This document shows positions 1 through 43,189 of a stretch of DNA of 43,189 bases, one piece after another. The notes beneath the pieces were generated by a model that ran no database searches, was not told where the DNA came from, and saw only the letters and a list, made by a program, of their open reading frames with translations. The stretch's first letter is position 1; each line of letters opens with the position of its first letter. Made by a program: the position numbers and the translations under genes. The stretch spans positions 1 through 43,189 of the forward strand of contig JBHIEG010000016.1 in the NCBI GenBank assembly GCA_046760505.1, given 5' to 3'. This DNA comes from CAYFZR01 sp046760505 [NCBI: Candidatus Hydrothermarchaeota archaeon]. Lineage in GTDB: Archaea; CAYFZR01.

Positions 1-2
1 CC

Positions 3-92
3 GGATTGGCAAGTAATGACTATGAGCTTGTCAGCAACAATAAGTTAGCAGAACCTCATTTGAAAACAAATATAAAGAATTTCGTTCAATAA
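3..92 (+). CDS. Possible C-terminal tail of an upstream gene (partial)
   Basis: A reading frame open from the window edge ends in TAA at 90-92 and would give 29 residues ending ...KTNIKNFVQ. A second frame from base 1 is also open, to TAG at 46-48, so the choice of frame is not secure. The tail has no recognisable motif. A TATA-like stretch at 68-76 lies inside this frame and probably serves the next gene. Confidence 0.25.
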   Translation, partial: GLASNDYELVSNNKLAEPHLKTNIKNFVQ

Positions 93-99
93 TGAACTG

Positions 100-531
100 A
101 TGATGATAACAGTTGAGACGCCAAAGCACAGTTTTTTCAAGTATAGATTTAAAAACAAAAAGTTTTTTAGGGAGTTTTTCTCCCCTATTCCTTGCATAGT
201 TAACTATGGATTCATAGAAGGCACTAGAGGAGAAGATGGATCTCCAATCGACGTCATCATCCTGGGAAGAAAACTTCTACAGGGAGAGAGGATCGATCTT
301 AAAATCGAGGGAGTCGTTAAGTTCATAGATGATGGAGTAAGAGATGATAAATACATTGCTGTATTGGATGAAAAAAGATCGAACTGGAGAATAATCCTTT
401 TTTTCAATTTTTACATGATATTTAAGAAAATTTACTTTTTAATTAAAGAAAAGAGAAGGCTAGAATGTAAATTTGAGGGTATAACATGGTTTGATGAACC
501 AGTGGAATCTTTGGAGAAACTAGCGGTATAA
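100..531 (+). CDS. Short, divergent class I inorganic pyrophosphatase-like protein
   Basis: The 143-residue product aligns with family I soluble pyrophosphatases, which hydrolyse PPi to phosphate in the cytoplasm. Recognisable pieces in order are VETPK near residue 5, NYGFIEGT at 35-42, the DxxxxD site DGSPID at 46-51, and DDGVRDDK at 77-84. Against the E. coli enzyme, Asp65 and Asp70 are kept (D46, D51) as are Asp97 and Asp102 (D77, D82) and Lys104 (K84), but Asp67 is replaced by Ser48. The protein is about 30 residues shorter than usual, and residues 95-115 are unusually hydrophobic. A TATA-like box at 68-76 sits about 28 nt before the ATG, suggesting a leaderless transcript. The family is clear; whether the enzyme is active is not. 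Confidence 0.7.
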   Translation: MMITVETPKHSFFKYRFKNKKFFREFFSPIPCIVNYGFIEGTRGEDGSPIDVIILGRKLLQGERIDLKIEGVVKFIDDGVRDDKYIAVLDEKRSNWRIILFFNFYMIFKKIYFLIKEKRRLECKFEGITWFDEPVESLEKLAV

Positions 532-561
532 AATAGAGTAAAATAGGATAGGGATCATAAA

Positions 562-1641
562 ATGGGAATGGATCGAATGAAAAGAATAAAAAGTATAGAT
601 AGACTGAAAAACATGATGAGTAATGTGGATCTTCAAGGATTATTGCTTTTGAATCCTTCGAATATATTTTTTGCAACCGGATTCATGTGTGAAGGAAGCG
701 CACTCATTATAGCAGATGAAATTACATTAATAGTCCCGGAGATGGAAGAAGAGCATGCAAATGAGAGCATAGATTTAGATATTGATTTAGACATCCTAGT
801 ATTTAAGAAAAAGGAAGAATACTGGGATAAAATTAAAGAACGATTGAAAGATGCAAGTAAGATAGGGATCGAGGAGGATTTTATTTCTGTGAAGAACTTT
901 GAAAAACTGAAAAATCTTCTTGAAGGAAGAATAATCGAAGTTTCTGAAGATATACAAAATCTAAGGATGATAAAGGATAGAAGAGAGATAAAAAACATAA
1001 AAAATGCGTGCAAACTTGCTGATTCTGGCATGAATTATGTAAAAGAAATGATATCTCATGGAAAAAGAGAGAGGACAGTAGCAGTTGAACTGGAGTATTG
1101 GTTAAAAAAAGAGGGAGCTGAAGGCTTTGCTTTTGATACTATTGTTGTATCGGGGAGAAATGCCTCAATTCCACACAAAGTTTCCGGTAACAGAAAAATA
1201 AGGAGAGGAGAACCTATTATCGTAGACTTTGGACCTATCTGGCGCGGTTACTGCGCAGACCTTACTCGAACTTTCTTCATTGAAGAGTCGTTGGATGTCT
1301 ATGAAATATGCCTTATGGCTCAAGAAGAGGTCATCAAAACCATAAAGGAGGGAATCAAGGCATGCGAGGTTGATAAAATAGCGAGAAGCATAATTTCAGA
1401 ACACGGTTACGAAAAAAACTTCATACATTCCACTGGGCACGGTATAGGTATAGATGTACATGAAAAACCAAGACTCTCAGGGGAAGATGATACAATGCTT
1501 AAAGAAAATATGGTAGTCACGGTAGAACCTGGAATATACGTTCCGAAAAAATTTGGGGTTAGGATAGAAGACGTTGTACTGGTAAAAAAGAATAGATGCG
1601 TAACATTAACCAAAAGCGAAAAAGTACCAATTATTTTTTAG
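562..1641 (+). CDS. M24 family Xaa-Pro dipeptidase/aminopeptidase
   Basis: This 359-residue protein has the M24 'pita-bread' peptidase layout: an N-terminal creatinase-like domain (about 1-125) and a C-terminal metallopeptidase domain. The five dinuclear metal ligands are visible: Asp in IVDFGP and Asp in CADLTRTF, His in STGHGIGIDVHE, Glu in VTVEPGIY and Glu in GVRIEDVV. Enzymes of this type cut the bond before proline in di- or oligopeptides in the cytoplasm. The gene follows the pyrophosphatase-like gene by 30 nt, so the two are probably co-transcribed. Two further in-frame ATGs lie within the first six codons, so the exact start is open. Its 3' end overlaps the convergent minus-strand gene by 11 nt. 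Confidence 0.88.
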   Translation: MGMDRMKRIKSIDRLKNMMSNVDLQGLLLLNPSNIFFATGFMCEGSALIIADEITLIVPEMEEEHANESIDLDIDLDILVFKKKEEYWDKIKERLKDASKIGIEEDFISVKNFEKLKNLLEGRIIEVSEDIQNLRMIKDRREIKNIKNACKLADSGMNYVKEMISHGKRERTVAVELEYWLKKEGAEGFAFDTIVVSGRNASIPHKVSGNRKIRRGEPIIVDFGPIWRGYCADLTRTFFIEESLDVYEICLMAQEEVIKTIKEGIKACEVDKIARSIISEHGYEKNFIHSTGHGIGIDVHEKPRLSGEDDTMLKENMVVTVEPGIYVPKKFGVRIEDVVLVKKNRCVTLTKSEKVPIIF

Positions 1642-2398
1642 AGAACATCTCTATTGCTTTTTTAAGTGAAATTTCTCCCTTTGCGACTTTTTCAGCATAT
1701 TCTCTGGATATCGTAATTTTTCCCTTTGATTGAATCCTGCTTTTTTCCTGTATGCTTTTTATATCTCCTTTTTTTGGTTTAACTTCCATGCTTTCCTTTA
1801 CTTTTTTACCCTTTGATAGGGCAATGTTTATAGCCGCGATGACGTCTCTCATGCCTGATGTGTATCTCGTCCCCCTTCCAAGGTATGGGGTTGAACTGCT
1901 CTCATTTACTATCTCTACATTGTATCCTTTGTTTATAAGGGAATTTAAGATTATATTTCTATGGAGTGGAGCCTCATGACCTATTTTTATCACCATATCT
2001 TTTGCAACGAATTTTTCTTGAGCATCTCTTATCACGTCAATTGTTTCCCTCACATCTCTTAATCTGTACACCGAAACGACTTTGTTGTCTCCTAAAACAG
2101 CTACTCCGGGTTTTTCTCCTGGATCTATTCCTATAGTAAGTTTAGAATATTCTATATGCTTTTCTAAAGCAGTTAAGGCTTCATCCACTATTTCAGCCCA
2201 CGATTTTTCTTTTTTCACCAGTACTATGTTTTTGTGTTTAACGAATTTCCTTTCAGAAGGTGTTGTGATTACCACCCTTAGTGAAGAGGGTATCTCATCC
2301 CTTAAGGAGAGATGCAGGACTGGAATTCCCCTTTTTCTAAATTCCTCTAAGATAGGGTATGAAATCGAAAATTTGTTTGTGATAACTCCGATCAACAA
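1631..2398 (-). CDS. RNase H-fold (RuvC-like) archaeal protein of unknown function
   Basis: This 255-residue protein contains a central RuvC/YqgF-like RNase H fold (about residues 85-205) that begins with GIDPGEKPGVAVL. Acidic positions follow in HEAP, VNESSST and RDVIAAINIAL, as expected for strands and the final helix of that fold. About 80 residues of unassigned alpha/beta sequence come before it, and a lysine-rich tail ends in a short helix. Related archaeal proteins are annotated only as predicted nucleases. The start is a TTG (2398 or 2395) behind a GGGGAT stretch. It lies 55 nt after the AOR gene on the same strand and may share its transcript. Nuclease activity is inferred from fold only. 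Confidence 0.65.
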   Translation of the reverse strand: MLIGVITNKFSISYPILEEFRKRGIPVLHLSLRDEIPSSLRVVITTPSERKFVKHKNIVLVKKEKSWAEIVDEALTALEKHIEYSKLTIGIDPGEKPGVAVLGDNKVVSVYRLRDVRETIDVIRDAQEKFVAKDMVIKIGHEAPLHRNIILNSLINKGYNVEIVNESSSTPYLGRGTRYTSGMRDVIAAINIALSKGKKVKESMEVKPKKGDIKSIQEKSRIQSKGKITISREYAEKVAKGEISLKKAIEMFSKK

Positions 2399-2439
2399 AT
2401 CCCCAATAAAAAATAAAAAAGGTGGTATAAAAACTATAC

Positions 2440-2459
2440 TAGGTTATACTAGGTTATAG
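2440..2459. repeat. Perfect tandem duplication of a 10-mer
   Basis: The 10-mer ACTAGGTTAT occurs twice back to back, preceded by a partial further copy (ACTATACTAGG). It spans the stop codon of the AOR gene. It is probably a small slippage product; no function is apparent. Confidence 0.8.
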
Positions 2460-4217
2460 CCCGAGTTCTTTCAGTTTCTCTGGAGTGGGTACGCCGTCAA
2501 CCCATCCTCTTAGTTTGTAGTATTCCTCCAGCATCTTATCCAGAGGTACTACATGACCTTTGCTCGGACCCTCTGGCATTGGCTCTTCCAAGAAACGTTT
2601 TGGCAAGGTATCGTCTTTTCTCCCAAAACCTTCTCTTGCGTTGAATGCTCTCTCCAAGTTATAGATTCTTTCTCCTATTTTCAGTACTTCATCTGCAGTA
2701 ATGTCCCATCCTGTTGCTCCAGCCAGCATATTTGCAATTTGCTCCGCCCCAATGGCAAATGTGACGAACTTACATACAACGCAGGAATCTACGGTAGCGA
2801 AGAGGTCTTGGAATGTTATGACCCATTGCGCCTTATTTTCAATAGAAAATCTGTCTATTTGCTCTGGAATACCTAGTATCTCTGGTGCTATTAAATAAGC
2901 CCTTAGGTGGCAACCTCCTCTGTTGCTCGTTGCATAACCCAGAGCGTGTGCCATTACTCCTCTTGGATCATATGCTGGTAGCGCCTGCTTTTTAACATCC
3001 ATTGATAGATGTGGAGCACCAAATCTCTCTGCCAGCCTGTAACCTCCTTCTGCTAGCCAGTCTCCTATTCCTTCTCTCATTGCCGTCATTCTAACGAGTT
3101 CGTTTTGTTTTTTTCCGTCTCCCCACTTTATCTCTTCTTCCAGATATCCTTTCTCGTAAAGTTCCATTGCAGTCGCTATAGTGGTTCCCATCTCTATTGC
3201 ATCGAGTCCGTATTCGTTACACAAATGGTGGGACATGAAGACGGCTTTTAAATCGTCCACTCCACAATCTGCTCCGAAAGACCATGTTGTTTCGTATTCA
3301 GGACCTTCACCTATTACATCATCTACCTTGCTCCACCTTCCGCACTGTATCTCGCAACCCCAGCATCCTTTCTTTTTTATCAATATCTTTTCCGCTATTG
3401 TTTCACCGCTAGTGGGCTCCGCGCCCTCAAATACACCTGTCTGGAAGTTTCTTGTAGGATACATTCCGTGCTCGTTAATTATATTTACAAGAACCGCGGT
3501 ACCGTAAGATGGTAGCGCCTGGCTTGTTACAGGATGCTCGCTTATAATTTTTCTTGCTTCTTCGCATGCTTCATCGAATTTCTCTGGATTTTTTATCTCT
3601 GGCTTTTGATTTCCTCTGCTAACTATTGCCTTTAATTTCTTGGAGCCCAAAACAGCGCCGTGCCCGCCTCTGCCAGCTGCTCGGTACTTTTCATTCATTA
3701 TGCATGCTATCTTAGAAAGTTTCTCTCCTGCAGGCCCTATACATGCTATGCCGCAAGGCTTGTACTCTGCTTCCAAGGCATCAGAAGTCTCGAAAACCGT
3801 TTTTCCCCACAGATGGCTAGCATCTATTATCTCTGCTTTTCCATTGTCTGTAAGCAGGTATACCGGCGTATCTGATTTGCCCTCTATTATAATTGCATCG
3901 AATCCGGAACTCTTGAGCCAGAAACCGAACGAACCTCCGGAGTGAGAATCGTGGATGGTTCCGGTAAGAGGAGATTTTGTAATCGTACAGTATCTGCCGC
4001 TCTCAGTTGCCTTAGTTCCTGTTAGAGGTCCTGTAGCAACGACTATTTTGTTTTCTTCGCTCAGAGGATGGGTTCCAGGTGGAACTTCATCATAAATTAT
4101 TTTTACTCCTAGTCCTCTGCCACCAATAAAGTTTCTTGCCAGATTTTCGTCCAGATCTTCTATTTTTGTGGTTTTATCGGAGAGATTTACTCTCAGGATT
4201 TTTCCCATGTACCCCAC
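2454..4217 (-). CDS. Tungsten-dependent aldehyde:ferredoxin oxidoreductase
   Basis: The product (587 residues) belongs to the AOR family, which oxidises aldehydes to carboxylic acids with ferredoxin, using a tungsto-bispterin and one [4Fe-4S] cluster. The N-terminus GKILRVNLSD and GGRGLG are typical of the pterin-binding domain. Cluster cysteines appear as CWGCEIQC (C-x2-C-x3-C) plus a later Cys in the DSCVVCKF segment. The second pterin-binding loop YDPRGVMAHALGYATS is present, and length is normal. A longer frame begins at ATG 4241, but a strong GGAGGTG site lies inside it; that site is correctly spaced for GTG 4217, which I chose. ATG 4208 is possible. Substrate cannot be told from sequence. 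Confidence 0.93.
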   Translation of the reverse strand: MGYMGKILRVNLSDKTTKIEDLDENLARNFIGGRGLGVKIIYDEVPPGTHPLSEENKIVVATGPLTGTKATESGRYCTITKSPLTGTIHDSHSGGSFGFWLKSSGFDAIIIEGKSDTPVYLLTDNGKAEIIDASHLWGKTVFETSDALEAEYKPCGIACIGPAGEKLSKIACIMNEKYRAAGRGGHGAVLGSKKLKAIVSRGNQKPEIKNPEKFDEACEEARKIISEHPVTSQALPSYGTAVLVNIINEHGMYPTRNFQTGVFEGAEPTSGETIAEKILIKKKGCWGCEIQCGRWSKVDDVIGEGPEYETTWSFGADCGVDDLKAVFMSHHLCNEYGLDAIEMGTTIATAMELYEKGYLEEEIKWGDGKKQNELVRMTAMREGIGDWLAEGGYRLAERFGAPHLSMDVKKQALPAYDPRGVMAHALGYATSNRGGCHLRAYLIAPEILGIPEQIDRFSIENKAQWVITFQDLFATVDSCVVCKFVTFAIGAEQIANMLAGATGWDITADEVLKIGERIYNLERAFNAREGFGRKDDTLPKRFLEEPMPEGPSKGHVVPLDKMLEEYYKLRGWVDGVPTPEKLKELGL

Positions 4218-4396
4218 GGATACACCTCCAAAATTGTTCATTATTTAACATGCTATTACTTTCTTATATATCTTTGCGAATTAAAGGAGTAGGTGAGAGA
4301 TATTTCAATAAAATCGTTTAATTTCAATCAAATTTTTAAATAATATTGTTTATAGCCTATTAAATGATAAATATCTCAAGAAGGGGGAATGAAAAT

Positions 4397-4651
4397 ATGG
4401 AGAAGTTGGATGAAAAAAGATTCGCCATGGCAGGAGGAATTCTCTGGGCATGTACTTTATTTTTAACCACCTTGCTTTCTCTGCTTTCCAACTACGGAAT
4501 AGAGTTCCTCAAAATAATTACAAGCATTTACCCCGGATACAGCATATCTCTAGCGGGAAGTATTTTAGGTTTAATATACGGATTCATAGACGCATTTATA
4601 GCGGGTTTCATATTTGCATGGCTTTACAACCGGCTACCCAAGTTTATTTAA
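4397..4651 (+). CDS. Small two-helix membrane protein (unknown)
   Basis: The 84-residue product has a charged N-terminus (MEKLDEKRF) followed by two or three hydrophobic segments, including LTTLLSLLSNYGIEFL and SISLAGSILGLIYGFIDAFIAGFIFAWLYNRL. The pattern resembles small archaeal proteins that databases sometimes label 'bacteriophage holin', a name unlikely to reflect function here. A longer frame begins at ATG 4364, but an AAGGGGGAATG ribosome site lies just before ATG 4397. A TATA-like box at about 4334-4343 would put transcription start near 4364, leaving a leader of about 30 nt. No partner gene suggests a role. Confidence 0.6.
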   Translation: MEKLDEKRFAMAGGILWACTLFLTTLLSLLSNYGIEFLKIITSIYPGYSISLAGSILGLIYGFIDAFIAGFIFAWLYNRLPKFI

Positions 4652-4769
4652 TCGCTAGAGAGGTTAGAGAGAGTAATACAGAACTTAATCTACCAGAGAA
4701 ATGAATAAGAGAAATGAATAGTAAAGATAGTGAGGATAATCTTTTATATTCATTCATCGTACTTGATAC

Positions 4770-5909
4770 ATGAGATGGCTCATATTTTCCGCATCATTCG
4801 CATCTATGTTCGCTTTTTTATTCGTTCTTCAAAGTTCTCCTCCAGTTATTCCTTATATAATGAGGGAATTCGGAATTTCTCATGGAAAAGTCAGCAGTCT
4901 CATGACTCTAGTTGCTATCCCGGGCATCTTTTTCTCCATACCGGGTGCTATTTTTGTCGATAAATACGGATCGAAAAAAACAGGTTCAGCAGGATTATTT
5001 TTAATAACTTTGGGCTCTTTAATAGGCTTCTTTTCTGGAACTTTTTTTGTTTTAGATATTGGCAGATTCTTGGTCGGTATAGGAGGAGCAATCGTTGTGG
5101 TTGCTGCACCCTCGATACTCCCAAAATATTTTTCAACGGATGAACTTGGATCTGTGATGGGTTTGTTTGCGATAAATATGCCGGCTGCCACCATAATAGC
5201 ATTTAACAGTTTGGAAATCATTTCAAAAACTTATGGATGGAGATCTACCCAATTAATTTCGTTTTTATTGTCTTTTATCACTTTAATTTTCTATTTTTTG
5301 GTAATAAAAGATCCTAAACAAAATGAACCATATGAAAATGGAGAAATTTCCTTTTCAGGATTGAAGAGTACCCAGATATGGATTCTGGGTCTTATATGGG
5401 CTTTCTTTAATATGGCTGCCATTTCGTATACCACGTTTTCAGGGAGCTTTTTCTCTGAATTTAAGGGCGTTCCTAAAAGTTACGCAGATTTTCTTGCATC
5501 TATGCTCATGATTCCAACGATTTTTATATGTCCCTTTGTTGGCTATGTTTCAGATAGAATTCAGAAGAGAAAAATCATAATTACTTCAGGCTTGTTTGGA
5601 ATATCTCTTGCTTTTTTTTGTATTCCCTTTTCATTTGGAATTTTTGTTTTACTTTCGACCCTATTTCTCGGGATTATGGCTTCTTTTATTCCGCCACCAA
5701 TATTTGCACTTTCTCCTGAAGTTTTAAGGGAAAATGTCGGAATGGGCTTTGGTGTGCTCAATACATGTTTGAATTTGGGAATCGCCTCGGGACCCATGTT
5801 AACTGGAATCATCAGGGATTTGTCTCAGAGCGAATTCATCTCCTACATGACCATGGCTTCTTTTTCTATAATTGCGATGGTTTTATCCCTGAGATTGAAA
5901 ACGAGATAA
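4770..5909 (+). CDS. Major facilitator superfamily transporter
   Basis: This 379-residue protein has about twelve hydrophobic segments and the MFS layout of two six-helix halves. The loop after helix 2 carries a motif A-like sequence (DKYGSKKTG), mirrored in the second half by GYVSDRIQKRK. A proline-rich helix near PPPIFALSPEVL fits the nitrate/oxalate or cyanate-type branch, but the substrate cannot be assigned. It sits in the cytoplasmic membrane and would work by ion symport or antiport. A TATA-like box at 4741-4750 lies about 24 nt upstream of the ATG, indicating a leaderless transcript. The gene stands alone. Confidence 0.87.
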   Translation: MRWLIFSASFASMFAFLFVLQSSPPVIPYIMREFGISHGKVSSLMTLVAIPGIFFSIPGAIFVDKYGSKKTGSAGLFLITLGSLIGFFSGTFFVLDIGRFLVGIGGAIVVVAAPSILPKYFSTDELGSVMGLFAINMPAATIIAFNSLEIISKTYGWRSTQLISFLLSFITLIFYFLVIKDPKQNEPYENGEISFSGLKSTQIWILGLIWAFFNMAAISYTTFSGSFFSEFKGVPKSYADFLASMLMIPTIFICPFVGYVSDRIQKRKIIITSGLFGISLAFFCIPFSFGIFVLLSTLFLGIMASFIPPPIFALSPEVLRENVGMGFGVLNTCLNLGIASGPMLTGIIRDLSQSEFISYMTMASFSIIAMVLSLRLKTR

Positions 5910-6030
5910 CGAGAATAATTAACTTATTTCTTGATTTATGATCAGTAATTAACGGAAATTATAAATAAATGCAGGAAAACGAAATATTATAACAAGGGTA
6001 ATGATATTTTACCAAACAAGGGGAAGGCAT

Positions 6031-6294
6031 ATGCCTGTGAGAATAAAAATATTTGCTACACCAAACTGTCCAAGATGCGAGCCCACCATTGAATTTGTAA
6101 AAAATGTGGTGAAAGAGTTTGAAAAAGATATAGAGATCAGGATAATAGACATTTTTAAAGAATCTTCCAAGGCTCTGGAATATGGTATATACGCGGTCCC
6201 TACGGTAGTTATAAATGAAAATGTAAGATTTGTTGGAAAACTAGGTAAAAATGATAAAAAAAATCTTATTGACGCCATAAAAAGAGAACTTTGA
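6031..6294 (+). CDS. Small thioredoxin/glutaredoxin-fold protein
   Basis: This 87-residue single-domain thiol oxidoreductase has a CPRC active site at about residues 10-13 (TPNCPRCEPT) and the cis-proline loop VPTVVI. The length suits archaeal mini-thioredoxins that reduce protein disulfides. The frame extends upstream to ATG 6001, but AGGGGAAGG lies immediately before ATG 6031 and decides the start. The leader from a TATA-like box near 5960 is about 50 nt and contains a weak 5-bp hairpin at 5996-6012. No reductase gene is adjacent, so its electron donor is unknown. Confidence 0.85.
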   Translation: MPVRIKIFATPNCPRCEPTIEFVKNVVKEFEKDIEIRIIDIFKESSKALEYGIYAVPTVVINENVRFVGKLGKNDKKNLIDAIKREL

Positions 6295-6469
6295 AATTTA
6301 AATATTGATACGCATTTCGAAGCAATATAATTGCCTTACATGTGGTTTAAGAATCAATATTAGTTTCATATTCCTGAAATCTAATTTGTTTTCGATCGAA
6401 AATTATATATATGGCTTTTGTGCATGGGTAGGTAAATTCTCCAAAGCAGGATGGAAGATTGGTGTGAGT

Positions 6470-7195
6470 ATGGAGGGCATTACCGAGTTTGAATCCCAGT
6501 TAATTAAAGAATATTCAAACTGCTACGATGTAGTTGAAAACATGCCGAACTTCCTGTACGCAAGATATCAGTTGGGAGATCTGAGAGAGACCACCGAAAA
6601 AATTGGATACGATCTTAAAATCTACCTATCTAATGCTAGAGACCGTAAAATGGTTGAAAAGATGATTTCAGATTCTATAAATGAGACCAGAAAAAGAAGA
6701 GAGAATTTTGGAAGACACGAAGTTGCTCCCTACTTTAAGAGAAATGTGATTAACTATTTAATGAAACTGCATAGAGAGGCTTTGGATGTTGCCATACTCA
6801 CCGTTTTATGCAGAGAAGGCATATTAAAAATACCCAAGGAAGAAGAAGAGTTAATAAAAAAAAGAATCTGGCTGGGCCTGGAGTTAAAGATGTTTGCCAT
6901 GCTAGGAGGCATTCAACTACCAAAAGAATCTGATATTCCCGATGAAATAGTAGAGAAGATATCCAAGGAATGTGTTCAAATACTCTACTCCCGTATAAAG
7001 GATGAAAAGGATCGCCTTTTGAAATATATCCTTGATGTTCTTGACCTAAGGGAAAAGGCATCACTCTATGAGTTAGATCAAGATCTATGGCATTTTTTCA
7101 CCACAATTGAAGCGGTTAGACTGCTAGATGTTAATGGCGAGTTTGTCCACGACCTGATAAAGTTATCTCACCACCTGATAAAATCTGAGTATTGA
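6470..7195 (+). CDS. All-helical hypothetical protein
   Basis: I do not recognise this family. The 241-residue product is predicted to be mainly alpha-helical and rich in Glu, Lys and Arg (for example NETRKRRENFGRHE and KEEEELIKKR). It has no membrane segment, no clustered cysteines and no nucleotide-binding loop. The frame is open from 6305, but a GGTGTGA ribosome site directly before ATG 6470 makes that the likely start, and the upstream part is biased to Phe/Ile and unlike the rest. The following 52-codon gene is 103 nt downstream on the same strand. Confidence 0.6.
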   Translation: MEGITEFESQLIKEYSNCYDVVENMPNFLYARYQLGDLRETTEKIGYDLKIYLSNARDRKMVEKMISDSINETRKRRENFGRHEVAPYFKRNVINYLMKLHREALDVAILTVLCREGILKIPKEEEELIKKRIWLGLELKMFAMLGGIQLPKESDIPDEIVEKISKECVQILYSRIKDEKDRLLKYILDVLDLREKASLYELDQDLWHFFTTIEAVRLLDVNGEFVHDLIKLSHHLIKSEY

Positions 7196-7298
7196 TTCCT
7201 GATCGGTCTTTTTTGATCTTTTTTAGTTTCATATTTAAACAGTTTTAGCAAAATTATACAGTTAGAATTTTATACTTGTATCAATCAACCGTGATATC

Positions 7299-7457
7299 AT
7301 GAATCCCGGGGTCGCTATAATACTGGGCTTGGTAATCGGTGCCATTCAGTCCTTTTACCTGCAAAGATTTGCGAAGTGGGAACCTTGGAATGCCTGGTAT
7401 GTAGGTTTAATTTCGGGCATAACAATATGGGCCCTTCTCATATACAAATTCCTTTAA
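7299..7457 (+). CDS. Small two-helix membrane protein, 52 residues
   Basis: A short ATG frame gives a 52-residue protein with two clear transmembrane helices: GVAIILGLVIGAIQSFYL and AWYVGLISGITIWALLIYKFL, joined by a short polar turn QRFAKWEPWN. A GTGAT ribosome site lies a few bases before the ATG, and a TATA-like sequence (TTTTATACT) lies about 30 nt upstream. Codon use resembles its neighbours. I know of no function; the two-helix hairpin could be a subunit of a larger complex or a stand-alone membrane peptide. Confidence 0.6.
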   Translation: MNPGVAIILGLVIGAIQSFYLQRFAKWEPWNAWYVGLISGITIWALLIYKFL

Positions 7458-7486
7458 AATGCGTTAATTAAAGAAGGTATAATGCC

Positions 7487-8053
7487 TCAAATACTCCTGC
7501 ACATGAGATATGTATCCAGCATCCTTCCATCTCTGCTCTGAAAAGATTTTTTCATCGTTCCATCGACTGTAAATCCTGTTTTTTCGAAAAGCCTTATCGC
7601 TATTAGGTTTTCAACGACACAGTAGAGACAGAGCCTTTTAAGACCTATTCTCTCTCCTATCTCTATAAGGAAGTTTATCATCTCGGTTCCGAGTCCTTTG
7701 TTTTGATAATCTTGGTGTACAGATATTCTAATCCAAGCGACGCTTCTTTTCTGTTTTGATTTGTAGAAGTGAAGTGTTGAGTCAGCAATTATCCTTTCAG
7801 TTCCATTTTTTTCTAAAACTCCGATTATTGGAAGGACATGATCATAATTTAGATGATTGATCCAGTTTTCTATGAGTTCTCGGTTTTTAACATCGTGTTT
7901 CAGGTATTTTGTACTTTCATCTGAGAGAGTTAAAAACATCTCGAGGAGTTTTTCCTTGTCTCTTTTTCTCAGAGGTCTTAAGAGGACCTTGCTTCCATCT
8001 TTTAACGTTACAATCTTTTCAAACTCTTTAATCATTCCTGAAACTGATTTCAT
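7487..8053 (-). CDS. GNAT-family N-acetyltransferase
   Basis: The 188-residue product has a complete GNAT fold of the RimI/RimJ type. The acetyl-CoA pyrophosphate loop is HQDYQNKGLGTEMINFL (Q-x-x-G-x-G/A), followed by the strand and helix segment LCLYCVVENLIAIRLFEKTGF characteristic of the C-terminal half. These enzymes move an acetyl group from acetyl-CoA to an amine on a protein, peptide or small molecule; the target cannot be predicted. The frame is open to TTG 8092, but a TATA-like stretch at 8063-8085 puts transcription start near ATG 8053, with ATG 8035 as an alternative. It is divergent from the glycerate kinase gene, with overlapping promoters. Confidence 0.85.
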   Translation of the reverse strand: MKSVSGMIKEFEKIVTLKDGSKVLLRPLRKRDKEKLLEMFLTLSDESTKYLKHDVKNRELIENWINHLNYDHVLPIIGVLEKNGTERIIADSTLHFYKSKQKRSVAWIRISVHQDYQNKGLGTEMINFLIEIGERIGLKRLCLYCVVENLIAIRLFEKTGFTVDGTMKKSFQSRDGRMLDTYLMCRSI

Positions 8054-8062
8054 TCTTAAAGA

Positions 8063-8085
8063 TAAATATATAAAACTATTTAAAG
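8063..8085. promoter_or_regulatory. Shared divergent TATA region for the acetyltransferase and glycerate kinase
   Basis: A pure A/T-rich stretch (ATAAATATATAAAACTATTT and neighbours) lies between the two start codons, which are only 52 nt apart. Read on either strand it contains a TATA-like box about 25-30 nt before the respective start. Two transcription complexes could hardly sit here together, so the two genes may be expressed alternately. The promoter call is inferred from spacing. Confidence 0.55.
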
Positions 8086-8105
8086 ATTGCAATATTGGGA
8101 TCTCA

Positions 8106-9467
8106 TTGATTAAGAATAAAGACAGACTGATCCAGAATGGAAGAACAGAAAAAACCAGATTGGCAAGAGAATATGCCCTAGAGATTCTTGAATCAGCAAT
8201 TCTCGCTGCATTGCCTCAAAATTGCATTGGAGAATTTTTGAAGAAAAAAGACAGCAAATTAATTGCAAAAGGAGAGGAATTCGATTTAAATGATTTTGAA
8301 AATGTATATCTGGTAGGAGCGGGAAAAGCCAGTGTTAAAATGGCAGAAGCAGTGTTAAACTTAGTCCATGTTTCATCCGGTGTACTGGTTACTCCTCCTG
8401 GAATAGAATCCAAAATCGATCTGGAAATCATAGAGGGCGGACATCCTATTCCAAACGAAGGTAGCGTGAGAGGTGCTAGGAGAGTTATGAGTATCTTGAA
8501 AAATGCTAAAGAAAAAGACCTAGTCATATGCGTGATATCCGGCGGAGGTTCCGCATTGCTATGTCTTCCCAGCAACGGAATAGACTTAGAGGACAAGCAA
8601 AGAGTTACAGAGTTTCTGATCAAATCCGGAGCAACTATAAACGAGATAAATACGGTAAGGAAGCATATTTCTGCGATAAAGGGAGGACAACTGGCAAAAG
8701 CAGCGTATCCTTCTCAAGTTCTAACGTTAATACTCTCAGATGTAGTTGGAGATCCACTGGACGTGATAGCGAGCGGTCCCACAGTTCCTGATCCCACAAC
8801 CTTTGTAGATGCGAAAAATGTATTAAAAAGGTACAATTTATGGGACACAGTTCCCGAAGCAGTTAGGAAAAGGATAGAAAAGGGAATCAAAAAAGAAGTT
8901 GATGAGACTCCAAAAGAAGCGGACCCTTACTTCGATAAGATAAAAAACATAATCGTAGGGAATAATATTCTCTCGTGCAAGGCTGCTCAGAGAAAGGCAA
9001 AAGAATTGGGATTGAACTCTCTGATCCTTTCATCTATGATTGAAGGTGAAAGCAGAGAAGTTGGAATAATGCATGCAGGCATAGCAAGAGAGATATTCAT
9101 GAGCGAAAACCCGGTAAAAAAACCTGCAGCGATAATTTCCGGTGGTGAAACCACCGTTCAAATAAAAGGGAAGGGAAAGGGGGGCAGAAATCAAGAATTT
9201 GCTCTTGCAGGAGCGTTAAAAATTTCTAACCTGGATGGTGTTGTAATAGCCTCTGTAGGTACTGATGGAATAGATGGAGTCACAGATGCGGCAGGAGCAA
9301 TGGTTGATGGCTATACAATCACTAAATCATCTGAGAAGGGTTTAGATCCCTTAGATTTTCTAGAAGAAAATAACAGTTTTGAGTTCTTCAGGCAGTTAGA
9401 AGATCTGATATATACTGGTCCAACAGGAACCAATGTGACCGATATTCATTTAATCGTGAGCGTGTAG
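8106..9467 (+). CDS. Glycerate 2-kinase, MOFRL family
   Basis: This enzyme phosphorylates D-glycerate with ATP to 2-phosphoglycerate. The 453-residue product shows the type-II glycerate kinase motifs: GAGKASVKMAEA near the N-terminus, GGHPIPNEGS, VISGGGSALL, LSDVVGDPLDVIASGPT, and the C-terminal MOFRL-domain motifs SGGETTVQIKGKGKGGRNQEF and GTDGIDGVTDAAGA. The open frame runs far upstream through the promoter of the divergent gene. The family begins around IKNKDRLIQNG, so I chose the in-frame TTG at 8106. The phosphoglycerate mutase gene follows after 2 nt, giving a two-gene operon that would turn glycerate into 3-phosphoglycerate. Confidence 0.92.
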   Translation: MIKNKDRLIQNGRTEKTRLAREYALEILESAILAALPQNCIGEFLKKKDSKLIAKGEEFDLNDFENVYLVGAGKASVKMAEAVLNLVHVSSGVLVTPPGIESKIDLEIIEGGHPIPNEGSVRGARRVMSILKNAKEKDLVICVISGGGSALLCLPSNGIDLEDKQRVTEFLIKSGATINEINTVRKHISAIKGGQLAKAAYPSQVLTLILSDVVGDPLDVIASGPTVPDPTTFVDAKNVLKRYNLWDTVPEAVRKRIEKGIKKEVDETPKEADPYFDKIKNIIVGNNILSCKAAQRKAKELGLNSLILSSMIEGESREVGIMHAGIAREIFMSENPVKKPAAIISGGETTVQIKGKGKGGRNQEFALAGALKISNLDGVVIASVGTDGIDGVTDAAGAMVDGYTITKSSEKGLDPLDFLEENNSFEFFRQLEDLIYTGPTGTNVTDIHLIVSV

Positions 9468-9469
9468 AC

Positions 9470-10678
9470 ATGGGAAGGATTATAGTAGTTGTTGTGGATG
9501 GAATGGGAGATAGGCCAATAGATGGGAAAACACCTTTACAGTATGCCAATACCCCGAACATTGATCTTTTATGTAGAGAGGGAATCACCGGGCAAATGAA
9601 TACAATAACCCCGGGAATAGTTCCCGGTAGCGATACAGGGCATCTCGCGATTTTTGGCTATGATCCCTACAAGACGTATCCCGGAAGAGGCGTTTTTGAA
9701 GCGCTTGGTGCAGGCATAAAGTTGGAAGAAGGAGACGTAGCCTTTAGATGTAACCTAGCAACGGTGGATGAGAAGTTAAATGTAGTAGATAGAAGAGCGG
9801 GAAGAATAAAAGACGGAAAAAAAATTGTAGAAGAAATAGATGGGATGGAAATCAATGGAGTCGAAATAATATTAAAATCTACCACCGAACATAGATGTTC
9901 TCTTGTTTTAAGAGGAGAAAATTTGTCTAATAAGATTTCAGATGTGGATCCTCATAGTGAGACAAAAATTTGGAAATCTAAAGCCCTGGAAAATACACAT
10001 GAGGCAAGAAGAACCGCTGATATCATCAACAAACTGGTGGAAGAATCCTACAAAATACTGAAAGACCATCCAATAAACAAAGAAAGGGAAAAAGAGGGGA
10101 AACTGCCGGCTAATATTCTATTGCCAAGGGGAGCCGGAAAATATGTAGAAATAGAGTCCATAAAGGAAAAATGGGGCTTTAAAGCATCTTGTATCGCTGG
10201 AGGAGCATTATACAAGGGAGTTGCTAGGTATCTGGGAGCCAGCATAATCGATGTAAGGGGCGCGACAGGAAGGCTTGATACAAATCTGCATGCAAAAGTA
10301 GATGCCGCATTGAAGAGTGCAGAGCAGTACGAATATACTTTCCTGCACATAAAAGGTTGTGATAATGCCTCTCACGACGGGGATTTCAGGGCAAAGGCTG
10401 AGATGATCTCTAGGATAGACGAAGAAGTTGTTTCTAAATTGATAGATTTTGATGGATATGTTTTAATAACAGCCGATCATAGTACGCCAGTTTTTGTAAA
10501 AAGGCACACAAGCGATCCTGTTCCGATACTATTTCATGGAGAAGATGTTAGAAGAGACTCAGTAGAGTTATTCGATGAGATATCTGTAGTTCATGGCGGG
10601 CTAGGCACCTTGCGAGGCATTGATCTGATGCCCATTGTATCAGATTATATAGGATACTACAAGATGTACGGCTCATGA
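9470..10678 (+). CDS. apgM: Cofactor-independent phosphoglycerate mutase, archaeal type
   Basis: It interconverts 2- and 3-phosphoglycerate in glycolysis and gluconeogenesis. The 402-residue protein belongs to the alkaline-phosphatase superfamily. The first metal-binding segment is VVVDGMGDRPIDGKTPL; the catalytic serine lies in GIVPGSDTGHLAIFGYDP. Later ligands are in HIKGCDNASHDGDF and ITADHSTP, and the last His in VVHGGLGTLRG is near the C-terminus. Length matches archaeal ApgM. It starts 2 nt after the glycerate kinase stop, so translation may be coupled. The stop codon shares the palindrome TCATGA with the stop of the convergent glycosyltransferase gene. Confidence 0.93.
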   Translation: MGRIIVVVVDGMGDRPIDGKTPLQYANTPNIDLLCREGITGQMNTITPGIVPGSDTGHLAIFGYDPYKTYPGRGVFEALGAGIKLEEGDVAFRCNLATVDEKLNVVDRRAGRIKDGKKIVEEIDGMEINGVEIILKSTTEHRCSLVLRGENLSNKISDVDPHSETKIWKSKALENTHEARRTADIINKLVEESYKILKDHPINKEREKEGKLPANILLPRGAGKYVEIESIKEKWGFKASCIAGGALYKGVARYLGASIIDVRGATGRLDTNLHAKVDAALKSAEQYEYTFLHIKGCDNASHDGDFRAKAEMISRIDEEVVSKLIDFDGYVLITADHSTPVFVKRHTSDPVPILFHGEDVRRDSVELFDEISVVHGGLGTLRGIDLMPIVSDYIGYYKMYGS

Positions 10679-11872
10679 GATTGCCTCTTGAAAGGCTTTG
10701 GCCTGCTCTCTAACGTAAATTTCTGCCTCCTCTGTGGATAAGTCCTTTACTTGGATCATGTAATCATAGAATCTACCGTACCAAAGGGAGCGAAGCGCAC
10801 TCAAAACCTCCTCTTTTTTGTTGGTTTTGTAGTGTTCGTAGAATGTCATAACGGTTTTTGCCCATTCTTTTTCCTTTATACCCTTTGGATTGCACAGCAC
10901 GCTCCGGGTTAAGTTGCGATCTTTTATTATCTCTTTCACCACATACCTGTGTTCCTTGCAGCTTTCCATATAAGCGTCCAGTACCTTTTCAGGACTTATA
11001 TTAACCGGTATCGGACTATAACCATGCAATTTCAATCTTTCAATCTTTATGGGTTCTCTTTTCAAATTTCTCCAGATGTTCTCGTAGTGGTGAGCCACAT
11101 CAAACATCGTTCCGACAACTTGGTTGAACATCGGGTTAAGGTGCTTCTTGGGGTCAACATATTTGGTGGTAGAATCATGCAACTTCAGGCCCAAAACTGC
11201 TTCTCCGATATCGAAACCCATTGCAATGCTTACCGAGGTTATGAATATATCTATCCCAAAGTGGTAGGGGAATTTCTCATGCCTGTTGAGTTCTCTGACT
11301 AGATCTCTGGAGAGACCGTATTCTCCCCCTATGGGCTGGCGTATTTTCGTGTTGTAGAGAGCAGCGGTAAAAGGATAGGCAAGAACATTGGTTATAACGC
11401 CATCGTACTTGTGTCTTATATAATAGGGAACTACTAGGTCGTTTCTCCCGAACAAGGGTTCTTTTCCAAGAGACTGTATCCATTCGGGAGACAATGAAAG
11501 CAAGTCCCCATCTATCAAAACCGTTGCATCTGCATTTACCTTTTCAGCGATTGAAAATATGGTTTTTACGGCACTTCCTTTTCCCAAGGGCTCTACCTCT
11601 GGAACAACGATTTTTTTAATATCATCAGGCATTGGAAAAATCTGGGCAAGTTCCACCGTCCTATCATTTGAATGTCCGTCTGCAACTACGACGAGAGAAT
11701 TCATCGCAGGGAAAAATTGTTTCAGTCCCTGTCCTACCTGATTCAGCACGTGGATGATGGTAGTTTCTTCATTTCTTGCAGATATGCCAACTAGGAGATC
11801 GATATTTTTGAATTTCTCGACTTTGGAGAGGATTGCATTTAATTCCATATTGATTCTCTTTAATGAGTCCAT
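10673..11872 (-). CDS. GT-A glycosyltransferase, glucosyl/mannosyl-(phospho)glycerate synthase-like
   Basis: The 399-residue protein has a GT-A fold with the nucleotide-sugar start LLVGISARNEETTIIHVLNQ, a VVVADGHSNDRTVE strand, and a metal-binding DxD in TVLIDGDLLSLSPEW. The IRQPIGGEYGLSRDLV acceptor loop and a helical C-terminal third recall families GT81 and GT78, which make glucosyl-3-phosphoglycerate, mannosyl-3-phosphoglycerate or mannosylglycerate, known compatible solutes. I cannot choose the sugar from sequence. It faces the glycerate kinase-apgM operon, which would make 3-phosphoglycerate, the acceptor used by GT81-type enzymes. A TATA-like region precedes the ATG, with no clear ribosome site. 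No phosphatase partner is in the window. Confidence 0.75.
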   Translation of the reverse strand: MDSLKRINMELNAILSKVEKFKNIDLLVGISARNEETTIIHVLNQVGQGLKQFFPAMNSLVVVADGHSNDRTVELAQIFPMPDDIKKIVVPEVEPLGKGSAVKTIFSIAEKVNADATVLIDGDLLSLSPEWIQSLGKEPLFGRNDLVVPYYIRHKYDGVITNVLAYPFTAALYNTKIRQPIGGEYGLSRDLVRELNRHEKFPYHFGIDIFITSVSIAMGFDIGEAVLGLKLHDSTTKYVDPKKHLNPMFNQVVGTMFDVAHHYENIWRNLKREPIKIERLKLHGYSPIPVNISPEKVLDAYMESCKEHRYVVKEIIKDRNLTRSVLCNPKGIKEKEWAKTVMTFYEHYKTNKKEEVLSALRSLWYGRFYDYMIQVKDLSTEEAEIYVREQAKAFQEAIS

Positions 11873-11990
11873 CTTTTATTTATAGATTTTTTTATATTTC
11901 AGGTCGCTTGCATTTCATGCCTAATTCAATCCTTCAATCCGTTTTTTATACTGTATTATATTTAAATAGAAAAGTCGTGAAAGATTCTTC

Positions 11991-12611
11991 ATGGATGTAA
12001 AGTTTGCCCTATATTCATTCATCGCGCTCTTTATAATCATAGACCCGATAGCAAATATACCTGCGTTTATCGCTGTTTTAGATCATCTATCGGAGGAAGA
12101 GCAAATAAAAACCATCAGAAAGTCGATTTTAATCGCTGCTTTAATATTGATACTCTTTACGGTTGTTGGAAGAACTTTGTTCGAGGCATTGAACATAGAG
12201 ATGTACTCATTTAAAATCGCATGCGGAATTCTTGTTCTAATTATATCCATAGAGATGCTCTTCGGAAAGACAAGCATGACAAAGGGAACTTCAGAGGAGT
12301 ACGAGGAAGAAGATGTTATTGCCGTTACTCCCCTGGCAATACCTTTTCTGAGCGGTCCTGGAGCCATAACAACAGCAATAGTCCTGTTCGACTTAGCAGG
12401 TTCATTACTCGATAAGATATTGGTCCTCGGAGAAATAATCCTTGTTTTCCTTCTCTCCTACCTCATACTCTCTAGGTCAAAGATATTTTACAAAGTTCTG
12501 GGAAAATCAGGAACAAAGGCGTTGGTCAGAATAATGGGTTTAGTACTTGCATCCATTGCGGTACAATTCATACTCATAGGTGTTTCCGAGGCGATGAAGT
12601 CGTTGGTGTAG
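11991..12611 (+). CDS. MarC/UPF0056 family integral membrane protein
   Basis: The 206-residue protein has six transmembrane helices and the MarC family signatures: FIIIDPIANIPAFIAVL near the N-terminus, FKIACGILVLIISIEMLFG in the middle, and the loop VTPLAIPFLSGPGAITTAI. MarC proteins sit in the cytoplasmic membrane; their transport role is still unclear, and the old link to multiple antibiotic resistance has not held up. A TATA-like box (TTTAAATA) about 30 nt before the ATG points to a leaderless or near-leaderless transcript. The gene is divergent from the glycosyltransferase and convergent with feoB. Confidence 0.88.
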   Translation: MDVKFALYSFIALFIIIDPIANIPAFIAVLDHLSEEEQIKTIRKSILIAALILILFTVVGRTLFEALNIEMYSFKIACGILVLIISIEMLFGKTSMTKGTSEEYEEEDVIAVTPLAIPFLSGPGAITTAIVLFDLAGSLLDKILVLGEIILVFLLSYLILSRSKIFYKVLGKSGTKALVRIMGLVLASIAVQFILIGVSEAMKSLV

Positions 12612-12641
12612 TTATTACAAATTTTTATAAACTTTCGAGGA

Positions 12642-14579
12642 TTACATCACGAACGCGAGCAATCTGAAAGCAATACCTCCCAAGAACAGCGCAAATACTA
12701 TCTCGAAGAAAGTTATGTAAAGCGCTCTTTTCACTCCGAATTCTTTTATCAGAACCGCTATCGTTGCTATGCATGGTATGTAAAGCATAGTTACAAAAGC
12801 CAACACTATCATTTGAACAGGCGTCAATACAGCAAGGAAATTAGTTGTTTTATAAAAAGCAGCAAGCATTATCAGGGTTAGTTCCTTTCTAAGTATTCCG
12901 AATATCAGGACTATCCCGACTATTGAGGGCAGGCCGAGCCAACCGACGATTACAGGATCTAACGTCTTTGCAATGGGTTCTAATAACTCTGCTAAATCCA
13001 ATATCTTAATCAATAGGCTTCCAGCGATTATTAGGGGAAATGCTATATATATAAAACCTTTAAGGCGAAACCAGGATCTTTTGAGGGCTATGGCTAGAGA
13101 GGGCAACCTGTAGGGGGGCATTTCCATTATCAAATCCACTGGCTCTCCTGGCAAAACCTTGAAAGCAAATCTACCCAGAATGAAAATGATCAGTAAGTCC
13201 ACGAGATATAAGGCAATCGCCCATTTCATGCCGACAAAGGCACCTACCAATCCCAGAATTACCACAGTTCTCGCGGCACAAGGCACCAAGGTAGCGACAA
13301 AGGCTGCGAGAAATCTTTCTCTTTGGGTCTCCATGATTCTACATCCCAAACACGCTGGAACGTTACATCCATAACCCAACATTAGAGGAATGAATGCTTT
13401 TCCATGGAGACCCATTTTGTGCATTACATTGTCCATCAAAAAAGCAATTCTCGTTAGATACCCTGAATCCTCGAGAATGGATAATGCCACATAGAAAGGA
13501 ACGATATAGGGCAATGCTATGGATATGCCTGCGATTATCCCCTCAAAAATTCCGCCCCAGATCAATTCAAAAACCTTCCCTTTTCCGACCAAAATCTCTG
13601 CATACGGTCTTAAACTAGTGAAGAAATTGCCTAATAGTCCTGATAAGAAATCTCCAAGTTTAAAAATTGAAAAAAAGAGGATCAATATTACTCCAATCAT
13701 TATGGGATAGCCCCAGTACTTATGAATCGTTAACGAATCTAACTTATCAACCAGCCCCAGTTCCTTGGGAGTTACGATTTTTTGTACTTCGTTAGCTATT
13801 TTGTGGGCTATTTTATACCTTTCGGATGCAATAACCATTGAACAAGGCTCTCCATGGGCTTTTTCGATTTCTTCGGCATATTTCTCGGCATTGGATACTA
13901 TTTCGGTGTCCATTTCGTTCATCATCTTCTTGACTTCTTCGTCGCCCTCTAGGAGTTTTACTGCCACCCACCTTGGAGGATACTTACTTTTTTTTCTTTT
14001 TATCAGATTCTCTATTTTTTCGATGATTACCTCGATTTCTTTGCTATACTTTATTTTGAGGGGATTTATTTTCTTCTTTCCCTCAATCACATCGATGGAT
14101 TTCTCCAGCAACTCATAAATTCCGGTTCCCTTGGTCGCAACCGTAGGAACTACCGGAATTCCCAGGAGATTCTGAAGTTTCAAATGATCGATATTGACGC
14201 CTTTTCTCTCTGCGAGATCAATCTGATTTAACGCTATAATCATTGGAGTTTCTAACTCAAGTAACTGAATTGTGAAGAACAAGTTTCTCTCAAGAACCGA
14301 TGCATCAATTACATTTATTACAATGTCCGGTTTTTCCATTACAATATATTCTCTTGAGATCAGTTCCTCTATTGAGAAGGTCGAGAGAGAATATATGCCG
14401 GGCAGATCAATCACATCAATTGTGTAGCCCTTGAAATGCAAGGTACCTTCGGCTTTCTCAACCGTTTTTCCCGGCCAGTTTCCGATGTGCTGGTGAAGTC
14501 CAGTTAAGTGGTTGAATATGACGCTCTTTCCAACATTAGCATTCCCTGCTAGGGCGATGCTCAGTGCTTTCTTTTGCAT
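12642..14579 (-). CDS. feoB: Ferrous iron transport protein B
   Basis: FeoB moves Fe(II) across the cytoplasmic membrane, driven or gated by its N-terminal G domain. The 645-residue protein has G1 GNANVGKS near residue 12, G3 [10 protein letters not shown]4 NQID, and a long helical linker. The membrane part has Gate motifs, including [24 protein letters not shown] and [16 protein letters not shown]. Length is normal. The frame extends to a TTG at 14597 inside the upstream gene, but ATG 14579, with GAGG nine bases before it, matches the family start. It begins 1 nt after the stop of the DtxR-FeoA gene, so the two are one operon, likely iron-regulated. Confidence 0.95.
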
Positions 14580-14580
14580 C

Positions 14581-15273
14581 TCAGGTTGCCTCAACAAAAA
14601 TCTTCGTTGCTAGACCATGACCAATAGCAAGTTTTGATCCTCTCACGAGAATTTCAACAGGACCATGGAAGGGGGCCGATTCCAAAACCTTTATTTCTGT
14701 ACCTGTTGTCAATCCCATGTCGGTGAGTCTTTGAACTGCCCCCCTTCCTCCTCTTATAAAAGCAATCTTACCCTTTTCGCCGTTTCTTAAGTTAATAAGA
14801 GAAATAAGTCCTCTTTTTCTCGGTATTGAAGCGATTTCCTCATCGCACTCCAAACAACTTGGTATATCTTTGTCGCATGGAGGAATCACTTTGTTATCAT
14901 CTGGGCATTTATCAGGCTTATTCAATAGTTTGCAGAGAGCCTCTTCTGCCTCATTTGAAAGTGCATGTTCCATCTTGCATGCCTGTTCGTGAAGGTTCTC
15001 CTTAATTTTTAAAACATCGCTCAGAAATCTTTCCAGGAGTCTGTGCTTTCTCTTAACTTTTTTAGCAACTCTAAGACCTTTTTCTGTTAGAGTCGCGCCA
15101 TAATATGGTTGATAGTCTATATAACCCTCTTCTGATAGTTTCTTCAGCATCTCTGTTACGCTAGCGGGCATTACTTTTAAGGCAGAAGCGATCTCGGTTG
15201 TTTTAGCGGGTCTCCCATTTTTTGTCAGGGTATAAAGTGTCTCTAAATACTCCTCAACGTACTCGCTGGTCAT
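14581..15273 (-). CDS. DtxR-family metal-dependent repressor fused to a FeoA domain
   Basis: The 230-residue protein combines an iron-dependent repressor and FeoA. Residues 1-65 form the DtxR winged helix (GRPAKTTEIASALKVMPASVTEMLKKL). Residues 70-115 form the metal-binding dimerisation region, with His, Glu and Cys in HRLLERFL and HEQACKMEHALS. A Cys-rich linker (DKCPDDNKVIPPCDKDIPSCLECDEE) follows, then a C-terminal FeoA/SH3-like domain (RGGRGAVQRLTDMGLTTGTEIKVLESAPF). It probably senses Fe(II) and controls itself and feoB. The frame extends to TTG 15294, but ATG 15273 fits the family start. Two dyads lie just upstream. The extra cysteines in the linker are unusual and could bind a metal. 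Confidence 0.88.
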   Translation of the reverse strand: MTSEYVEEYLETLYTLTKNGRPAKTTEIASALKVMPASVTEMLKKLSEEGYIDYQPYYGATLTEKGLRVAKKVKRKHRLLERFLSDVLKIKENLHEQACKMEHALSNEAEEALCKLLNKPDKCPDDNKVIPPCDKDIPSCLECDEEIASIPRKRGLISLINLRNGEKGKIAFIRGGRGAVQRLTDMGLTTGTEIKVLESAPFHGPVEILVRGSKLAIGHGLATKIFVEAT

Positions 15274-15297
15274 CTCAATTTTTATGTATGCCAAAGG

Positions 15298-15349
15298 AAT
15301 ATAAAAGTTTCGGTAAACCTAAAAATTTTTATTTTTACCAAAAAGGTTA
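15298..15349 (-). promoter_or_regulatory. Promoter and putative DtxR operators of the feo operon
   Basis: On the minus strand a TATA-like box (TTTATATT, about 15298-15305) lies about 25-30 nt before ATG 15273. Directly upstream is a dyad, TTTCGG-TAAA-CCTAAA (15308-15323, arms matching at 5 of 6), and a second, TTACC-AAAAA-GGTTA (15335-15349, arms 4 of 5). Their position next to the TATA/BRE region suits repression by the encoded DtxR protein. Binding is inferred. Confidence 0.5.
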
Positions 15350-15436
15350 GATTAAAAATAACACGCTTATGACGAAAAGAGTTAAATAAGACATAAACGT
15401 GACTTCAAACAGATGACAAGATCTGGGAGTTGAGAA

Positions 15437-15883
15437 ATGTTAGAAAAGCTATCTTCGCAGCTCTTCAAGGAGATTGTCTCAAAAAAAACCTCTACCTTGG
15501 TCAGTCTGGCAGCCGGCGTATTCTTCGGTTTGGTATCATACATATTTTTTAGAGGCATCATCGTTCCAGTTTGTCTCGGGATAATAGCGTTTATCGCGTT
15601 TTACATGGTTTCAATACCTTTGGAAGCAAAATGGCTCGAAAAAATCAAAAGAGATATAGACATCGAACTCGGGGAGGCAGGACGTTTGATATTAATGGCT
15701 CTCCATTTCGGTTCCAACGACCTTGAAAGCATTCAGGCAGTGACAGGTTTGTCCGATGATCTGCTAAGAGGCAGAATAAGAATTCTTACCCTTATGGGAC
15801 TTATCAATGAGGAAAGCGGTTTATATACCCTGACCGATAAAGGGAAAAAGTATGTGAAAAGAATCAAAAAGGTTGAGTGGTGA
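15437..15883 (+). CDS. Membrane-anchored winged-helix protein
   Basis: The 148-residue product has two closely spaced transmembrane helices (about residues 20-58, TLVSLAAGVFFGLVSYIFF and VCLGIIAFIAFYMVSI). A cytoplasmic winged-helix domain follows (about 75-145), with AGRLILMALHFGSNDLESIQAVTGLSDDLL as the helix-turn-helix and GLYTLTDKGKKYVKRI as the wing. Such membrane-bound DNA-binding proteins are common in archaea, with unknown signals. A GGGAGTTGAG stretch precedes the ATG. The next gene starts 2 nt after the stop, so they form a two-gene operon. No ligand domain is visible. Confidence 0.65.
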   Translation: MLEKLSSQLFKEIVSKKTSTLVSLAAGVFFGLVSYIFFRGIIVPVCLGIIAFIAFYMVSIPLEAKWLEKIKRDIDIELGEAGRLILMALHFGSNDLESIQAVTGLSDDLLRGRIRILTLMGLINEESGLYTLTDKGKKYVKRIKKVEW

Positions 15884-15885
15884 AT

Positions 15886-16290
15886 ATGGAAGAAGAAGAA
15901 TTTTCTCTATGCACGATCAAAAATGTGGAGGAAGGTCTGGTACAGATTCCACCTAACATGTTAAAGGACTTCAATTTAACGGATGGAGACAAGATGGCTG
16001 TGGCAATGGTTAGAGACAGAGGACAGATACGTCTAATAAAGATTACAGCAGAGGAAGTTTATAAGTTAAAGATCAAAACAAAAGAGATATATGAAACAGT
16101 TTTTAAGGTTGGAGAATTGCTAAAAAAAGCCAAGATAAAACCATTGCATTCAACAGGTTTCTGTTACATGAAAGAGCACTGTGTATGGGAAGGATTCATA
16201 GAAGAAGACAGAGCAACGCTGGAAAAACTAGCGGAAGACGTTAAAAAGATTGCCAATGTCTTGGACGTAGAGGTCAAGAGGGTGAAATAG
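15886..16290 (+). CDS. AbrB/SpoVT-like protein with a C-terminal extension
   Basis: The 134-residue product starts with a swapped-hairpin AbrB-like segment (about 6-55: GLVQIPPNMLKDFNLTDGDKMAVAMVRDRGQIRLIKI), normally a DNA-binding dimer domain. An alpha/beta C-terminal part of about 75 residues follows (YETVFKVGELLKKAKIKPLHSTGFCYMKEHCVWEGFIEE), with a ligand- or signal-domain look and two Cys plus one His clustered at FCYMKEHC. I do not recognise the C-terminal domain. A GGTGA site overlaps the end of the previous gene; GTG 15877 is an alternative start. Probably a regulator working with its membrane-bound neighbour. Confidence 0.6.
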   Translation: MEEEEFSLCTIKNVEEGLVQIPPNMLKDFNLTDGDKMAVAMVRDRGQIRLIKITAEEVYKLKIKTKEIYETVFKVGELLKKAKIKPLHSTGFCYMKEHCVWEGFIEEDRATLEKLAEDVKKIANVLDVEVKRVK

Positions 16291-16314
16291 CATACCTTCA
16301 TTTATTCCATAATC

Positions 16315-17079
16315 TTATTCTATAATCTTTCTTGCGAAAATAATATACCCACTGTGCCCGACCATCCTTGTTTTAGGTCTTAGTTTGCTTGCATTGGGCT
16401 CGTACTCCCTCATCAGTGATTCCACTATCAGGAGGGAACTGAAGTTTGTAGCCTCTAGCTGTTTCAGTATCTTCATCAGCTGCGTCACAGTGGGAGTATA
16501 TAAAACCAAAAATCCGCTCGGTTTTAGAGCCCTGTAAGCGTGATCAAAGACGTGCCATGGATCAGGCATGTCTAAAATAACCGTATCCAGTTCTTTTTCG
16601 TCTATTCCCTCTCTTGCATCTTTCAACTTGAAATCAACATAATCGAGAAGACCAGCATTCGTTACATTCTTTTTAGCCACTTCTAAAAACTGTTCTCTAA
16701 TTTCATAACTGTAAACTCTCCCAGATGGTCTAACGTAGTATGCCAGAGCCATTGTAAGGGATCCTGAACCGGATCCTGCCTCTAATACCCTGCTGTTTGG
16801 ACCTATACCTGTATAAAAAATTATTATGGAGGCATCCTTGGGATAAATCACCTGAGGCATCTTCTTGGATTTCTCCATAAAATCAACCAGAGAAGGTTTA
16901 TAAACAAAGAATGTATTTCCTGTTGAAGAGATGGTGGTAGAACCGTATTCTTTTCCTATTAGGCTATATAAATCGATGTTACCGAGATGAGTGGAGAAAA
17001 CCTTGTTTTCGATCTTTTTGAGAAATTTTCTACCCTTTGAATCCATAATAATTACGAAGTCACCTTCTTCTATCCTCAA
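16315..17079 (-). CDS. trmI: tRNA (adenine-N1)-methyltransferase, TrmI type
   Basis: TrmI uses S-adenosylmethionine to methylate N1 of A58 (and A57 in some archaea) in the T-loop of tRNA, acting as a homotetramer. The protein (254 residues) has an N-terminal beta domain, then a Rossmann methyltransferase: motif I VLEAGSGSGSLTMALA, acidic strand SYEIREQFLEVAKKN, and motif IV VILDMPDPWHVFDHAYRALKPSG. The TPTVTQLMKILKQL segment is typical of TrmI/GCD14. An AGGTGAGG ribosome site lies right before TTG 17079, which I chose; GTG 17088 lies inside that site. It is divergent from threonine synthase. Confidence 0.9.
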   Translation of the reverse strand: MRIEEGDFVIIMDSKGRKFLKKIENKVFSTHLGNIDLYSLIGKEYGSTTISSTGNTFFVYKPSLVDFMEKSKKMPQVIYPKDASIIIFYTGIGPNSRVLEAGSGSGSLTMALAYYVRPSGRVYSYEIREQFLEVAKKNVTNAGLLDYVDFKLKDAREGIDEKELDTVILDMPDPWHVFDHAYRALKPSGFLVLYTPTVTQLMKILKQLEATNFSSLLIVESLMREYEPNASKLRPKTRMVGHSGYIIFARKIIE

Positions 17080-17157
17080 ATACCTCACCTTTATATTTAG
17101 ATTCCGTATTCCAAATATATTTATAAATACCTCAGATATTAGAGTTGGTGCCCTCTG

Positions 17158-18381
17158 ATGATACTTGAGTGCATAAAGTGCAGAGCGAGATATCCAGCAG
17201 ATACGGTTATCTACACCTGTAACCGGTGCGGATCGTTGCTAGATGTGGTTTATGATTACAATACCCTTAAAAATGAGATCGACTGGGAGGATATAAGAGG
17301 CAGGGAGTTTAACCTCTGGAGATACCGGGAATTCATGCCAATAAAAGATTATAGTAAAATAATATCGTTAAAGGAGGGTGGAACACCATTATATTTCTGT
17401 GAAAAATTGAGCAGTGAATTGAATATTGAATTATACTTAAAACATGAGGGTACAAATCCGACCGGATCATTTAAAGATAGAGGAATGACTGTTGGGGTTT
17501 CAAAGGCTTTAGAATTGGGAGTAAATACGGTTGCATGTGCCAGCACTGGAAATACATCCGCTTCTCTAGCGGCTTATGCTGCCAAGGCAGGATTGAAATG
17601 TCTAGTGCTTCTTCCTGCGGGAAAAGTTGCCCTGGGAAAACTCGCCCAAGCGATTATGTACGGTGCAACCGTAATCGGGGTAAAGGGAAACTTTGACGAT
17701 GCACTTCATTTAATAAGGCAAGCATGTGAGAGCACGGGCATGTACCTTCTGAATTCAGTTAATCCCTTTCGATTGGAAGGACAAAAAAGTATTGCACTTG
17801 AAATAGCAGATGAATTTAATTTTGACCTTCCAGACTATGTTATTTTACCCGTAGGAAACGCCGGGAATATATCTGCGATATACAAAGGATTCAAGGAGCT
17901 TTACATGTTAGGTCTGACCGATGGAGTTCCTAGGATGATAGGAGTTCAGGCAGAGGGAGCGAGCCCTATAGTAGATGCCTTGAAAAGCAATTCAGGAACT
18001 GTAATACCCAGCAAAAATCCAGAAACAATAGCAACCGCAATTAGAATTGGAAATCCAGTAAACGCCCTGAAGGCAATCACCGCAATTACAGAAAGTAAAG
18101 GAGTTGCAGAGTCCGTAAGCGATGATGAAATAATTTCTGCACAAAAGGAGATAGCAAGTAAAGAAGGGATTTTATGCGAGCCTGCAAGTGCCGCTTCAAT
18201 TGCGGGATTGAAGAAACTCAGAGAGATGGGAGTTATCGAACGTGATAAAAAGGTGGTTGCAATACTGACCGGACACGGTCTGAAGGATCCTGAGACAATC
18301 ATGAAGTCTTGCGATGCTCCTGTTGAAGTTGAATTAGATATAAGGAAACTTATAGAAACAATTATGAAAATGAAAAATTAA
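17158..18381 (+). CDS. thrC: Threonine synthase
   Basis: This PLP enzyme turns O-phosphohomoserine into threonine and phosphate. The 407-residue protein opens with an archaeal-type zinc-ribbon (CIKCRARYPADTVIYTCNRCG). The PLP lysine is in GTNPTGSFKDRGM, the phosphate loop is GNAGNISAIYKGF, and CASTGNTSASLAAYAAKAG is the other conserved substrate/PLP segment. Length fits the archaeal family. A TTGGTG stretch lies about 12 nt before the ATG. It is followed 10 nt later by the thioredoxin-V4R gene, which may be co-transcribed though unrelated in function. Confidence 0.93.
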   Translation: MILECIKCRARYPADTVIYTCNRCGSLLDVVYDYNTLKNEIDWEDIRGREFNLWRYREFMPIKDYSKIISLKEGGTPLYFCEKLSSELNIELYLKHEGTNPTGSFKDRGMTVGVSKALELGVNTVACASTGNTSASLAAYAAKAGLKCLVLLPAGKVALGKLAQAIMYGATVIGVKGNFDDALHLIRQACESTGMYLLNSVNPFRLEGQKSIALEIADEFNFDLPDYVILPVGNAGNISAIYKGFKELYMLGLTDGVPRMIGVQAEGASPIVDALKSNSGTVIPSKNPETIATAIRIGNPVNALKAITAITESKGVAESVSDDEIISAQKEIASKEGILCEPASAASIAGLKKLREMGVIERDKKVVAILTGHGLKDPETIMKSCDAPVEVELDIRKLIETIMKMKN

Positions 18382-18391
18382 AGGTATTGAA

Positions 18392-19249
18392 GTGAAAGAA
18401 ATGTACAGCGTTAAGGCTCTGATATTTACTTCTCCTACCTGTCTATACTGCGATTTACTTGCCTCAAAATTGATAGAAATTGCAGATAACGCTAAAATAC
18501 CCCTGAAAGTTTACACAGTAGATGTTGAAGAGACTCCAGAAGCAGTCAAGAGATACGACATCAAAACGCTCCCCACTACGTATATAGGTGAAGAGAGATT
18601 TGAAGGATTAAGAGATGATGAAGAAATCCATGAGATCTTGTACACGTCTTTTACCCTACAGCAAGGATCTCCCCTAGACTATGACGAATTTTTAATCTCG
18701 GTATCAAAGCCATACAAATTTTACTGGCACGAAGTAGCGAGTATAATTCAAGAAACCATAAGAAAGGACTTAAAGATGAATATACAGGGTCTTGAAACGA
18801 GAGAAATTGGCGACAAAGTAACTTCGCATCTTTTCAATATTCTGGCACTTTCTATGATCCAATCGATTAATGAGAAGGATGCTGAAAAAGTTTTGAGGAA
18901 ATCCGCAAGTTTTTTAGGCTCTGTTGTTAAGGAGATGCTCGAGGAAGAGGCTACCGAGGCAGTCTTTCAGAAATTGATCGAGATTTCTGGAAAATTGGGT
19001 TTGGGGATATTTGAGTTGGTGAGTCATAATGAGAATATGTTGGTTTTCCGGATTCATGATTGCTTTCTCTGTACAGAATTCAAGATATACGGACATAAAT
19101 TTGAGTCTCCCTACTGCATTTGGATGGGTCAGTATCTAATGACATCAATTTCCGCCAGATTTAAGATTTCAAGATTCAGAGAAACTAAATGTATGGCCAT
19201 GGGAGATCCCTATTGTGAATTTGAATTTTATGCCAGAAAGGAGAGATAG
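18392..19249 (+). CDS. Thioredoxin-fold domain fused to a V4R sensor domain
   Basis: The 285-residue protein has an N-terminal thioredoxin/glutaredoxin domain (about 1-88) with the redox site TSPTCLYCDLLA (CLYC) and cis-proline loop LPTTYIG. The C-terminal 190 residues resemble the V4R (4-vinyl reductase) small-molecule-binding domain, ending in the usual Cys-rich tail ETKCMAMGDPYCEFEF, with further Cys in HDCFLCTEF and SPYCIW. V4R domains bind hydrocarbons or tetrapyrrole precursors in known cases. The KaiC-like ATPase follows after 2 nt. The pair looks like a redox/ligand sensor feeding an ATPase switch. Start is GTG 18392 behind AAAGGT, or ATG 18401. Confidence 0.78.
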   Translation: MKEMYSVKALIFTSPTCLYCDLLASKLIEIADNAKIPLKVYTVDVEETPEAVKRYDIKTLPTTYIGEERFEGLRDDEEIHEILYTSFTLQQGSPLDYDEFLISVSKPYKFYWHEVASIIQETIRKDLKMNIQGLETREIGDKVTSHLFNILALSMIQSINEKDAEKVLRKSASFLGSVVKEMLEEEATEAVFQKLIEISGKLGLGIFELVSHNENMLVFRIHDCFLCTEFKIYGHKFESPYCIWMGQYLMTSISARFKISRFRETKCMAMGDPYCEFEFYARKER

Positions 19250-19251
19250 AA

Positions 19252-20727
19252 ATGGAAAGTAAAGATACGGCACATACTTCTGAGGAAAAACTGGAGAGGG
19301 TATCAACCGGCATACCGGGTTTAGACCAATCGATAGGTGGTGGCATTCCTCTCGGATTTATAACCATGGTCTCTGGAGAGCCCGGTACCGGAAAAACTAC
19401 TTTTGCCCTTCAATATGCTTTTCATCAGGCAAAAAAAGGAGAAAAGGTGCTCTACATAACTACTTCTGAATCAATCTCAAAATTGAGGAGACTTGCCAAG
19501 AGATTTGATTTTTACGATCCGAAACTTCTCAGAGAAAAAAAGATCATCTTTCACGATTACTCGATTTCGGAATACGTGGACGAACTAAGCAAGGTGGATG
19601 CCGCATCGTTCTTCAAGAATTTGGGCAAGACGATCAAAAGGGAGGGAATAAAACACCTGATCATTGATCCGGTAACCATACTGGGTCTGGTTTATGAAAG
19701 AGAAATCGATTTTAGAAGGAATATATTGCTGATAGAACCTATTATAGGTCAAATAGGATGTACCACCCTACTAACAGCAGAGATTCCAAAGGGAACTGAC
19801 CTTTATAGTAAGTACGGTATAAAAGAATATATTGTAGACGAAGTTTTAATTTTAAGAAAGGAACTGCTGGATGGGAGAATAGTAAGGCACATACAGCTTG
19901 AAAAGATGAGAGGAACAGAGATCAAGCAGCCAAGTTATCCTTACACTCTAAAGGACGGTTTCAGGTGTTTTGAACCATTTAAATACAGTCCTCCCGAGCA
20001 TCGCAGAGAGTGGGAGCCGGTACCGGATACGGAAAAACATTTCTCCACCGGAAGCGAGGACCTAGATAAAGTTCTTGGAGGCGGATACAGGCGAGGAGGA
20101 TTCGTTCTAATAGATGTGGGAGAAAACGTTCCTCCCGCAGGTTACAGGCTTTTTAACTATCTTCCACTGCTGAACTTTATCACCCAGGACAGGGGTGCAG
20201 CAATAATTACCGTAGGGGGCGCTGATGCAGAAGAAGTTAGGAAAAGGGCATCGATGTTCGTTAGCAGCGAGAGGTTTGACAAATATGTGAGAATAATTGA
20301 AAGAAAGATGCCTGATAAAGATCAAAATAAACCCTATATCGTGACCATAGACGGAGAATCCTTGGAAGAAGACAAGAAAAAGTGGTTAGAAGTTCAGTCT
20401 GAGCTCAGAGAGATGACAAAAGCACCTTTATATCTGCACTTTGGGTATGATGTGCTTGAATACCGCTACTGGGAGCAAGCCCTAGTGGAATTTACTAGCC
20501 AAATAGTCTCATTAGTTAAGGGACACGGGGACTTGGGCATTGCAGTCACTAAACCAGGTCTGGCATCAACACAAGAACTAGCAAACATGGCTACCATGCA
20601 CATCAAAATCATAGAAATAGACGGAAGCATTGCTTTTTACGGCATTCAGCCAAGAACAGGAGTATATCACATCAACATCGATGTATCGAGGGGCTTTCCT
20701 AAACTAAAACTTACGCCGATTGTCTGA
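19252..20727 (+). CDS. KaiC-like tandem RecA-fold ATPase with degenerate second domain
   Basis: The 491-residue protein has two KaiC/RecA domains. Domain 1 (about 8-245) has an intact Walker A SGEPGTGKTTFA and a Walker B-like strand HLIIDPVTIL, and begins RVSTGIPGLDQSIGGGIPLG. Domain 2 (about 262-490) begins FSTGSEDLDKVLGGGYRRGG, but its P-loop reads DVGENVPPAGYRLF and lacks the GKT/GKS triad, so it cannot bind ATP normally. Archaeal KaiC-like proteins act in signalling and motility control rather than as clocks in most cases. The ribosome site AAGGAGAG overlaps the V4R gene's end, so both are translated together. Confidence 0.85.
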   Translation: MESKDTAHTSEEKLERVSTGIPGLDQSIGGGIPLGFITMVSGEPGTGKTTFALQYAFHQAKKGEKVLYITTSESISKLRRLAKRFDFYDPKLLREKKIIFHDYSISEYVDELSKVDAASFFKNLGKTIKREGIKHLIIDPVTILGLVYEREIDFRRNILLIEPIIGQIGCTTLLTAEIPKGTDLYSKYGIKEYIVDEVLILRKELLDGRIVRHIQLEKMRGTEIKQPSYPYTLKDGFRCFEPFKYSPPEHRREWEPVPDTEKHFSTGSEDLDKVLGGGYRRGGFVLIDVGENVPPAGYRLFNYLPLLNFITQDRGAAIITVGGADAEEVRKRASMFVSSERFDKYVRIIERKMPDKDQNKPYIVTIDGESLEEDKKKWLEVQSELREMTKAPLYLHFGYDVLEYRYWEQALVEFTSQIVSLVKGHGDLGIAVTKPGLASTQELANMATMHIKIIEIDGSIAFYGIQPRTGVYHINIDVSRGFPKLKLTPIV

Positions 20728-20765
20728 CCAAAGATTTTTAATTGCTTTATAAAATATTCTCAAAC

Positions 20766-21701
20766 ATGCTTGCAATTCAAACAGAAGGTCTATACAAGGA
20801 ATTTGTCACCGGATTTCTCTCCAAAGACAGAAAAATAGCGATTAGGGATATATCACTGGAAATTGATGGAGATGAAATATTTGGCATTTTGGGTCCGAAT
20901 GGAGCAGGAAAAACAACCTTCATATCCATAATCTCCACGATACTTACACCAGATCGCGGATATGCAAAGGTGTATGGAATAGACGTTGTAAAAGACGCAA
21001 AAAAGGTTAGATCCATCATAAACATGTCCAGCGGATACCCGAATTTTCCTTGGGCCCTTACCGTATACGAAAATCTCAGGTATTTCGCTATGTTATACGG
21101 GCTACACGGTAGCGAGGGAAGGAGGAGAATAGAAGAATGCATAAAACTCTTGGAATTGGAAGATTCAAGAGATGTGAGATTTGATAGACTTTCTACAGGC
21201 ATGAAACAGCGTCTTTCAATAGCCAAATCGCTGTTGAACAATCCTAAACTGCTTTTACTCGACGAACCCACCCTAGGACTTGATCCAGATATAGCAATTA
21301 AAACCAGAAAAATGATCAAAAAAATTCACGAAGATGGAGTATCGATACTGCTTGCCACGCACAACATGAAAGAAGCAGAGGAATTGTGTAGGGAGATAGT
21401 ATTCATAAAAAATGGTACCATCAGGGCAATGGGTTCACCAAAAGAACTAAAAAAAATGATCAAAACCGGAGACCAAATAACCATTAAGTTTGATGGACCT
21501 TTCGATCCGAAGATTTTTCAGGAAATAGTGGGCATATACCATATCAGTCATTCGAAGAAATCACTGAAACTTGTCGTTGATGATGTTGAGACTGTTTTAA
21601 ATCAGATAATTTCCAAGTTAATTGAAAAAAACATTAAAATCAAGGATTTAAAGATTTCTGAACCAGATCTGGAGGATGTTTTTGTTGGACTACTTGAATA
21701 G
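20766..21701 (+). CDS. ABC transporter ATP-binding protein
   Basis: The 311-residue protein is the ATPase of an ABC-2-type exporter. Walker A is GPNGAGKTTF, the ABC signature is LSTGMKQRLSIAKSLL, Walker B is LLLLDEPTLGLD and the switch His is in LLATHNMKEAEE. A C-terminal 80-residue extension (about 230-311) resembles those of drug, lipid or polysaccharide exporters of the CcmA/NatA type. The frame is open from TTG 20742, but ATG 20766 suits the family (MLAIQTEGLYKEF). The permease gene overlaps its 3' end. Substrate unknown. Confidence 0.92.
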   Translation: MLAIQTEGLYKEFVTGFLSKDRKIAIRDISLEIDGDEIFGILGPNGAGKTTFISIISTILTPDRGYAKVYGIDVVKDAKKVRSIINMSSGYPNFPWALTVYENLRYFAMLYGLHGSEGRRRIEECIKLLELEDSRDVRFDRLSTGMKQRLSIAKSLLNNPKLLLLDEPTLGLDPDIAIKTRKMIKKIHEDGVSILLATHNMKEAEELCREIVFIKNGTIRAMGSPKELKKMIKTGDQITIKFDGPFDPKIFQEIVGIYHISHSKKSLKLVVDDVETVLNQIISKLIEKNIKIKDLKISEPDLEDVFVGLLE

Positions 21702-22482
21702 ATCTTTCACCCATTTCAACGCATTTCTGTACAAGAACTGGATTATGGCGAGAAGGAACTTTTTTACGATATTTGAAATGATGTTCTGGCCTTTCTATGC
21801 CCTGATATCTATAGGTTTAATGACGCTTTTCCTGGAGTTGTCCCCGGAGAAAGTTGCATTTGTATTGATAGGAACCATTGCGCTGAGTACAATTCAAATC
21901 TGTCAGATAGATATAGCATACGTTTTATTGCTAGACGTATGGAGTAAGAGCATAAAACAAACCCTGTTAGCACCTGTAGATGCTTTACATCTTTCCCTTG
22001 GCGGCTGGTTTGTCGGCGTCATTCGCGGATTATTGGTTTTTGTTTTTTTGAGCCTTTTCAGTTACTTTGCCTTTGGATTCGACTTTTTGAGACCGGGAAT
22101 ATTAAGATTGACCATATTTCTTTTTGGTTTATTCATTATGGGTGCTATTGTTGGCAATATTGTTTGCATACTCCTTCTCTTGTTTGGACAGCGTGCAGAA
22201 GTAGCGGCATGGTCCTTGGCTGGTTTGTTCATGCTAATATGCGGGATATATTATCCGTCTTCCATCCTTCCTGCTCCATTGTTCTACCTCTCCCAACTTA
22301 TTCCTCTTACTTATTTTCTCGACTATTTTAGGGTTTTTTATGGAATTGGAAAAGTTATTCCCTTTCATATCCTAAAAGGCTATTTTTTACTCGTGGTATA
22401 TTTTGCCGGGAGCATCCTGGGGTATGAACTTTGCTTGAGAAAGGCAAAAAGGTCAGGCATGCTTCTGAGATTGTCGGAGTGA
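21682..22482 (+). CDS. ABC-2 type transporter permease
   Basis: The product (266 residues) has six hydrophobic segments and the ABC-2 permease pattern, including the conserved late loop GIYYPSSILPAPLFYLSQLIPLTYFLDYFR. It pairs with the overlapping ATPase to export an unknown compound. The upstream gene ends with GGAGG immediately before an ATG at 21676. That site is too close to serve the ATG but is spaced 6 nt from the in-frame TTG at 21682, so I chose TTG. Overlap with the ATPase gene (20 nt) suggests translational coupling and equal expression. Confidence 0.88.
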   Translation: MLDYLNRSFTHFNAFLYKNWIMARRNFFTIFEMMFWPFYALISIGLMTLFLELSPEKVAFVLIGTIALSTIQICQIDIAYVLLLDVWSKSIKQTLLAPVDALHLSLGGWFVGVIRGLLVFVFLSLFSYFAFGFDFLRPGILRLTIFLFGLFIMGAIVGNIVCILLLLFGQRAEVAAWSLAGLFMLICGIYYPSSILPAPLFYLSQLIPLTYFLDYFRVFYGIGKVIPFHILKGYFLLVVYFAGSILGYELCLRKAKRSGMLLRLSE

Positions 22483-22595
22483 TTGAAATACGAAATTTTT
22501 CTCAAGCGATATTTCGAAATGCGAATCCAACCAATTCTCTCTTATATAATATAAGACGAATAATTAATGAACAAGCAAAGTGTGAGAGGGATGGG

Positions 22596-22925
22596 ATGAT
22601 CGAACTCTCAGATATACTTATAGCATCCAGATTTTCAGGCCTGCTGAAGGTTGTAAACAGCAAAGAAGTGGGCTATCTCGTAATAAGGGGAGACAAGGTG
22701 AAAGCAGCCTATGCCATTCTAGGAGGCGAACTTCACCTTGGCTACGATGCAATCGATATCATCATTTCAATGCTTAAGTGCGATGATGCTAAACTATCGC
22801 TCACACCTCTATCATGCGAAGAGGTGGGCAGATTTGAAGATATGTTCAAAGAAGGATCTTACGACCTGAACATCGAGGAAATTGCGAGCTGGAGAGAGGA
22901 ATTCTTTTCGAAAATAGGCATATAG
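22596..22925 (+). CDS. Small DUF4388/PATAN-like domain protein
   Basis: The 109-residue product resembles one PATAN/DUF4388-type module. It has an N-terminal helix (MIELSDILIASRFSG), then strands LLKVVNSKEVGYLVIRGDKVKAAYAILGG, then a helix and a final strand AKLSLTPLS. Such modules occur in bacterial and archaeal signalling proteins with unclear ligands. A frame open from 22431 runs back into the permease gene, but a TATA-like sequence (TTATATAATATAAG, about 22541-22554) and GAGGGATGGG before ATG 22596 make the short form likely. It is convergent with the deviant CooS gene. Confidence 0.55.
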   Translation: MIELSDILIASRFSGLLKVVNSKEVGYLVIRGDKVKAAYAILGGELHLGYDAIDIIISMLKCDDAKLSLTPLSCEEVGRFEDMFKEGSYDLNIEEIASWREEFFSKIGI

Positions 22926-22934
22926 TCTTCATCT

Positions 22935-24836
22935 CTACATTCCTAGTTTTTTTCGATTTTTCTCTATATAGCTTAAAATTGCGTCCACCGCTTTAATAGG
23001 ATCTTTTTCAACATTTAAAATTCCACCCGTTAACTCTTTACATTCTTCTGAAAGCAATTTAACAAGATTAGGTGCTCCTGTGACGGTTGGAACAGGATTG
23101 ACATATGTATAGAGACCTAATGCCAAAGCAAATACAGCATCAATGGTGGCTTTTTGCTCCATGTACTCTGGGGCTACCGCGGCTACTGGAAGATCTGGAA
23201 TAGGGACTTCCAGTGCTTTCGATAAAGCGAACAATAAGTCTGCAAGTCTTCCAGTATCAGTACAGGTACCATAGCTGAGAACTGGTGGAATTTTTAGGTT
23301 TTCACAGATTTCTTTAAGACCTTCGCCCGCTAATTCTTTAGCCTCTGGACTACACAGGCCTGCGACTTGCATTGCTCCATTCCCACATCCAAGCGAAAGA
23401 ACAAGAACATCTCGTTTGATAAGTTCCTTTGCCATTCTAATCGTATGCACGTCCTGACCTGAGTCTCTTAGAGTAGAGCATGAAACAAGACCTACAACTC
23501 CTTTTATTTTACCGTCTCTTATTGCATTTAAGAGAGGATCTATCGAGCCGCCTAGAACTTTTAGTATACTCTCTGTGGAGAATCCAACCAGTGCCTCTCT
23601 CTTCGGCAACTTGGTAACAGCCTTAACCGATTTTCTTCGCTCTTTGAAATTATCTATTGCCATGTTCAGAAGTTTTGAAGCCTGTTCCTCTGCTTTTTCA
23701 GGCTCATAATCAACTCTTTCTTCAATACCCTCAAATGAAACCAGTTCGCTTACTGGGAGGAGTTTAAACTTGTATCTCTCTGCATACAAAGGATCGATTT
23801 GCATTGAACAGTTCATATCGCATGCGAAAAGATCAACGCATCCGCTTGCCAGAACCGCTTCCTGAGCGATCCAGTTTCCCGTGAAACCATAGAATACATC
23901 ATCCATTTCCCACCTTTGGATCATTTCCTGACCTGTCTCTATGTTTGCAACAATTCTCAGACCTTTGGCTCCAGCAGCCTTTGCTATTTCCTGCCATTCT
24001 TTTCTTCTGGCTAGTTTTACCATTGCAAAGCCCAGAAAAGGTTCATGACCGTTTGGAAGTACGTTTACATATTCTGGATCAAGAACTCCCAAGTCAACAC
24101 GCATTGAATGGGGTCTCGGTATTCCAAAAAGAATATCTTGACAGTATTCATTGACTATCTGACTCTGATAAGCCATTGCTATGCCAAGGCGCATAGCCTT
24201 CAATGCCAAACTCATGTAGTTACCATCCACATTTGTAAGGCAAGAACTTGCTGAAAGAAGTATCTCGCCATAAATCCCTCCAGGGAAAATATTCAGTTTT
24301 TTCCAAACCTCTTTGCGTTCTTTTGGTGCTAATGCCTCTACAATAAGGCTTGGCTCATAGTATTTTCGGTTAAAATCTGATTCCACAAAATCACAAAGGC
24401 GAATGGCGATTTCCTTCACTGATCCAGATGTGTCTATACCCAGGCGCGCTGCGAAATCCTTCAGTTTATCATATTCTTTAATCTCGAAAGGTGTTTTACC
24501 CTTTGCAGTAGCTCGAAGGGTTCTTATGGTCTGATCTGTGTGGTAGAGATAGGTCGATGCGCCCATTATATTTCTTAGAAGCATCATTCTCATTGCCATG
24601 CCATCCGCGTTAATACCGCACACCCCTTTCTTGTCTTTATTAGCATCTGCACGGCATGGACCGTTGGAGCATAGGTCGCATCTCACTCCAGCCATGCAGA
24701 AAGGACATCTCCTATCAGGATCTCCTCCTAGACCTTGGGCTTCATACCGATCCCAGATATTGTCCATTTTGTCTTCTTTAATACGCTCATACACTCTTAG
24801 AACAGATTCATGGTAAGAAATTCTATCCTTTTCCAT
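22935..24836 (-). CDS. Deviant CooS-family protein lacking a C-cluster cysteine
   Basis: The 633-residue protein has the full CooS scaffold, normally a Ni-Fe CO dehydrogenase. Cluster B/D cysteines are C44, C47, C53, C56, C61 and C73, giving CxxC rather than the CX7CC start seen in the other CooS here. Of the C-cluster residues, His264, C343, C453, C484, C525 and Lys562 are present. The GICCTGNE motif carrying the iron-binding Cys (Cys295 in Carboxydothermus CooS-II) reads ANIETGQE here, with Ile299-Glu300 at the Cys pair. A CooS paralogue from Carboxydothermus that also lacks a canonical cysteine has an Fe-S-oxo hybrid cluster and no CO activity, so this may not be a CODH. No cooF or nickel-insertion gene is adjacent. 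Confidence 0.88.
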   Translation of the reverse strand: MEKDRISYHESVLRVYERIKEDKMDNIWDRYEAQGLGGDPDRRCPFCMAGVRCDLCSNGPCRADANKDKKGVCGINADGMAMRMMLLRNIMGASTYLYHTDQTIRTLRATAKGKTPFEIKEYDKLKDFAARLGIDTSGSVKEIAIRLCDFVESDFNRKYYEPSLIVEALAPKERKEVWKKLNIFPGGIYGEILLSASSCLTNVDGNYMSLALKAMRLGIAMAYQSQIVNEYCQDILFGIPRPHSMRVDLGVLDPEYVNVLPNGHEPFLGFAMVKLARRKEWQEIAKAAGAKGLRIVANIETGQEMIQRWEMDDVFYGFTGNWIAQEAVLASGCVDLFACDMNCSMQIDPLYAERYKFKLLPVSELVSFEGIEERVDYEPEKAEEQASKLLNMAIDNFKERRKSVKAVTKLPKREALVGFSTESILKVLGGSIDPLLNAIRDGKIKGVVGLVSCSTLRDSGQDVHTIRMAKELIKRDVLVLSLGCGNGAMQVAGLCSPEAKELAGEGLKEICENLKIPPVLSYGTCTDTGRLADLLFALSKALEVPIPDLPVAAVAPEYMEQKATIDAVFALALGLYTYVNPVPTVTGAPNLVKLLSEECKELTGGILNVEKDPIKAVDAILSYIEKNRKKLGM

Positions 24837-24959
24837 ATTTTAAACCCCCAGTCAATATTTCACAGTTTTGATAACTGCAGACTTAATTATTTCACTAAGG
24901 AAAAAATTGTCACAAACACAGATTAATACTTTCATTTGTTAATTACGGCTTTGGTGTCT

Positions 24960-25111
24960 ATGATGTCAAATATAACTTCGGTCGAAGAAGTTAGAGGGCA
25001 ATTTTCCATAACAATACCAAAGGCTATAGCTCTTGCATTGGATATTAAAAAAGGTTCTAAACTTGAAGGGAGTTAATACATGGAGAATTAGTAGTTAGGC
25101 TTTCTAAATAG
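24960..25111 (+). pseudogene. Frameshifted AbrB/SpoVT-domain antitoxin-like gene
   Basis: From ATG 24960/24963 the frame reads an AbrB-type N-terminus (EVRGQFSITIPKAIALALDIKKGSKL), then hits a stop at 25074-25076. The missing last strand continues in another frame at 25079-25111 (HGELVVRLSK, then TAG), exactly as in intact AbrB domains (...G-x-L-V-V-R). One indel near 25060-25072 explains this. No toxin gene is adjacent. It could be real decay or a sequencing error. Confidence 0.65.
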
Positions 25112-25177
25112 CCTCTTTGGAACACAAACTTTTGAAATTGACTACCAATTCAAAAAAATAAAATGAGTTAATTAATA

Positions 25178-25560
25178 CTAACATCGGATAATTGGCTCGA
25201 TCACAAAGTCCATTCTTAAAGCGCACCTTTCTCCCGATCTTATAGGTCTCTTAAATTCTATTCTTATTAAAGCATAGTCATCATAATTTTTAACCAATTT
25301 AATATCTACTTCATCTCCACAAGGGATGTATATATTTGTATAATCATCAAAAGAAGCATATTTACCTCGAATGTCATAATCAGCTCCTTCATATCCAAGA
25401 TTACTTCTGTTCTCTCTATCAAGAAAAGAATGATTATAAAAAACAAATTTTTCATGTTTAGTTTCTATATATCCATCTTTAAGAAAATATAAATCTTCAC
25501 CACAATGATTATATCAAACATTTTATTAGCGTCTTCTGCAATAAAAGCAAGAGTCGCCAA
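25178..25560 (-). pseudogene. Frameshifted small gene of unknown function
   Basis: Two overlapping minus-strand frames join into one plausible protein of about 127 residues. A start at TTG 25560, behind GAGGGG, gives MATLAFIAEDANKMFDII. After a frame change within 25502-25515 the sequence continues as YNHCGEDLYFLKDGYIETK and runs about 110 codons to TAG at 25178. The longer part is Asp/Tyr-rich with alternating strands (KYASFDDYTNIYIPCGDE) and ends EPIIRC. I do not recognise the family. The DNA is noticeably more AT-rich than its neighbours, which suggests transfer or decay. Confidence 0.45.
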
Positions 25561-25741
25561 TTTATTACCCCTCAAATTTCTCAGATTCTTAGATATTTAC
25601 TTTTTCTATATGAAAGTGCATCCAATAAAGCCCATTATGCCATAAGAATTAATGATGCTGGGCTTAACTTAAACTAGCTAAGAATTAAAATACAAAAATG
25701 AGTTAAAAATAAAGATAATTAAAAAATTGATGAAAAAATAC

Positions 25742-26923
25742 TTAACTTAGACCCATTGATTCTAAAACTATCTCAGATACATCTCTTACCTTTATATCTG
25801 AACCAGTCTTTTTAACTCCATCTGAGAGGTTCAACCTGCAGAAAGGGCAGCAACTTGCAATCAACTTTGCATCAACAGATATGGCGTCTTCTGCCCGAAT
25901 TTTTGCTAGTTCCATTGCCATTTCGCCGAATTGAGCCCTCATTCCTCCACCAGCGCCGCAGCATCTGGCAAGTTCTCTGTTCTTTTCCATTTCTACAAGT
26001 TCTAAACTTGGTATTGCTTTCAATATCTCTCTGGGCTCATCGTAAATTCCAAGATGCCTTGCCATATGACAGGGATCATGATATGTAACTTTCATGTCAA
26101 TTGGATCTTTAAGATTAACTCTTCCCTCCTCTATTAATTCTAAAATGTATTGCGATGTATGTTTTACTTCAACATCAAAATCTAGACCAAAATTATCTGC
26201 CCATCTGGGATAATCCAAGTAAAGAGTTCTGTAGCAGCCGGCGCAAGATGCAACTATTGTTTCTATTCCTCTATTTTTAAATTCATTTATGTTTTGGGTG
26301 ATTAAATCATATGCAATGTCGAGCTGACCCGTTCTTAGGAATGGAGATCCGCAGCACCATTCGTTTGCTGCCAAGAAATTAAAATCCATTCCAGCGGCAT
26401 GGAATACTTTTGCAGTGCTCTTTGCGAGATCAAGCATTCTATAAGAAGCGGTACAGCCAGCAAAATATAAAACACTGGAATTTTCATTTATCTTTATATT
26501 ATCAGGCATCCAGGCTCCTCTTTTGGCTGGATCTTCATTGTAAGGATTGTGTTTATCCTTTGCAGCGTCTTTTATTCTCAAATGATTTGGCATTGGTCCA
26601 AGTTTCAATCTCACCAGTTCAGATCTAAGTTCTTCCCAGAGTTCTATGGTAGGGATATTAACCTGACAGACTTCGTGACAGTATCCGCATCCGGTACACT
26701 GATATATCCGTTCAACCATTTTATCATCGAATTTAGCCTTTTTATTTAATACATTTTTAAGAAAGAACAATTTTCCCTTGGGGGTAGATGATTCCCACTT
26801 GTCCAGATCATACATGCAGCAAACAGGAACGCAGTACCCGCACTGTGCACAGGCGAAAGTTTCCCAAGACATCTCATCGGATAATTTTAATTTCAAACCT
26901 GCGTACCCTTTCATAGCATTCAT
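25742..26923 (-). CDS. HdrD-like iron-sulfur protein (ferredoxin domain plus two CCG domains)
   Basis: The 393-residue protein has an N-terminal two-cluster ferredoxin domain (CAQCGYCVPVC and CTGCGYCHEVC, about residues 25-95). Two complete CCG domains follow: C-x32-CC-x35-CxxC (YFAGC...EWCCGSP...CAGC) and C-x35-CC-x36-CxxC (YHDPC...ARCCGAGGG...CPFC). In HdrD/HdrB such domains hold noncubane [4Fe-4S] clusters that reduce heterodisulfides; in GlpC or lactate-utilisation proteins they pass electrons to quinones or flavins. No HdrA or membrane cytochrome is adjacent. It is the last gene of an operon with the DsrE-like and CdhA genes, so it is a candidate electron partner of CdhA. Confidence 0.88.
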   Translation of the reverse strand: MNAMKGYAGLKLKLSDEMSWETFACAQCGYCVPVCCMYDLDKWESSTPKGKLFFLKNVLNKKAKFDDKMVERIYQCTGCGYCHEVCQVNIPTIELWEELRSELVRLKLGPMPNHLRIKDAAKDKHNPYNEDPAKRGAWMPDNIKINENSSVLYFAGCTASYRMLDLAKSTAKVFHAAGMDFNFLAANEWCCGSPFLRTGQLDIAYDLITQNINEFKNRGIETIVASCAGCYRTLYLDYPRWADNFGLDFDVEVKHTSQYILELIEEGRVNLKDPIDMKVTYHDPCHMARHLGIYDEPREILKAIPSLELVEMEKNRELARCCGAGGGMRAQFGEMAMELAKIRAEDAISVDAKLIASCCPFCRLNLSDGVKKTGSDIKVRDVSEIVLESMGLS

Positions 26924-26972
26924 CTCTTTCTCTACCTTTCTATTTTATTTATTTAGTTTAGTGTTTATTTTA

Positions 26973-27344
26973 CTAGAACCACATTACTCCATCTACTTCG
27001 AGAGTAAGATCGTTTAAGGTAGCAGCGCCCACGATTATTGCTTCTTCAATGAAATCAGTATCTTTCATGTTTAGCAGATGTTTACTCTGCTCGCATACGT
27101 AAAATTTAACACCCATCTTTGCGGTTTGATCCATCACTTCTTTCAGAGTTGGAAAACTTCCAAGCTTTATCTTCTCTGCTTCTCCTTTTTTCAAAACAGT
27201 TAGACCCATACCCAAGAAATAAATTATTGGTTCCATGCCCATGGCCTTAGCGGTTTGTGCCAGTATAAACGGAGAATATAGTCTTTCTGGTGTGTTTACA
27301 CCGCTTGTTTGCACATACATTATCTTCTTTTTATGTTCAGGCAT
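26973..27344 (-). CDS. DsrE/F-like small sulfur-carrier-fold protein
   Basis: The 123-residue protein has the DsrE/DsrF Rossmann-like fold: KKIMYVQTSGVNTPERLYSPFILAQTAKAMG at the start, a glycine-rich loop IIYFLGMGLTVL, and KVGVKFYV-type strand GVKFYVCEQSKHLL with a single cysteine at the usual active-site place. DsrE-family proteins bind persulfides or hand sulfur between partners, often next to Hdr-like systems. A GGAGAGTGAT ribosome site precedes the ATG. It lies 62 nt after CdhA and 49 nt before the HdrD-like gene on the same strand, so it is the middle gene of one operon. A role with CdhA is not known. Confidence 0.78.
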   Translation of the reverse strand: MPEHKKKIMYVQTSGVNTPERLYSPFILAQTAKAMGMEPIIYFLGMGLTVLKKGEAEKIKLGSFPTLKEVMDQTAKMGVKFYVCEQSKHLLNMKDTDFIEEAIIVGAATLNDLTLEVDGVMWF

Positions 27345-27406
27345 AAATTATCACTCTCCTTTTTATTAAAAAATTTAAAAAATTGGAAACTGAGTTAAAT
27401 CTTTCT

Positions 27407-29785
27407 TCAGATTTTTTTGTTTCTTATCAATCTCTCTAGATTTGTTGGATCGAATCTTGGATCGTATGCTCTTACCTGTCCGCCTTTAATCTTTTTATCC
27501 TTAACCTCAAATCCATGTTCTTTCTCTAAAATTTCCAAAAGCTCGGATCTCCTTGCAATTGGCAGATCTGTCTCGCTTCTTACGAAAAGATACCAATCCT
27601 CTGGATACTCTCCAAAGTACTTCTTGCTCAGATCTAGGTAATGAGTTAATTTTATCGATCTTCCCGGAGCAGTATCGTTTGGTCTCATTACCATGCGAGC
27701 TGTTTGCACTATTGCCTCTTCTTTGGTCTCTGCTGTATAAATCAAATGCTCAGGTCCGGGCTCGAAGTAATGGAAGGAGCCATCTTTTGCATCTATGATC
27801 TGCCATTCCTCTTTTTTGTCCTTTCTTCCAAGATACATTCTCCTGTACTTAGATCCGTGAGGACCAACTATGACTGGAACTCCAAGTCTATTAAATCCAG
27901 TAGCGATAGCAGCTGCTTTCTGAGAGTAGGCTCCCCATGCGACTCCTACCGCTCCGATTCTATTCAGTATGTAATCCGCGATTTCTTCAAAGTTCGCCCT
28001 AAGATTTCTTTGAGCAAATATGTTTGCTACCTTTATGGCTGCTCCAGCAATATGAGAATTAGAGAGACAGGACCCAGTATTGCATACGTTTCCAGCATCA
28101 AATGCACCCGGAAATCTTTCCCAGACCGTTTTTCCTTCATCGTCCTTGTAGAATGATAGATCCATTGCTGCGCATCCTGATGATACAACTATGTATTTAC
28201 GGGAAGCAAATTCTACCACCATATCATAGAGATCCTTTCTTGATCCAGGATAGTTCGAACATCCTACGTATGCTATTATACCAGGTATAGTGCCTAAGAC
28301 AATTGGGGCTCCAACGTTTCTTATCTCAACGTCTGATATAGGACCTCTTCCAGATCTCACGAAAGATTTCTCTGTTTTAGCATTAGCATGCCAGGCTCCC
28401 TCAATAAGGTTTAGCGGAACTATTCCCTGAGGACATTCAAAAGCACATTTATTGCATCCTATACATCTTTCATGGAGATCAACTAGTTTTGATAGATCTC
28501 CTTTCGAAGCAGCCTCATTTGCTTCATGTATAGGCAAATTGCTTGGACATACTCGCCTACATCTTTCGCATTGAGTACAGGTCGATGCTATTTCCTTGAT
28601 TCTTTCTACGTCAGGAATAACCTTGAATTTCTTTCTCTTTGGAGCAATTGCTTTAGCAACCTTTACTGCTACTTCTCCAACTTTATCTGGATCAGTTATT
28701 AATACTCCGGGTTCTTTTCCTTCAACTAAATCTCTTACTATTTCATCTACTGGGTCATTCGTTCTGTTAGGCAATCCATAGCAGATCTGGTTTGTTGTTG
28801 CAATGACAGGCGCCTTTATTTTTTCTGCCTCCTCCATTACAACGGTTCTTACGCACTGCTCGTCAACAATGATAACATCAGGAACTCCGGTTCTTATGAA
28901 CTTCTGCTGATTTGTTATTGGCCCTATTACCTTTGTCTTCTCATAATACCTTGCCATGTCGTGAGCAGTGCAGCATATTGCACAGAGTTCTATCTCATCT
29001 TCCAATCCATTGTCAATTAGATAGTCAATGATTCCAATTCCTGGCAGTACGTTGTGACCTATTCCAAGTATTACTGGCTTCTCCTTATCAACCGTGCCCA
29101 TTCCTATCTCTACCAAAGGCGCATCGGGATCTGCTTTTGGAAAGCCAAAAGTGGATATCTGCGCTATATCTCCAACTTCCATGGTTAGCAAATCCAACAT
29201 TCCAGCATGAAGTGCCTTAGATTCAAAATCTAAGTAAGATCCTTCCTGTCCTGTGTGAACCGCGGATAAACCGTATGTAATCTGCTTCTCCACATAATCT
29301 AAAACCTCTTCAAGATCTCCAAGAGTGGATGGTTTCTTTCCAACTATCAGTCTCGTTAACGGAGCCTCAACATTTATAGCATCTTTACCGATGTCTATCG
29401 GATAATCCGGACCAAATTTTTTTATGAGTCTCTCCAACATGTCTCTTGAATGCGTGTTGTGAGCAGCTGCACCAATCAAACAGGCTGCAAGAACTATTCT
29501 GGCAGTTTGACTTGTTATATCAAGACCGCATGCTCCCCTTCTTCCTTGAGAGAGATCACATTTTCCCATTGTACAAAGATCACAGAAATCAGTATAGGGT
29601 GCATAGAATGGTTTGTATCTTTTTAGCAATTTAAAGTCCCATTCTCGCAAATCCAAGATATCTGGCTTTGGTGTTGGACCCAATGGCTCTTCCCATGTTT
29701 CCTCTTCTTCTATAATTTTGCCTATGTTGATCGAAATGTTTTCAAGACCCTCTATCTTGAAAACTTTAGTTTTGTTATTTATCAT
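27407..29785 (-). CDS. cdhA: CO dehydrogenase/acetyl-CoA synthase subunit alpha (CdhA)
   Basis: CdhA is the CO-oxidising/CO2-reducing Ni-Fe subunit of the archaeal ACDS complex. This 792-residue copy has N-terminal cluster cysteines C68, C71, C76 and C86. C-cluster ligands are His244, C272 (ICCTAHD), C311, C509, C538 and C573, with GPHGSKYRR further on. An inserted two-cluster ferredoxin domain has C403, C406, C409, C413 and C441, C444, C447, C451. All expected ligands are therefore present. GGAGG lies 6 nt before the ATG. Unusually, CdhB, CdhC, CdhD and CdhE do not follow; DsrE-like and HdrD-like genes do. A shared promoter element lies at 29819-29841, and an Lrp/AsnC gene is divergent. Confidence 0.95.
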   Translation of the reverse strand: MINNKTKVFKIEGLENISINIGKIIEEEETWEEPLGPTPKPDILDLREWDFKLLKRYKPFYAPYTDFCDLCTMGKCDLSQGRRGACGLDITSQTARIVLAACLIGAAAHNTHSRDMLERLIKKFGPDYPIDIGKDAINVEAPLTRLIVGKKPSTLGDLEEVLDYVEKQITYGLSAVHTGQEGSYLDFESKALHAGMLDLLTMEVGDIAQISTFGFPKADPDAPLVEIGMGTVDKEKPVILGIGHNVLPGIGIIDYLIDNGLEDEIELCAICCTAHDMARYYEKTKVIGPITNQQKFIRTGVPDVIIVDEQCVRTVVMEEAEKIKAPVIATTNQICYGLPNRTNDPVDEIVRDLVEGKEPGVLITDPDKVGEVAVKVAKAIAPKRKKFKVIPDVERIKEIASTCTQCERCRRVCPSNLPIHEANEAASKGDLSKLVDLHERCIGCNKCAFECPQGIVPLNLIEGAWHANAKTEKSFVRSGRGPISDVEIRNVGAPIVLGTIPGIIAYVGCSNYPGSRKDLYDMVVEFASRKYIVVSSGCAAMDLSFYKDDEGKTVWERFPGAFDAGNVCNTGSCLSNSHIAGAAIKVANIFAQRNLRANFEEIADYILNRIGAVGVAWGAYSQKAAAIATGFNRLGVPVIVGPHGSKYRRMYLGRKDKKEEWQIIDAKDGSFHYFEPGPEHLIYTAETKEEAIVQTARMVMRPNDTAPGRSIKLTHYLDLSKKYFGEYPEDWYLFVRSETDLPIARRSELLEILEKEHGFEVKDKKIKGGQVRAYDPRFDPTNLERLIRNKKI

Positions 29786-29818
29786 TTCAATCCTCCAATA
29801 TAATTCAATTATACATAC

Positions 29819-29841
29819 AATTAGTTATGTATTATCCGAAA
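29819..29841 (-). promoter_or_regulatory. Putative operator in the cdhA promoter (copy 1)
   Basis: The plus-strand sequence AATTAGTTA-TG-TATTATCCGAAA matches 31321-31343 at 21 of 23 positions. In gene direction it follows directly after a TATA-like TTTTATAT and lies between it and the cdhA start. This position suits an operator that blocks RNA polymerase loading. The neighbouring Lrp/AsnC protein is a candidate binder, which is inference. Confidence 0.6.
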
Positions 29842-30029
29842 TATAAAATCTTATGGTATGAAATTCGTCAAAAATTTAATAAATTCTATTGAAAATCGTA
29901 AGAACCAATCAATGAAATCAAAAAAATTTTGGCTGATATTTTTTGTCAAAAATTATATATATCTTTATTAGTATTAAATATAACGAAAATAAAAAAAAAT
30001 TATTCAATAATCGCACAAAAAGTGATGCT

Positions 30030-30461
30030 ATGGTTGATCAAAAAGACATGAAAATAATCGAAATCTTGAGAGAGAATTCAAGAAAATCATTTACCGAGAT
30101 AGCAGAAGAATTGGGAGTGAGTGAGTCCACGATTAGAAAAAGAGTTAAGGCCTTGGAAGATGAGGGAATCATTAAAAAGTATACAATAATCGTAGATCCT
30201 GCAAAAATAGGTTACAGAACAGTGGCATTGGTAGGTTTAGACGTTGAACCATCTCATTTTTTAGAGGCAGCGGAGAAGATGACCGAATTCGAGGAGGTAA
30301 AGTGCGTTTCCACATCCACGGGTGACCACATGATAATGACCGAAATATGGGTTAAAGATGGCAAAGAGCTCACAAAGCTGATATCTGAAAAAATTGGAAA
30401 AATAGAGGGCGTAAGTAGAATTTGTCCCGCCATAATATTGGAAAAATTAAAAGAGGTTTAA
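30030..30461 (+). CDS. Lrp/AsnC family transcriptional regulator
   Basis: The 143-residue protein has the standard layout: an N-terminal helix-turn-helix ([41 protein letters not shown], residues 5-45) and a C-terminal RAM effector domain (about 60-143, [21 protein letters not shown] and [13 protein letters not shown]). Archaeal Lrp proteins usually sense amino acids or metabolites as octamers. The frame extends to 29943, but GTGAT before ATG 30030 sets the start. The gene is divergent from cdhA and flanked on both sides by genes with the shared 23-bp element, so it may control the CO-related genes. Confidence 0.9.
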
Positions 30462-30480
30462 AATAAGTAATTTATCACAT

Positions 30481-31308
30481 TTACTCGGGAACCGCTAACG
30501 GCTTTTCAACTTTGAGTTCCTCTTTCGGAATGGCTTCTCCCTTGACGATATCGTCTATCCTTTCTCTGAAGTCCGGATAGGCAAGTGCCATCAGAGTGGG
30601 CAGCGATATTATCCTTTTGGAAATCTCCACCTCTTTTAAACCCTCTCCAATGTGCAGTTCACAAAACGGACAGGATGTTATTACGAGATCAGCCTGCGTC
30701 TCTTCTATGAAATTGAGTTTTCTTTCCCTGATTTTTTTTGCAAGATCTATTTGAGAGGCTCTAACACCTCCTCCTGCTCCGCAGCAGGCATTAGCCTCCT
30801 CCAATTCAATGTATTCTATACCCGGTATCTGTTCGAGAATCTCTTTGAAACCTTTAAAACAATCAACACCCATGCCTCTTATAAGATGGCACGGAAAGTG
30901 AGCGGTTACCTTAGCATTGATAGGACGAATATTATCTTCTTTAAAGAGCCTTCCCTCCTCGGCTAACTTCATGAAGATCTCCATTATGTGAATCACCTTA
31001 ATTCCACGTTTCTCTGCCTCTTCCGATTTCAGAGTAGATCCGCATCCGGGACATGCGGTAACAATAACGTTTCTGCCTGTTTTTTCCACCTCTCTGAGGT
31101 TGTACAGCAATTGTCTTTTTGCAAGATCCTCGTCCCCAGCCCTGAAGATCGGAGAGCCGCAGCACTGTTCTTTATCTAAAACAATATAGTCGATTCCAAA
31201 TTTATCTAGCAGGAAACGCAGGGCAAACCTTATGATATGCATCCTTCTCGAGGTTATGCACCCCTCAAAAAGGACGACTTTATCAGGTATAGATTCTAAT
31301 TTTTTCAT
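30481..31308 (-). CDS. HdrB-like protein with two complete CCG domains
   Basis: The 275-residue protein is made of two CCG domains, C-x31-CC-x35-CxxC (FEGC...EQCCGSP...CPGC) and C-x34-CC-x36-CxxC (HFPC...NACCGAGGG...CPFC). It has no ferredoxin domain, as in HdrB, the catalytic subunit for heterodisulfide reduction in methanogens. A proline-rich tail follows. It is not next to an HdrC or HdrA gene, so its electron source is unclear. Its promoter carries the same 23-bp element as the cdhA operon, which ties it to CO metabolism by inference. It is convergent with the Lrp/AsnC gene. Confidence 0.85.
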   Translation of the reverse strand: MKKLESIPDKVVLFEGCITSRRMHIIRFALRFLLDKFGIDYIVLDKEQCCGSPIFRAGDEDLAKRQLLYNLREVEKTGRNVIVTACPGCGSTLKSEEAEKRGIKVIHIMEIFMKLAEEGRLFKEDNIRPINAKVTAHFPCHLIRGMGVDCFKGFKEILEQIPGIEYIELEEANACCGAGGGVRASQIDLAKKIRERKLNFIEETQADLVITSCPFCELHIGEGLKEVEISKRIISLPTLMALAYPDFRERIDDIVKGEAIPKEELKVEKPLAVPE

Positions 31309-31320
31309 ATTTTTTGCCTC

Positions 31321-31343
31321 AATTAGTTAAATATTATCCGAAA
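31321..31343 (-). promoter_or_regulatory. Putative operator in the HdrB-like promoter (copy 2)
   Basis: AATTAGTTA-AA-TATTATCCGAAA on the plus strand matches the cdhA promoter copy except for the two central bases. In gene direction it lies just after a TATA-like GTATAAAAG and ends 12 nt before the ATG of the HdrB-like gene. The same geometry in both promoters supports a common regulator. Confidence 0.6.
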
Positions 31344-31448
31344 CTTTTATACTTTTAGTATGTATATCGTTATAAATGCAGAGAAACTGTGCGAAAATCG
31401 TATTTTAATTATTTGATTTTCTAAAAAAATAAAAGGGAAAAACTTGAA

Positions 31449-33428
31449 TCAGATTCCTAGTGCCTTCCTTTTCTCCTCTATGTGATTTTCTATTATGTTT
31501 GCTGCTTCCCTTGGATCCACTTCCACGGCGAACTTACCTCCAAACAGGCTTTCAGCATCTACTGCGAGCAGTTTCGACACGAGTTCGCTTCCCGCTACAG
31601 GAGGGACCACACCGAGATGTACCAGCAAACCCAATGCCACTGCGCCTGTACCTATGGCTGCTGCCTTTTCCGTAGCCCACTCTGGCGCTGATGCGGCTAC
31701 AGGAAGGTTGCTCAAATCAACATCTAACGCATCTGCTAGGGCTCCGAGCAGTATGAATATCCTTGAATTATCCACGCAGGATCCCATGTGCAAAACTGGC
31801 GGAATGCCTAAAGCCCCGCATATAGCCCTTAAGCCTTCTCCTGCATGTTCTCTGGCTTCAGGTAGCAAAAGTCCCGCTTTCGCTAGGGCATGTCCTGAAC
31901 AGCCTGTGGTCACAACCAGTATATCTCTTTTTATGAGTTCCCTGGCTAAATTTACATGGTTGTAGTCGTGCGTAACCTTTGGATTGTTACAACCGACGAT
32001 ACCAACCGCTCCCTTTATTTTTCCCTCCTTAATCGCATCTAGCAAGGGAGCGAGATCTCCATTTAGCAGGTCCAGTATCGCCTCTACGGAAACGCCGGCT
32101 ATCAGTTTTGATTTCTCATCTATCAATTTTACCTCGTTAGATCTATTTTTGTAATTGTTTATTGCCTCTTTAACTATTTTTTCAGCGACCTCATCTGCCC
32201 TTTCCTCTGAGAATTCAATGTGAATTACGTTTTCATTCTGAGGCATCTTTGCCTCATTCTGAGTTGTTATAAGCCTTGTGTGATAGTGAGAAGCAATATT
32301 CGCCAGACTCGGCATAATGCATTGTACATCCACCGTGAATGCATCCACAACTCCGCTTAAAATAGCCAGTTCCTGCTGTAATGTATTGCCAATCTGGGGA
32401 ATTCCATGTCTTGATAATACCTCGTTTCCGGTGCAGCATATTCCCGCTACCGTAATACCCTCTGCTCCAATCGCCCTAGCCTCTTCCTCCAGCCTCTCGG
32501 ACCACTCCACCACCTTTTCAGATAAAAGCGGAACATGTCCATGGACGATTATGTTTACATTCTCTTCCCTTAGCACGCCGAAATTAGTCTCCGTTTCCAC
32601 TATGGATGGAGTTCCGAAAAGAACGTCCTGGAGCAATGTGGATATCAGGAGCGAGTAAAAATCTGCAAGCCCGCATCTAACCGCATGCAGAATTATATTA
32701 ACTGGATCAGCATCGACTCCCTGCGTAGTCCTATGCATCGCCTCTGCTATCTCTTTATAACCGCTCCTCGGAAATACTCCCAGTTCCTTTAATTTTTCCA
32801 CCCTCTTTTTTGGCGTAAAACTCTCTGCGAATACCATGTAGTCCCTTTCTAATGAACCTACAAAATCTTTCCATGCCTCCAATCCCACTTCTACGGCTAT
32901 TTGTTCTATCTCCTTTCCTTCTGTTTCTATTCCGATTTTTTTTGCTATTTGGAGCAGTTTTTCTTTGTCTGTAATTTCATACGGTGCTTCTTTCTTTCCA
33001 GTCTTCATCAGAGTCTCTGCGACATGAACTCCATGCTCTACATGGGCAGCGGTACCTCCTGCAATGAATCTAAGCAAAGATCTCGCCACCATTAGATCCC
33101 TATCCGCTCCGCATATTCCCTCAGTGGCATTAAACCTGATTCTGTATAATCTGGGCAGGAATGCCGGATCCTCAGGCAATACCCTGCATGGACCGTTTGC
33201 GCAGTTTCTGCAGCAGACTCCAAGAGATCCGAATGGACACCTCACCGCCTCTATTACAGGAAGTACGGCCTCAAATTTCTCAACTCTATCGAATACCGTG
33301 GGAATTTTTTTCGTTCGAGCATATTCCAGCATCTCTTTCGTTGCTGGATCTGCTGTAACACCGTATGTTTTCTTGAACTCTTCTTCTTTCTTCTTTTGCT
33401 GTCTCCATAAAATCTCAGAAATTTCCAT
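31449..33428 (-). CDS. cooS: Anaerobic carbon-monoxide dehydrogenase catalytic subunit (canonical CooS)
   Basis: CooS oxidises CO to CO2 (or the reverse) at a Ni-4Fe-4S C-cluster in a cytoplasmic homodimer. The protein (659 residues) has the D/B-cluster pattern CX7CC-x2-C-x4-C (C64, C72, C73, C76, C81) plus C106. All C-cluster ligands are present: His298, C332 (GICCTGNE), C370, C480, C510 and C551, with the base Lys588 (APEWATEKA). ATG 33428 behind GGGTGGA is a better start than TTG 33440. It is the only gene in its transcription unit as far as I can see; no cooF, cooC or hydrogenase genes are adjacent. Nearby HdrB/HdrD-like proteins are possible electron acceptors. Confidence 0.95.
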   Translation of the reverse strand: MEISEILWRQQKKKEEEFKKTYGVTADPATKEMLEYARTKKIPTVFDRVEKFEAVLPVIEAVRCPFGSLGVCCRNCANGPCRVLPEDPAFLPRLYRIRFNATEGICGADRDLMVARSLLRFIAGGTAAHVEHGVHVAETLMKTGKKEAPYEITDKEKLLQIAKKIGIETEGKEIEQIAVEVGLEAWKDFVGSLERDYMVFAESFTPKKRVEKLKELGVFPRSGYKEIAEAMHRTTQGVDADPVNIILHAVRCGLADFYSLLISTLLQDVLFGTPSIVETETNFGVLREENVNIIVHGHVPLLSEKVVEWSERLEEEARAIGAEGITVAGICCTGNEVLSRHGIPQIGNTLQQELAILSGVVDAFTVDVQCIMPSLANIASHYHTRLITTQNEAKMPQNENVIHIEFSEERADEVAEKIVKEAINNYKNRSNEVKLIDEKSKLIAGVSVEAILDLLNGDLAPLLDAIKEGKIKGAVGIVGCNNPKVTHDYNHVNLARELIKRDILVVTTGCSGHALAKAGLLLPEAREHAGEGLRAICGALGIPPVLHMGSCVDNSRIFILLGALADALDVDLSNLPVAASAPEWATEKAAAIGTGAVALGLLVHLGVVPPVAGSELVSKLLAVDAESLFGGKFAVEVDPREAANIIENHIEEKRKALGI

Positions 33429-33490
33429 TTTTCCACCCAAGAAATATAAGTCAATTATATATATTATTTTTTCACAAAGGTACTGAAAAA

Positions 33491-33958
33491 TTAATCTAAC
33501 TTGCCGTAAACCCTTCTAAAACATCTATTATACCATCTTTTCCCCTTTCTAAGCATTTCAGCATCTCTCTTCTTTTTTTCAACAATATGAGACATCCTCT
33601 CTGAAATACCGAATAGATCCGGTATGTACTCTACCTCCAGCACGGAGTCTATTCCAAGACCTGTTTTTGCCTTGAACATGTCTACAAAAAGAGGATTTGA
33701 ACTCCAGAACACACAGTGAGATCTCTTTATGATTATTTCCCCGTACTTTGCATGATATCTTATCTCATCTATCCTATTCTCTCTGAGGTGGCTCAATAAT
33801 GTGTTCAATTCAAACTCAAAACATTTTTCCTCGAAATTCCTGGTTATCTCTTCATTTCCTTTCTTGTATATGATCCTGTCTGTTTTAGGAGATTTCTCAG
33901 AGAGTTTTTTTACGTCTTCATCCTCTAGTTTTATCTTAAATATGGGTAAATAATCCAT
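33491..33958 (-). CDS. Hypothetical protein downstream of the HMG-CoA synthase fusion
   Basis: I do not recognise this 155-residue protein. It starts MDYLPIFKIKLEDED and has mixed alpha/beta character, with the central segment RIDEIRYHAKYGEIIIKRSHCVFWSSNPLFVDMFKAKTG. A strongly basic helical C-terminus follows (EKKKRDAEMLRKGKRWYNRCFRRVYGKLD), which could bind nucleic acid or another protein. The frame extends to 34048 inside the upstream gene, but ATG 33958, 2 nt after that gene's stop, is the natural start. It is the third gene of the thiolase-HMGCS operon, so a role in acyl-CoA condensation is possible. Confidence 0.5.
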   Translation of the reverse strand: MDYLPIFKIKLEDEDVKKLSEKSPKTDRIIYKKGNEEITRNFEEKCFEFELNTLLSHLRENRIDEIRYHAKYGEIIIKRSHCVFWSSNPLFVDMFKAKTGLGIDSVLEVEYIPDLFGISERMSHIVEKKKRDAEMLRKGKRWYNRCFRRVYGKLD

Positions 33959-33960
33959 CT

Positions 33961-35400
33961 CTATCCGTTCTTGGTTTTTCTGTATGTATGGTAGTTTACG
34001 TATATCTTTCTTTTCAGCTGTTCCTGTACTGTTATACCCTCTTTCCATAAGATAGGCTCTTCAGTTCTCCACAGGAAGGCATCGGCCCCTGCGCCAGAGC
34101 CAAATGCTACGTGCAGGATTAGTTCATTGTCCCTGGCATGATCAAAAATGTTTGCGAGTCCGATTAAGGTTGAAGCGGAGTACGCATTCCCTATCCAGTC
34201 AGCAACGAATCCCAGTTTATACTGTTCCCATGTAAAACCAAGTCTCTGAGCCGCTTTCCAGGGGAATTTTCCGTTTGGCTGATGCAAAACAACGTGATCT
34301 ATTTCATGAGGTTCTATGCCAGTTCTTTCCATCAGGTTAATTGCTGCGGCCTGCGTATGCTTAAAGTAGGCTGGATCTCCTGTGAAACCGCCTCCGTGTC
34401 TCGGAAATGGAGAGCCTTCCCTTCTCCAGAAATCCGGAATGTCCGTTGTATAAGGTTCATATGCTTCCAGACTTGCTATCACATCATATTTACCGAATAT
34501 AAATGCGGCTGCACCGCATCCCACCGTGTTGTCTAGAACGTCTCCCTCTTCTGCCTGAGAATTATCTGCTCCCACCACCATTGAGTAGTCGCATTCAAAG
34601 TATCCATTCTCTACCACGCTCAGTGCATAGATAAATCCTCCAGTCGCTGCCTTACAGGCGCATTCCATGTCGTGGGCTTCTACTCTTGGAGTGGCTCCAA
34701 TGGCCTCTGCTACGGTGATTGCACTCGGTTTTACCGCGTAAGGAGGGCTTTCTGAACCAAATCTAATGGATCCAATCTCACTTCCATCTATACAGGCATA
34801 TTTTAAGGCATTTTTTGCTGCATCTACTCCTATCGTGGTGGTATCCTGATCCGGAGCCAGTACAGCCTTTTCTTTAAAACCGGTTTGATTAATAAGAATC
34901 TTTGGATCTTTCTTCATCTCTTTGGCCATTTCCTCCATTTTAATCCTGTATTTCGGTATATGAACCCCATATCCAACTATGCCTGCCCTATCAAACTTTT
35001 TAACTGGATTTTTTTTCTTGAATGATTTACTGCCCTGCTTGGGTCTAAATGCGAGACCGTATTTGATCACACCCTCCTTGGTTTCTCCAAGCCTTCTGAA
35101 CGTTGGCTCCAGTTCCATGCCTATCTCTGGCTCGCGATCCATATCTGTCAGATAGGTAGAAACTTTGGCTCCATCGATTTCGACTATTGCGCAATAATAT
35201 AAGAATCCATTTTCCACCTTTTTGCTGTAAGAATATAAACTCGCATCCTTCCACATCAGGGATTCGTAGATTACTTCTCCTTCCCTTCCCCTGCCTGTAT
35301 CTATGTACCTCGGCGGGATGCTTAATCCTCTAGATTCATCCTTGCTCGCAATGAGCCTGTAGTACTCAGGTATATTTCTCCAAGATTTGGGCAAACTCAT
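33961..35400 (-). CDS. DUF35 (OB-fold) domain fused to an archaeal HMG-CoA synthase-like domain
   Basis: The 479-residue protein has two parts. Residues 1-125 match a DUF35 acyl-CoA-binding OB-fold (PKSWRNIPEYYRLIASKDE...GMELEPTFRRLG...YGLAFRPK), but the zinc-ribbon cysteines usual in DUF35 are missing. Residues 137-470 match archaeal HMG-CoA synthase (AGIVGYGVHIPKYRI...), with catalytic Cys249 in MECACKAATGG, VVGADNSQAEEGDVLD, and His in VVLHQPNGKFPWKAA. In archaea thiolase, DUF35 and HMGCS are normally separate subunits of one complex that makes HMG-CoA for isoprenoids. Here the thiolase gene lies 2 nt upstream, and GGAGGT sits 6 nt before the ATG. Another acyl-CoA condensation is possible. 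Confidence 0.85.
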   Translation of the reverse strand: MSLPKSWRNIPEYYRLIASKDESRGLSIPPRYIDTGRGREGEVIYESLMWKDASLYSYSKKVENGFLYYCAIVEIDGAKVSTYLTDMDREPEIGMELEPTFRRLGETKEGVIKYGLAFRPKQGSKSFKKKNPVKKFDRAGIVGYGVHIPKYRIKMEEMAKEMKKDPKILINQTGFKEKAVLAPDQDTTTIGVDAAKNALKYACIDGSEIGSIRFGSESPPYAVKPSAITVAEAIGATPRVEAHDMECACKAATGGFIYALSVVENGYFECDYSMVVGADNSQAEEGDVLDNTVGCGAAAFIFGKYDVIASLEAYEPYTTDIPDFWRREGSPFPRHGGGFTGDPAYFKHTQAAAINLMERTGIEPHEIDHVVLHQPNGKFPWKAAQRLGFTWEQYKLGFVADWIGNAYSASTLIGLANIFDHARDNELILHVAFGSGAGADAFLWRTEEPILWKEGITVQEQLKRKIYVNYHTYRKTKNG

Positions 35401-35402
35401 CT

Positions 35403-36626
35403 CTAAACCTCCAGTATCTGACAGGTCACGTCTCCGCCCACTCCGCCAATGTTCTGTACCATGCCGACTGCTGGATCTTCACCGAGGGAAGAATTCACCG
35501 GATGATCGAATTTACCATAGACCGGGTGTTTCTTATCATATCTTAACTGCAGATAGATCTCCACCAACTGTCTCACTCCGGTAGCCCCGACAGCATGACC
35601 GTGAGCCTTTAAACCTCCTCCACAGTTGAATATTTTCTCTCCGTATCTTGTTTTTATCACCACATGCTTTGCATCTGGATCAAAGCTTTCCTCGATGATT
35701 TTACCGCCTTCTCCCTTCTCACAAAACCCTAGGTCTTCTATTGACAGTATACCGAGAATGGAGAATGCGTCGTGAATCTCGCATATGTTTACATCTCTCA
35801 GCGTTTTATTAGCCTCCTTCAGCGCTGTTCTGCTCGCCACTATTGAGGCCTCGATGGTGGTGATGTCTTTTCTTGCAGACAGGTTAATCGAATCAGTTGC
35901 ATGTCCACATCCGGTTATGAAAACAGGGTCTTCGAAATCTTTAGCAAGTTCAGGATTAACGAGTATTGCCGCTGCAGCCCCATCCGAAACCGGGGAGCAA
36001 TCGTATAGTGTGAGCGGCTCGGATATGTATTCTAACTCTAGGATATCTTCGACCTTTACCTGATTTCTAAACTGCGCTTTTTCGTTGTCTCTAGCATGCT
36101 TATGGTTCATTACACTCATCATGGCTAGATGCTCTCTTTTGGTGCCGTACTCGTACATGTGTCTACTAGCCACATTCGCATTTAGATCTATGAAGTTGAA
36201 GTGATAGTCTCTCTCCCTTGAACTTGCAGCACTAGATAGAGCAAGCGTGGCATCACTATCTGTGAGTTTTTCAACTCCCCCCAGAAGAACCACATCAAAC
36301 TTTCCGGATCTTATTCCCTGTATTGCAAGATCTATTGCCACGCCTCCTGAGGCGCATGCGGCTTCAGGTCTATATATAGGTATTTTGTATTCATCGAGTC
36401 CGAAGGCCTCTGATACAACACATGCGATAGATCCCTGATGTGTTGCAATTTCCGGCACAAAGGAACCCATGTATATGGCGTCAAGATCTTTTCTCTCTAT
36501 TCCCGCATCAATGAGAGCATGCAGACCAGCCTCTCTTGCCAGTTCCTCCAGATCTTTATCGTAGTGGTGTCCGAACTTCGTCCATCCCACGCCAACTATG
36601 GCGGCCTGAGCATTATTTGGTATCAT
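35403..36626 (-). CDS. Thiolase (acetyl-CoA acetyltransferase-like, SCP2-thiolase group)
   Basis: The 407-residue enzyme joins or cleaves acyl-CoAs; in archaeal HMG-CoA synthesis it makes acetoacetyl-CoA from two acetyl-CoA. The nucleophile Cys91 is in RPEAACASGG, the catalytic His in CEIHDAFSILG, and a third motif is GGGLKAHGHAVGATG, as in the SCP2-thiolase-like archaeal branch. The C-terminal NIGGVGGDVTCQILEV lacks the usual CxG acid-base motif, as in that branch. The start is ATG 36626, with a TATA-like CTATAAAAG about 28 nt upstream, so the transcript is probably leaderless. It is first in an operon with the DUF35-HMGCS fusion and a hypothetical gene. Confidence 0.88.
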   Translation of the reverse strand: MIPNNAQAAIVGVGWTKFGHHYDKDLEELAREAGLHALIDAGIERKDLDAIYMGSFVPEIATHQGSIACVVSEAFGLDEYKIPIYRPEAACASGGVAIDLAIQGIRSGKFDVVLLGGVEKLTDSDATLALSSAASSRERDYHFNFIDLNANVASRHMYEYGTKREHLAMMSVMNHKHARDNEKAQFRNQVKVEDILELEYISEPLTLYDCSPVSDGAAAAILVNPELAKDFEDPVFITGCGHATDSINLSARKDITTIEASIVASRTALKEANKTLRDVNICEIHDAFSILGILSIEDLGFCEKGEGGKIIEESFDPDAKHVVIKTRYGEKIFNCGGGLKAHGHAVGATGVRQLVEIYLQLRYDKKHPVYGKFDHPVNSSLGEDPAVGMVQNIGGVGGDVTCQILEV

Positions 36627-36661
36627 GCCATCTTCAGTGATTCATGAGACTTTTATAGGTT

Positions 36662-36685
36662 TTTGTCGAAACTTTTCATGACAAA
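36662..36685. promoter_or_regulatory. Dyad upstream of the thiolase promoter
   Basis: TTTGTC and GACAAA form a perfect 6-bp inverted pair separated by 12 bp, immediately upstream of the thiolase TATA-like box. The spacing is typical of a site for a dimeric regulator. The binding protein is unknown. Confidence 0.4.
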
Positions 36686-36967
36686 TGCCTAAGTGATTGA
36701 AATTCCCTTGTTGATCCAAAATACCATTAAAATGAAGTCATTTTTGTTTCAATTCTAATTTAATGGAATGGATTCATGAAAATATCTGTTAAAATTGATT
36801 TTTTTATAACCTTTCGAGATAATTGAAAGGTGAAAACCCTCAAAACAATGTTTTTCCGTTCATATCACTGTATATTTGTTCAAAAATTATTAATAACTCG
36901 TTTTAGTTATTTTTCTTATTAAAGACTTAACAGAAACGCTTGCAACTATTTTAACTCTTTTCAAAAT

Positions 36968-36989
36968 TTGTCGAATATTTTTTCGACAA
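36968..36989 (-). terminator. Hairpin directly after the hdrB stop codon
   Basis: TTGTCGA and TCGACAA form a perfect 7-bp stem with an 8-nt A/T loop, ending at the base next to the TAA of hdrB. It is followed in gene direction by ATTTTGAAAAG, only a weak T-run. It may end transcription of hdrBC or protect the 3' end. Confidence 0.45.
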
Positions 36990-37859
36990 TTACTGTATGG
37001 ATGTTTTTAACCTCTTCAATTCTCTTCTGAGTGCAGCCGTAGAGGTTAAGTGCGTATGCAATCCGAGTTGCTTGTCTTTTATGCCAAGAGCAAGTCCTAT
37101 CAACTGGGTCAGGTGTAACACAGGAATCTCGAATCTCTTCAATTTCACCTGAGACTGGTCCAGTTGAATGTGGCAGAAGGGGCAGATATTAACTATGCAG
37201 TCGACCCTTGCATCTTCGATGTATTCCAACTTTTTTTCAGCGATTTCGAGGGAAATTTTCTCATTTCCGCTCCAAAGTCCTCCACCTGCTCCGCAGCAAG
37301 TAAGCCTATCCCTGAATTCCACGCTTTCACAGCCGAGCATCTCTATAAATTCATCCAGTTCCTCTGGATTTTCTGAATTGTATCTGCAGAACATGCTCGG
37401 TTTTAGGTAGTGACAGCCGTAGTGTGCGGCAACCTTTAATCCAAGGTCAAATTTCTTGTTTTTTTCGATTTCCGGTCTTAATTCATCCAGGACGTCCAAA
37501 AAATGAATTACTCTGACATTTCCATCATATCTAAGTCCTATGGCTTTTAGATTTTCATTTATCATCTCTCTTTTCTCATCTTCCTTCAGCATATGGTTGG
37601 AGTGACTCAGGGATCCATAGCAGCCGTTACAGATAACGAGTATATCCAGACCTTCTCTTTCAGAGAGGCTCAGGTTTCTCGCGCCTATCGAGAGCCATGC
37701 TTCCTGATCATAACTTCTGAGAACGCCCGGGGCAGGACAGCATGAAAAACGCAGGTCTATCAGTTCAACACCAAGCCGTTTAAAGATAAGTCTTGCTGAG
37801 TTTTCTATGGAGGGATAAACGTTCTTAGCTAGGCAACCGGGAAAGAACGAGTACTTCAA
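36990..37859 (-). CDS. hdrB: Heterodisulfide reductase subunit B-like protein
   Basis: The 289-residue protein has two CCG domains: FPGC...FSCCPAPG...CNGC and HYGC...LTCCGAGGG...CPFC. In methanogens HdrB holds two noncubane [4Fe-4S] clusters that split the CoM-S-S-CoB disulfide; relatives in non-methanogens act on other or unknown disulfides. CCPAPG in place of the common CCG(S/A)P is typical of true HdrB. The start is TTG 37859, supported by AGGTGAT overlapping the end of hdrC. It is directly downstream of hdrC (4 nt), giving an hdrCB operon with no hdrA in the window. The last 40 residues are a basic tail. Confidence 0.9.
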   Translation of the reverse strand: MKYSFFPGCLAKNVYPSIENSARLIFKRLGVELIDLRFSCCPAPGVLRSYDQEAWLSIGARNLSLSEREGLDILVICNGCYGSLSHSNHMLKEDEKREMINENLKAIGLRYDGNVRVIHFLDVLDELRPEIEKNKKFDLGLKVAAHYGCHYLKPSMFCRYNSENPEELDEFIEMLGCESVEFRDRLTCCGAGGGLWSGNEKISLEIAEKKLEYIEDARVDCIVNICPFCHIQLDQSQVKLKRFEIPVLHLTQLIGLALGIKDKQLGLHTHLTSTAALRRELKRLKTSIQ

Positions 37860-37863
37860 GTTA

Positions 37864-38340
37864 TCACCTTGCCAGCGAAAAAATTTTGTATTTTTCTATG
37901 AGTTTTCTGAACGCTTCAAGTTCTTCTTTACTCGCAGATACATCAAGGGGCTCCTTTCTCAGTCCAAGCATTATCCTGTACTTCACTGTATCGGGAGACA
38001 GTGGAAATACGGTTCCGGTATCGTACAGATTTTTTATCGCTGTTTTGTGGATTTTTGGATATTTTTCCCTTTTAAATGCTTCATTTCTGAATTCCAACAC
38101 TGCATCCACCGTATTAACACCCTTCGGGCATCTCTCAGTGCATGTGTAGCAGGTTGTGCAGAACCACAGTTCCTCTAAATGAAGGATGTCCTCACCCTCA
38201 TAGGCACGGTATATCATGTCTCTTATTCTCATGCGCGAGATGTTTCCAAGGGGGCAACTCGCGGTACATTTGCCGCACTGGATGCATTTCCATATGCTTG
38301 TATCCTCCAGTATTTCAACGATCTCGGGAGGAATTTTCAA
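37864..38340 (-). CDS. hdrC: Heterodisulfide reductase subunit C-like ferredoxin
   Basis: The 158-residue protein carries two [4Fe-4S] motifs, CIQCGKCTASCPLG (residues about 20-33) and CTTCYTCTERCPKG (about 62-75), then a helical C-terminal part, as in HdrC. It relays electrons from HdrA to HdrB in known complexes. The start is TTG 38340, preceded by GGGGTGAT; no ATG in frame fits better. It is the first gene of the hdrCB operon. HdrA, MvhD or other electron-input subunits are absent from the window, so the electron donor must be encoded elsewhere or be a ferredoxin or CODH. Confidence 0.9.
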   Translation of the reverse strand: MKIPPEIVEILEDTSIWKCIQCGKCTASCPLGNISRMRIRDMIYRAYEGEDILHLEELWFCTTCYTCTERCPKGVNTVDAVLEFRNEAFKREKYPKIHKTAIKNLYDTGTVFPLSPDTVKYRIMLGLRKEPLDVSASKEELEAFRKLIEKYKIFSLAR

Positions 38341-38490
38341 TCCATCACCCCTGAATGTGCAAGTTGAATCTATGAGCGGTTAAATACTTTACACTTGAGG
38401 CAAAATTTAAATTAGAAAATAATTGTAAAGAAACTGGTGTAATTCTGGCAAATTTTTATTAGAAAGCATTTTCTGTTATAAGAGTAAAAG

Positions 38491-38607
38491 ATGGTGAATA
38501 TCAGTATGGAAAAAGACCGCATAATTGAGAAATCGAAAGACCTTAGAACAGCCTACCTCAGGGAATTTGACGATCTGAAAAAATTTCTGGGCGATAAATT
38601 TGAGTAA
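38491..38607 (+). CDS. Very small helical protein overlapping a winged-helix gene
   Basis: ATG 38491 opens a 38-residue frame, MVNISMEKDRIIEKSKDL... ending FLGDKFE. It is highly charged and predicted to be a single amphipathic helix. The frame's last 8 bases overlap the TTG start of the winged-helix gene, so translation could be coupled. A TATA-like stretch (AAATTTTTATTAG) lies about 35 nt upstream. It may be a genuine small protein, or only a leader for the next gene. Confidence 0.4.
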   Translation: MVNISMEKDRIIEKSKDLRTAYLREFDDLKKFLGDKFE

Positions 38608-38917
38608 CTCGAGTTTGGATGATTACCCGGCGATATACAAACATCTGTTCAGAAGCAAATATACTGCTCTAGCTCTTTTAGCCTTAATCGAAAACGATGG
38701 AAGGCTCGAAAGACCCAGACTCCGCGAACTCGTGGATTGCAGGGATTTTAACAAGTATGTAATGGTCCCCCTCATAGATATGGGATTCATAGAGGTTGAT
38801 CAGGATAGAACCAAGTATCCTTACAGAACTTATGTTAATCTGACCGAAAAAGGAAAGAGAATCGCTCAAAAATTGAGCAGGATGATTGATGAGATCAGCC
38901 CTACTTTGATCAATTGA
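38600..38917 (+). CDS. Winged-helix protein, copy A
   Basis: The 105-residue protein is a single winged-helix DNA-binding domain of MarR/PadR type: YTALALLALIENDGRLERPRLRELV (helices 1-2), NKYVMVPLIDMGFIEV (recognition region) and a wing TKYPYRTYVNLTEKGKRIAQKL. It starts at TTG 38600, with GGGCGAT before it. Residues 12-86 are identical in amino acids to copy B downstream, while the N-terminal 11 and C-terminal 19 residues differ. The target is unknown; it and copy B could bind the same site and form mixed dimers. Confidence 0.7.
   Translation: MSNSSLDDYPAIYKHLFRSKYTALALLALIENDGRLERPRLRELVDCRDFNKYVMVPLIDMGFIEVDQDRTKYPYRTYVNLTEKGKRIAQKLSRMIDEISPTLIN
38633..38858 (+). repeat. 226-bp direct repeat, copy A
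   Basis: This block matches 39070-39295 with one difference, T versus C at 38818 (TAT/TAC, both Tyr). It covers the core of the winged-helix gene. The repeat unit is offset by 437 bp. Confidence 0.95.
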
Positions 38918-39039
38918 AGAGTCCACAGGAACATAAACTCCTTAGTTTCCAAAATCTGGAATTAAATTGATCATACAACATCATTTAATGTTTCTTCTGA
39001 GAAAAATGCATAAATAATAAGAGGTAAAAAAGAGAGGTC

Positions 39040-39366
39040 ATGCCAAGGTCATTGGAAATCTATCCCGAAATATACAAACATCTGTTCAGAAGCAAATATA
39101 CTGCTCTAGCTCTTTTAGCCTTAATCGAAAACGATGGAAGGCTCGAAAGACCCAGACTCCGCGAACTCGTGGATTGCAGGGATTTTAACAAGTATGTAAT
39201 GGTCCCCCTCATAGATATGGGATTCATAGAGGTTGATCAGGATAGAACCAAGTACCCTTACAGAACTTATGTTAATCTGACCGAAAAAGGAAAGATAGTT
39301 GCAGAGAATGTAAAGAGATTCGTGTATGAAATAAATGAGGTAAAACTTCCGGAAATCCTCGATTAA
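39040..39366 (+). CDS. Winged-helix protein, copy B
   Basis: The 108-residue protein shares its core (residues about 11-85) with copy A at the DNA level, but starts MPRSLEIYPE and ends IVAENVKRFVYEINEVKLPEILD. It has the same winged helix and probably the same DNA target. The start is ATG 39040, with a TATA-like ATAAATAAT box about 25 nt upstream. The differing ends suggest the core was copied over an older, diverged paralogue, or that the ends have been exchanged. The PD-(D/E)XK gene follows after 77 nt. Confidence 0.72.
   Translation: MPRSLEIYPEIYKHLFRSKYTALALLALIENDGRLERPRLRELVDCRDFNKYVMVPLIDMGFIEVDQDRTKYPYRTYVNLTEKGKIVAENVKRFVYEINEVKLPEILD
39070..39295 (+). repeat. 226-bp direct repeat, copy B
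   Basis: Second copy of the block at 38633-38858, 225 of 226 bases identical. The flanks on both sides show no such similarity, so the boundaries are sharp and lie within both genes. Confidence 0.95.
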
Positions 39367-39443
39367 GGCTAAAAAATAACCACTCCCCTTTTTTTATTTT
39401 ACTCAATGGAAAATTAAAATACGAGGGGAGACAATCTCTTCTC

Positions 39444-40091
39444 ATGAGGGGCTACAGTGCTGAGAAAATTGCAGGTTTCATACTGGAGTCAATGGGTTAT
39501 AAAGTTTTGGAAAAAAATGTTCCGGTAACGATAGATGGTATAGAAGTAAGTGAAGTGGATTTTATTGTGGAGAAGGATGGAGAATCTTTTGCGGTTGAGG
39601 CAAAGTCCGGAAATGCCAACGTTTCAGACATAAGACAGGCCTACTCGAACGCCAAATTAATCGGAAAAAAACCGCTGATCGTCTGCAAGGACTTTTCTGA
39701 TATCTCAGCCGAGTCTTTAGCAAAGGAATTCGAAGTAGAGGTTATAAGATATTCAAGGATCTTTCTCGTGGAGCCTGAAGAAATCTATAATTTACTGAGA
39801 AGGATAATTCTGGACGTAATTGAGGAGTACGGTGTTTTGAGAAGACCCGTATTTCTGAAGGAAGAGGAAAAAATACACCTGGAAAAGATAGTTTCAGTTG
39901 AAAGACCTGATGAAATAGATAACCTGGGGGAAATATTGAATTATCTGCGCAAAGAAGGAGTTTTACCATCGAGAAGTCTGAGATTTATTGAAATAAAGAG
40001 GATTGCAAGAGCATTACTGGATGAAAACAAATTTTATGAAAAACTCGAAAAAATAGAGAGGAAAATAGATCAGATGGATGATTTATCTTAG
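39444..40091 (+). CDS. PD-(D/E)XK nuclease-like protein
   Basis: The 215-residue protein starts with a restriction-endonuclease-like fold (about 1-110). The catalytic pattern is SEVDFIVEKDGESFAVEAKSG: Asp, then Glu-x-Lys after about a dozen residues, preceded by a helix with YSAEKIAGFILESMGYKVLEK. The C-terminal 100 residues are helical with a coiled-coil-like end (FYEKLEKIERKIDQMDDLS). Related archaeal proteins are called RecB-like or Mrr-like nucleases with unknown targets. A TATA-like box lies about 30 nt before the ATG. It may act in DNA repair or defence; neighbours do not settle it. Confidence 0.75.
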   Translation: MRGYSAEKIAGFILESMGYKVLEKNVPVTIDGIEVSEVDFIVEKDGESFAVEAKSGNANVSDIRQAYSNAKLIGKKPLIVCKDFSDISAESLAKEFEVEVIRYSRIFLVEPEEIYNLLRRIILDVIEEYGVLRRPVFLKEEEKIHLEKIVSVERPDEIDNLGEILNYLRKEGVLPSRSLRFIEIKRIARALLDENKFYEKLEKIERKIDQMDDLS

Positions 40092-40092
40092 T

Positions 40093-40371
40093 TTAGATTG
40101 TTTCCATCTTTTTCCTCAATTCTTTTTTATCTATCACACCCTTCAGGGTATATCTCCCATGTATCCTGATAACCGGAATTTCCTGCCTGTATCTTTCATA
40201 GATCTCCGGGTTCTGTGTTATGTCCACTTTTTTGACATCTAGATTGTAGACATGTCTGAGTTCTTCGATAATTGATTCGGCTTTCTCGCAGAGGGGGCAG
40301 TCCTTTTTTGTATAGAATTCGATGTTTATTCGCACTTCTTTTTTCAATTTCCGTTCCTCCGGAGAGATCAT
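40093..40371 (-). CDS. Glutaredoxin-like protein
   Basis: The 92-residue product is a single thioredoxin-fold domain of the glutaredoxin/DUF836 type, with the redox site TKKDCPLCEKAE (CPLC) and cis-proline loop QEIPVIRIHGRYTLKG. It would reduce small disulfides or proteins in the cytoplasm. It is convergent with the PD-(D/E)XK gene (1 nt apart). A TATA-like TTATAAATAC lies about 25 nt upstream of the ATG. There is no obvious partner. Confidence 0.85.
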   Translation of the reverse strand: MISPEERKLKKEVRINIEFYTKKDCPLCEKAESIIEELRHVYNLDVKKVDITQNPEIYERYRQEIPVIRIHGRYTLKGVIDKKELRKKMETI

Positions 40372-40485
40372 ACACTTTGTCAGAAGCGATATAAAATTAT
40401 AAATACTCTATACACCCTTGAATTTCATGAGATCGCCTCTATGTTTTCTACATATTTAAATCAACTATCCAAAAGAAAATGCAAT

Positions 40486-40758
40486 TTAGGTGATTGGTTC
40501 TTCCCCAAAGTCTGGAATTCGCACCTCAATCCTTTCATGCCTTCTGAGGTTGTATCCGAGATGAGAGAGGCTTTGCAACTCAAAGACTTTTTTCCTTTCC
40601 CTTATTGGGAATCTAGTATCGTCTAAAACACAAATATCAATATCTGAGAGAGGAGTCTCTTTTCCCCTTGCATAGGAACCAAATAAAACAACTCCAAGGG
40701 TAAAAGGTAAATTTATGAGTTTATTCACGTAGTATGAGATTAAATCATCTCTGCACAT
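40486..40758 (-). CDS. MNT-type nucleotidyltransferase, orphan
   Basis: The 90-residue protein has the minimal nucleotidyltransferase fold: LGVVLFGSYARGKETPLSDIDICVLDD, with the GS motif and the Asp pair. A third Asp may be lacking in the short C-terminal part. In HEPN-MNT systems such proteins are antitoxins that modify the HEPN toxin, but no HEPN gene is adjacent on either strand. TTG 40764 is in frame, but a TATA-like box about 24 nt before ATG 40758 supports the ATG. It may be a leftover of a pair like the intact one at 41.0-42.0 kb. Confidence 0.7.
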   Translation of the reverse strand: MCRDDLISYYVNKLINLPFTLGVVLFGSYARGKETPLSDIDICVLDDTRFPIRERKKVFELQSLSHLGYNLRRHERIEVRIPDFGEEPIT

Positions 40759-41055
40759 AGACAAGAGAAGGCATAGTTTTTTAAACTTAAGGGTAAAAAT
40801 AGAAAAGGCGATATCCTTGAATGCCCCTGATTGTAAAAACCGTAAATTTTCCGAAGCATATAGACTTTATCTGCTTGAGAAAATTATGAACGAATCATCG
40901 GTTGTTATGGATGCCTTAAAAAACGGTATTGAACTGAGTCTTTAAGGATAATTGAGTTTATAGGTCTGAGATCGATCTTGCACAGGAATAAATTTTCCGA
41001 AGGGGAACCTGTCTGAAACGAAAAAAGTATATAAAAATACATGTCCCTTAATTTC

Positions 41056-41562
41056 ATGAAAAAGATTCCTGATCTTTATTTGAATTTGATTCTGGCTTAT
41101 TGTAATGAAATAAAGATGCATTTTAACGAGAGATTGTGGTCAATATGCTTATTCGGCTCTGTTGCCAGGGGAAATCCAGATGCTACGAGTGATATAGACA
41201 TACTGATAATCGCCGAAGATCTTGATGAAGACGTGGGTAAAAGGATAAGGGAGACCAACTACATCCATGAGAAACTCAAAAACACCAAGGAATACAGGGA
41301 ACTAAAATCATCAGGAAGATGCGGACTTATATCTGACCTGTTTCTCACTCCAGAGGAAGCAAAAAGAATTCCGCCCATACTCCTTGACGTACTTACGGAT
41401 GGCATCATTTTTTACGACAAAGATGGTTTCCTAAAGAGAGTACTGGATACTTTAGATAAGAAATTGAAGGCTCTGGGCTCCAAAAAGATTTTTACGAAGA
41501 AGGGAAGTTACTACTGGATACTAAAACCAGACATCCAAGTTGGGGAGACTATAGATATATGA
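41056..41562 (+). CDS. MNT nucleotidyltransferase antitoxin of a HEPN-MNT pair
   Basis: The 168-residue protein has the nucleotidyltransferase core WSICLFGSVARGNPDATSDIDILII and a likely third catalytic Asp in CGLISDLFLT, then a C-terminal helical part. In type VII toxin-antitoxin systems this enzyme adds AMP to the HEPN toxin to neutralise it. An in-frame ATG lies at 41041, but the TATA-like box at 41028-41037 is only about 10 nt from it; ATG 41056 has the right distance for a leaderless transcript. The HEPN gene overlaps its stop by 4 nt. Confidence 0.85.
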   Translation: MKKIPDLYLNLILAYCNEIKMHFNERLWSICLFGSVARGNPDATSDIDILIIAEDLDEDVGKRIRETNYIHEKLKNTKEYRELKSSGRCGLISDLFLTPEEAKRIPPILLDVLTDGIIFYDKDGFLKRVLDTLDKKLKALGSKKIFTKKGSYYWILKPDIQVGETIDI

Positions 41563-41975
41563 AATCAGAGGAAATGGTGAAAGACTATTTATTCAGGGCT
41601 AAAAGGTGTCTGAAAGAGGCTGAAACCGCTTTTGAGGAGGATGATTACCCGGGAGCCATAAGAAGGGCACAGGAATCACTGGAGTTATCTGTTAAGGGCA
41701 TGCTCAGATACTTGGGCGTGGAGTATCCAAGGGAGCATGATGTTGGCGATGCACTGGAGGCAATCCAGACCAAGTTACCGAACTATATAGTGGATCGTAT
41801 CCCTGATTTTAAAAAGTATCTCTTAGAACTCGCGAGAATCAGAGGTCCAGCGTTTTATGGATACGAGAGAGAAGGAATACCGGCTTCAAAGGCATTTGGT
41901 AGAGAATATGCAAACGATATCTTGAATGCTGTCAGAAATTTAACATCTCTATGCTTCAGATTCTTAGAAGGATAG
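41559..41975 (+). CDS. HEPN-domain toxin
   Basis: The 138-residue all-helical HEPN protein has the typical N-terminal helices (YLFRAKRCLKEAETAFEEDDYPGAIRRAQESLELSVKGML) and an R-x-H stretch in YPREHDVGDAL that may be the RNase motif. HEPN toxins cleave RNA, often tRNA. The ATG lies in the ATGA overlap with the MNT stop, so the two are translated together. The order antitoxin then toxin is usual. Confidence 0.83.
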   Translation: MKSEEMVKDYLFRAKRCLKEAETAFEEDDYPGAIRRAQESLELSVKGMLRYLGVEYPREHDVGDALEAIQTKLPNYIVDRIPDFKKYLLELARIRGPAFYGYEREGIPASKAFGREYANDILNAVRNLTSLCFRFLEG

Positions 41976-42012
41976 CATCTCTTGATAATCTACTACTGGA
42001 ATTTGAGAAAAA

Positions 42013-42474
42013 CTAATTGGTTAGAAATTCCATTATCCACCTGATATCTCTGTGCTTTATCATAAATAAGGCTATATTTTGAGTCATGGAGTGAGCATCT
42101 ATATCTATCGCTCCTCCCTTCCAGAGTTTTATCATCTCCTCGATTGCGTTAAGAGATCCAAATCTATCATGCTCGGAGACCAGTTGCTTGTAGGTTTCGT
42201 AACTCATCTTGAATTCAACCGTATTTTCGGTATTTCCTTTATTCAAAACAAGATCTCTTGAGAGGACATAGTGAACGTACCAGCGCTCTTCATCGTTTCT
42301 TATTGTAATGGATAAGGGCTTTCCTGCTTTATCCATGATTTTAACCGCAAGATCCTGATTCTCCAGAAGCAATTTGTTCATTTCTTTATAGATTGTATCA
42401 TCATCTTTTAGCACGTGATAGGTTGGCGTGAACCAGCCAAACAACAATAGAATTATCACCAGATTCGTTGCCAT
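42013..42474 (-). CDS. Hypothetical protein with N-terminal membrane anchor or signal
   Basis: I do not recognise this 153-residue protein. It begins MATNLVIILLLFGWFTPTYHVL, a hydrophobic segment that could be a signal or anchor. A soluble domain follows with alternating strands (PLSITIRNDEERWYVHYVLSRDLVL, NTVEFKMSYETYKQLVSEHDRFG) and helices (LNAIEEMIKLWKGGAIDIDAH). The shape recalls SCP2-type lipid-binding domains, a weak guess. TTG 42492 is in frame, but TTTAAATA sits about 25 nt before ATG 42474, favouring a leaderless start there. Confidence 0.55.
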   Translation of the reverse strand: MATNLVIILLLFGWFTPTYHVLKDDDTIYKEMNKLLLENQDLAVKIMDKAGKPLSITIRNDEERWYVHYVLSRDLVLNKGNTENTVEFKMSYETYKQLVSEHDRFGSLNAIEEMIKLWKGGAIDIDAHSMTQNIALFMIKHRDIRWIMEFLTN

Positions 42475-42621
42475 ACTGTTATTTCTTCCCAAATGTATTT
42501 AAATCTTGTTCGAAACGAATGCCTCGCTATGATAGTTTTTTAAATCAACTTTCCCAGGGTTGCAAAAAATTATGGATAAATCGGAAATTTATAAACGATA
42601 CAGGATTAAGGTCTCATTGCG

Positions 42622-42636
42622 TTAGACTAGGTCTAA
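42622..42636. repeat. 15-bp palindrome in the upstream region of the last gene
   Basis: TTAGAC-TAG-GTCTAA is a perfect inverted repeat with a 3-base centre. It lies about 25-30 nt after a TATA-like box (ATTTATAAAC, about 42587-42596), near the expected start of a leader of about 140 nt. It could be an operator or a 5' hairpin. The rest of the 283-bp intergenic stretch (42475-42757) shows no gene. Confidence 0.45.
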
Positions 42637-42757
42637 ATTGAGCCTGTTAAATATCTGCGTGAACGAGCAAAAAGACCAAACAGTAAACCAGAGAAGAACC
42701 GAAATGAATAAAAATGATTAAAATGCCACCTAACTCAAATAAAGAGAGGCTGATTTC

Positions 42758-43189
42758 GTGGGATCATGGAAAAAAATAATGCTAATATTCGACGTTGTTT
42801 TGACCTTAGCAATTATAGCGTTTGTTATATCTTTTGTTTATTCTGCAAAACAAATTTCCGTTGAAACTGGAGAGCCACAGATGCAGTCTAATGTTTATAC
42901 AAGGATGGATGAGGAAACAAACACATTATACACAACTGGAGTAAATATTATTAGAATGCCCATGAAAATACGAAACGGTGGTTTTTTCGACCAGAATTGG
43001 ATAATTTCTTCTAAAGTCGAAATAATATCCTGTGGTTACGGTCCAGAACTTTCTGGAAAGGAAATTGGATACGGACATACCATCATAGGGAGAGTACCCG
43101 CAGGAAAGACAAAAGAAATAAATATCACCCATATGGAAGATGCCAGTTACTGGATGTACCTTAATTTTTATGGTGGAGATGTAAAGTAT
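42758..43189 (+). CDS. Membrane-anchored extracytoplasmic protein, cut by window end
   Basis: An open frame from GTG 42758 runs to the last base without a stop (144 codons). It starts MGSWKKIMLIFDVVLTLAIIAFVISFVYSAK as a single N-terminal transmembrane helix. A beta-rich outer domain then has IRMPMKIRNGGFFDQNWII and the segment IGYGHTIIGRVPAGKTKEINI. The pattern recalls LEA-14/immunoglobulin-like archaeal surface proteins, which I offer only as a guess. An AGAGAGG stretch 8 nt before the GTG supports the start. The family is unrecognised. Confidence 0.6.
   Translation, partial: MGSWKKIMLIFDVVLTLAIIAFVISFVYSAKQISVETGEPQMQSNVYTRMDEETNTLYTTGVNIIRMPMKIRNGGFFDQNWIISSKVEIISCGYGPELSGKEIGYGHTIIGRVPAGKTKEINITHMEDASYWMYLNFYGGDVKY

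What the first reader, a model, noticed from the sequence alone, without database searches (positions are those of the whole stretch)
22935..24836. CooS-family protein with Ile-Glu where the C-cluster Cys-Cys pair should be
The sequence shows His264, C343, C453, C484, C525 and Lys562 in place, but the ICCTGNE motif reads NIETGQE, so the Cys that binds the unique iron of the Ni-Fe cluster is absent. The D-cluster start is also changed to CxxC. A Carboxydothermus CooS paralogue missing a canonical cysteine is known to hold an Fe-S-oxo hybrid cluster with hydroxylamine activity and no CO activity. I infer that this archaeal protein may be a third kind of enzyme between CODH and hybrid-cluster protein, kept next to two true CODHs.
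Basis: partly seen in the sequence, partly recalled or inferred. Interest (0 to 1): 0.8.

Follow-up and report, generated by a model that had tools for sequence, protein, structure and literature searches.

The report
Archaeal CooS-V-type hybrid-cluster protein gene
This archaeal gene looks like a carbon monoxide enzyme but carries the altered metal site of a known, poorly understood side-branch, and some of its relatives sit beside an electron-carrier gene known from anaerobic nitric-oxide defence, which suggests a job to test.

Summary
The 633-aa protein keeps His264, C343, C453, C484, C525 and K562 but reads Ile299-Glu300 where Ni-CODHs have Cys-Cys. This is not a third kind of enzyme: it is the published signature of CooS-V-type proteins (clade D, structural group D-1). 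Carboxydothermus CooS-V has Ile-Glu at the same spot, and its Glu295 and Glu556 bind an Fe-S-oxo cluster; the window protein has both (E300, E560). Sequence, tree and predicted fold place it there. Glu stands in 82 of 82 D-1 rows, Cys in 20 of 20 other CooS rows.
What I add: in 14 of 78 surveyed D-1 genes, a gene of the FrdX family, the ferredoxin-like partner of hybrid cluster protein (HCP), lies within 700 bp on the same strand. None of 23 other CooS matches in 50 of these genomes has it so close; in a second sample it was 5 of 20 D-1 against 0 of 69. FrdX is in 10 of 12 genomes where D-1 is the only CODH-family match; none of the 12 has HCP. I infer a FrdX-fed low-potential stress reductase. 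The window itself shows no FrdX, and no biochemistry was done.

The parts
22935..24836 (-). CooS-V-type (structural group D-1, clade D) protein, 633 aa
   Evidence: best PDB match CooS-V 7b7q E 6.9e-214; TIGR01702 764 bits; tree; model matches CooS-V best, Z 46
23925..23945 (-). N298-I-E-T-G-Q-E motif; E300 (23937-23939) replaces the first C-cluster Cys (Cys295 of CODH-II)
   Evidence: Glu295 is a cluster ligand in CooS-V (PMC9311411)
24045..24047 (-). His264, cluster ligand position
23808..23810 (-). Cys343, cluster ligand position (Asn342 before it, as Asn337 in CooS-V)
23478..23480 (-). Cys453, cluster ligand position
23385..23387 (-). Cys484, cluster ligand position
23262..23264 (-). Cys525, position of the persulfide Cys521 of CooS-V
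23151..23159 (-). E560-Q-K562: second hybrid-cluster Glu (Glu556 of CooS-V, Glu494 of D. vulgaris HCP) and conserved Lys
24696..24707 (-). C44-x2-C47, type III D-cluster (inter-subunit [2Fe-2S] in CooS-V)
24618..24680 (-). B-cluster cysteines C53, C56, C61, C73
27407..29785 (-). context: CdhA-type CODH with intact Cys pair
31449..33440 (-). context: ordinary CooS with intact Cys-Cys (P0003)

Best explanation
The gene encodes a CooS-V-type (group D-1) hybrid-cluster protein. Shown by sequence and predicted fold: CODH scaffold, the CooS-V and HCP ligand set (His, two Glu, four Cys), a CxxC bridging-cluster motif, loss of the acid-base His. Inferred from CooS-V: E300 in place of Cys disfavours the Ni cluster, so a [4Fe-3S] cluster forms that opens to substrate when reduced and takes up oxo bridges and a Cys525 persulfide when oxidised; the protein is a homodimer that works as a low-potential reductase, not a CODH. 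Inferred here from gene context: in some relatives the electrons come from FrdX, the ferredoxin-like partner of HCP, and the job is nitrosative or related redox-stress reduction, often in genomes where HCP was not found. In the window's own organism the donor is unknown.
For: Closest solved protein is CooS-V. All checked active-site letters match it. One clade with CooS-V, SH-like support 99. A Glu at Cys295 in CODH-II gave Ni-deficient, CO-inactive enzyme with slightly higher NH2OH reductase activity (PMC9311411). FrdX within 700 bp of D-1, same strand, in 14 of 78 surveyed D-1 genes, against 0 of 23 other CooS matches in 50 of these genomes (Fisher p 0.035). Second sample of 294 genomes: 5 of 20 D-1 against 0 of 69 other CooS matches (p 0.0004, or 0.0017 without the seed genome). 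FrdX lies on either side of D-1; parsimony on the D-1 tree needs 11 changes of linkage, of which well-supported branches force 4. FrdX lies beside HCP in 3 genomes of the same set and in hcp - Crp/Fnr regulator - FrdX order on a named Roseburia plasmid. Knock-down of frdX or of hcp sensitises C. difficile to NO (PMC12915319, passages). A. fulgidus cooS, assigned to clade D by PMC13056359, is not induced by CO (PMC4543118, passages).
Against: No FrdX in the 43-kb window, and 61 of 78 surveyed D-1 genes have none in the DNA seen. In the 294-genome sample 31 of 57 FrdX genomes have neither D-1 nor HCP, and other CooS genes also go with FrdX (24 of 61 against 33 of 233), so an anaerobe effect is mixed in; HCP itself lay within 700 bp of FrdX in 0 of 17 there, once at 1,080 bp. 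Six of the 50 D-1 genomes have HCP but no full-length FrdX. Links of ordinary CODH systems to the nitrogen-oxide response are also in print: a predicted HcpR site before the CODH-associated hydrogenase operon of D. vulgaris and a D. desulfuricans cooS, clade not stated, in the list of NO-changed genes. CooS-V reduces NH2OH very poorly (kcat 0.13 per s), shows no NO reductase activity above background, and its cluster potentials are about 300 mV below those of E. coli HCP, from which its authors suggest a different role. A review reports that M. acetivorans CooS1F and CooS2 help remove CO at high pressure (PMC4652020, one passage).
Confidence: 0.7

Rival explanations
1. It is still a CO-linked enzyme: in vivo it takes up Ni or otherwise oxidises CO as an auxiliary CODH beside the two true CODHs of the window.
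For: Sits in a stretch with CdhA and an intact CooS. Review statement that M. acetivorans CooS1F and CooS2 assist CO removal; Inoue et al. cite the same genetics for D-1.
Against: The Cys295 ligand and the acid-base His are lost; CooS-V has no Ni and no CO activity; A. fulgidus cooS is not induced by CO; 12 of 50 D-1 genomes have no other CODH-family match at E 0.001.
Confidence: 0.07
2. It is a redox sensor or regulator of anaerobes rather than a catalyst, as suggested for clades C and D by the eLife 2026 genomic-context study.
For: Slow turnover of the one substrate found and reversible cluster restructuring; transcription regulators near about 10 % of clade D genes in that study; an Rrf2-family regulator near 7 of 78 genes here.
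Against: Strict conservation of the whole active site and linkage to an electron carrier in 14 of 78 fit catalysis better; D-1 occurs without any other CODH-family match.
Confidence: 0.12
3. It is a hybrid-cluster reductase, but its substrate is not a nitrogen oxide (for example a sulfur or oxygen species), which would fit its very low potential. This overlaps with the best explanation and differs in the substrate only.
For: Potentials about 300 mV below HCP; poor NH2OH turnover and no NO turnover detected.
Against: FrdX is tied to HCP and nitrosative stress in bacteria.
Confidence: 0.35

Closest known systems
CooS-V of Carboxydothermus hydrogenoformans (PDB 7b7q, 7b9a); structural group D-1 of clade D (Inoue 2019)
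   Same: I-E motif, second Glu, His, four Cys, CxxC bridging-cluster motif, Asn before the first retained Cys, Tyr for the acid-base His, fold (Z 46, 49 % identity over the aligned residues)
   Different: About half the residues differ; the window protein belongs to a tight subgroup of archaeal and bacterial sequences (75-80 % identical to the window in the 29 aligned), with CooS-V outside it
Hybrid cluster protein (HCP, hydroxylamine reductase)
   Same: Cluster-ligand set; some relatives share the FrdX neighbour
   Different: 43 bits against a cut-off of 361; separate clade; fold Z 22-27
Ni-CODH CooS (CODH-II, CODH-IV)
   Same: Scaffold, B-cluster, four of five C-cluster Cys, His, Lys
   Different: First C-cluster Cys is Glu, acid-base His is Tyr, D-cluster type III

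Membership tests
CooS-V type / structural group D-1 | Glu in place of the first C-cluster Cys (Cys295) | tested here: met
   E300; Glu in 82 of 82 D-1 rows, Cys in 20 of 20 other CooS rows
CooS-V type / structural group D-1 | Type III D-cluster CxxC-x5-C | tested here: met
   C44-x2-C47-x5-C53
CooS-V type / structural group D-1 | Glu two residues before the conserved Lys | tested here: met
   E560, K562
CooS-V type / structural group D-1 | Tyr at the acid-base His, with C-cluster His and four Cys kept | tested here: met
   Y96, H264, C343, C453, C484, C525
CooS-V type / structural group D-1 | One clade with CooS-V | tested here: met
   SH-like 99, FastTree only, 107 rows; the tool warns of long branches, CooS-V among them
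CooS-V type / structural group D-1 | Fe-S-oxo hybrid cluster, no Ni, no CO activity | not testable with these tools
   needs protein
Ni-CODH as an active enzyme | Complete set of five C-cluster Cys and acid-base His | tested here: not met
   first Cys is Glu, His is Tyr
Hybrid cluster protein (HCP) | Over the curated cut-off of TIGR01703 | tested here: not met
   43.3 against 360.8 bits
Hybrid cluster protein (HCP) | Hybrid-cluster ligand set (His, 2 Glu, 4 Cys) | tested here: met
   By letters. The automatic alignment left HCP's own THGE Glu beside a gap, not under E300; the equivalence rests on PMC6344411 and PMC9311411
FrdX-linked D-1 operon | FrdX gene next to the D-1 gene | tested here: not met
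   no FrdX match anywhere in the window; rest of the genome not held

The most novel reading that the evidence does not exclude
CooS-V-type proteins are the FrdX-driven counterpart of HCP: a hybrid-cluster reductase built separately on the CODH scaffold that took over HCP's electron donor and serves nitrosative or redox defence in many archaea and bacteria that lack HCP, including organisms with no other CODH at all.
Probability: 0.4. Interest if true: 0.6.

Novelty: new member of a known kind. Interest (0 to 1): 0.4.

Why it matters
CooS-V-type genes are annotated as CO dehydrogenases, so they can inflate claims of CO metabolism in archaea and metagenomes; the E300/E560 and CxxC letters tell them apart. 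Their physiological role is open: a 2026 context study of 1,376 CODHs found no clear neighbour pattern for clade D. The FrdX link gives a candidate partner and a direct test.

Tried and rejected
Rejected: a third kind of enzyme (CooS-V has the same letters). Rejected: sequencing error or lone mutant. Rejected: another Cys at the lost ligand column (none). Rejected: that D-1 occurs only with other CODHs, as PMC9311411 states from earlier work: 12 of 50 D-1 genomes show one match to TIGR01702 at E 0.001 or better; CdhA shows up in other genomes of that call as weak matches and does not in these. Four of the 12 are records titled 'chromosome' (L022, L025, L033, L049); the other eight are drafts. 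Led nowhere: NCBIfam gives the FrdX-like protein only generic ferredoxin hits below cut-off, so its name rests on gene order and published descriptions, not on a FrdX model or a named FrdX sequence. In the Acetoanaerobium record with a FrdX match my HCP query found nothing in the 12.7 kb seen. The passages seen of the Methanoperedens CO paper (PMC13079737) do not mention clade D.

Limits. The 78 surveyed are 77 of the 80 loci plus the window; L059, L069, L079 dropped out of my ORF pick. 65 of 78 have at least 1 kb on both sides. The 50 genomes belong to 50 of the 80 loci, picked by hand after I had seen the neighbourhoods, and hold 16 of the 17 FrdX loci, so 14 of 78 is the fairer rate. The second sample is the class of G038, chosen because G038 has the pair; at most 8 (FrdX) or 4 (others) first-look candidates per genome were scored there, so those counts are lower bounds. 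One FrdX place per genome was measured. The FrdX model A1 used 14 of 17 members; L011 (broken frame), L045 and L046 were left out. Among the 32 FrdX genomes, G009 and G010 match in two pieces, G015 is partial and G022 has a stop inside; G007 and G026 show only separate pieces and are not counted. The script labelled two D-1 genes (G026:C28, G041:C29) as other CooS and so printed 48 and 25; searches show both carry the Glu, giving 50 and 23. Of the 23, 21 were checked for Cys-Cys by alignment or motif; G023:C1:252498 and G012:C1:626666 were assigned by elimination. The 80 loci are the best of 384 candidates, so distant D-1 proteins are not covered. Only 5 of 16 aligned HCPs went into the tree.

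Full report
OBSERVATION. The coordinates are right but the gene is on the minus strand. The protein (P0001, 633 aa) has H264, I299, E300, C343, C453, C484, C525, E560 and K562 and CxxC at 44-47.

WHAT IT IS. phmmer against the PDB puts Carboxydothermus CooS-V (7b7q) far ahead of every true CODH: E 6.9e-214 against 6e-120 for the next. In that alignment CooS-V reads SIESGQE where the window reads NIETGQE. So the Ile-Glu pair is the CooS-V trait itself. Inoue et al. 2019 (PMC6344411; sections read, passages in 15, 71) list it as structural group D-1: first C-cluster Cys is Glu, type III D-cluster, Tyr for the acid-base His, and a Glu two residues before the Lys as in HCP. Jeoung et al. 2022 (PMC9311411; parts 1-4 of 5 read) solved CooS-V: Glu295 and Glu556 bind Fe of a [4Fe-3S-nO] cluster; no Ni; no CO oxidation or CO2 reduction; very slow NH2OH reduction. 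The window has the equivalents E300 and E560.

FAMILY TESTS. Of 384 candidate relatives in genome contigs the best 80 were kept, at 74-80 % identity, from archaea and bacteria. In an alignment of 102 CODH rows (81 D-1 rows from window and loci, CooS-V, 20 other CooS rows including the window's own P0003 and CODH-IV), Glu is at the column in 82 of 82 D-1 rows and Cys in 20 of 20 others; 79 of the 81, window included, share all 18 checked letters, and the two exceptions keep the Glu. A FastTree tree with 5 of 16 HCPs as outgroup makes D-1 plus CooS-V one clade (99); the tool warns of long branches. The AlphaFold2 model (30 sequences, mean pLDDT 81.6, under 50 in residues 30-37, 39-62, 200-202 and 582-589) matches CooS-V best (Z 46.1 and 45.9), then true CODHs at Z 39-43 and HCPs at Z 22-27 among the 50 rows shown. 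The protein is far below the HCP model's cut-off.

GENE CONTEXT OF RELATIVES. I called ORFs in the 80 loci and the window and clustered neighbours; 78 of the 81 sequences, the window among them, could be used. The commonest neighbour family is a ferredoxin-domain protein of 243-321 aa (175 in L011, whose frame is broken) with a conserved Cys-rich C-terminal part: on the same strand within six genes of D-1 in 17 of 78, and within 700 bp in 14 of 78. It lies upstream in some loci (L002, L013) and downstream in others (L025, L026, L036). An Rrf2-like regulator is near 7 genes and a cupin near 5; one and two members were scanned with Pfam.

IT IS THE FrdX FAMILY. The same protein (47-51 % identical) lies 120-134 bp from HCP genes in three genomes of the set. 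In a named record, Roseburia sp. 831b plasmid NZ_CP135163.1, the order is hcp, Crp/Fnr-family regulator, then this protein (44.5 % identity to that of L080). That is the published hcp - hcpR - frdX group (PMC1274295 and PMC545781, passages; PMC12915319, passages); knock-down of frdX or of hcp made C. difficile NO-sensitive. I had no named FrdX sequence to compare with, so the name rests on gene order.

CONTROLS. I searched 50 whole genomes, those of 50 of the 80 loci (limit of 50 per call; picked by hand). FrdX, complete or nearly so, was found in 32 of 50, HCP over the cut-off in 11 of 50. FrdX lay within 700 bp, same strand, of 14 of 50 D-1 genes and of 0 of 23 other CooS matches in the same genomes (p 0.003; with the fairer 14 of 78, p 0.035). 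27 of the 32 FrdX genomes have no HCP over the cut-off; 6 genomes have HCP and no full-length FrdX. Twelve of 50 genomes have one TIGR01702 match only, the D-1 gene; none of the 12 has HCP over the cut-off and 10 of the 12 have FrdX, one of them with a stop in the frame (G022).

A second sample, 294 genomes drawn from the class of G038 (Dehalococcoidia by the title of L054), was drawn by the tool, although I chose the class because G038 has the pair. D-1 (at least 60 % identity to P0001) is in 20, HCP in 17, FrdX in 57. FrdX is in 16 of 20 D-1 genomes against 41 of 274 without D-1; in 12 of 17 HCP genomes against 45 of 277; but also in 24 of 61 genomes with other CooS against 33 of 233, so part of this is simply anaerobic life. 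Adjacency is more specific: 5 of 20 D-1 (gaps 19-521 bp), 0 of 69 other CooS matches, and for HCP 0 of 17 within 700 bp (one at 1,080 bp). 31 of 57 FrdX genomes have neither D-1 nor HCP. On a tree of the 78 D-1 proteins the linkage needs 11 changes by parsimony, but branches of good support force only 4, and the label is more clustered than in shuffles (11 against a mean of 15.7), so it is partly inherited.

MECHANISM. Shown: ligand letters, scaffold, clade, and the FrdX link in some relatives. Inferred from CooS-V: hybrid cluster, redox-gated access, reductase direction. Inferred from context: FrdX as donor and a stress-reductase role. Substrate is the weakest step, because CooS-V is slow on NH2OH and not seen to turn over NO with the donors tried. 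The low potentials of the CooS-V cluster (-390, -170 and +80 mV) would suit a ferredoxin-type donor; that is my inference.

AGAINST. The window has no FrdX, and its D-1 gene follows a 905-bp stretch with no ORF of 50 aa or more, behind an HdrD-like and a DsrE-like gene. A review reports CO-related effects of M. acetivorans CooS1F and CooS2 (PMC4652020, one passage); whether those two are D-1 I did not test, although Inoue et al. link D-1 to that genetics. Ordinary CODH systems are also linked to the nitrogen-oxide response in print: a predicted HcpR site before cooMKLXUHF in D. vulgaris (PMC545781) and a cooS of D. desulfuricans in the list of NO-changed genes (PMC5701242). For the reading: A. 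fulgidus cooS was not induced by CO (PMC4543118, passages).

IN PRINT. Searches with the terms FrdX, HcpR, CooS, CooS-V, hybrid cluster, nitrosative and Rrf2, with passages of PMC545781, PMC5701242 and PMC10502027, showed me no statement linking FrdX to CooS-V or D-1. Inoue et al. associate D-1 with a zinc-binding dehydrogenase and HypA/HypB; the eLife 2026 paper (PMC13056359, passages) reports no clear pattern for clade D. Only open-licence papers are held, and no supplements were read.

VERDICT. Observation correct; the 'third kind' was already described in 2019 and 2022; new member of a known kind. The FrdX link is the part worth following.

Noticed in passing
L177, L183, L196 (1377-1378-aa frames): Single open frames that begin as a CooS/AcsA-type CODH with intact Cys-Cys and run on into what reads like an acetyl-CoA synthase (AcsB-like, by eye), in the genomes of L013, L010 and L037 (titles: Methanomassiliicoccales, Thermoplasmata, Thermoplasmata). 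A fused CODH-ACS in archaeal genomes; not scanned with a family model (one search failed; letters seen).
   Followed up: no
window 25742-29785, minus strand: CdhA stands in a row with a DsrE-family gene and an HdrD/GlpC-like iron-sulfur gene; no other CODH/ACS subunit was found among the 35 of 74 window ORFs that were scanned.
   Followed up: partly
window 24837-25741: 905-bp stretch upstream of the D-1 gene with only short ORFs; a + strand piece (24936-25076) looks like an AbrB-type DNA-binding remnant by eye, and a minus-strand stretch near 25200-25440 reads like a decayed gene.
   Followed up: no
G029, G033, G035, G041, G042, G045 (five of six from Methanosarcinaceae by the titles of L044, L048, L051, L061, L066): These D-1 genomes with HCP have no full-length FrdX but a 129-169-aa frame matching only FrdX positions 3-114: perhaps a short FrdX form.
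   Followed up: no
L135, L140 (genomes G027, G032): Rrf2-like regulator directly next to FrdX away from D-1, although D-1 is elsewhere in the same genome: a hint at common regulation.
   Followed up: no
L181, 7.9 kb (G045:C28:200-8100): A CooS relative with Asp where the second C-cluster Cys should be: the published clade B signature, a different cluster variant in a Methanosarcina genome.
   Followed up: no
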